Virus record (IMG/VR): IMGVR_UViG_3300046328_000278
Span: 1 to 29,662 of that record
DNA: 29,662 nucleotides
Origin: a virus
Strand: one strand, 5' to 3'
How positions within the stretch are numbered: the stretch's first letter is position 1; every line of letters begins with the position of its first letter. The notes beneath the pieces are model-generated. The model searched no databases. It was not told the origin of the DNA and was given only the letters and a program-made list of their open reading frames with translations. This document shows positions 1 through 29,662 of this stretch, one piece after another. Position numbers and translations under genes: made by a program.

Positions 1-1344
1 GTGCGTCTACGAAGAATCTCTTATGACGAAGCAAGAGGTATCTATCAAGGTAGATACAAAGACCAGAGTGGTAAAGACCTGTTTGACTACGTTCAAGCAG
101 GACAGACTAGATACTACATGGCAGGTCAAGAGAATCAAACATTATACGATGTAGAGTGGACAGAAGCCGACCAGAATATGGTACAAGAGCTTACTATCCT
201 CTATCGTGGTGAGGACTTAGAGGTTACGTTTGTCGGAGGAGTATTTATGGGTACTCAAGAAGATGTCTATAACTCTAACCCATTCAAACACAGACGTATG
301 TCTTGCATTGCAAACAAGTGGGTATCTATTCCTGTCTATGCTTTTGCAAAGTCAGGCTTCGAGCCACTAGACCCTGCAGGACGTTTTGCATACTACAAGT
401 CAGCATGTTTTAAAGAGTTCTGGGACGATGCAGGACAAAACAAGATGCATCAGATTGCATTTGATGGAACGTACCTTGATGTTATTAAGCCACTCTTTAT
501 GTCAGGAGTAGGTAAGGTGGACTCTACTGTGATGGTTCCTGGTGCTACTGTAGGAATGCCAATGGGAGCATCTGTGACTCCTTATCAGCTTGGTCCGAAC
601 CTACAAGCTGCACTCGCTATGATGCGACAAGAGACAGATGATATGTCTGAGAGTACACAGGATAAGATCCAGTCAGGAGTTGCTTCAAAAGGCGTGACAG
701 CATACGCTACTCAAAAAGCAGAGCAGAACGCACAGGTTATTCTAGGAGTACTCGGTCTTATGATTGCAGACCTTGTTGTACAGATAGGAGAACTTGTTAT
801 GGATGATATTATTATGCACACTACGGTAGGTGAGGTGGACGCTACTGTGCCTGAAGCTCTTGCTATGAAGTATCGAAAGATTAAGCTACAGGGAAAGGAG
901 GCAGGTAAGGACGTTACCAACACTATCGAGTTCTCATCAGATATGATGGGAGAGCATATGACCAAAGAGAAGGCTAACGACCTTGAATGGGATATGTTCG
1001 ACAAAGCAGGAGGCATGGATGCCACTACTCGTAACTATAAAGTTAACCCTTACAAGTTCGCAAGAACAACCTTTGCACTACGAATGGATGCAGAACAAAT
1101 AGTGTCACGCTCTATGGGTACTGATAAACTACGAAAGGACAGAGCATTCAACATGCTTATGGATCCACGTGTTATGCCTTACATCAACCCTCAAGCAGTG
1201 GTCGACAAATATGTGCTTGAGGAATTCTCCGATGGTGATCCTGATCAATTCAAGAAGCCAGAAGGAGGAAACCAAGATATGATTAGTCAAATAATGGGTC
1301 AGAAGCCGACAGCTGAAATTCCTCAGCCCATGGCTATGGCTTAA
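1..1344 (+). CDS. Phage portal protein, C-terminal part (5' truncated by window edge)
   Basis: The frame is open from base 1 to a TAA at 1342-1344, so the visible 447 residues probably lack an N-terminus; the GTG at base 1 is unlikely to be the true start. The portal forms the ring at the capsid vertex through which DNA is packaged and ejected. The region around residues 220-280 (segments QSGVASKGVTAYATQKAEQN and a long helix) matches the stem/crown helical part of podovirus-type portals. The Gln/Pro/Met-rich tail resembles the flexible portal C-terminus. Position directly before a scaffold, decoration and capsid block supports the call. Family assignment is from sequence recognition and gene order, not from a search. 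Confidence 0.75.
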   Translation: MRLRRISYDEARGIYQGRYKDQSGKDLFDYVQAGQTRYYMAGQENQTLYDVEWTEADQNMVQELTILYRGEDLEVTFVGGVFMGTQEDVYNSNPFKHRRMSCIANKWVSIPVYAFAKSGFEPLDPAGRFAYYKSACFKEFWDDAGQNKMHQIAFDGTYLDVIKPLFMSGVGKVDSTVMVPGATVGMPMGASVTPYQLGPNLQAALAMMRQETDDMSESTQDKIQSGVASKGVTAYATQKAEQNAQVILGVLGLMIADLVVQIGELVMDDIIMHTTVGEVDATVPEALAMKYRKIKLQGKEAGKDVTNTIEFSSDMMGEHMTKEKANDLEWDMFDKAGGMDATTRNYKVNPYKFARTTFALRMDAEQIVSRSMGTDKLRKDRAFNMLMDPRVMPYINPQAVVDKYVLEEFSDGDPDQFKKPEGGNQDMISQIMGQKPTAEIPQPMAMA

Positions 1345-1447
1345 TACAAAATTATTAAAAAAGCAAACAAACAACTCCCTCTTCATAAGCAAGTGGCAAC
1401 AGGGAAAAGTGTTAAAAATTATAAAAAGTGTGTTAAGTAATAAATAT

Positions 1448-1639
1448 ATGTCAAAACTATATACATGGGCAGCAAATCCCGCAAAGTTACAGCGAGCAAT
1501 TGCAAAACTAGTCTCAAGAAATGGTACAGAAGCAGAAATCAAAGAAGAATATATCCTTATTGGTGGTCTTGTTGTTGAGCCAGAAGAGGAAAAGGTTGAA
1601 GAATCTCCTAAGCTAAAGAAAGCAAAGAAGAATGCTTAG
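1448..1639 (+). CDS. Small basic protein, unknown function
   Basis: 63 residues if started at the ATG at 1448, which has an A/T-rich leader (AATAAATAT before ATG) like other genes here. An in-frame GTG at 1409 would add 13 residues but has no comparable context. The protein begins MSKLYTWAANPAKLQRAIAK, has a Val/Glu-rich middle and ends in a Lys-rich tail (KLKKAKKNA). No cysteines, no membrane segment. Its stop lies inside the next gene (8-base overlap), so the two are probably translated together. It sits between portal and scaffold, so a head-assembly accessory is possible, but no family is recognised. Confidence 0.6.
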   Translation: MSKLYTWAANPAKLQRAIAKLVSRNGTEAEIKEEYILIGGLVVEPEEEKVEESPKLKKAKKNA

Positions 1640-2018
1640 TAAGCTACTTTCAAAAGTAATAGTGCTCGCTCTGCGTAGTGTTCGTATTACCGGCGAAGAT
1701 AAGGCTAGGGTTACCACTGTGCTTCTAAGTAACATCGGTGCGCTTCCATTCAGGGACGTATTTGCTTACGATCTAGATGGTAGCGTCTATGTGAACGGCA
1801 AGAAGCTGAGTCAAGAGCAATTGATAGCTTTAAAAGAAAGCTGTAAAGCTCTTAATGATTCTTTTTCGAGGAAACTTATTAACGAGCAAATCAGGTTTAT
1901 AGCTGTCAACGAAGGAGTCCATAAAGGTCTTAACTCGGATATGATACTATTTGCTAAAGCAGCCCTGTGGGTAATGGATCAAGAGGAGACAATGATATCC
2001 ACACTTATGAACAGGTAA
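1632..2018 (+). CDS. Hypothetical protein between portal and scaffold
   Basis: 128 residues, starting inside the end of the preceding small gene (8-base overlap). Mixed alpha/beta composition; the segment VFAYDLDGSVYVNGKKLSQE looks like a beta hairpin followed by a helix, and the C-terminal half is helical (HKGLNSDMILFAKAALWVMD). No zinc motif or clear transmembrane segment; the N-terminus is hydrophobic (MLSKLLSKVIVLALRSV) but interrupted by charges. I do not recognise the family. Its place in the head module suggests a packaging or head role by context only. A probable promoter for the capsid genes starts just after its stop. Confidence 0.6.
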   Translation: MLSKLLSKVIVLALRSVRITGEDKARVTTVLLSNIGALPFRDVFAYDLDGSVYVNGKKLSQEQLIALKESCKALNDSFSRKLINEQIRFIAVNEGVHKGLNSDMILFAKAALWVMDQEETMISTLMNR

Positions 2019-2022
2019 CGGT

Positions 2023-2058
2023 TTGCATTCTATCGTGGAAGTATTACACTAATAACAT
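2023..2058 (+). promoter_or_regulatory. Candidate promoter for scaffold/capsid operon with ATAACGTAC operator
   Basis: TTGCAT (2023-2028), a 16-base spacer, then TACACT (2045-2050), predicting a start near 2057. The 9-mer ATAACGTAC lies at 2057-2065, right at the predicted start. The same TTGC[AG]T box and 9-mer occur at the promoters near 22424-22459 and 26395-26423. The motif match is modest (TACACT is 4/6 to consensus) but the shared elements raise confidence. Confidence 0.45.
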
Positions 2059-2065
2059 AACGTAC

Positions 2066-2115
2066 CTCTCACGTAAAGAGAGATGCACAAAAACGCACTT
2101 GCGGCTATAACGCAA
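2066..2115 (+). other. Folded leader of the scaffold gene
   Basis: Two short hairpins lie in the 107-base gap before the scaffold gene: CTCTC (2066-2070) with GAGAG (2078-2082), and TTGCG (2099-2103) with CGCAA (2111-2115). The second ends ten bases before the ATG at 2126. They could protect the 5' end or modulate initiation of an abundant transcript. Both stems are only 5 bp. Confidence 0.35.
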
Positions 2116-2125
2116 ATATCAATAT

Positions 2126-2746
2126 ATGACTGAAATAAATAAAGGAGATGGGGAAAAAGAAAAAGTTATACCTCCTGTAACTAAGGAAGGAGAAGGGGCA
2201 GACGCTCCTAAACCTGACGAACAGAATCCTTTGAAAAAAGAACTTGAGAAAGTTCAGAATAAAGGCGAAGGAAGAACCAAGAAAGAGAAACTACTTTATA
2301 CTAAACAACGTATTGAGGAACAGCTCCGAGAAATGGAAGGTGAAGAGTCAAATGACTTAGACGAAGACGATGACACGCCTGTAACAAAGGGTATGCTCCG
2401 AGAAATGCAAGCAAAAAGTGTTGTGAAAACTGCACTTGATCTTACAGAAGACATATCTGACGATACAGAAAAAGCTCTCGTTCAATATCATATAAAAAAC
2501 ACCATCCGTACTACTGGTAATCCAGCCGAAGACCTTAAACTTGCGCGAGCAATCGTAAACTCTGTTAAAAACAGTCAAATAGCAGAGGAAGTTGTAAGGA
2601 AAGGCGAGGCAAGACAACACTCAAACGGTTCAGGTGGGGCAGGAAAGAGTGAGAAAGTTCTAGAGCTATCAGCTGAAGAACTTCCATTCATGAGTGCACC
2701 ATTCAATATGACCAAAGAGCAAATCATTGCTGCGAGACCTAAATAG
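2126..2746 (+). CDS. Probable capsid scaffolding protein
   Basis: 206 residues, very rich in Glu, Lys and Asp and poor in hydrophobics in the first half. An acidic patch (SNDLDEDDDTPVTKG) lies near residues 75-90, followed by predicted helices and a Gly/Ser linker (SNGSGGAGKS) near residue 165-175. Phage scaffolding proteins are helical, highly charged, 150-300 residues long and encoded just before the major capsid protein, as here; they line the inside of the procapsid and leave on maturation. The start at 2126 has an AT-rich leader without SD. Function is inferred from composition and gene order. Confidence 0.65.
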   Translation: MTEINKGDGEKEKVIPPVTKEGEGADAPKPDEQNPLKKELEKVQNKGEGRTKKEKLLYTKQRIEEQLREMEGEESNDLDEDDDTPVTKGMLREMQAKSVVKTALDLTEDISDDTEKALVQYHIKNTIRTTGNPAEDLKLARAIVNSVKNSQIAEEVVRKGEARQHSNGSGGAGKSEKVLELSAEELPFMSAPFNMTKEQIIAARPK

Positions 2747-2802
2747 CCAGGTCACAAAGGTTTCTGTAACTTACAAAGTTTTAATTTACATTAACTAAAT
2801 TT

Positions 2803-3279
2803 ATGGCACGATACGACATAAAAGTACTGTCACCAATTGAGCTTCCTTTTTCTCAGACCCCTATTGTGGCGTCAGGTACAACCGCTTCTATAAAAGCTGG
2901 TGAGCCTACAAAAGCAGGATCAGCCGGTGCAGTAGCAATCATGGTGGACGCTGATGGTACATCATCACAGAGATTTACTGGTATTGCAAAGTCAGATTCA
3001 TCTGAAACAGCATCAGCGGCAGGAAACGTACAAGTATGGCTTCCTCTCCCTGGTATGATTTACGCTGCTAAGGCTAAGTCATTTGCTGCGGCAGACACAC
3101 AAGCTGAAATTGACGCGCTTTACTACAAGCGTGTGATATTTGACCTTACAAGTGGTGCTTGGACAATCGATACAGCTGCAGCAGATAACACTGCTAACGC
3201 TGTTGTAATTGTTGGTGGAGAGTTTCAGACAGGTACTGTTTACTTTGCTTATTCATACGGTTCTACAATTTTTGAATAA
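2803..3279 (+). CDS. Probable head decoration protein
   Basis: 158 residues, rich in Ala, Ser, Thr and Gly with almost no long helices, typical of small beta-rich virion proteins. Blocks such as KAGEPTKAGSAGAVAIMVDA and NVQVWLPLPGMIYAAKAKSF resemble phage proteins that bind the outside of the capsid lattice and stabilise it after expansion. It sits between the scaffold and major capsid genes, the usual place for a decoration protein. The start is at an ATG with leader TAACTAAATTT and no SD. A head-fibre base protein is an alternative. Confidence 0.6.
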   Translation: MARYDIKVLSPIELPFSQTPIVASGTTASIKAGEPTKAGSAGAVAIMVDADGTSSQRFTGIAKSDSSETASAAGNVQVWLPLPGMIYAAKAKSFAAADTQAEIDALYYKRVIFDLTSGAWTIDTAAADNTANAVVIVGGEFQTGTVYFAYSYGSTIFE

Positions 3280-3311
3280 ACTTTATTAATCTCTAATCAT
3301 AAAATAACACT

Positions 3312-4241
3312 ATGGATCAGAATACCAGCCCGAATCTAAACCTAGTCAAGACCGCTCTTGATAAGCTTTTTGATGAGGCAACAACAGAACAAGCAGTAAC
3401 AGGAAAAGCTCTTGCTACTGACCCTCTTGTGTTTACACAAGATACAGCAACCAATGCAGCAGTTGTTTCAACTGTCATCGGTGGTGGAGGTTACTTTGAC
3501 AAGACTCTTAACGACGTAGGACTTAACAAGAATGCAACAGTTTCTTCTCCTGCTCCTAAGACAACTCTTATCGCTCAGTTCAAGAAAGACTTACCTATTG
3601 CAAGAACTTTCATGGCTGACCAGCAACTCTCAGCAGTTTCTAAAGCGGTAAAGCAGCAAGCACTTACATGGACTGCTTCACAGCAAAGAAACGCATTCTC
3701 TGTGTACGCTCTTGGTTTTACTACACAGCTTACAATTGACGGCGTGGCTACTTTCAGCAACTCGCACATCAACGCTAACGGAGATACAGTTGACAACCTT
3801 GAGACAGGCGCTCTTACAGATGCTAACCTTAATATCATGGTTAACTCACTTCGCACACAGCTTTCACAAACTGGTGTAGTTCTCGGATACGAGCCTAAGT
3901 TCCTTCTTACTCCTTCAATCACTCATCAGACTGGTATGACGGTTGCTAAGTCAGTTCTTAGAGCAGGAACAGGAAACAACGATCTTAACTACTTTTCAGA
4001 AATGTATCCTGGAATGAAGGTTGTGTACTCTCCATTCCTTGACGCTACTTCTACAACTGCATATTTCCTCGGATCTAACTCTCACGGAATTGTGCGATTT
4101 GAAAGAGAAGCTTTCTTCACAAAGCTTGTGAACTGGGATAATGATCTTAACGACCAATACCGCTACAAGATGAGAGCGCGCGAGGAAGTTGATGCTATCG
4201 AATATTCAGCTCTTGTCGGTTCAACGGGAACTACAGCGTAG
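3312..4241 (+). CDS. Major capsid protein, probably HK97 fold
   Basis: 309 residues. The N-terminal segment (residues 1-40) is helical; the rest alternates beta strands and helices. Features matching capsid proteins of the Mu gpT/HK97-like type are the central LGYEPKFLLTPSITHQTGMT block near residue 197-215 and the C-terminal region with NWDNDLNDQYRYKMRAREEV, a conserved ending in which the chain describes the spine helix and P-domain strands. Length and position after scaffold and decoration genes fit. It forms the icosahedral shell. The start lies six bases after TAAAAT (3300-3305), so part of its message could be leaderless. Confidence 0.75.
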   Translation: MDQNTSPNLNLVKTALDKLFDEATTEQAVTGKALATDPLVFTQDTATNAAVVSTVIGGGGYFDKTLNDVGLNKNATVSSPAPKTTLIAQFKKDLPIARTFMADQQLSAVSKAVKQQALTWTASQQRNAFSVYALGFTTQLTIDGVATFSNSHINANGDTVDNLETGALTDANLNIMVNSLRTQLSQTGVVLGYEPKFLLTPSITHQTGMTVAKSVLRAGTGNNDLNYFSEMYPGMKVVYSPFLDATSTTAYFLGSNSHGIVRFEREAFFTKLVNWDNDLNDQYRYKMRAREEVDAIEYSALVGSTGTTA

Positions 4242-4268
4242 TCTTATTAACTAAATTAATAAACCACT

Positions 4269-4625
4269 ATGTCTTTCACAACTCCACAGTGTACAAACTT
4301 TACAAGAGTTGACGTAGACAACGGTACAGGTGTATCGACTGCAGGAGCTGCAACAGTAAACGCTCAAGTAGGACAGATAACTACTGAAGCACTTACTACA
4401 GCGGCAGGAGCAACCTATACCTTTACTCTCACTAACTCTTTAATCAGAGCAACGTCAGTTGTTTTGGTAACGGTAGGAAGAGGAACAGCAACGACTGGAG
4501 AACCAGTTGTGCAGTTCTTAACTCCTGCTGCAGGGTCTGCAGTAATCTTAGTTCGTAACGTAGCAGCAGCTGCTGCACTTAACGGTACAATTACGGTTAA
4601 CTTCGCAGTCTTCAACATGGCGTAG
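4269..4625 (+). CDS. Small beta-rich phage structural protein
   Basis: 118 residues, almost entirely Thr/Val/Ala/Gly beta sequence. The patterns TTEALTTAAGATYTFTLTNS, SVVLVTVGRGT and VRNVAAAAALNGTITVNFAV are those of a widespread small virion protein found just after the major capsid gene in many environmental phages, probably a head surface or vertex protein. No cysteine, no helix-forming stretch. It is followed by a hairpin at 4628-4668. The start is an ATG with leader AACCACT, no SD. Exact role unknown. Confidence 0.55.
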   Translation: MSFTTPQCTNFTRVDVDNGTGVSTAGAATVNAQVGQITTEALTTAAGATYTFTLTNSLIRATSVVLVTVGRGTATTGEPVVQFLTPAAGSAVILVRNVAAAAALNGTITVNFAVFNMA

Positions 4626-4627
4626 TG

Positions 4628-4668
4628 CCTACTCGATTCATGACTCACAAGTCGTGAGTCGGAATAGG
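4628..4668 (+). other. Intergenic hairpin between two small head genes
   Basis: GACTCAC (4642-4648) pairs perfectly with GTGAGTC (4654-4660) around a 5-base loop. The stem can extend through TTC/GAA (4637-4639/4662-4664) and CCTA/TAGG (4628-4631/4665-4668). No U-run follows, so a simple intrinsic terminator is unlikely; an mRNA-processing or stabilising element that sets capsid gene dosage is more likely. Confidence 0.55.
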
Positions 4669-4697
4669 TATTAACATTATTAAAATAAAACAAAACT

Positions 4698-5051
4698 ATG
4701 CAAGGACAATTTAATCCAATCACAATCACGTTAGCTGCAAACAGAACATCTCTTGTGCAACTTACTGCTCAAGGCGATCTTAAAACGTCTGATTCAGCAC
4801 TTTACGTGAATACTGCAGCATCTGTGCTTATAAAAACTGGTCCAGGCAATCTTGTTGGAATGACTATCAACTCACATATAACAGGCACAGTAAAGTTTTG
4901 GGATAACACATCTGCTGCTACAACAGTCCTTGTAGAAACGATGACACTGGCTGTCGGAGAAAGAAACATTCCATTCTATGGGGCTAAGTTCAACACAGGT
5001 CTGTTCATAACCATTGGTGGAACTGCTAACGTAACTGTATACTACAACTAA
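4698..5051 (+). CDS. Small beta-rich structural protein, second of a pair
   Basis: 117 residues, beta-rich, nearly the same length as the protein before it. The core GNLVGMTINSHITGTVKFWD followed by an Asn-Thr turn and the ending GLFITIGGTANVTVYYN match a common class of small phage proteins seen after the capsid gene, possibly a trimeric decoration or head-fibre protein. No cysteines or membrane segments. The leader is AAAACAAAACT before ATG. Whether it is a distant paralogue of its neighbour cannot be decided by eye. Confidence 0.55.
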   Translation: MQGQFNPITITLAANRTSLVQLTAQGDLKTSDSALYVNTAASVLIKTGPGNLVGMTINSHITGTVKFWDNTSAATTVLVETMTLAVGERNIPFYGAKFNTGLFITIGGTANVTVYYN

Positions 5052-5055
5052 CACT

Positions 5056-6237
5056 ATGGCTGTACTTAAAACCGTATCAAATCTTAGAGATTCGGTGGCA
5101 GCTCTCCTCAGTGGTGTTGACATTGATAACGTCGAAAATCTGAACGGCGCGCTCGAACGTGCGGCACGTACTTTAGTGCAAAAAGCTGATGTTCCAGAAG
5201 CTTCTGGAAAGCAAAACATTGTGCTCTATTCAAATGTCTATAACTATCTTTGTGACAGCAATATATTCGGCACAGCGGTCAACGATATCAGGCCACAAGG
5301 GGTGAGTAGACTTGCAAGCGACACAGTGGCAAAGCGTCCGGGAGAGCAATTTGATCGCACAAAGGGTTATCTTCCTAATGGGACAATGTTTACCTTTGAG
5401 TATATAAACGGTGCTCCGACCATTCGCATCGTTTCTCAGCAACCAACCCAGCATATCAACCTTGACCAGATGAACGCTGCGACAGGTTGGGCGGCAGCAG
5501 GAAGCGCATCAGCTCTTACTCAAGACACGGGAGTATTTTACGAGTCACCTGCCTCACTTCGCTTCCTACTCACAGGCTCTTCTACTGGAACACTTACAAA
5601 AACCCTTACCAACCCCCTTGATATGACCTCTTATGAGGACGTAGGAGTAGCATTCCTTGCAATCCGCATACCAGACGGCGCTACAGCCTCAAATCTTACG
5701 TCTATCGGGCTAAGAGTAGGGTCAAACGCTTCAAATTATGACACCGTATCTAGCACGACTGGCTTTCTAGGTGCTTGGGTATCAGGTGACTGGCTACTTG
5801 TAGCCTTTGACTTCTCTGCTGCAACCTCTACCGGGACACCAACGTGGAGCGCTATTGACTATGTGCAAGTGTCACTTGCCCATACCGGAACATTCACCAA
5901 CTTTAGAGTAGGAGGGCTTTGGATGTCGCTTCCTTCTCCTGCGCAGATACTTTATCAGTCAGCAGCAATCTTTAAGGCATCAGGTGCGGCTGCTTCTACG
6001 ACTATAACCACAGTAGATGACCAAATACTGCTTAATGACCCAGCTTACACGCTGTATGAGTACGAATCAGCTATCTCTATCTTGTTTCAAACTGGGGGTG
6101 GTTCAAACGATTCAACTATCGCTAAGTTTACCAACGTCTTACAAGGCAATGGTTCGGATTCTTTTGGGTTATACGGTCTTTATCGAGGAGACAACCCTAG
6201 TGAGGAAATAAGAACTGTTGGAAGTTATTATGATTAA
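5056..6237 (+). CDS. Probable head-tail connector-region protein with inserted beta-sandwich
   Basis: 393 residues. The N-terminal 130 residues are helical then mixed (ALLSGVDIDNVENLNGALER, KQNIVLYSNVYNYLCDSN) and the C-terminal 90 return to a helical/mixed pattern. Residues about 135-295 look like a separate beta-sandwich of carbohydrate-binding-module type: INLDQMNAATGWAAAG at its start, then a Ser/Gly/Thr-rich strand series with FTNFRVGGLWM at its end. Gene position between small head proteins and the nozzle-like protein suggests an adaptor at the portal vertex. It begins four bases after the previous stop. The role is contextual; the inserted domain is inferred from pattern only. Confidence 0.5.
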   Translation: MAVLKTVSNLRDSVAALLSGVDIDNVENLNGALERAARTLVQKADVPEASGKQNIVLYSNVYNYLCDSNIFGTAVNDIRPQGVSRLASDTVAKRPGEQFDRTKGYLPNGTMFTFEYINGAPTIRIVSQQPTQHINLDQMNAATGWAAAGSASALTQDTGVFYESPASLRFLLTGSSTGTLTKTLTNPLDMTSYEDVGVAFLAIRIPDGATASNLTSIGLRVGSNASNYDTVSSTTGFLGAWVSGDWLLVAFDFSAATSTGTPTWSAIDYVQVSLAHTGTFTNFRVGGLWMSLPSPAQILYQSAAIFKASGAAASTTITTVDDQILLNDPAYTLYEYESAISILFQTGGGSNDSTIAKFTNVLQGNGSDSFGLYGLYRGDNPSEEIRTVGSYYD

Positions 6238-6240
6238 ACT

Positions 6241-8598
6241 ATGTCAGATCAAGCCGGAAACAAAAACTTTGACATAAAAACTATCTCAGATTTCTCTGGG
6301 TATATTTCGTCTATTGATAAAACAAAAGTGTCTTCAAATGTTGTTGTTAAGGGTTCGCTTAACATGTATAAGAAAGATTCAGGAACCTGGGCTACCAGAG
6401 AAGGGCAGAAAAGATTAGGGGCTATTGATACAACCCTTTCCCCTATCTCATCAGCATATGTGTGGAATACTTCGTGGGGCGCTACACTTCCACTTGTTGT
6501 GTCTAACTCAAACCTTTATGTAGTTTACGGAGCTTCTTCTACATGGTACTCCTTAGCCTCTGGCCTTACTAAGACAAGGTATGTATTCGACAAGTGGTAT
6601 GACGACAGTCAGAAGAAAGACAGGCTTCTCTTTGTAAATGGCACTTCAAGTCTCGGTAATTGGAGCGGCGGTATTTCAACAATAGCAAGCGGTAACTTTT
6701 CTACAGGACAAGTGGCGCTCATAGCACCAACCCCAACAGCGGCAGGATCTAACTACACAGTTGGTGATATCCTTACTATTTCCACAGGGGGCACACTAGC
6801 TACTGTGAGTGTTGACTCTGTAGGCACTGGTACAATACTTACTGTTGCGGTGGCAAACGGTGGTTACAATTATAAAGTAGGAGACGTTCTTACTCTTATC
6901 GGTGGCGATAGGGCAACAGGGGGTACAGTCACTGTGTCTACAATTGGTGGATCAGGTGAGATTACAGCTGTAACACTTACAACGCCTGGTATCGGCTTTT
7001 TGGGGGGCTTTGGGTATCAAGTGTCTGGTGGTGTCGGAAGAGGGGCGATTATAACAGCGAGCACAGTGTCTACAGCAGGGAGTGTAACATCTCTTTCGCT
7101 TGTTTCTCCTGGAACGACTTACACTACCGGTGCAGGAAAAGCAACAACCGGAGGGACTGGTACAGGATGCACTGTGAATATAATAACCATAGCAACTGGA
7201 AGGATAACCAAGCTAGACACAGCCACAACATTCAAACGGGATGGTTTTGCAGACTCTGGAGGGATAAAAATAGGGGCTTCTACCTTTGTTTATAGCTACG
7301 TGGTGGGAAACTTTCTAGTTGGCATAGACATTGACCCTTCGTCTATCGTATCTGGCACTGTGGGGCTACAGACTGTAACGACATACACGAATTTCTTGCC
7401 GCAAAATGCGCTGAGTGATTTCATAAAAGTAATAAACAATAGAGTATACTCTGGTTCCTATAACTCAAGACTCATTAATATATCTTCCTCTGCTGATTTT
7501 ACAAACTTTACTGTGCCAAGTTCTACAGTGCCGGGAAGTGCTAACTTACTTATACTTGATAGTAACGCTGTTGGCATTGGAGTAAGGCAAGGAAACCCAC
7601 ACATAGGTTTTGGTAATTCTTCTTGGATGGTAGTTACTTATCCAACATACACAAACTCTGCTGGAGTGCTCTTAGAGAAGATAACGCCAGACGTAAAGCC
7701 GGTGGCAAACCTAGCCGCGCCGTTTGCTCATGAGTTTATAGATACTGTTGGCGACACTTTGGTTTACTTAGCGCAAGATCAGCAAGTGAGAACGTTTGGA
7801 GACTTTGCAAACTTATTCACTCCTAAATACCCTTCTCTTTCTCAACACATAAAGACAGAGCTTGAGGAGGAGGTCTTTACTGGCGGCGCGCTTAGGTGCA
7901 TAGGTGATATGACATATCTTATAGCCCCTAACTCTGGGAAAGTGTACATTTATAAGGTAAGAGAATCGCCTGACCAAGCTGGAAATGTCGTAGCAGAAAG
8001 ATTGTGGTTCGCGCCTTTTGTGTGGAGTGTAACAAGAGTTGATGTCATAAGAGGGGTAATTTATGGGTTTTCAAGCCAAAATCCACAGATATATCAGTTA
8101 TGGGATACAAATCAGTGGTACGACGACTGCCCTGCGGATGAGCAATTGCCGTACTCTTGTGTGCTTGCTTTTGCGTATAGAACAACTGTTCAGCGTTCTC
8201 CGCTTCAAAGTTTTGATAAAATATACACGGAAGGGTACCTAGCGCCTGGCGCAGTACTAACTCTTTTAGTTAATTACGAATATGGTGGAGCAAAAAGCCA
8301 AACACAAGTGCCAATAAATAGCGTAGCTCTTCCTGCTTATACACTTACTCCATCAGTGCTATCTTTAGGAGACGAATCTCTTGGAGAGGCTTCTTTAGGA
8401 GATGATCTTTTAGACGATGGTATGTCCATTCCTAAGTTTAAAGTGATAAACTCATTATCAGATCCGAACTGCTTTGAGTGGCAGCCAGTGTACTTTTCGG
8501 ACTTAGCAAACTCAAGGTGGGAGATCTTGGCAACAGGATCTAATGCCACGATATCGAAGGAAGATCCTGTTTACATTATCAACAAACGAAGAACTTAA
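6241..8598 (+). CDS. Probable tail nozzle/hub protein (P22 gp10 / T7 gp12-like)
   Basis: 785 residues, mostly beta. The N-terminus contains NVVVKGSLNMYKKDSGTWAT followed by a glycine-containing turn, the motif typical of podovirus tail-tube/stabilisation proteins in which a first strand leads to an RxG turn. Residues roughly 160-320 carry three glycine-rich imperfect repeats of the form Gly-x-Tyr-x-x-Gly-Asp-(Ile/Val)-Leu-Thr, probably an inserted fibre-like or beta-helical domain. The C-terminus has LGDESLGEASLGDDLLDDG, a short LGDxxLGE repeat, then a domain ending in Trp-rich strands. In this family six copies form the distal nozzle closing the portal channel. The call rests on length, composition and gene order. 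Confidence 0.55.
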   Translation: MSDQAGNKNFDIKTISDFSGYISSIDKTKVSSNVVVKGSLNMYKKDSGTWATREGQKRLGAIDTTLSPISSAYVWNTSWGATLPLVVSNSNLYVVYGASSTWYSLASGLTKTRYVFDKWYDDSQKKDRLLFVNGTSSLGNWSGGISTIASGNFSTGQVALIAPTPTAAGSNYTVGDILTISTGGTLATVSVDSVGTGTILTVAVANGGYNYKVGDVLTLIGGDRATGGTVTVSTIGGSGEITAVTLTTPGIGFLGGFGYQVSGGVGRGAIITASTVSTAGSVTSLSLVSPGTTYTTGAGKATTGGTGTGCTVNIITIATGRITKLDTATTFKRDGFADSGGIKIGASTFVYSYVVGNFLVGIDIDPSSIVSGTVGLQTVTTYTNFLPQNALSDFIKVINNRVYSGSYNSRLINISSSADFTNFTVPSSTVPGSANLLILDSNAVGIGVRQGNPHIGFGNSSWMVVTYPTYTNSAGVLLEKITPDVKPVANLAAPFAHEFIDTVGDTLVYLAQDQQVRTFGDFANLFTPKYPSLSQHIKTELEEEVFTGGALRCIGDMTYLIAPNSGKVYIYKVRESPDQAGNVVAERLWFAPFVWSVTRVDVIRGVIYGFSSQNPQIYQLWDTNQWYDDCPADEQLPYSCVLAFAYRTTVQRSPLQSFDKIYTEGYLAPGAVLTLLVNYEYGGAKSQTQVPINSVALPAYTLTPSVLSLGDESLGEASLGDDLLDDGMSIPKFKVINSLSDPNCFEWQPVYFSDLANSRWEILATGSNATISKEDPVYIINKRRT

Positions 8599-8623
8599 TT
8601 TAATAGTATACTAAAATAAAAAT

Positions 8624-10129
8624 ATGCCATATTATCCTGCTGGGGGAAAAACATATACACTAGGTGCTTCAATAAGCTCTACTGCTACCTCAATAACACT
8701 GTCGTCATTTACGCTCCCGGTGTCTGGCACTTTAGTCACAATGGCGGTGCTTAACACTGACATTGCTTATGGAACGCTAGACCCAAAGACTTCTTCGTCT
8801 GAGTTCATATCTTTTACTGGTATTACACAAAATGCGAACGGTACGGCCACTCTTACTGGTGTTACAAGAGGATTAAATAAAGTACATCCGTTTACAACAA
8901 ATACAGCTTATAGATTACCACACAGTGGACAATCTGTGTTTATCCTTTCCGATGCTCCACAAGTATTTAACGAATATGCAGTACTTCGAAATGCCAACGT
9001 ATTTTCTGGAATCCAAGAGTTTACTCTGCTCCCTACATCAAGCGGTGGAAATGCTACAACTGGAGATCAGCTTGTTACTTATGCGCAAGCTCTCTCTATG
9101 GCAACCGGAACAACAGCAATCAATCGTGTTGTAGTAGCAGGAAATGGTGGAGAAAATATTGCTGCCGGTCAACTTGTTTACCTACTTGTGACAGATGGCG
9201 AGTGGTACTTGTGTGACGCCGACACTGCAGCTACCGTGGACAATATAATTCTAGGTATTGCACAAGGAGCAGGGTCAAATGGTACACCAATAACATCTGG
9301 AGTTCTTCTTTTTGGTCTTGACTCAAACCAAACAGGACTTACCAATAACACAGCATACTTTGCAGGAAATACCGCAGGAGCTATTTCTGCTACGGTAGGT
9401 ACTGTGGAAGTGTCCGTTGGTATATCAAGGTCTACTACATCACTACTTTTCTATCCGCGCTACAATCAGCAACTTACAGAGGATCAGCAAGACGCTCTTG
9501 TTGGAACTTCTGGCACGCCAAGCAATACAAACAGATTTGTGACTAATGCAGACACGACTGGGACTGGTTCTGTTATACGTCAAACAGCTCTTGATAGCGC
9601 TGTTGCTGGTAAGTTTGACGGGACGAGGCTTACGAGGCTTGCAAGTTACACAACAGCAAACAACACCACTGAAAATACAGTTTTTACAACCACAATAACA
9701 GGTGGGCTACTTTCTACAAATGGAATGATTCGCGCCTCAATGCCTGTTTATTTCAACACTACAGCCACTGCAGTCACTTGGACAATAAGACTTAAATACG
9801 GAGGCTCTACAATAAACACCTTAACTCTGTCAACTCCAGCAGGAGGGTCTTTCAACTTGCTTTGGGTGGGCGAAATTAGAGCTATTATAATGAACAACGG
9901 GGCAACAAACTCTCAAAATGTTAGTCTCCTTGCAATCGGAGGAGCAAATGGCCCCTCATCAACTAACTTTCACTTGGGCCCTGCTACAAACTCAGCGACA
10001 GACGCTACTTCAGCAATAGACACCACAACAAGTCAAACACTTGCAGTTACGATACAAGCAAACGTGACACCAAACTCTTCTGTGGGCGTATTTAACCAAA
10101 CAATAGTAGAAACAATTAGAAATTCATAA
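8624..10129 (+). CDS. Tail fibre-like structural protein
   Basis: 501 residues, beta-rich, with no cysteine-rich or catalytic motif. The N-terminal 120 residues (SISSTATSITLSSFTLPVSG; ITQNANGTATLTGVTRGLNK) match a common phage module that attaches fibres to the tail or baseplate. The middle has a Gly/Ala-rich head-like segment (NRVVVAGNGGENIAAGQLVY, GIAQGAG) known from trimeric fibre or capsid-decoration domains; the last 170 residues look like a jelly-roll knob. An ATG with an AAAATAAAAAT leader is used, TAAAAT ending six bases before it. Confidence 0.5.
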   Translation: MPYYPAGGKTYTLGASISSTATSITLSSFTLPVSGTLVTMAVLNTDIAYGTLDPKTSSSEFISFTGITQNANGTATLTGVTRGLNKVHPFTTNTAYRLPHSGQSVFILSDAPQVFNEYAVLRNANVFSGIQEFTLLPTSSGGNATTGDQLVTYAQALSMATGTTAINRVVVAGNGGENIAAGQLVYLLVTDGEWYLCDADTAATVDNIILGIAQGAGSNGTPITSGVLLFGLDSNQTGLTNNTAYFAGNTAGAISATVGTVEVSVGISRSTTSLLFYPRYNQQLTEDQQDALVGTSGTPSNTNRFVTNADTTGTGSVIRQTALDSAVAGKFDGTRLTRLASYTTANNTTENTVFTTTITGGLLSTNGMIRASMPVYFNTTATAVTWTIRLKYGGSTINTLTLSTPAGGSFNLLWVGEIRAIIMNNGATNSQNVSLLAIGGANGPSSTNFHLGPATNSATDATSAIDTTTSQTLAVTIQANVTPNSSVGVFNQTIVETIRNS

Positions 10130-10131
10130 CT

Positions 10132-12231
10132 ATGGACAGAACTAACGTAACAGATACAGGGTACTCATACGGAGGAAAAGATTATACCTATGAGACAAGA
10201 CTGGATGCGAATAACAATCCTTACAGGGTTGATGTTCCTGTTGGGACAGCTCCTGCGCTTAATAAAGCGCCGGACGGAACAATGCCTTCAGTCCCAGGGA
10301 ACGCTCCAAGAGTTTCTACAACTACCATTTCAAACACAAACAAGATTGCGGAAGTCCCAAAGATAGTTTCTAGGTTTGACTCTGTCAAAAACAAAGGTAT
10401 CACCACTGACAATAGCGGTGTACCTCGCTATGCAGACGGCTCGCAAGTACCTGACTACACAGACCCCACGATACCGGAGGGTACAGCGCCTATTTATGGC
10501 ACTGTGAATGGGGTAGGAAACCGTATTGTGGGCTATAACACCCCAAACCTAGAGCGTGGTGGCATGACAGCAACTTACTTAGACTCTACCGGACAATCTA
10601 CGGATGGGACATCAGTAGAGGATAGGCAGACAAACGCTATTTTGGAGTCTATGAAGGCCACAACTGATGCTGCTACAAAGAGAATGCTTGATAACATACA
10701 GAGCAGAATGGAGCTAAGAAGACAGCAATTACAAGAGATAAACGCTAGTCAACTTGCAGGAGCACGAAACTCCCTCCTTATGGGTGACTCTACTGGACAG
10801 GGGTCTATGTCACAGTATGCGCCTCTTGCGTCTGCAAACATTGTGGGTGATCAGCAAAGACTCGCTATAATGGACCTTGCAAAACTAGACGTAGAAGAGC
10901 AAGACCTCATAGCGCAAGCAGAGGCCGCTAGGGAAAATGCTGATTTTAAAAGATTAGAAAAAAGCCTTGCTCTTATTGATGAAAAAAGACAAGCTAAAAT
11001 TGAGGCCGCTAAAAAAGTAAGCGAGAATATGGCAGCAGAGGACAAGAAGGCTAGAGAGCAACTTGTGAACTCAAAACGTAGTCAAAGCATTGCTAGTGCG
11101 TACTCTCAAGGCTTTACTGATGTGCCTTCAATACTAAATGAGCTAAAGAGGCAAGGTGTGAACGTCACATCAGCACAAGTGGCTGACGCACTTAAAGACA
11201 TCGTGCCACCCGGACTCGATGACCTTGTAAAGACTCTTAGAATAAATGGCGCGCCACAAGAGGTACTACAGAAGGTGCTTTCTTCTGCTAATATCAATGA
11301 TGCATATAAAAATGCAGGAGCGTACAGCGCAGGAGGAACTGGTATTATCGGTGAATACAATTTCTATCGATCACAAGCAGAAGCTAAGGGACAAATCCCT
11401 GTAGATTTCAACACGTATCAAGATATGGACGCTAATAGAAAGAGGTCTATTGCGAGGGCAGGGGCAGTAAATACATCTGCCACAGGTAGTCCAGTTACTT
11501 ACGCTAACGATTTAGAAGCTTTTGTTGACAATGTAGTAAACCTTATTCCCACAAAATTTGGTCAAGAAACTTTTAGAAATTCTTTAAGAAAAGCAAGGTC
11601 TGACAGTGACAAAATAAGAGTTGCAGCTACAGTTGTGCTTAAAGAGTCTCCTGCTACAGTGAAAGAAGCTTTTGCTAACCAAGCTGTTGCAGTAAAAGAG
11701 TTAGATAAAGCAATTGCACTTATTGATTCAGGTGTTAAGACCGGCGCTTTGCAAAAAGGGCAGCAGTATACTTATAACCTAGTTGGAAAGGACTTTGACC
11801 CTAAACTTGCAAAAATAGAAGGGTATATTACATCAGCTATACAACCGTATCGTAGTGTGATAACAGGGGCGGCGTGGGGCGAGCAAGAAGACGCAGAATA
11901 TGCTTCACTCTTTGGATCGACAAAATATGAACCAGAAGAACTTAAGCAAAGATTACAACAAGTAAAAGAAATGATGCTTGATAAAAGTGTGCAAGGACTT
12001 TCTTCACAGGTTGATCCACTTAACATGAGTGACACCAACTTTTTTGAAACAAAAAACACTATGGTTAATAACCTTGTACAAAGTGAAGACGAAGCAAAAA
12101 AGATGATTGATGCTATTTATGCAACACTTCCTCTCGACACTACAACAGCAATCAAAACACTTTTTAACAAGAACTACACAAACGCTCAAGTCGTAGAGTA
12201 CTTAAAAGCTAAAGGAATCATTAAAATTTAA
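10132..12231 (+). CDS. Probable internal virion (ejection) protein, coiled-coil
   Basis: 699 residues. The first 170 are polar and Pro/Gly/Thr-rich; residues about 175-320 are a long charged helix with heptad-like spacing (QSRMELRRQQLQEINASQLA, then KLDVEEQDLIAQAEAARENA and Lys/Glu repeats), interrupted by a Gly/Ser loop; the remainder is helical and soluble. No transmembrane segment. Large helical proteins encoded between the tail-nozzle and spike genes of podoviruses are usually ejected with the DNA to build a trans-envelope channel. It is only two bases after the previous stop. A baseplate or chaperone role cannot be excluded. Confidence 0.45.
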   Translation: MDRTNVTDTGYSYGGKDYTYETRLDANNNPYRVDVPVGTAPALNKAPDGTMPSVPGNAPRVSTTTISNTNKIAEVPKIVSRFDSVKNKGITTDNSGVPRYADGSQVPDYTDPTIPEGTAPIYGTVNGVGNRIVGYNTPNLERGGMTATYLDSTGQSTDGTSVEDRQTNAILESMKATTDAATKRMLDNIQSRMELRRQQLQEINASQLAGARNSLLMGDSTGQGSMSQYAPLASANIVGDQQRLAIMDLAKLDVEEQDLIAQAEAARENADFKRLEKSLALIDEKRQAKIEAAKKVSENMAAEDKKAREQLVNSKRSQSIASAYSQGFTDVPSILNELKRQGVNVTSAQVADALKDIVPPGLDDLVKTLRINGAPQEVLQKVLSSANINDAYKNAGAYSAGGTGIIGEYNFYRSQAEAKGQIPVDFNTYQDMDANRKRSIARAGAVNTSATGSPVTYANDLEAFVDNVVNLIPTKFGQETFRNSLRKARSDSDKIRVAATVVLKESPATVKEAFANQAVAVKELDKAIALIDSGVKTGALQKGQQYTYNLVGKDFDPKLAKIEGYITSAIQPYRSVITGAAWGEQEDAEYASLFGSTKYEPEELKQRLQQVKEMMLDKSVQGLSSQVDPLNMSDTNFFETKNTMVNNLVQSEDEAKKMIDAIYATLPLDTTTAIKTLFNKNYTNAQVVEYLKAKGIIKI

Positions 12232-12235
12232 AACC

Positions 12236-14284
12236 ATGCTTACACCACAACAAATAGCAGAGATGGACTCGCTAACAGGACTACAGTCTTCAAGTGTGCC
12301 TGACGTTCACCCTAATGCACAGTCTAGAATAGCAGAGCTTGAAAATATAGGAAAAAGTAACTCAGAGAAAGCGATAAATACTGCAAAAGCTGCTGTAGGT
12401 GGCTTTTCTGCAGGTGTTGGAGGTATAGCACTAACAGGTATTGATTACCTTGGCAGAAAAGCTGTCAATAAATTTGGCACAGATCAGATGAAAAAGAATC
12501 TAGTAGAAGCTCCGTCTCTTCAAGACCAGTTTAAGTCTGAAATGGGAGGTGATGCCAATCCTAACGTCTACGGAGTAGGGCAGTTAGCAGGTGAAGTTTC
12601 TGCTCTAGCTTCTCCAGTGGCTACTGTTGGTAAATTTGTGCAAGGAGGGGTTAAAGCACTTGGTGCAGGGAATAAGACTGCAAAAATAGCACAGGCTGCT
12701 ACTGAAGGAGCTGCTTTTACAGCAGGGCAAAGCCTTACAGAGGGAAAGCAACAATCACTTGAGGATTATGCAATAAACTCAGGGCTAAATGTTCTTTTTC
12801 CTGTTGCTGGTATGGTTGCAAAAACAGTTTCTGATAAGCTACCTGGTAGAATTATAAACTCTCTTATAAAGCCACTTACTAAAGACTTTGCCTATGGAAA
12901 AAATCCAGGAGATACAGTTGCTCGTCTTGGTATTACAGGCAACACTATGGAAGACTTTATTTCTAATATTGCCAAGGCTGAAGACGAAGCAGGCGCTACT
13001 ATTGGGCAAGTAATAAAAGGATCACAATCGACATTAAAATTGGATATTGATCAAACATTGAAATCTATTGACGAGGCTATTGAGATTGCTAATCGTACGC
13101 CGCGCACTAATGCAACTCTACTATCAAGACTTGATGGAGTCAAGGCAGATCTTTTGGACAACCTTAGAACTATGGGAGATACTCTTGAAGCGTCACAAGG
13201 ATTAAAGAAGCTTGTTGGTGATCTTACTAAGTGGACAGGAGCTGCATCAGACGATGCGGCAGTTAATAAAGCTCTACAGAAAACCTACACGTCTATCCGT
13301 GATCAGGTAGATACCGCGCTTAAAGTTGAACTTACTCCTGAACAGTTTAAAGCATATAAACAAGCAGCTGATGACTACGGAAACCTTATGTCAGCAAGAA
13401 ACGCGGCAACTCATCGTGACAACATTCTACAGCGCCAAGACCTTATTTCATTTGGTGCAAAGAACTCTGCGCTACTCTCTGCTCTTGGTGTGGCGTTAGG
13501 CGCAGGAACTGGAGGACTAGGCACGGTTGCTGCAGGCCTAGCCGGGGCTGGAATAGACAAGGCTATGGCAACACCTGCTTTTAAAACGCGCCTTGCTTCG
13601 CTTCTCGCAAAGCTTGCTCCAAAAGACGTTGCCACATTCTTTGAAAAAGTACCTACAGCAAAAAGTTTGTATAATGAAAAAGAAATTAAAGGTCTTTTTG
13701 ATGAGATTAAAGCAAACCAGAAAACTATGGGGGGCTTTGTCTCACCTGGTGAAATACAAAAGTCTTTTAGTAAGGCATCTGTGCCTGGAACAGACTTACT
13801 ACAAGAAGCTAAGAGGTACAAGAGCGCAGAAGACTTTGTGAAGGCAAAGTCAGACCCACTATATGAGTTTAAAAACTATAAGACAATAGAAGATAAAGAT
13901 ATAGCTCGAGGTACAGTAAAAGAGGCAATAAATGATATAGGCGGTATTAAAAATGTTAGTAGAGGCACTGTAAACATAAACGATTTAATTACAACTGAAA
14001 AAGTAAATATGTTTAGTGCTAGAGCAAAGCAGGTAGTAAACGAAGTAAAGTCAGGTGTCAAAACTCCGATTGTTATTGATGAGTACGGAGCGGTTATGGA
14101 TGGACATCACAGATTAAATGTATACAAAGAACTCGGGATAAGAGAAATACCAGTTATTGCACCAAAAGGAACAGAGTTTGTAAGACCTATTTCTAAATAT
14201 CAACTTACCGACATCTGGAACAAAGCAAACAAAACTAAAGCAGGCGATAGTGGTAAATATGTGGAAGAAATCTATAAAAAATAA
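12236..14284 (+). CDS. Probable internal virion protein with C-terminal ParB-like domain
   Basis: 682 residues. Two Gly/Ala-rich amphipathic stretches (about residues 43-65, AVGGFSAGVGGIALTGIDYL, and 415-440, ALGVALGAGTGGLGTVAAGL) resemble membrane-active segments of ejected proteins. The middle is helical. From about residue 573 to 660 the sequence changes to a ParB/sulfiredoxin-like fold: VNINDLITTEKVN, TPIVIDEYGAVMDGHHRLNV, then IREIPVIAP. The DGHHRL box at about 619-625 is the family hallmark for nucleotide binding or nuclease activity. Such domains occur as C-terminal effectors on phage head/ejection proteins. Whether it acts inside the host or in packaging is unknown. Confidence 0.5.
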   Translation: MLTPQQIAEMDSLTGLQSSSVPDVHPNAQSRIAELENIGKSNSEKAINTAKAAVGGFSAGVGGIALTGIDYLGRKAVNKFGTDQMKKNLVEAPSLQDQFKSEMGGDANPNVYGVGQLAGEVSALASPVATVGKFVQGGVKALGAGNKTAKIAQAATEGAAFTAGQSLTEGKQQSLEDYAINSGLNVLFPVAGMVAKTVSDKLPGRIINSLIKPLTKDFAYGKNPGDTVARLGITGNTMEDFISNIAKAEDEAGATIGQVIKGSQSTLKLDIDQTLKSIDEAIEIANRTPRTNATLLSRLDGVKADLLDNLRTMGDTLEASQGLKKLVGDLTKWTGAASDDAAVNKALQKTYTSIRDQVDTALKVELTPEQFKAYKQAADDYGNLMSARNAATHRDNILQRQDLISFGAKNSALLSALGVALGAGTGGLGTVAAGLAGAGIDKAMATPAFKTRLASLLAKLAPKDVATFFEKVPTAKSLYNEKEIKGLFDEIKANQKTMGGFVSPGEIQKSFSKASVPGTDLLQEAKRYKSAEDFVKAKSDPLYEFKNYKTIEDKDIARGTVKEAINDIGGIKNVSRGTVNINDLITTEKVNMFSARAKQVVNEVKSGVKTPIVIDEYGAVMDGHHRLNVYKELGIREIPVIAPKGTEFVRPISKYQLTDIWNKANKTKAGDSGKYVEEIYKK

Positions 14285-14336
14285 AAGCAACGGTTTGTAA
14301 CTATACACAACTACTCCGCATACACCAAGTTTAATC

Positions 14337-14352
14337 TGATATAATAACACCA
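14337..14352 (+). promoter_or_regulatory. Extended -10 promoter giving a leaderless tailspike mRNA
   Basis: TGATATAAT (14337-14345) is a perfect extended -10 motif (TGnTATAAT), and the ATG of the tailspike gene starts seven bases after its last T. The normal -10 to +1 distance puts transcription start on or beside the A of ATG. No good -35 box lies upstream, as is usual for extended -10 promoters. Confidence 0.6.
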
Positions 14353-16949
14353 TGATACAACCAGTCATTAGAGGTAAAGTAAAAAAACAAGCGCCGAAAA
14401 GGCTGGTTCAGCCTAGCGACCTTGATTTTGTGGCTAAGTTAGGCGCTAACTATGACATAAAAAGAATAGCCGAAGAGGAAGTGGCAAAAATAGACAGTTA
14501 TGCAGAAAAAGCTATTGCTGAAATAGGTGACTTTTCAGAGGAAATTATTAAGAAAGTTAATGAAACCACTGAACTTTTAGAGGAAAAAGTAGAAGCCGCC
14601 ATAAACACACTAAGAGATGGTGATCCGGGAGCAGATGCAGATGAAGAAAAGATAAAAGAAGAAGTGCTTGCAGAGATAAGAAAAACTCTTGATAAAGAGG
14701 CTATTATACAAGAGCTATTGCTTCGTATACCACCAGTACAGATGGTTGATGAGAAAGCATTGCTTAAAAAACTTCTTGCAAGAGTGCCAGAAAGTAAAGA
14801 AAGTCTTAAGATTATTCGTGAAAATATAGAAGTAGATCCAATGGCCATTATTCAAAAGATAATGGAACTTCCGCCTGGAAAGTTTAAAATAAAGTCTGAA
14901 CACGTTGATGGTCTTGAGCAAACTATGTCTGCATTTCGCAGTCAATTAGGTAAAGGATATTTGCATGGAGGTGGCGATACTATTATTGCTGGCACAAACA
15001 TAACAACAAGTGTAGCAAATGGAAAGAAAACAGTTTCTTCTCCCTATGGTCTTTACAACAATCTTGTTTTTCCTACCCGCCCAAACACTCGCACCCTCGT
15101 TCCGACTGATGTCGACCAAGTTCAAAGTGTACAAGACACAACTCTTGCGGTTGGCCAGGTTAACCTTACAGGTAAATTTAATCTTCTTGCACAATCATTC
15201 GTAGCAGGTAGAACACCAACTGTGGGTGTGCAGCTTTGGAAAGCAGCAAACACAGGGACATTTACAGGTACTTTTAAAGTAGCAATGCAGGCTGATGTAA
15301 GTGGTGCTCCGTCAGGTGTCGACCTTGCTTCTGTAACTTTAACTAACGCAGCTTACAACGCTCTTCCTGTAGGGCTTAACCTGTACACTTTTACGCAGCC
15401 ATACTTTACAACAGTAAGTTTTACCTATTGGATAGTCATCACCACCTCAACCGCAGACGATGCAAACAGACCAAACATTGGAGCTACTAATGGTATTGAT
15501 ACTCCTAACTCAGGAGATAGATACACAAGCGGTAAAGCTCGTAGGTGGAATGTTATCGACGGATGGGTTGATGTCGGGGCTTTGTTTGACCTCGTATTTC
15601 ATGTAATGACCACAAGACCTAACGAAATAAACCTTGCTCCCTACCTAACAAGAAGCCTTACTGCACTTTATTCTTCTAGGCTCTGGAGCCCTACAGGATT
15701 ACAGTTTCCTACTCCAAGAGTAGAAGGAGGAGACTTTACATGGAGTAAAGCAGGAGGCATTACAGCAAACTCTAGCTATCCTGGATATTTCTACGCAGGA
15801 GCAAACTCAGTCAACTATGGAACTGGCGGCAAACAATACAACACACTAGCTGTTTCTTTTATTCATACAGGTCCAGGTCTTTCAGTATGGATTGGAGGAT
15901 ACCTTCAAACATTTCTTGTAAAAATAGATGACCAATATCTTACTTTTAACACTGCCACCTTACCAAATGATGGAGCGTTCTGGTTTCTCAACCTTACTTT
16001 CCCTGTAGGAACAAGAAGAAAAGTTGAGCTTGTATTTGCATCAGGAACAAACAAGTTTTTTGGAGGGGTGTACACAGGTTCATCAGACACAATTCAGCCA
16101 GTAGCACTTCGAGGCCCAAGAACAATTATTATAGGAGACTCATTCACAGAAGGAAGCAACGCTGCTTCAGGCGCTGCGTCAAACTATGTCACCGTGCTTG
16201 GAGACTTCCTTGGATGGGACGACATCTGGGGGTCGGGTGTTGGTGCTACAGGTTACTTAACTGCTCCTGGAGGCAAATTAACCTATCGAAACAGATTGGC
16301 TACTGACGTCTATCCTTTTAATCCAGACATTGTTGTTTTTACAGGAGGCATTAACGATGTCACAGCAGGTTTTACCGCAGCTCAAATAGCAGCCGAAGCG
16401 CTTCTCTGTTTTCAAGCAGTAAGAGCCGCCCTTCCTAACGCACTCATCATCTGTGTATCGCCGTGGCTTTACCGTGGGGCATCATACATAACGGTAGCTA
16501 ACTTAGCAGTAAGCCCATTACTCAAAGCAAACGTAGAATCAGTCGGAGGTATCTTTATCAACGTGCAGCAAATGCCTCTTCCAGCGCACATTACTCCTCA
16601 CGTTACAACGCTTACCGCAGCAGCTACAGCAGGAGTCACTACTACACTTTCTACAGCATCCCCTCTTTCACAGGGGGCGCACTATCAATTCGCAAATGGG
16701 TCGATGGTGCGTGTGCTTAACGGTGCAAACCTTATCGACAACTTAACTGTAAGCCAATTAAACGGTGCAACGCTCACTCAGGTAGGAGCGCCATATATAA
16801 CAGGAAATGGATATGTGGGCGCTACTACTGGCGTGGGGAATAGCGATGTGCTTATTTCCTCTGACAGTACGCACCCAACGCAGAGGGGGCACGAGGCGAT
16901 GGCAGAAGCATTCTTTTATGGACTTATGAAACTAATTAGAAAAAACTAA
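14352..16949 (+). CDS. Tailspike/receptor-binding protein with SGNH (GDSL) esterase domain
   Basis: 865 residues. Residues 20-200 are charged helices (coiled-coil-like stalk, many Glu/Lys). Residues about 230-590 are beta-rich, likely a trimeric spike body and a carbohydrate-binding sandwich. From about 590 the SGNH hydrolase appears: block I IIIGDSFTEGSN (nucleophile Ser, about residue 597), block III VVFTGGINDV (oxyanion Asn, about 667), block V SSDSTHPTQRGHEA (Asp/His, about 838-841). These enzymes deacetylate or de-esterify surface glycans. The combination of stalk, beta body and C-terminal esterase fits a receptor-degrading tailspike. The transcript is probably leaderless. Confidence 0.8.
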   Translation: MIQPVIRGKVKKQAPKRLVQPSDLDFVAKLGANYDIKRIAEEEVAKIDSYAEKAIAEIGDFSEEIIKKVNETTELLEEKVEAAINTLRDGDPGADADEEKIKEEVLAEIRKTLDKEAIIQELLLRIPPVQMVDEKALLKKLLARVPESKESLKIIRENIEVDPMAIIQKIMELPPGKFKIKSEHVDGLEQTMSAFRSQLGKGYLHGGGDTIIAGTNITTSVANGKKTVSSPYGLYNNLVFPTRPNTRTLVPTDVDQVQSVQDTTLAVGQVNLTGKFNLLAQSFVAGRTPTVGVQLWKAANTGTFTGTFKVAMQADVSGAPSGVDLASVTLTNAAYNALPVGLNLYTFTQPYFTTVSFTYWIVITTSTADDANRPNIGATNGIDTPNSGDRYTSGKARRWNVIDGWVDVGALFDLVFHVMTTRPNEINLAPYLTRSLTALYSSRLWSPTGLQFPTPRVEGGDFTWSKAGGITANSSYPGYFYAGANSVNYGTGGKQYNTLAVSFIHTGPGLSVWIGGYLQTFLVKIDDQYLTFNTATLPNDGAFWFLNLTFPVGTRRKVELVFASGTNKFFGGVYTGSSDTIQPVALRGPRTIIIGDSFTEGSNAASGAASNYVTVLGDFLGWDDIWGSGVGATGYLTAPGGKLTYRNRLATDVYPFNPDIVVFTGGINDVTAGFTAAQIAAEALLCFQAVRAALPNALIICVSPWLYRGASYITVANLAVSPLLKANVESVGGIFINVQQMPLPAHITPHVTTLTAAATAGVTTTLSTASPLSQGAHYQFANGSMVRVLNGANLIDNLTVSQLNGATLTQVGAPYITGNGYVGATTGVGNSDVLISSDSTHPTQRGHEAMAEAFFYGLMKLIRKN

Positions 16950-16950
16950 A

Positions 16951-17193
16951 ATGACAAACTTTACCTACACACTCTCATTAACAGAGGAAGAAATTACTAA
17001 CCTTGCAACATTTCTTGGGACAAAAGGTTTCCAAGCTTTAGCAAACGACACAGCAACAGCAGATGCTTACATCAAAGCAAAACTAGCAGACATGTATAAC
17101 GGTGTTGCTCGTGAAGTTCTTGAATATAAAAAGCAAGAAGTAATTAAAAATCTTGATATAACCCCAAAGGAAATTACTGGAGGAGCTGCTTAA
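16951..17193 (+). CDS. Small conserved-looking phage protein, unknown function
   Basis: 80 residues, beginning MTNFTYTLSLTEEEITNLAT, mostly helical, no cysteines, no membrane segment. It starts one base after the tailspike stop (TAA-A-ATG) and its own stop is one base from the next start (TAA-T-ATG), so it is part of a tightly coupled run leading to lysis-type genes. Similar short acidic/helical proteins occur next to tail fibre genes in many phages, possibly as chaperones. I do not recognise a specific family. Confidence 0.55.
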   Translation: MTNFTYTLSLTEEEITNLATFLGTKGFQALANDTATADAYIKAKLADMYNGVAREVLEYKKQEVIKNLDITPKEITGGAA

Positions 17194-17194
17194 T

Positions 17195-17512
17195 ATGAGT
17201 GTTGAACTTACTTATCTTAACAATGGAAAATGGGTGGTTGAAGAAAGTTTTACAGTTAATGAATTTACAATACCACAAGGATTTGAAACAGACCTTGCTT
17301 CAACACCAAGAATCCTTTGGTCTATATTTCCTCCTTTTGGTAAATATCTACGAGGTGCAGTAGTGCACGATTATCTATATACATATAGAACCGTAGACAG
17401 AAAAACGGCAGATAAAACTTTTTTTATTATAATGAAAAAGGATGGGGTGCACTTTCTTGTTGCGCATACTTTTTACTTTGCTGTAAGAATCTTTGGTTTT
17501 TTAAAGTATTAA
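17195..17512 (+). CDS. DUF1353 family protein
   Basis: 105 residues. It shows the signature of DUF1353: GFETDLASTPRILWSIFPPF at about residues 28-47, followed by KYLRGAVVHDYLY and, near the C-terminus, the RTxxRKxAD box and an AVRIFG ending. DUF1353 proteins are small phage proteins often found near tail or lysis genes; their role is not established. Start ATG follows TAA-T of the preceding gene, with GGAGG about ten bases upstream. Length is typical. Confident on family, not on function. Confidence 0.85.
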   Translation: MSVELTYLNNGKWVVEESFTVNEFTIPQGFETDLASTPRILWSIFPPFGKYLRGAVVHDYLYTYRTVDRKTADKTFFIIMKKDGVHFLVAHTFYFAVRIFGFLKY

Positions 17513-17517
17513 TTTAT

Positions 17518-17895
17518 ATGAAACCAGAGACATTAGGAGAAGTTAATATAATGTTTGCAAACTTGATCAGCAAGTTTGAAGATTTGTCAAAAAAAGTTGA
17601 TGAAAACACAAAGATATCTCAGGCAACACTAGATCAAGCCATTAAAACCAATGGCAGAGTTAATATTATAGAACCGCTTGCTTTTGATTATCGTGAACGT
17701 CGTGCACAAGCAAAGGGAGCTGTGACTATGTGGGTAATGTTGGGGACAGTTGTCGTGTCTTCTGGAGGGTTTTTAGGTACAATGTATTTGGAGAAGGTTC
17801 AGAGAGAAATCACAGATGGGGTAGTTTCTACATTAGAAAGTAAATACAATATTGAATATGAAGAAAACAACACTCAAATTGTCAAAAAAAAGTAA
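17518..17895 (+). CDS. Coiled-coil plus single-TM protein, holin/XhlA-like
   Basis: 125 residues: an N-terminal amphipathic helix with heptads (LISKFEDLSKKVDEN, residues 16-30), a charged linker (YRERRAQAK), one membrane segment at about residues 69-90 (VTMWVMLGTVVVSSGGFLGT) and a charged C-terminal helix. This order resembles XhlA-type holin accessory proteins and other single-TM phage lysis proteins. It lies five bases after DUF1353 and one regulatory region before the endolysin, supporting a role in lysis. A membrane-anchored coil with another function is possible. Confidence 0.5.
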   Translation: MKPETLGEVNIMFANLISKFEDLSKKVDENTKISQATLDQAIKTNGRVNIIEPLAFDYRERRAQAKGAVTMWVMLGTVVVSSGGFLGTMYLEKVQREITDGVVSTLESKYNIEYEENNTQIVKKK

Positions 17896-17919
17896 ACCTA
17901 CGTTAAAACTTAAGAAAAA

Positions 17920-18033
17920 ATGATAACATATAAATACGCTTTTTCTTTATCCCTTGCAAAAATAAGAAAAGTTTTAAAAACAACTATCTTGTTTTTAAAA
18001 AAGATGATTAAAGAAGAAAATGCAAGACCATAA
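17920..18033 (+). CDS. Possible 37-residue cationic peptide
   Basis: ATG at 17920, TAA at 18031-18033. Sequence starts MITYKYAFSLSLAKIRKVLK, then TTILFLKKMIKEENARP: basic, amphipathic, with one hydrophobic run. The leader AAGAAAAA precedes the ATG. Its stop overlaps the first arm of the inverted repeat at 18030-18077. It could be a small lysis-assisting peptide or chance; the sequence is AT-rich enough that a random 37-codon ORF is not rare. Confidence 0.3.
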   Translation: MITYKYAFSLSLAKIRKVLKTTILFLKKMIKEENARP

Positions 18034-18077
18034 ACAAACACTCCACTTAGAAAGGCCAAGGTGGAGTGTTTGTTTAT
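18030..18077. terminator. Perfect 17-bp inverted repeat, probable terminator of the late operon
   Basis: ATAAACAAACACTCCAC (18030-18046) pairs perfectly with GTGGAGTGTTTGTTTAT (18061-18077) around a 14-base loop. The T-rich end of the second arm (GTTTGTTTAT) can act as the U-tract, and by symmetry the element can work on both strands. It lies directly after the late genes and before the endolysin promoter region. Confidence 0.6.
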
Positions 18078-18217
18078 GTAAGAACTATTTTGTATTGATT
18101 TGTTAGCACTCCCCAGAAAGAACTTGTTAATCTACGAGTAAATTAACCTTTTTAAGTATAATATGATATCCACATGACGTACAGCAGCTATCCACTTTTT
18201 TATGTATACTATTACAC
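18078..18217 (+). promoter_or_regulatory. Regulatory region of endolysin gene with leaderless promoter
   Basis: TATACT at 18205-18210 is followed seven bases later by ATG (18218), so the start of transcription falls at or beside the start codon. A second, consensus TATAAT is at 18157-18162. ACGTACA, a variant of the shared operator core, lies at 18177-18183, and two DnaA-box-like sequences (ATATCCACA at 18166-18174, CTATCCACT near 18189) flank it. No convincing -35 box is seen, so an activator may be needed. Confidence 0.45.
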
Positions 18218-19252
18218 ATGAACACACAAGAAGAAACTTATTTTACTGGACTGCTCCCTGACACACGTACAGAGGCAGAGAAAGCTAAAGATTGGAAGAG
18301 TACCGAGCTGTATGCAATGGGGACTCCGCTTTCCTTTCGGACTGTAAGTGAAGGAGGGTGGAAGAAGTATCAAGTAAGAAATCAAGACGGATCAGGGTCT
18401 TGCGTAGCAAACACTGTGGCTAAGATGCTAGAGGTTAAACGTGCTATGGCAAAAGGAGACAGTATCAAGTTTTCACACGCTCCTATTTATCTTAACCGTT
18501 CGAACAAGCCGGGCACAGGTATGATTGGCGTTAACGCACTAGAGCTTGCCACAAAGTTTTCGTCTTGCCTTGAAACTATCGTGCCATCTGAGAATATGAA
18601 TGACGCGCAGCTTGACGCTATTAAGTTACCTAAGAATTACGAAGACCTCAACAACCTTTCTGTGCCTACCCACTACACTACCTGCCCGGTGGAATTTGAC
18701 TACATTGCTAATATGGTAGAAAAAGAAGGTTGCGCTATGATCTGGGTGAACACAGATTATCAGTCATGGTGCAAAGATATCCCTACAGTTGGTGGTAAAA
18801 AAAATGTCGTTGTACACTCAATTACTGCTGTTGATTATTTTAACTTTAACGGTGTCGATTATATTCTTATTGAAGACTCATGGGGTAAGTTCGGTAAGTA
18901 CAATGGGCAGAGACTTCTTACAAGAGAGTTCTTTAAAGACGCTGTATGGTTTGCAGGGATACTTCTCGACTTTAAATATGATGTAACCGACTTAGCTTTT
19001 CAGCCTTTCAACACTATCATGGAGTTCGGACAGTCATCATCTGAGGTAAAAAGGCTACAGCAGCTTCTTCAGGCTCGTGGCTTCTTCCCATCAGGCCAAG
19101 AGTGTACTGGTTTTTATGGGTCAATAACAGCTTTAGCGGTGTATCAAATGCAGATAAAGTATGCGGTAGACACACTTAATGTATTAAATGCACTACGAGG
19201 TAAAAGGGTGGGCAGAAAGACTCTTCTTAAGATAAACGCTAAACTGTTATAG
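18218..19252 (+). CDS. Endolysin-like: papain-like C1 peptidase with peptidoglycan-binding domain
   Basis: 344 residues. A papain-type fold is indicated by Gln56 and the catalytic Cys62 in QDGSGSCVANTV, the active-site His200 in NVVVHSITAVDYF, and the IEDSWGKFGKYNGQ box at 218-230. Papain normally has Asn in the NSWG box; here it is Asp220. Residues about 262-344 are a peptidoglycan-binding helix bundle (FGQSSSEVKRLQQLLQARGF, then FYGSITALAVYQMQ). Together this fits a cell-wall-degrading enzyme for lysis or entry. No signal peptide. It is transcribed alone from a probably leaderless promoter and its stop overlaps the convergent nuclease gene by six bases. Confidence 0.65.
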   Translation: MNTQEETYFTGLLPDTRTEAEKAKDWKSTELYAMGTPLSFRTVSEGGWKKYQVRNQDGSGSCVANTVAKMLEVKRAMAKGDSIKFSHAPIYLNRSNKPGTGMIGVNALELATKFSSCLETIVPSENMNDAQLDAIKLPKNYEDLNNLSVPTHYTTCPVEFDYIANMVEKEGCAMIWVNTDYQSWCKDIPTVGGKKNVVVHSITAVDYFNFNGVDYILIEDSWGKFGKYNGQRLLTREFFKDAVWFAGILLDFKYDVTDLAFQPFNTIMEFGQSSSEVKRLQQLLQARGFFPSGQECTGFYGSITALAVYQMQIKYAVDTLNVLNALRGKRVGRKTLLKINAKLL

Positions 19253-19630
19253 TTTAATACTTTTTATACTGATTTCCTTTGCGCGCTCTAGTGTGAGCGA
19301 CTTGCGCTTTGACCTGTCACGTTCGAGCACAAATGTTTCTGTATCTATCACAATCATCCATTTAGGATAGTGTATAAAAATAGGAGCAGGAGCGTTTATA
19401 TACCACGCATAGTCCGGCGCTCCGATGGTTCCGTTTGCTATGCGGATCAGATTACCTTTGCTACTCTTTGAGGCCATCGCATTGTTGATCTGCTCTTCTT
19501 TAACTTCGCTGAAAGCTAAGTAATCTTTACCACGACTATCTTTAACTTCAATCGGGCAACTAATAGGCAGGGGGTGTGCTTTTAGATAGTGACGGAGCAC
19601 TATCGAGAAGTCAGCTTCGGAAGATTTCAT
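19247..19630 (-). CDS. PD-(D/E)XK nuclease, putative Holliday-junction resolvase
   Basis: 127 residues. An early Glu (SSEADFS), the IEVKDSRGKDYLAFSEVKEE segment with Glu-x-Lys at about residues 27-29 and Gln/Asn nearby, then a GAPDYAW segment and the ending VIDTETFVLERDRSKRKSLT match a group of phage resolvase-like PD-(D/E)XK nucleases that resolve branched DNA before packaging. Start ATG overlaps the preceding stop (ATGA). The gene ends convergently, six bases into the endolysin gene. The family match is by eye; the usual PFD box of related proteins is replaced by PDY. Confidence 0.6.
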   Translation of the reverse strand: MKSSEADFSIVLRHYLKAHPLPISCPIEVKDSRGKDYLAFSEVKEEQINNAMASKSSKGNLIRIANGTIGAPDYAWYINAPAPIFIHYPKWMIVIDTETFVLERDRSKRKSLTLERAKEISIKSIKL

Positions 19631-19956
19631 ATAGATATTATTGCTGCAAATTTTCTTCTAAAACGATTTTTGGGGTGTATTTTATCTGTTTGTCCATCTA
19701 TAAACATAAAAATCTGATAAAGACCCTTGCACCTTAAATCAAACGAGTGCGCTTTATGAGTTTTACCATTCCCTTTTACATCGTGGTGAAAGTTTATAGT
19801 GTCACCTTCAATAAAAGCGTGCACTCTGTTGGCTAATATAACATCCGTGTGCTTGGGAGTACCTATTGGCAATTGATAACCACGATTTATGGCGTCTATA
19901 AATCCAGCTTTTTTTAAAAGCTGAAAAGGTGTGTGGTTTACTGGTGTGTACTTCAT
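19627..19956 (-). CDS. Hypothetical early protein between helicase and resolvase
   Basis: 109 residues, basic, with His and Lys throughout (GTPKHTDVILANRVHAFIEG; FHHDVKGNGKTHKAHSFDLR) and a C-terminal RRKFAAIISI. The segments IEGDTINFHHDVKG and LYQIFMFIDGQTD look like beta hairpins. No cysteine pair and no transmembrane segment. It overlaps both neighbours by ATGA junctions, so it is translated with the helicase and the nuclease and probably shares a role in DNA processing. I do not recognise the family. Confidence 0.6.
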   Translation of the reverse strand: MKYTPVNHTPFQLLKKAGFIDAINRGYQLPIGTPKHTDVILANRVHAFIEGDTINFHHDVKGNGKTHKAHSFDLRCKGLYQIFMFIDGQTDKIHPKNRFRRKFAAIISI

Positions 19957-21194
19957 ATAACCTTAGCAAACTGCGCTTCGTGGAAGTCTTGTTTATTTAA
20001 TAATGTATTATATACCGCATTGTCTACCTTCCCTGACAGTAAGTATACATACAGGTTCTTATCTAGGTTGTTAGCACGCAGGGTTCGCCACTCTGACTGC
20101 TCCTTGTTCACAAAGGAATAGTCCTGTGAGGCGTAAATCGTACAACGAAAGCTCGGAAGCTCCCAACCTGCACTAATTGCCGTTTGCGCGATAACAACGC
20201 AACGTGGGCTAGTTTCAGCCACGTGGAGCATGCTTCCCCTATCCTTTGTAGCACCAGTTAGCGTGTAAACTGGTATTTTTAGTTTTTGTATATGCTTTTC
20301 TATAAGGTGTATTTGCTCTGTGTATTTCGCAAAGATCAGGACCTTTGGATATTCTTCGAGCAAGTCCTCAATAGCTTCTAGCTTGCCTGTAGGGAATACT
20401 TGCGACTCGCTAAAGTGAGTACCTGCTAGGACACCTTGCTCCACTTGGTGTTTCTTTCCAACGAGCACAAGAGGGTCCGGGTATTCTATAGGTAATTCTT
20501 TCAGCATCTTTTCTTGAGAGGCGGTTAATGGTATTTGTTTCACAACAAACGTCTGCTGTGGAACGTCAAAGTAGTCACTCATACGCCCTGTGTAGCCTAG
20601 AGTACGAACTGCTTTACCAAGCCTGTCCTTAGTAGCCTGATCTTTCTTTGCCATCCATATCTGTCTCATACCCATGCGCACTTGCGTGTAGAAGGCCTCT
20701 CTAAACTTGTAAAAGTCCCAATCCTTGCCTAGCATCCACGCTATACCTAGAACACACATAGGGGAGCGCGTAGGGGTAGCAGATACTGCATATATACGCT
20801 TCGGATCTGTTCTCTTTAAATATTCCATTGTGGCTTCAAATAATTGTGAGGACTTAGGTATTGTTACTCCCTTTCTACTTCTTGTGTCAGGAAGCAGCCC
20901 TGCAATCATGTGGCTTTCGTCAAATATCACAGTGTCGTATCTAGGTAGGGACTTATGGTCTCGTCTGAATGTTTCTTTAGATATTACATGTGGATGAAGT
21001 GGCTTATTGTCCATAAGTGTCCATGCTTTCTCCCACGTTTTATCTTCTACTGTGGTCTTAGGAGCTACTACTAATGTTGTGCCATAAATAAGGTGCATTG
21101 CAGTTAGGGTCTTCCCAGTTCCGCATCCTAGTGCTAACAGTGCCTTTTCTCTATCCTCATTAATAATGTCTTGTTGATGTTTATATAGCTTCAT
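19953..21194 (-). CDS. Superfamily 2 (SNF2/DEAD-like) helicase
   Basis: 413 residues. Motif I GCGTGKT at 23-29, a Val-rich strand with APKTTVEDKTW (motif Ia region), motif II DESH at 92-95 and motif III AVSATPTRSP near 136-147. The C-terminal RecA domain has VLIFAKYTEQIHLIEKH, then ISAGWELPSF (motif V) and QSEWRTLRANNLDKN (motif VI variant, with Arg). It hydrolyses ATP to move on or remodel DNA, plausibly in replication or recombination. Its start overlaps the 69-residue gene by ATGA. Length is short but complete for phage versions. Confidence 0.85.
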   Translation of the reverse strand: MKLYKHQQDIINEDREKALLALGCGTGKTLTAMHLIYGTTLVVAPKTTVEDKTWEKAWTLMDNKPLHPHVISKETFRRDHKSLPRYDTVIFDESHMIAGLLPDTRSRKGVTIPKSSQLFEATMEYLKRTDPKRIYAVSATPTRSPMCVLGIAWMLGKDWDFYKFREAFYTQVRMGMRQIWMAKKDQATKDRLGKAVRTLGYTGRMSDYFDVPQQTFVVKQIPLTASQEKMLKELPIEYPDPLVLVGKKHQVEQGVLAGTHFSESQVFPTGKLEAIEDLLEEYPKVLIFAKYTEQIHLIEKHIQKLKIPVYTLTGATKDRGSMLHVAETSPRCVVIAQTAISAGWELPSFRCTIYASQDYSFVNKEQSEWRTLRANNLDKNLYVYLLSGKVDNAVYNTLLNKQDFHEAQFAKVI

Positions 21195-21400
21195 AGATTC
21201 ACAATAAACTCTACTATCTCGCCTAGAGATAGTTCTTTAACAAACCTCTGGTTACCATCTTCGTACACTCCAAACGTTCCTGACATCCACACATCTAGGC
21301 GTATATGATCACGATGGAAGCGAATCAGTCTTTGAGGTGCTCTCTCAAACTCTATTTCAAATCCGACTGCTTTTGCTGTTTTGATTATTGATTCTTTCAT
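21191..21400 (-). CDS. Small protein downstream of a structured RNA
   Basis: 69 residues: KAVGFEIEFERAPQRLIRFH, then LDVWMSGTFGVYEDGNQRFV and a helical end (LSLGEIVEFIVNL). It looks like a small beta-hairpin plus helix domain, no cysteines, no membrane segment. Its start codon follows the folded region at 21408-21530 by seven bases and its stop overlaps the helicase start (ATGA), so the folded RNA may control translation of both. I do not recognise the family. Confidence 0.6.
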   Translation of the reverse strand: MKESIIKTAKAVGFEIEFERAPQRLIRFHRDHIRLDVWMSGTFGVYEDGNQRFVKELSLGEIVEFIVNL

Positions 21401-21407
21401 GTGTTTA

Positions 21408-21530
21408 TAAGGGGACTGATTGGAGTTACATCTAACTTAGAAGAAGGAACCAACCTTCTAAAAAATTGTGCTGTCTTATTAGTCGACAGACTCCTTCAGT
21501 TACCCCTTACAAAGACACGAAGTCTTTGTA
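21408..21530 (-). ncRNA. Candidate structured leader/intergenic RNA with multi-branch fold
   Basis: A long stem closes the element: positions 21408-21425 (TAAGGGG, ACTGA, TGGAG) pair with 21491-21509 (CTCC, TCAGT, CCCCTTA) with small mismatches. Inside lie two hairpins, TAGAAG...CCTTCTA (about 21438-21460) and CTGTC (21471-21475) with GACAG (21486-21490). A perfect 9-bp hairpin, TACAAAGAC with GTCTTTGTA (21508-21516/21522-21530), adjoins it. Read on the minus strand it ends seven bases before a start codon. It could be a riboswitch-like or autoregulatory leader, or an RNase processing site. Confidence 0.5.
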
Positions 21531-21537
21531 GACTATG

Positions 21538-21768
21538 TTAGTCGTTTTGTGTAATGCCTTTGTTAAGCCACATTGCACTTTCTTCGAGCTTAGTAAGAGC
21601 TGTACTCTTGCCTCGTCCGTAGATTACTGAACTCTCAATCTCTCGATAGAGAGCTTCGTACTTATCTCTAAAGTTTTGCATCTGTGCAATCATTTCTTCT
21701 GTCGGTTGGACATACTGAAATGTTACTGGACGCTTCATTGTTGAGCCAACTGATGGTAGTGGATTCAT
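21538..21768 (-). CDS. acb2: Acb2 family anti-CBASS cyclic-nucleotide sponge (DUF7681-like)
   Basis: 76 residues, helical. The C-terminal segment ST-ALTKLEESAMWLNKGI after a Gly-Arg-Gly-Lys turn (about residues 52-73) matches the conserved (S/T)LALTKLEEAxMWxNxAI block of Acb2/DUF7681 proteins, and the N-terminal half (FQYVQPTEEMIAQMQNFRDK) matches their first helix. Acb2 proteins bind cyclic di- and trinucleotides and prevent activation of CBASS effectors; some also bind signals of other systems. The length is usual for the family. It lies next to an SSB-like gene in the early region, where expression would precede defence signalling. Pocket residues cannot be checked without alignment. Confidence 0.8.
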   Translation of the reverse strand: MNPLPSVGSTMKRPVTFQYVQPTEEMIAQMQNFRDKYEALYREIESSVIYGRGKSTALTKLEESAMWLNKGITQND

Positions 21769-21774
21769 ATAGTA

Positions 21775-22266
21775 TTAGTTAAATCCATCGTCATCACCAT
21801 TCTCCTCTGCGGAACGTTCTGCAAGGAACTCTTGACCCATGAGGAAAGTACCGTCATCGGCTTTTGGTGTGAACACTTTAATAACTTTTGTCTTGTTGTA
21901 ACCCTTCACCTTTGGAGGTAGTTCATCTTCAAACTTAAGACCGAACATCTGACCAATCTTCACGTGTGCCATTCTACTTGAGATGAACGCACGATCACCG
22001 ACTGATACGATATCGCCTTCTTCAAGAACAACTGCTGGCTCTACAACCTTTTTGTCTTCGTCAATGGTGTGGTATGAGCACTCCTTAACTTTGACTTCGT
22101 AGACCTTCTGCTTCTCACCTTCCTTTCCAGGAAGTGTGGACTTAACTTCTTTGATAGCAGTTAATGTTCCGTATACATAGTCACCAATCTTAGACCATGC
22201 TACGAAATTATTATTTGCCTCGTTTGAAGCGTCATCCCAACTTGTTGTCTTGTTTTTTGTTGCCAT
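21775..22266 (-). CDS. Putative ssDNA-binding protein with acidic tail
   Basis: 163 residues from the ATG at 22266 (leader AACATTT, no SD); a longer frame from 22302 has no supporting context. The middle looks like an OB-fold: IGDYVYGTLTAIKEVKSTLP, then KQKVYEVKVKECSYHTIDED and IGQMFGLKFEDELPPKVKG. The end EENGDDDGFN is a short acidic tail like those through which SSB proteins recruit partners. Place at the head of the recombination/replication block agrees. Alternatives are another OB-fold phage protein, such as a DNA-mimic. The gene has its own promoter and a structured leader. Confidence 0.5.
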   Translation of the reverse strand: MATKNKTTSWDDASNEANNNFVAWSKIGDYVYGTLTAIKEVKSTLPGKEGEKQKVYEVKVKECSYHTIDEDKKVVEPAVVLEEGDIVSVGDRAFISSRMAHVKIGQMFGLKFEDELPPKVKGYNKTKVIKVFTPKADDGTFLMGQEFLAERSAEENGDDDGFN

Positions 22267-22305
22267 AAATGTTTGCTTGTTTATTGTTATTAGTTTACGC
22301 ACATA

Positions 22306-22423
22306 GTAGGAGGGAGAGAAGAGACAACATGTTATATGTAGACGCTTACTAACGTTACTCCCAGTGTAGACTTGCTAACCAGTTGGACGTCGATACGTTT
22401 TCTATCTCCTCTTTCCCTCCTAC
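22306..22423 (-). ncRNA. Candidate structured 5' leader of the SSB-like gene
   Basis: Two 19-base arms, GTAGGAGGGAGAGAAGAGA (22306-22324) and TCTCCTCTTTCCCTCCTAC (22405-22423), pair at 17 of 19 positions and enclose about 80 bases. On the minus strand the 5' arm begins at or within one base of the predicted transcription start near 22424, so the RNA begins as one side of a stable helix. The interior includes palindromes TAACGTTA and AACATGTT and two copies of GTCTAC. The AUG lies about 40 bases after the stem. Confidence 0.5.
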
Positions 22424-22459
22424 TTTACATATTTTAGCGTACGTTATAAGATAACGCAA
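22424..22459 (-). promoter_or_regulatory. Early promoter with palindromic operator
   Basis: On the minus strand TTGCGT (plus 22454-22459), a 17-base spacer and TAAAAT (22431-22436) give a start near 22424. The spacer contains CGTTAT-AAG-ATAACG (22442-22456), a perfect 6-bp palindrome, and the 11-mer TTATAACGTAC also found at 26407-26417. Both suggest repressor or activator control of the SSB/Acb2/helicase unit. Confidence 0.5.
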
Positions 22460-22477
22460 GGACGCATATTCGGCGTA

Positions 22478-22486
22478 TGTGGATAA
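22478..22486 (-). other. Perfect DnaA box (candidate origin element)
   Basis: TGTGGATAA, the reverse complement of the consensus TTATCCACA. It lies in the divergent intergenic region beside a promoter and a palindrome and overlaps the -35 region of the plus-strand promoter. A single perfect box could be chance; an 8/9 copy is at 29623-29631. Confidence 0.35.
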
Positions 22487-22508
22487 CCGCATTATCGCCG
22501 TGTATACT
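22480..22508 (+). promoter_or_regulatory. Promoter of the plus-strand insert
   Basis: TGGATA (22480-22485), a 17-base spacer and TATACT (22503-22508). The predicted start is about 22515-22517, that is, at the first G of the tRNA-like element. It runs opposite to the surrounding early genes, back-to-back with the promoter at 22424-22459. Confidence 0.55.
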
Positions 22509-22516
22509 GTAAAACA

Positions 22517-22563
22517 GGGGGGTGATTAAGTTCTACAGGCGTTCGAATCGCCAGCCCCCGCCA
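22517..22563 (+). ncRNA. tRNA/tmRNA-like minihelix ending in CCA
   Basis: Six G (22517-22522) can pair with CCCCC (22555-22559). Between them is a T-arm: GGCG (22538-22541), loop TTCGAAT, CGCC (22549-22552). G and CCA follow (22560-22563), as at the 3' end of a tRNA or tmRNA. There is no room for D and anticodon arms: only 15 bases link the 5' strand to the T-arm. The 5' half (GGGGGTGATT, TTCTACAGG) resembles the start of tmRNA (GATTcGACAGG-type). It may be a functional minihelix, a decayed tRNA/tmRNA or an attachment-site remnant. The acceptor stem has a mismatch. Confidence 0.45.
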
Positions 22564-22588
22564 GATTGTTCTTTACAAAGGAAAAAAC

Positions 22589-22795
22589 ATGACTTGCGCA
22601 GAATGTAAACAAGTTTTGAAACCGCATTTTGGGTACTTCACCCTTCTTGTGGCAGGGGAACGCTTTGATTTCCACCTCACATGCAGACCAGAGTTTGCAT
22701 ACCTCAAGGAGCAACATGAAGAAGCAGCCAAGCAACCCAGTCTTTTCGGAGAAGGTGGTAAAAGCTCTTCTCATGAACTGCATGGTGTGCGGTAA
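22589..22795 (+). CDS. Insert gene 1: small zinc-binding-like protein
   Basis: 68 residues, start ATG with AAAGGA seven bases upstream, unlike the SD-less genes around. Cys3-x2-Cys6 and His29-x2-Cys32 (CAEC ... HLTC) form a treble-clef or zinc-ribbon-like set. The C-terminal half is polar and overlaps the next gene by 80 bases in another frame. GC is visibly higher and codons such as CGC, CTG and CCG are more common than in neighbours. No specific family; a nucleic-acid or protein adaptor is likely for such fingers. Confidence 0.55.
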   Translation: MTCAECKQVLKPHFGYFTLLVAGERFDFHLTCRPEFAYLKEQHEEAAKQPSLFGEGGKSSSHELHGVR

Positions 22796-22958
22796 GCCAA
22801 CGGAAGGCTTTTATGGCGGACACGCAAGTGAAAGTTCGGTACCACAAGGAACTTGCTCGAGAGAGTGCGAACTTGTCCAAGCAGCAAAGCCGAAGTACGA
22901 CAGCTACTACAGCGAGGAAAATTACCTCATTCGTCAATCTGAAAACGAGGAGCACTGA
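22716..22958 (+). CDS. Insert gene 2: zinc-finger protein
   Basis: 80 residues from the ATG at 22716, chosen because a perfect AAGGAG lies five bases before it; a longer frame reaches back to 22629 but has no such site. A zinc finger is seen at about residues 22-51: CMVCGKPTEGFYGG, then GTCSRECELVQ (CxxC...CxxxC). The C-terminus is Tyr- and Glu-rich (YDSYYSEENYLIRQSENEEH). It overlaps gene 1 by 80 bases and stops in TGA one base before the next start. Function unknown. Confidence 0.6.
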   Translation: MKKQPSNPVFSEKVVKALLMNCMVCGKPTEGFYGGHASESSVPQGTCSRECELVQAAKPKYDSYYSEENYLIRQSENEEH

Positions 22959-22959
22959 C

Positions 22960-23028
22960 ATGTACCTTTACTGGCTTGTCTGGTTCAACATCATCTTCGG
23001 CATTCCGCCGATAAAACCCAAGGAGTAA
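22960..23028 (+). CDS. Insert gene 3: 22-residue hydrophobic peptide
   Basis: ATG at 22960, GAGGAG eight bases upstream, TAA at 23026-23028. The peptide MYLYWLVWFNIIFGIPPIKP plus KE is one short membrane-inserting stretch with a Pro/Lys tail. Its stop codon region contains AAGGAG, the SD for the next gene. It could be real, as in phage lysis/toxin peptides, or a coupling leader. Confidence 0.45.
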   Translation: MYLYWLVWFNIIFGIPPIKPKE

Positions 23029-23030
23029 TC

Positions 23031-23153
23031 ATGAAGTTCGACAAAAACCTGTGGGACGATGTGCGCTTTGTCGCAATAGTCCTGTTCTTCTTTATCGTCT
23101 TCTGCCGTGGCCTGTGGGAGCTGTGCAAGTCCGTTTACAGGTGGTTCGCATGA
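23031..23153 (+). CDS. Insert gene 4: 40-residue single-TM protein
   Basis: ATG at 23031, AAGGAG five bases upstream, TGA at 23151-23153 overlapping the next ATG (ATGA). The N-terminus is charged (MKFDKNLWDDVRF), then a membrane segment VAIVLFFFIVF and a basic tail (RGLWELCKSVYRWFA). A small inner-membrane protein, topology probably N-in. No family recognised. Confidence 0.55.
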   Translation: MKFDKNLWDDVRFVAIVLFFFIVFCRGLWELCKSVYRWFA

Positions 23154-23254
23154 GCTTCCTCTCAGTCGGACTTTCCGTCATTGCCCTTCTCGCCGTCCTT
23201 CACATGCTTGCGCAAGTGCTGGTCGACTTCTACAACCTCGTGAGGAAGCCATGA
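23150..23254 (+). CDS. Insert gene 5: 34-residue single-TM protein
   Basis: ATG at 23150 within the preceding stop (ATGA), with AGGTGG upstream. Sequence MSFLSVGLSVIALLAVLHML then AQVLVDFYNLVRKP: one membrane segment and a short basic tail. Its stop overlaps the next start. It pairs with gene 4 as a possible two-component membrane unit (for example superinfection exclusion), which is speculation. Confidence 0.5.
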   Translation: MSFLSVGLSVIALLAVLHMLAQVLVDFYNLVRKP

Positions 23255-23403
23255 ACCATATCAATTTGCGAACGACATCAATGTCGCTACCTCTTCCTAA
23301 GCCGCGTTTCGTTTGCTCGCGGTGCGGCGGACTCATTGGGGCGTTTTGCCCTCGTGATCCAAAAGACGATGCAACCCACTATTATTGTGGGCTCAAGAAA
23401 TGA
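23251..23403 (+). CDS. Insert gene 6: 50-residue zinc-ribbon protein
   Basis: ATG at 23251 overlapping the previous TGA (ATGA), with GAGGAAG just upstream. The core FVCSRCGGLIGAFCPRD then ATHYYCGLKK carries CxxC and a later Cys/His-x2-Cys set, a short zinc ribbon. The N-terminus is basic and Ser/Leu-rich. Stop overlaps the next start again. Confidence 0.55.
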   Translation: MNHINLRTTSMSLPLPKPRFVCSRCGGLIGAFCPRDPKDDATHYYCGLKK

Positions 23404-23576
23404 ACGTAGCACAAGCAATCCAAAAGAGCGGCCTGTCAGAACTTGAGTTCTTTCAAACCGCATACCTCAAAATCTTTGGCAAGGTTCACAACTGCGTCAA
23501 TGATGTTGTCCAATACAGGCAGCACTCAATCGTGCCGCCTTACATCACGAAATATATCCAAAAGATGTATGGCTGA
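23400..23576 (+). CDS. Insert gene 7: 58-residue soluble helical protein
   Basis: ATG at 23400 overlaps the previous TGA. MNVAQAIQKSGLSELEFFQT, then AYLKIFGKVHNCVNDVVQYR and VPPYITKYIQKMYG: two or three amphipathic helices, one Cys, no zinc motif. The SD here is weak, so it relies on coupling. The gene ends two bases before the terminator. Unknown function. Confidence 0.5.
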   Translation: MNVAQAIQKSGLSELEFFQTAYLKIFGKVHNCVNDVVQYRQHSIVPPYITKYIQKMYG

Positions 23577-23577
23577 C

Positions 23578-23617
23578 GACAAGACCACCCCACAAGGGTG
23601 GTTTATTGTCTTTTTTT
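23578..23617 (+). terminator. Strong intrinsic terminator of the insert
   Basis: ACCACCC pairs with GGGTGGT around CACAA; outer GACAA and TTGTC add five more pairs, and a run of seven T follows. It ends the plus-strand insert; its T-run overlaps the last codons of the minus-strand nuclease gene, which stops at 23603. Confidence 0.85.
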
Positions 23618-24232
23618 AATATACTCTTCCATTTCTTTTCTTGTTTTATTAATTCTTTCTGCAAAGAGTAACACATCTTTCATGGAGCGCTTGGTAACAA
23701 AAGATGCTACTTGCCCTCCTTTTTTAAATTCTATGTTTCGTGTGCCGGATAGAAAGTCTTTGAATGATTGGTCTACTTCTTCTGTTGGCATCCAGTGTAT
23801 GGTGGCTAGTACTTGCTCCGGGCGGATCTTCTTAGATAGCCACAAAAGAAGGCAGTAGAAAGTTATCTGACCGTGCTCATCAGCGCGCTTCTGGTCCCAC
23901 GGTTTCTTTCCTGTCTTGTATTCGTGGAGCGGATAGACAGCATCTTCTGGTAAGTCTCCAAATGAGTCAAAATACCCCACAAGCTTGGTATTTCCTAGTT
24001 TTACCTGTACTCCGTATTCCATGTGCTTCTGTCGTGGAATATGTGGCATGAAGTTAGGGTCTGTCGCTAACTTCTCTCCTATATCTTTTCCAAATTCCAT
24101 TTCCGCAGAGGTCTTCTGCGGCTCACCTAGATAGTATTTTCGATACCATTGGTCAGGTGAGTATTCAAATGATGACATTTGCGACCACGAGAATGGGCGA
24201 TTTTTCCAAGTGTTAAATAATTCATTCGACAT
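23603..24232 (-). CDS. PD-(D/E)XK exonuclease, RecB/Cas4-like
   Basis: 209 residues. N-terminal FSWSQMSSFEYSPDQWYRKY is the typical first helix and Tyr/Arg-rich start of the RecB-type nuclease domain. Motif II/III are VGYFDSFGD (Asp) and PLHEYKTGKKPW (Glu-x-Lys), followed by RADEHGQITFYCLLLW with the helix Gln/Tyr of motif IV. Such phage nucleases act in recombination or degrade host DNA. The start ATG overlaps the preceding 55-residue gene by 11 bases and has a leader ACAAAAACT, no SD. Its last codons overlap the insert terminator. Confidence 0.75.
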   Translation of the reverse strand: MSNELFNTWKNRPFSWSQMSSFEYSPDQWYRKYYLGEPQKTSAEMEFGKDIGEKLATDPNFMPHIPRQKHMEYGVQVKLGNTKLVGYFDSFGDLPEDAVYPLHEYKTGKKPWDQKRADEHGQITFYCLLLWLSKKIRPEQVLATIHWMPTEEVDQSFKDFLSGTRNIEFKKGGQVASFVTKRSMKDVLLFAERINKTRKEMEEYIKKRQ

Positions 24233-24389
24233 AGTTTTTGTTTTTTGTTTTAAATATCTTTCTCATGGCTAGGCTGTAAACCTTTGCCGCCTTTACAACT
24301 CTCTTCCCGGTACATCTGTCACAAACAGTATTTCTCTGCTGTCTTTCCCTTACGCAGTCATCACCGCACTTAGTACAGGTTACTATCAT
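24222..24389 (-). CDS. 55-residue double-CxxC zinc protein
   Basis: ATG at 24389-24387, TGA at 24222-24224. Translation begins MIVTCTKCGDDCVRERQQRN and continues TVCDRCTGKRVVKAAKVYSL: CxxC, Cys, CxxC, a classic small zinc ribbon, then a basic helix (MRKIFKTKNKNYVE). Its start overlaps the previous stop (ATGA) and its end overlaps the nuclease start, so it is a coupled gene. It may bind DNA or help the nuclease. Confidence 0.65.
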   Translation of the reverse strand: MIVTCTKCGDDCVRERQQRNTVCDRCTGKRVVKAAKVYSLAMRKIFKTKNKNYVE

Positions 24390-24739
24390 ACGTCTTTCTT
24401 TATCCCCCCATCAATAAATCCTTTCTTGTAGGCTTCCTTTAGCTCTAAGTTGCATACATTTGTAGCTTCCATAGCCCCAAGGTCGTAAGCTTCTTGTAAA
24501 GCTGTGGCAAAAAACAATTCAATAGACGCTTCCATATTTTCTTCAAAATACTCACGCCACTGTTGTAGTTTTTCTTTAATGAACAGTTTGTTTGCATCTT
24601 TCTTTGAAAAGATACTATCTAAGGAGTTAGTATCTTTTGTTTCCTCCAAAGATTTTTCTCCTATACTCCAAATGTAGATGGGGCAAATTATTTTATAGAT
24701 AAAGTGTTTTATTTTGTATTCAATTTCTTCTTTGTGCAT
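24386..24739 (-). CDS. Hypothetical helical early protein
   Basis: 117 residues: MHKEEIEYKIKHFIYKIICP then a Lys/Glu-rich stretch and a helical C-terminal half (MEASIELFFATALQEAYDLG; LKEAYKKGFIDGGIKKDV). The N-terminal IYKIICPIYIWSIG is moderately hydrophobic but too short and broken for a clear TM. Start is one base after the previous stop (TAA-T-ATG); stop overlaps the zinc gene start. The C-terminal EAYxxGxxxG pattern recurs in small phage proteins of unknown role. Confidence 0.55.
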   Translation of the reverse strand: MHKEEIEYKIKHFIYKIICPIYIWSIGEKSLEETKDTNSLDSIFSKKDANKLFIKEKLQQWREYFEENMEASIELFFATALQEAYDLGAMEATNVCNLELKEAYKKGFIDGGIKKDV

Positions 24740-24740
24740 A

Positions 24741-24998
24741 TTATTTCTTAATTTTTTCTAATTCTTCTTTTAAGTAGGTGAGTAAGTCTTGCTCTAGCAA
24801 AATGTTTGCTTCGTAGTCTTTATCATATTGGCTTTTTTGTTTTATGATCTCAATTACCCCTTCAATAATCGCTACATGAGAGAAGCGGAGGAGCTTTTCT
24901 ACTTCTTCTGGGTTTAGCACCATTCCTTCATCTAAGTGATACATTTCTTTTTCATTCAGTAACTCATACTGTGCTTTGCTTATGTCGGATATTTTCAT
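24741..24998 (-). CDS. Small acidic helical protein
   Basis: 85 residues, nearly all helix: MKISDISKAQYELLNEKEMY, HLDEGMVLNPEEVEKLLRFS, then a coiled C-terminus (IIKQKSQYDKDYEANILLEQ). No cysteine or membrane segment. Start is separated by one base from the previous stop (TAG-T-ATG). No family recognised. Confidence 0.55.
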   Translation of the reverse strand: MKISDISKAQYELLNEKEMYHLDEGMVLNPEEVEKLLRFSHVAIIEGVIEIIKQKSQYDKDYEANILLEQDLLTYLKEELEKIKK

Positions 24999-24999
24999 A

Positions 25000-25608
25000 C
25001 TAATTTCTTAGGCAGACTTCAAAGTCTCCACCGTAGTACCCGTTACCATACCCAGTATCAACACGAGCCACCATAACTCCATTTACATACAAGTCATACA
25101 CATCTTCGTTTTGGTCTTTTGTAGCAACTGTTTTTACTGTAATTTCTTTGTTAATAAACTTTTTATTTACATCTAAACTAGACCACCCATTACCACACCC
25201 CCCACACCCTGCGTTGCTTTTTATTTCGTAGTATTTACCATCAACAACCATAATCTCACTGTCAATAAACCTTATTTTTTGACCAATTAAACCTTGAATA
25301 AAGCGAAAAAGAGTATCCTGCGTTCTGTTTATTTTATATTTGTCGAGTACAATAACTTTTATTTCTTTTTCTCCGTTTCTAATCTTATTTTTTAGCCTAT
25401 GATAACCGTCAATCAGCGTGTACTCGTCTCTCCACGTTTTTCCTACCACGAGTGGTTCGTCAATATCTAATGGCTCAATCATCTTCATAATAGAGCCGAC
25501 ATAAGCAATTTCAGATACCGGAATGATGTCTTCGTGCATTTCATTTATGGTAACTGTGCCTATATTTTTATATTCTTTATTTAATTTTGTTTCTAGTGTT
25601 TCTTTCAT
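25000..25608 (-). CDS. ParB/Srx-like N-domain fused to a DUF7448-like C-domain
   Basis: 202 residues. Residues 1-95 are ParB/sulfiredoxin-like: VTINEMHEDIIPVSEIAYVG, the hallmark TLIDGYHRLKNKI at about 64-76 (Asp-Gly-x-His-Arg), and IKVIVLDKYK. From about residue 105 a Cys/Gly-rich segment follows (SNAGCGGCGNGWSSL, 131-145) and a beta-rich C-terminus (DVYDLYVNGVMVARVDTGYG, then NGYYGGDFEVCLRN), a pattern like DUF7448. ParB/Srx domains can bind nucleotides or cleave nucleic acid. The family of the C-terminal part is a guess. Confidence 0.5.
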   Translation of the reverse strand: MKETLETKLNKEYKNIGTVTINEMHEDIIPVSEIAYVGSIMKMIEPLDIDEPLVVGKTWRDEYTLIDGYHRLKNKIRNGEKEIKVIVLDKYKINRTQDTLFRFIQGLIGQKIRFIDSEIMVVDGKYYEIKSNAGCGGCGNGWSSLDVNKKFINKEITVKTVATKDQNEDVYDLYVNGVMVARVDTGYGNGYYGGDFEVCLRN

Positions 25609-25627
25609 ACGTCATTCCCTAGGGGGG

Positions 25628-25807
25628 TTATAATTTATAAGCTTCTTTATATTCGCGGTAAATATCAAATTTACCGACTATCTCTCTTTCAAAAACGTCT
25701 TCTAGCCATATCCACTGGTTGTCAATAGTTTTTACTGGTAGCCATGCGTATACTCTTTTCCATTCTGATGGGTCTACACATATTTTAGGTTTTGCTTTGC
25801 ATTTCAT
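25628..25807 (-). CDS. 59-residue hypothetical protein
   Basis: ATG at 25807, TAA at 25628-25630. Starts MKCKAKPKICVDPSEWKRVY; continues AWLPVKTIDNQWIWLEDVFE, REIVGKFDIYREYKEAYKL. Rich in Trp and Tyr, likely a small beta-then-helix fold. Two Cys near the N-terminus. Similar Trp-rich early phage ORFs are common and of unknown function. The gap to the next gene is 19 bases. Confidence 0.5.
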   Translation of the reverse strand: MKCKAKPKICVDPSEWKRVYAWLPVKTIDNQWIWLEDVFEREIVGKFDIYREYKEAYKL

Positions 25808-25828
25808 GTTAGTTAGTAAGGGTTGGGG

Positions 25829-26041
25829 TTAGTTAAAGAAACAGATTAGTAATGCTATTGCCATAGCTGGGACAAGGATGTACATACAGCTGTAGTCTCT
25901 CTCTGGGAAGAGTAACCTATGAGCTTTCCATTCTGGGTTTACTGTTTGAGGGAAACAATCCGAATGAACGTCTCGCCCATTGTAGTTACCAATAGCGTCA
26001 AAGTTGCTAAAGTCTTTGCCGCAAATGTTGCATTTTGCCAT
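25829..26041 (-). CDS. Small treble-clef zinc protein with C-terminal TM
   Basis: 70 residues. CNICGKDFSNFDAI and, after Asp/Asn-rich turn, RDVHSDCF form a CxxC...HxxC zinc site at about residues 4-29. The last 20 residues, MYILVPAMAIALLICFFN, are one membrane segment ending the protein. A tail-anchored zinc protein is unusual; possible partner of other membrane peptides. Start follows CACC, no strong SD. Confidence 0.6.
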   Translation of the reverse strand: MAKCNICGKDFSNFDAIGNYNGRDVHSDCFPQTVNPEWKAHRLLFPERDYSCMYILVPAMAIALLICFFN

Positions 26042-26046
26042 GGTGA

Positions 26047-26238
26047 CTAATTAATCTCAGACCTTACACACTTCCCCTTGTTATTAAGATCAAACTCAAA
26101 GCCTAGCGACCTGCACTCCGATTGTCTCTGCTCCCAATATGCTGCGGTGGCTCTGTCTCTTTTTTCCATCAAATGCCCCGCGTAAGCAAGTATAAGGACT
26201 ATGAGAACAATTGATCCATAGTAGATAAATGTTTTCAT
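26047..26238 (-). CDS. Small single-TM protein
   Basis: 63 residues from the ATG at 26238, one base after the previous stop (TAA-T-ATG); a longer frame from 26256 lacks this junction. Sequence MKTFIYYGSIVLIVLILAYA is an N-terminal TM, followed by GHLMEKRDRATAAYWEQRQS and a Cys-containing end (CRSLGFEF, KGKCVRSEIN). Looks like a Rz/spanin-like or general membrane peptide; position in the early operon argues against lysis. Unknown. Confidence 0.55.
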   Translation of the reverse strand: MKTFIYYGSIVLIVLILAYAGHLMEKRDRATAAYWEQRQSECRSLGFEFDLNNKGKCVRSEIN

Positions 26239-26239
26239 A

Positions 26240-26374
26240 TTAGCGGTCATTTGCATAGCCTAGTTCATCACTTGCGCCACTAAAGTCTTCGTCTTGATAT
26301 GGAGTTTCTTCATTCGCCTGTTGCTCCATCTCTTCTTCTTCAATAAATTCTGGTTCTAAGTTTTCTTCTTGCAT
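26240..26374 (-). CDS. 44-residue acidic peptide
   Basis: ATG at 26374 is preferred because a promoter (26395-26423) predicts a transcript starting after the longer candidate start at 26461. Sequence MQEENLEPEFIEEEEMEQQA then NEETPYQDEDFSGASDELGY: extremely acidic, disordered, like a DNA-mimic or a linker peptide. Such acidic peptides can be antirestriction or anti-CRISPR-like in phages, but nothing here proves it. Confidence 0.45.
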   Translation of the reverse strand: MQEENLEPEFIEEEEMEQQANEETPYQDEDFSGASDELGYANDR

Positions 26375-26394
26375 ATAATTATTGGTATTTCTAT

Positions 26395-26423
26395 AGTATA
26401 TTCGGTGTACGTTATAAATGCAA
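26395..26423 (-). promoter_or_regulatory. Internal early promoter with shared operator
   Basis: On the minus strand TTGCAT (plus 26418-26423), 17 bases and TATACT (26395-26400). The spacer holds TTATAACGTAC (26407-26417), identical over 11 bases to the sequence in the promoter at 22424-22459. Start is predicted near 26388, 14 bases before the acidic peptide gene. Confidence 0.55.
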
Positions 26424-26441
26424 CTATGGGGGTGGGGATAG

Positions 26442-26687
26442 CTAAAAAGGCGTATCGTCACTAGAATATTCGGAGCTTTGTCGCTCTCTATCTACCATAT
26501 TACACTCATAGCATAGCTCGTACTCTTCCTTTTTATAGTTGCCACACTTACATATTAGATCACCTGTCTTAGCACAGTCTGTGCAGTAGAATCCTCCTTT
26601 GTGAGCGTACATTGGAAAGCCTGCGCGGACATCTTCCTCGCAGTGATGACATTGTGATGTGAAGCGGACGTTAAAGGGGTTAGCCAT
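26442..26687 (-). CDS. Small multi-Cys zinc-ribbon protein
   Basis: 81 residues: CHHCEEDVRAGFPMYA, FYCTDCAKTGDLICKCGN and CYECNMVDRE contain three CxxC pairs and one CxC, enough for two zinc sites. The C-terminal tail is polar (QSSEYSSDDTPF). A DNA- or protein-binding double ribbon is likely. The start has leader AAAGAT and lies four bases after the upstream gene's stop. Confidence 0.6.
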   Translation of the reverse strand: MANPFNVRFTSQCHHCEEDVRAGFPMYAHKGGFYCTDCAKTGDLICKCGNYKKEEYELCYECNMVDRERQSSEYSSDDTPF

Positions 26688-26691
26688 ATCT

Positions 26692-26946
26692 TTAGATTAT
26701 ATTTATTTGAATCCCGAATGGGAGTGTATACCTTTTCCAACCTCCCTTTTGTTGTCGTGGTCTACCGTTAGCTTGTAGATGTTCAGTACCGTAGTCTGTT
26801 ATTTTCATGCACAAGATGAGAACATTTGGCTTTAGAGCAAAGCCTTGATAGTGGACAGTTGATGGATACTTTAAAATCTCCACTCCGAAGTACCATTTGT
26901 TTAGCTTCATCTGTTCTCCTTGTTGTGGTATTGAGCCTAGTATCAT
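26692..26946 (-). CDS. Hypothetical early protein
   Basis: 84 residues if the ATG at 26946 is used: it lies one base after the previous stop (TAA-T-ATG), a junction frequent here. The internal ATG at 26910 (MKLNKWYFG) has AAGGAG six bases upstream and is an alternative. The body NKWYFGVEILKYPSTVHYQG, then LILCMKITDYGTEHLQANG and a basic GWKRYTLPFGIQ end looks like a small beta sandwich. No family recognised. Confidence 0.5.
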   Translation of the reverse strand: MILGSIPQQGEQMKLNKWYFGVEILKYPSTVHYQGFALKPNVLILCMKITDYGTEHLQANGRPRQQKGGWKRYTLPFGIQINII

Positions 26947-26947
26947 A

Positions 26948-27115
26948 TTAGTATTTTCTATTTGTTATGTCCCACCAAAAAGCAATTAACTTTATCTTCC
27001 AGTTATTATAGTATCTGCCGTTCTTACATCTTATACACTCTTCATCAGGAGTAAAGTGTGTTGAGCAGATTGAGATCCATATTTCTTTCCACCATAAGTA
27101 TCCTTTGTTTTTCAT
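26948..27115 (-). CDS. 55-residue Trp/Cys-rich protein
   Basis: ATG at 27115, TAA at 26948-26950. Starts MKNKGYLWWKEIWISICSTH, continues FTPDEECIRCKNGRYYNNWK and ends IKLIAFWWDITNRKY. The His-x6-Cys-x2-Cys arrangement (STHFTPDEECIRC) could bind zinc with Cys17. Rich in Trp. It starts four bases after the primase stop (leader AACTAT). Unknown. Confidence 0.5.
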   Translation of the reverse strand: MKNKGYLWWKEIWISICSTHFTPDEECIRCKNGRYYNNWKIKLIAFWWDITNRKY

Positions 27116-27119
27116 ATAG

Positions 27120-29261
27120 TTAAAATAGTGTTACTGGAGGAAACCGTTTAGTGGTCTCCTCGGTTGGTATATAAAGCACCCTACGCTTTCCGTCTTTGAT
27201 TCTGCGTACCGTTTCAAGACGAAGCGTGTTCTTTAGTATTGGTGGAATGATAACATTATGGAGTTGGTTCATACGCTCCTCTCCTTTACCAATTGCCATG
27301 TCGTATACCTCCTCTAGTGTATACCCTTCCTCACGTTCTTTTTGTGACCGGTCATAGTACCAGTCGATTATCTTTGTTTCTTCAAAACGCTCCTGTCTAC
27401 GGTCATCTTGCATCTCTTTTACTGTTTCTGTGTTGAGTCCATCGTAAAGATTCTCGTTAAAAGTAACTGCACGGTGGTATGCCTCAGCGTAGAGTTGCTC
27501 CCTGTTTTCTTTTAACCAGTCTATATTCACCTCGCCTACGCAGGATACCGGAAGCCACCTTCTATTCCCTGTACTATCTTTTAGGTACTTAGCATCATTT
27601 GTAGTCATAGCAAACACACAGCGTCTAGGCCGTTCCTCTATCTCTCTACCATATGGGGATCTAAAGGCATCTATCTGTGTGGTGATAATTGACTTAAGCA
27701 GCTTGTCAGATGCCTTATCCTGTAATTCTCCTTCTGAGAACTCTACGATAGTTTTTCCTTGCATTAACATAAAGAAATCCTTGTTGTTAGGGTTAGTGGT
27801 AATTTCTGCGTACCAATCCTCTGCCAGAACCCTAAAGGAAGTACTCTTCTTTATGCCCTGTTTACCCTCTAGCACTAGTACATTGTCGAATTTACATCCT
27901 GGTACGCAAACTCGCTTAACTAACGCCTTGAGCCATTGTGTACCGAATGCCTCGTATTCTTTCTCGTATCCTATGGTGTTATATGTCCTCTGTATCCATT
28001 CGTGTAAGCGTGGCTTTTGATCCCATACTAGTGACTCGAAGTATTCCTTAGCAGGATCAACAGCGTTTTCTTTACAGTATTGAAGCACAGCGTTTATCAC
28101 ATAGGAGTCACTTGCTGTACGGAGAGCGTAGTCTGGGTAGTTTTGTGCAAGGATAGTCTGAATAAGGTTTTTATCATTATCTTCGTAACGTCTCCATTCT
28201 TTCTTTGGTGTTAACACCTCCTTAGTGTCTAGCCATTCGTTGTAGCGTAATGTTCCGGCTAGTCCATCAGTTATCCGTAGTGCAATAAGGACGTTCTCCT
28301 TACAAGGGATTATTACCTCACCATGAGCTTTCGTCCATTGTGTTAGAAACTCTGTATTTACTGTTGAAACACCTCGTGGTGTGTAAACGTTCTTACAAGC
28401 AGCTATAGCGTTATCTATAGACCTCTTTCTATACTCCGCTCTCCCTTGTGTCTTCTTTCTTTGACCAAGAGGGGACGATCTCCATATAACCTCCATCTGA
28501 GTGGCGTTCTTTCCGGTCCAGAAAGCAAGTGTTGAAAGTAGTGCCATATCAGCTCGTGATTCGTCATCATCGTACTTTGTAGTATCTCCTTCATAGAGTT
28601 TCTTTATATCCTCACCATTTTTAGAAGCAAACATCCTTTCTAACACCTCTTCGTCAGGCATAGTATGCGATATCTGTTTTACTGATTCTGTGGAGTCGGT
28701 ACCCTTTCCCCAAGGATAGCCGATTATGGAGAGAATCTGTAAGATTTCAGCTTCGTCCACCGTCCTTACTGGTATAGCCTTATTAAAAGGATTATTGGTC
28801 GTGGCGATGAACCTTACATCTGCATACACTTCAAAAGGAGCCTTTTTGTTAGCGAGAGGAACGAATGGAGTGGTGCATTCTAGGAATATGTGAAGTCCTG
28901 TACCTGACTGTGATATCTCGGTAAAGGTATTAGCTTTTTTTAGGAGTGCTAGGATAATGTCCGCTTGTGCGTGTTTTACCTTTCCATCCTCTACTACGTG
29001 GTCGATATCTATGCAGATCAGTTTTCCATCGTGGAGCATAATACCTACTCCTGCAAAGCCATTAGATCCATTATCTGCTGCAGTTGATACTGCTTCATAC
29101 GTGTTCCAGGTTAGTGGGTCGTTAGACTTAGCTTTTACTGTTTTTGTTTGGTACGGAACTTTTGTGTGCTTTACATTTCCATCCTTATCTTTAACGGGGA
29201 CTAGCTTCCAATTTACCCAACGCTTCTCGTTTATGTATTTTTCAATAAGTGGACTTTGCAT
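27120..29261 (-). CDS. Primase-helicase: prim-pol domain plus VirE-type ATPase
   Basis: 713 residues. An N-terminal bifunctional prim-pol has Asp85-x-Asp87 (LICIDIDH) and the SGTGLHIF box (His124), the metal-binding and nucleotide residues of AEP primases. The C-terminal VirE/D5-like ATPase has Walker A GKQGIKKST at about 466-474, with Lys at a position where many homologues have Gly, an acidic motif (IVEFSEGEL), and a sensor/arginine-finger region TTNDAKYLKDSTGNRRW near 555-575. It would prime and unwind at the phage origin. Start follows the upstream stop by one base (TAG-T-ATG). Confidence 0.8.
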   Translation of the reverse strand: MQSPLIEKYINEKRWVNWKLVPVKDKDGNVKHTKVPYQTKTVKAKSNDPLTWNTYEAVSTAADNGSNGFAGVGIMLHDGKLICIDIDHVVEDGKVKHAQADIILALLKKANTFTEISQSGTGLHIFLECTTPFVPLANKKAPFEVYADVRFIATTNNPFNKAIPVRTVDEAEILQILSIIGYPWGKGTDSTESVKQISHTMPDEEVLERMFASKNGEDIKKLYEGDTTKYDDDESRADMALLSTLAFWTGKNATQMEVIWRSSPLGQRKKTQGRAEYRKRSIDNAIAACKNVYTPRGVSTVNTEFLTQWTKAHGEVIIPCKENVLIALRITDGLAGTLRYNEWLDTKEVLTPKKEWRRYEDNDKNLIQTILAQNYPDYALRTASDSYVINAVLQYCKENAVDPAKEYFESLVWDQKPRLHEWIQRTYNTIGYEKEYEAFGTQWLKALVKRVCVPGCKFDNVLVLEGKQGIKKSTSFRVLAEDWYAEITTNPNNKDFFMLMQGKTIVEFSEGELQDKASDKLLKSIITTQIDAFRSPYGREIEERPRRCVFAMTTNDAKYLKDSTGNRRWLPVSCVGEVNIDWLKENREQLYAEAYHRAVTFNENLYDGLNTETVKEMQDDRRQERFEETKIIDWYYDRSQKEREEGYTLEEVYDMAIGKGEERMNQLHNVIIPPILKNTLRLETVRRIKDGKRRVLYIPTEETTKRFPPVTLF

Positions 29262-29262
29262 A

Positions 29263-29490
29263 CTAGAATTGTGAATATCTATAAGCTAAACCCTTATAAC
29301 AGTATGTTTCTCCACCCTCATTAAAGTCTACAAAAATAGTGTCATTTTCGTATATAACTATTGTTTTTACAGTCTTTGTTTTTCTATCAGGGACTATGTG
29401 TGCTCCTGAGACTTTTTCTCCAACAATAAAATCTTCGTATCCACTTCCTGTATATATTCTCAAACTTTGTGTCTCTCTATATTTGTCCAT
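29263..29490 (-). CDS. First gene of the early operon, unknown small protein
   Basis: 75 residues: MDKYRETQSLRIYTGSGYED, VSGAHIVPDRKTKTVKTIVI, then FVDFNEGGETYCYKGLAYRY. Beta-rich small domain; one Cys. It follows a near-consensus promoter and a long hairpin leader, so it is probably the first protein made, and is coupled to the primase. No SD; leader CACATATAT before ATG. No family recognised. Confidence 0.55.
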   Translation of the reverse strand: MDKYRETQSLRIYTGSGYEDFIVGEKVSGAHIVPDRKTKTVKTIVIYENDTIFVDFNEGGETYCYKGLAYRYSQF

Positions 29491-29504
29491 ATATATATGT
29501 GGAA

Positions 29505-29557
29505 TCCAGTATGTTGCTTTCCAATTGAGTTAGAAAAGCAACATACTGGACTCAATT
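29505..29557 (-). ncRNA. 16-bp hairpin with possible pseudoknot in the early leader
   Basis: TCCAGTATGTTGCTTT (29505-29520) pairs perfectly with AAAGCAACATACTGGA (29535-29550). The loop contains AATTGAG (29523-29529), complementary to CTCAATT (29551-29557) just outside the stem, so an H-type pseudoknot or two exclusive hairpins are possible. It ends 14 bases before the ATG at 29490. Confidence 0.6.
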
Positions 29558-29587
29558 TAGGCAATATGAACTAAAATGTCATTTGCT

Positions 29588-29622
29588 TATTTGTAGTATA
29601 TAAGTAGTTTTGTGTACGTCAA
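29588..29622 (-). promoter_or_regulatory. Near-consensus early promoter
   Basis: On the minus strand TTGACG (plus 29617-29622), a 16-base spacer and TATACT (29595-29600). Start is predicted near 29588, giving a leader of about 98 bases with the hairpin at 29505-29557. The core ACGTACA overlaps the -35. Just upstream is TTATCCACT, a DnaA-box-like sequence. Confidence 0.75.
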
Positions 29623-29662
29623 AGTGGATAACTTACGTCCATAGGGGGTGGACGATTTGAGG

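Follow-up and report, generated by a model that had tools for sequence, protein, structure and literature searches.

A structured intercistronic RNA downstream of acb2 in a phage replication module and its predicted burial of the next start codon

What does a strongly folding 137-base gap do between the gene for an anti-CBASS sponge and the genes that follow it in a phage replication module? The window, i.e., the whole stretch of 29,662 nucleotides that was analyzed, carries this module on its minus strand, which is thus the mRNA strand for the genes concerned. Their order is acb2 (21538–21768), the gap (21401–21537), a gene for 69 residues (21191–21400) and a gene for an SNF2-type DNA helicase (19953–21194; PHROG 62, E 9e-44). 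The product of acb2 is a cyclic-nucleotide sponge of 76 amino acids with the Acb2/Tad1 hairpin domain (PHROG 1454) whose nearest relatives are 56–70% identical; the name that it had been given from the DNA letters is confirmed by the match to the Pfam family Acb2_Tad1_hairpin (PF24729, E 2.1e-11). The 69-residue product belongs to no known family and has no homologue in the viral contigs searched, and the putative gene and its start codon are called from the open reading frame. The helicase start overlaps its stop codon as AUGA, with the junction reading UAUGAAG. The RNA of the gap is probably a control element for translation or RNA processing, of a kind known from other phages.

The structure in the gap is real and beyond what chance would produce. 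On the mRNA strand the 137 bases fold with −44.4 kcal/mol (z −5.1), which none of 200 dinucleotide shuffles equaled, and the plus strand gives −45.3 kcal/mol (z −5.5). A sliding scan of the whole window placed the gap among its four most structured non-coding places, and when the 137 nt downstream of every gene end in the window were compared, the end of acb2 came first (z −6.1, with the runner-up at −4.3). Since both strands fold about equally, folding by itself cannot separate a role as RNA from a role as DNA; in a longer context (21560–21381), the mRNA strand is favored (−51.1 vs −46.2 kcal/mol).

The minimum-energy fold in that context (−51.1 kcal/mol) is built on a closing stem of 28 bp, with a 5′ arm at 21490–21521 and a 3′ arm at 21396–21426. 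Its blocks of 7, 11, 5 and 5 bp pair 21521–21515 with 21402–21396, 21513–21503 with 21414–21404, 21500–21496 with 21419–21415 and 21494–21490 with 21426–21422, and it is broken by a UA bulge (21502–21501) and a 1×2 internal loop (A 21495 on the 5′ side). Within it lie two inner hairpins, one of 5 bp with a 9-nt loop (21471–21489) and one of 5+6 bp with an internal loop (21434–21467; pair probabilities 0.6–0.9). A perfect 9-bp hairpin, UACAAAGAC-UUCGU-GUCUUUGUA (21508–21530), emerges from folding of the growing chain and from folds in which it is forced. The sequence-only reading had described a structured RNA with a closing stem of about 18 bp, two inner hairpins and this 9-bp hairpin, and all the parts are found, at a z of about −5 against shuffles on both strands. 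Two details change: the closing stem, which had been held to stop seven bases from the next start codon, in the minimum-energy fold pairs right through it, and the 9-bp hairpin, taken to adjoin the closing stem, is present but is an alternative to it, because its 3′ arm doubles as the 5′ strand of the outer part of the closing stem; the two share bases and cannot both form in full.

The outer block of the closing stem includes the start codon of the 69-residue gene (21400–21398), and the predicted fold hides this codon along with the 20 bases upstream. The AUG has pair probabilities of about 1.0, i.e., its probability of being unpaired is about 0, and it stays paired throughout 15–65 °C in the model. 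The leader, taken as the 20 bases before the start, has an unpaired fraction of 0.12, the lowest among about 40 starts checked in the window; the next lowest, 0.13, belongs to a GTG start at 22302 that we judge to be mis-called because an ATG 36 bases further on has the usual A-rich leader. When the gap was shuffled 200 times, none of the shuffles was as occluded (native unpaired fraction 0.10, shuffle mean 0.46, minimum 0.13). Typical starts in the window have no Shine-Dalgarno sequence and an open A-rich leader, often with ACT just before the ATG, a combination that hints at the host group. The 69-residue start is likewise free of a Shine-Dalgarno sequence.

Start-site burial as such is already known. 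In the T4 genes e, soc, 49 and I-TevI the Shine-Dalgarno sequence and/or the AUG is sequestered in a helix (PMC3014915). In these genes, and in mobE of Aeh1, as in the acb2 gap, the start region is buried in a stem on transcripts reading in from upstream (PMC3014915), and the predicted AUG here, with its unpaired probability of about 0, shares the paired start of the T4-type structures. The systems differ in that the 5′ strand of the T4 structures carries a T4-type late promoter, from which a late transcript free of the structure arises, whereas in the acb2 gap neither a promoter nor a terminator of its own was recognized in a search with the sigma-70 consensus, which may not be the type used by the host or phage, and a search of upstream regions for promoter motifs placed none in it. 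A further difference is that the T4 cases bury a Shine-Dalgarno sequence and/or an AUG, while the fold of the acb2 gap is branched, spans 137 nt and belongs to a genome in which Shine-Dalgarno sequences are mostly missing. This combination is what would be new here.

Our leading reading, held tentatively and somewhat short of an even chance, is that, on transcripts running through acb2, the intercistronic structure restrains the 69-residue gene and, because of the AUGA overlap, also the helicase; the overlap means that one structure could throttle both genes. In the stable form, pairing of the closing stem with the AUG and the 20 bases before it would lower translation of the 69-residue gene. 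During transcription the local 9-bp hairpin would form first, leaving the start codon mostly open, and passage to the closed form would require that this hairpin melt. Folding of the growing chain agrees with such an order, with the 9-bp hairpin form being the best until the start codon has been transcribed. With the hairpin forced, the fold is 4.2–4.7 kcal/mol less stable and the leader is open, at an unpaired fraction of about 0.9 or more; the AUG becomes open with a probability of 0.95 in the shortest context and 0.5–0.9 in longer ones. Both folds, with their energies, and the degree of occlusion are computed; we infer that the folds are present in the cell, that occlusion would cut translation, and that its purpose would be to keep Acb2 high relative to the helicase or to delay the downstream genes. 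The earlier proposal of translational control is partly supported by the occluded start and the two competing states.

A more elaborate version, which we consider quite improbable, is a two-state switch that reads the translation of acb2 itself: when acb2 is translated, the closed form would result and the downstream genes would be off, and when it is untranslated, the hairpin would persist and the start would stay open. A ribosome terminating at acb2 would, by its footprint, cover the 5′ arm of the 9-bp hairpin in part and may thereby favor the closed form; in fold predictions, blocking this arm does favor the closed form. If the leading reading is true, a single RNA fold would link an anti-CBASS sponge and a replication helicase of one phage, in a genome that seemingly starts most translation without a Shine-Dalgarno sequence. 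For such starts, control by structure is understood less well than it is for the classic T4 cases.

A rather unlikely but substantial alternative to restraint of the 69-residue start is that the gap is an element of RNA processing or stability, wherein a double-strand RNase of the host or phage would cut the irregular stem, part acb2 from the helicase mRNA and shield the acb2 3′ end. E. coli RNase III cuts T7 early mRNA at sites between cistrons (PMC4858673), and the long irregular stem of the acb2 gap is intercistronic like those of R1.1 and the other T7 sites, a likeness that here consists in a predicted stem. Burial of the next start codon is not a defining feature of the T7 sites, and a processing site has no need of one, but the predicted fold of the acb2 gap buries one. 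Also in keeping with processing are further hairpins between genes of the window, a covarying one at 4622–4674 (+) and strong ones at 18029–18078 and 29502–29553, which indicate that this phage often puts hairpins between genes.

The covarying hairpin, which lies in the gap after the gene following the capsid gene, appears to be a strong finding independently of the acb2 gap. Sister phages carry hairpins of common architecture and differing sequence at the matching gap: a lower stem of about 12 bp, a 1×2 internal loop (in many cases with C across from AA or AU), an upper stem of about 11 bp and a short loop. A covariance model built from one copy recovered eight others, and the resulting alignment has changes on both sides in 19 of 23 pairs and 93.8% of cells paired, matched by none of 500 shuffles; these counts are flattered by an alignment fitted to the structure, and slid controls drop to 38–54% paired. 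The window's own copy, which stood outside the model, was found at E 2e-4 with filters off and missed by a filtered whole-record search, and among helicase-related phages that had not been used for training, the best copies reached E 2e-9 and 1e-8. Phages whose replication module is a different one carry the hairpin too, and five of the loci gave no Rfam match. Copies lie at L068:11500–11551, L073:11605–11658, L074:3818–3870 and 11651–11698, L076:4248–4300 and 11962–12009, L079:11347–11398, L078:5744–5795 and L012:1443–1490, among others. Neighbors were read for 14 copies; in most of these, the last base of the upstream stop codon is the hairpin's fourth base, so that the stop belongs to the stem, and in many copies an A-rich leader runs to the following ATG. 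If the leading reading is true, the acb2 gap would also show this phage group to use RNA structure between genes, an idea that the hairpin family makes directly testable. Like the acb2 gap, the family is intercistronic and has a 1×2 internal loop; unlike it, its hairpin is simple, has a conserved UAC/AAUA loop motif, usually sits on the upstream stop codon and often precedes an A-rich leader. Against model R3 of this family, the plus strand of the acb2 element reaches 12.1 bits with E 1.4, and its minus strand 10.2 bits with E 5.2; the element falls outside the family, which speaks against bringing it under processing by way of these hairpins.

That the palindrome works as DNA, either as a replication or binding site or as what is left of a small mobile element with inverted repeats, its ends having made the closing stem, is improbable. 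The equal folding of both strands and the location in the replication module would suit it, as would the ends of the gap, which are visibly similar inverted repeats (GTGTTTATAAGGGG.ACTGATTGGAGT vs GTGTCTTTGTAAGGGGTAACTGAAGGAGT). Yet the palindrome is present in a single copy in the window with no target-site duplication seen, no copy turned up among viral and prokaryotic contigs (by exact core pattern) or among phage and plasmid records, and in the longer context, the bulges and three G-U pairs are more in keeping with the mRNA strand. That the gap gives rise to a trans-acting small RNA or to some other functional non-coding RNA is highly improbable: the element is a self-contained three-way junction of 137 nt, but it lacks an Rfam match as well as a sigma-70-type promoter or terminator of its own. 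A packaging RNA of the phi29 type is in effect excluded because this phage packs its DNA with TerS and TerL, where such an RNA would go with a phi29-type gp16 motor and no TerS or TerL; record L082, which matches at 99.95% identity over 3669 bases and represents the same phage, carries Terminase_3 and an Sf6-like small terminase. In the same record a chaperonin gene (Cpn60/TCP-1; L082:1760–3304) lies upstream of the terminase genes.

The searches made for relatives of the element itself found none. Against the 4227 families of Rfam 15, the gap stayed below every gathering threshold, with relaxed thresholds giving chance matches only, and a tRNA scan was negative. Blastn against phage and plasmid records returned nothing convincing, nor did viral and prokaryotic contigs when searched for the exact core pattern. 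A covariance model of the element, insensitive because it was built from one sequence, found in 488 kb of related loci nothing beyond the element itself, the opposite strand of its palindrome and one match at chance level, and in the full records of 15 sister phages no relative. These sister phages, identified via the major capsid protein (59–79% identical over most of its length), have the structural genes in common, and the replication module is essentially absent from them: its proteins gave two weak matches, one of them 31% to Acb2 over 54 residues, and no match came from full-record searches that used the helicase, Acb2 and the 69-residue protein as queries. Among 27 loci with helicase relatives, the closest 17 were read; the genes upstream are different ones there, and a matching RNA is absent; in Acb2 relatives, the DNA downstream of acb2 is unrelated.

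A looser regularity appears when position is compared instead of sequence. A strong hairpin lies within 60 nt past the acb2 stop in 7 of 25 Acb2-family loci (28%); the share was 6% among the 101 other gene ends that served as controls within these loci (p 0.004 by the Fisher and 0.02 by the Mann-Whitney test). The p-values are optimistic because some of the loci are relatives of one another and the cut-off of 60 nt was picked after viewing the sequences. These hairpins are unrelated in sequence to the acb2-gap element, and most relatives are without one, both of which count against the leading reading. The excess weakly supports the end of acb2 as a place where structured RNA is kept. As a separate observation, two Acb2-family loci contain a complete phage tmRNA gene (L041:2757–3148 and L042:2565–2955; tag AKASIPSPYAHELGLKNTVLA), which lies about 70–120 bases downstream of the acb2 relative.

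Some other features of the window lie near the module or elsewhere in its non-coding DNA. A cassette of small plus-strand frames of higher G+C, some with Shine-Dalgarno sequences (22303–23602), interrupts the minus-strand module, which is mostly without them; it is bordered by an inverted repeat (22305–22324/22405–22424) and a terminator-like hairpin (23582–23604) and is an insertion or an assembly join. Directly before the cassette, 22518–22564 (+) reads GGGGGG...GGCGTTCGAATCGCC...CCCCCGCCA; of a tRNA/tmRNA-like RNA it has the acceptor stem, the T-arm and CCA but not the other arms. ARAGORN and Rfam made no call there, and it is possibly the remnant of an attachment site. The two strong hairpins mentioned above are near-perfect and long: that at 18029–18078 has arms of 18 nt and looks like a two-way terminator, and that at 29502–29553, with arms of 19 nt, lies within the leader of a minus-strand operon.

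Follow-up and report, generated by a model that had tools for sequence, protein, structure and literature searches.

In the window (the whole virus record, 29,662 nt), two complementary pairs of segments alternate in the order B-A-B′-A′ directly upstream of a minus-strand start codon, and this arrangement recurs in other phages: 22 leaders with it, nearly all of them differing in sequence, were gathered from 15 contigs that belong to uncultivated phages, some related to the window phage and others distant. The existence of this recurring architecture is well supported. As to its function, we hypothesise that the leader is a two-state co-transcriptional kinetic switch that times translation in the manner of the MS2 maturation leader, a reading that we hold with roughly even confidence.

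The components of the window leader are listed in Table 1. A perfect 16-bp stem is formed by 29505-29520 and 29535-29550, and the loop segment AATTGAG (29523-29529, plus strand) is complementary to the flanking CTCAATT (29551-29557, plus strand), giving a match of 7-8 bp. The stem lengthens to 18 pairs with one G·U and one G-C at its top, and the RNA fold yields a 21-bp hairpin. The distance from the end of A′ to the ATG (29490-29488) is 14 nt, or 11 nt for the 21-bp fold. The pairing is real and far beyond chance: the fold has a z-score of -5.87, none of 200 shuffles folded equally well, and the longest perfect stem in 20 Markov shuffles of the window was 9-11 bp. A comparison with the families of Rfam 15 gave no match in the window at the gathering score. 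The original prediction had described the stem, the complementarity between loop and flank and the 14-base distance to the ATG, and all of these were borne out, as was its view of an RNA-type leader with a non-accidental B/B′ match; relatives keep the arrangement before other genes while the sequence changes. Its segment order, A-B-A′-B′, applies to the plus strand but not to the coding (minus) strand, where the order is B-A-B′-A′. The leader had also been counted as the third structured one on this strand. That count is not established: besides this leader, the window yielded a single long inverted repeat placed 5′ of a start on the minus strand (22305-22424; 20 nt, 90% complementary, 80 nt apart, ending just 5′ of a GTG start at 22302), and a repeat at 24607-24638 falls within an ORF. 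Elsewhere in the window, a 22-bp hairpin (18029-18078; 20 Watson-Crick pairs) that separates the late genes from the endolysin gene exceeds the leader hairpin in length. A -10-like TATACT (18205-18210; site 18205-18220) lies so near the endolysin ATG that the endolysin mRNA may be leaderless.

Table 1. Elements of the leader and its surroundings in the window, in the order of transcription.
Feature	Position	Strand	Basis
Promoter-like TTGACG-16-TATACT; transcription would start ca. 30 nt before B	29595-29622	-	Consensus match only
Weaker -10-like CATATT, 5 nt 5′ of B	29563-29568	-	4/6 consensus match
B, 5′ segment AATTGAG (AATTGAGT including 29550)	29551-29557	-	Sequence; nascent fold pairs B with B′
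A, 5′ arm of the stable hairpin, TCCAGTATGTTGCTTT; reaches 29533 with the wobble extension	29535-29550	-	Sequence, fold
Spacer of 5 nt, A to B′	29534-29530	-	Sequence
B′, loop segment CTCAATT, complement of B	29523-29529	-	Sequence
GG between B′ and A′	29522-29521	-	Sequence
A′, 3′ arm of the stable hairpin	29505-29520	-	Sequence, fold
75-aa ORF, start codon after the leader; without family match or Shine-Dalgarno sequence	29263-29490	-	ORF list, family searches
Next ORF, VapE-like primase/helicase with NrS-1 HBD domain	27120-29261	-	Family searches

A survey of long hairpins outside genes in 26 contigs placed many of them directly 5′ of start codons, often with a 5′ flank matching the loop. 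For scoring, hairpins with at least 10 Watson-Crick pairs and a loop of 8-28 were taken in both orientations from 37 contigs (823 kb). The B/B′ match was present in 12 of the 113 hairpin orientations with an ATG ORF 0-25 nt downstream and in 6 of the 699 without (Fisher p = 2.8e-7), one of these six, G029+20781, standing before a GTG ORF. Among stems of at least 15 Watson-Crick pairs the figures were 6/7 with a start versus 0/21 without, and at 16 pairs or longer 4/4 versus 0/18. Three shuffles gave 1/39, 0/23 and 1/22 with a start and 5/565, 5/549 and 8/550 without. The control phages (T7, lambda, P-SSP7, half of crAss001 and MW202601) gave 0/30 and 2/230, and the 12 contigs of a bacterial MAG 0/10 and 2/88. 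Because the scoring rule was shaped on the 37 contigs, those fetched later provide the fairer test. In 13 later portal contigs the match occurred in 2/16 versus 1/64 (p = 0.1), one of the two duplicating a known leader, and in seven later GroEL contigs of the clade in 2/8 versus 0/62 (p = 0.012); pooled and with the duplicate removed, the later contigs gave 3/23 versus 1/126 (p = 0.012). In 13 distant GroEL contigs (25%-31% GroEL identity) the enrichment was not significant (3/31 versus 3/119), and two of these three matches, in L155 and L161, resemble true members by predicted fold. A first, looser scan was dropped, as it was dominated by chance matches (5′ flank, 107 versus 73 in shuffles; 3′ flank, 111 versus 94).

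The 22 leaders were curated. Taken by eye or under a relaxed rule were G029+20781 (GTG start), G029+31342 (score 6.0, two G·U), G033+23200 (one mismatch), G005+7027, L103 (internal loop), G012+60 and G028+6192. Left out were G033+22848 and G025-3586, with a start downstream and doubtful geometry, as well as G002, G012-20147, G018+27899, G034 (two), L097, L154, L163 and L164 (two). The L095 leader is a copy of G015+4049, and G026+2029 was seen only under a looser G·U/A·C rule. The sole sequence similarity seen among leaders was a loop segment CGCAAGG paired to a TTGCG-bearing B in four of them (G029+20781, G009+38678, L155+2340 and L161-4999). The class was not found in a literature search of open-licence PMC.

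The genes behind the leaders are mutually unrelated. GroEL, identified by similarity, follows the leader in G021, G029, L101, L103 and L137; the other names are readings of the sequences, with no family searches behind them. Thus labelled, putative replication initiators (G031, G015, G029 and G028), HNH-type nucleases (G015, G033 and G005), a glycosyltransferase-like protein (G009) and an ATPase (G033) are read here behind the leaders, the others being unknowns. Three such helices are chained 5′ of the replication-like gene in G028. Among GroEL starts, the leader was present in 4 of the 23 in the first set (G021, G029, L101 and L103, with different letters in each) and in one of the eight in the further set (L137); 26 of the 31 starts are without it, and many of those adjoin the preceding gene directly. 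This comparison by architecture class and GroEL orthologues was used in place of relatives of the 75-aa gene, since none was found: the ORF matched no Pfam or PHROG family and no phage record, and neither it nor the leader had a homologue in the viral collection, phage records or related contigs. Matches of 35 nt to Streptomyces phages were at chance level and were rejected. The description of this ORF as the first early gene is likewise not established, given its lack of a family or phage-record match and the further minus-strand genes at the far end of contig L013.

L013 is 99.9% identical to window positions 1-3669 and extends the other way. It holds three copies of CGTCCACCCC and the last bases of the window hold one, so both may end near the same intergenic repeat. 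Repeats of the GGGGTGGACGAT type occur at the right end of the window (29644-29656) and three times close to where L013 begins on its left (76-173); the assembly may have broken in this iteron-like intergenic zone. The relatives were found by portal and capsid genes, and most share the structural half only. None of them carries the 75-aa gene, and one of the 37 records (G020) has a related primase, with 43% identity (1 of the 27 records of MCP relatives and 0 of the 10 in the first set). In G020 a long hairpin lies 5′ of the primase gene, without a B/B′ match on the coding strand. Pattern scans of viral and genome collections returned no close relative of the window primase, for which distant matches occur in 1025 phage records, and a pattern scan for the PDDEXK protein gave no viral locus. 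Most of these phages carry a GroEL-like chaperonin gene (at 2056-3600 in L013), and one relative was placed in a Methylococcaceae MAG, possibly misbinned.

With regard to the place of the leader in the message, a -10-like hexamer ends 0-14 nt upstream of B in 13 of 17 leaders (expected 0.42; p = 0.004), G018-33609 being counted only in this test. These promoter-like matches suggest that the mRNA begins shortly before B. The evidence of the window itself on this point is weaker because 37 nt separate B from the better of its promoter matches upstream. No Shine-Dalgarno signal was detected upstream of genes in related contigs, and in most of them the motif is no commoner there than inside genes. 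The DnaA-box-like TTATCCACA occurs in the window at 29624-29631 (minus strand) and 22479-22486 (minus strand); it has 28 copies in the 37 contigs, frequently preceding promoter-like sequences, versus 2-11 in five shuffles.

The spacing of the segments bears directly on whether the two helices can coexist. In the window, B abuts A (0 nt) and B′ is separated from A′ by 0-2 nt, whereas the A:A′ stem measures 16-21 bp. Across the 12 scored leaders, the end of B ranges from 5 nt inside the stem to 3 nt before it, and B′ ends 0-3 nt 5′ of A′ in 11 of the 12, a spacing that the search had left free. The dimensions of the A-form helix are established, and from these and the linkers read from the sequence we infer that B:B′ and A:A′ cannot stand together; because B abuts A and B′ abuts A′, the helices exclude each other. 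The predicted folds suggest instead that they are alternatives in time, B:B′ first and then A:A′. For all 22 leaders (16/16 and 6/6), the predicted fold is B:B′ when the RNA stops at B′ and A:A′ when the leader is full-length, a result that is partly circular because the leaders were picked for B/B′ pairing. When the window leader is folded prefix by prefix, B:B′ is present at 42 nt (-5.9 kcal/mol) and has given way to A:A′ in prefixes of 48 nt and longer. None of the first 16 leaders has a weaker B:B′ than the window (-2.8 kcal/mol for 7 bp); with so weak a helix, overtaken by A:A′ soon after A′ starts emerging, its delay may be short. Computed refolding barriers of 11-19 kcal/mol are upper bounds because pseudoknotted intermediates were ignored. 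The predicted unpaired fraction at -20 to -1 is 0.67 with B:B′ and 0.37 with A:A′, and it is higher with B:B′ in 16 of 16 leaders, in which B lies 54-75 nt from the start codon.

A sequence of events can be proposed on this basis. During transcription, B and B′ would leave the polymerase ahead of A′ and pair into a small, metastable 5′ hairpin with A in its loop; as A′ emerges, the far more stable A:A′ hairpin would displace B:B′. While B:B′ lasts, the region 5′ of the start codon would be mostly open. Once A:A′ has formed, the hairpin would end 0-16 nt from the start codon, within the usual 30S footprint, so that translation would take place on new transcripts and be shut off on older ones. 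We infer how this acts on ribosomes, in which direction (on first, off later) and for how long, the direction coming from the predicted openness at the start codon; the sign could also be the reverse, or the leader could act on mRNA stability.

Other explanations have to be weighed against this timing switch. The original prediction was a classical H-type pseudoknot. With B:B′ and A:A′ standing together, such a fold could perhaps serve as a ribosome standby or protein-binding site in the style of tisB, timP or T4 gene 32. The helices do cross in the order 1-2-1′-2′, and pseudoknots 5′ of start codons drive the translation of tisB and timP (PMC11228461). Neither near-zero linker can span the 16-21-bp stem, however, and about half of this stable stem would have to open; the pseudoknot as originally described is thus not supported, and we regard it as improbable. 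Somewhat less improbable, although still unlikely, is a 5′ stabiliser or insulator in which only A:A′ matters, protecting the mRNA end and keeping the start region free of other structure, while B/B′ only prevents A:A′-induced pausing of RNA polymerase just after initiation. The apparent nearness of B to the mRNA 5′ end would suit such a role, and an open start region may matter more in these phages because they use no Shine-Dalgarno sequences. Nevertheless, A:A′ reduces the predicted openness at -20 to -1, and a stabiliser has no need to adjoin the start codon.

Transcription attenuation, with A:A′ as terminator and B:B′ as antiterminator, would account for the mutually exclusive hairpins, which are the rule in such systems, and two of 16 leaders (G033+19537 and G005+7027) have 5 or more T among the 8 nt that follow the stem. 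The other 14 are without a U-tract, including the window leader (2 T of 8), and attenuation does not need the hairpin to end within 16 nt of the start codon. Since U-tracts follow just 2 of 16 stems, termination is not the general output, and attenuation is quite improbable as the common explanation. Least probable of all, and by our estimate very much so, is an element acting at the DNA level, such as an operator, a replication-origin hairpin or a recombination site. The window copy does lie next to a primase gene, a TTATCCAC box and a GGGGTGGACGAT repeat that L013 also carries, but as many as three leaders occur per genome, preceding different genes and unrelated in sequence. Moreover, under a rule even-handed to both, stems on the coding strand contain 26 G·U versus 14 A·C (p = 0.04), which points modestly to selection on the coding-strand RNA; the ratio of 27 versus 6 obtained under the leader search rule is inflated because that rule favoured G·U.

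A broader reading, which we hold somewhat more tentatively, is that B-A-B′-A′ leaders with near-zero linkers could be RNA regulators that form a class through their architecture and nothing else, serving as programmable folding timers for many different genes in uncultivated DNA phages without Shine-Dalgarno sequences. Such a class would be invisible to covariance models because its members have almost no sequence in common, and it illustrates how structured RNAs can elude sequence- or covariance-based searches. Few natural examples of translation timed by delayed RNA folding are known. A recurring module in more than twenty sequences, nearly all different, would offer designs ready for mutational tests and a means of controlling early genes in phages that lack Shine-Dalgarno sequences.

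Among known systems, the T4 gene 32 leader contains a true H-type pseudoknot bound by gp32, and the window leader resembles it in having a pseudoknot-type order in a phage leader 5′ of a replication gene. The timP and tisB 5′ UTRs also have crossing pairings 5′ of the start codon and adopt mutually exclusive conformations of which the pseudoknot is the active fold (PMC11228461), whereas the phage-leader helices cannot coexist. Type I toxin mRNAs (hok and aapA) form successive, mutually exclusive hairpins during transcription (PMC6733600), and the phage leaders are predicted to do likewise. The transient hairpins of aapA3 mask the Shine-Dalgarno region and prevent early translation (PMC6733600), in contrast to the phage leaders, in which no Shine-Dalgarno sequence is present and the transient state is predicted to be the more open one. 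The closest precedent that has been tested is the MS2 maturation leader: a stable fold that impedes ribosome binding forms late there, held up by a small transient hairpin near the 5′ end (PMC6582335; PMC6733600). The phage leaders would share this transient-then-stable logic in a compact form. MS2, however, is an RNA phage whose single leader of this kind settles into a cloverleaf-like fold, whereas the compact B-A-B′-A′ module recurs before several genes in DNA phages without Shine-Dalgarno sequences.
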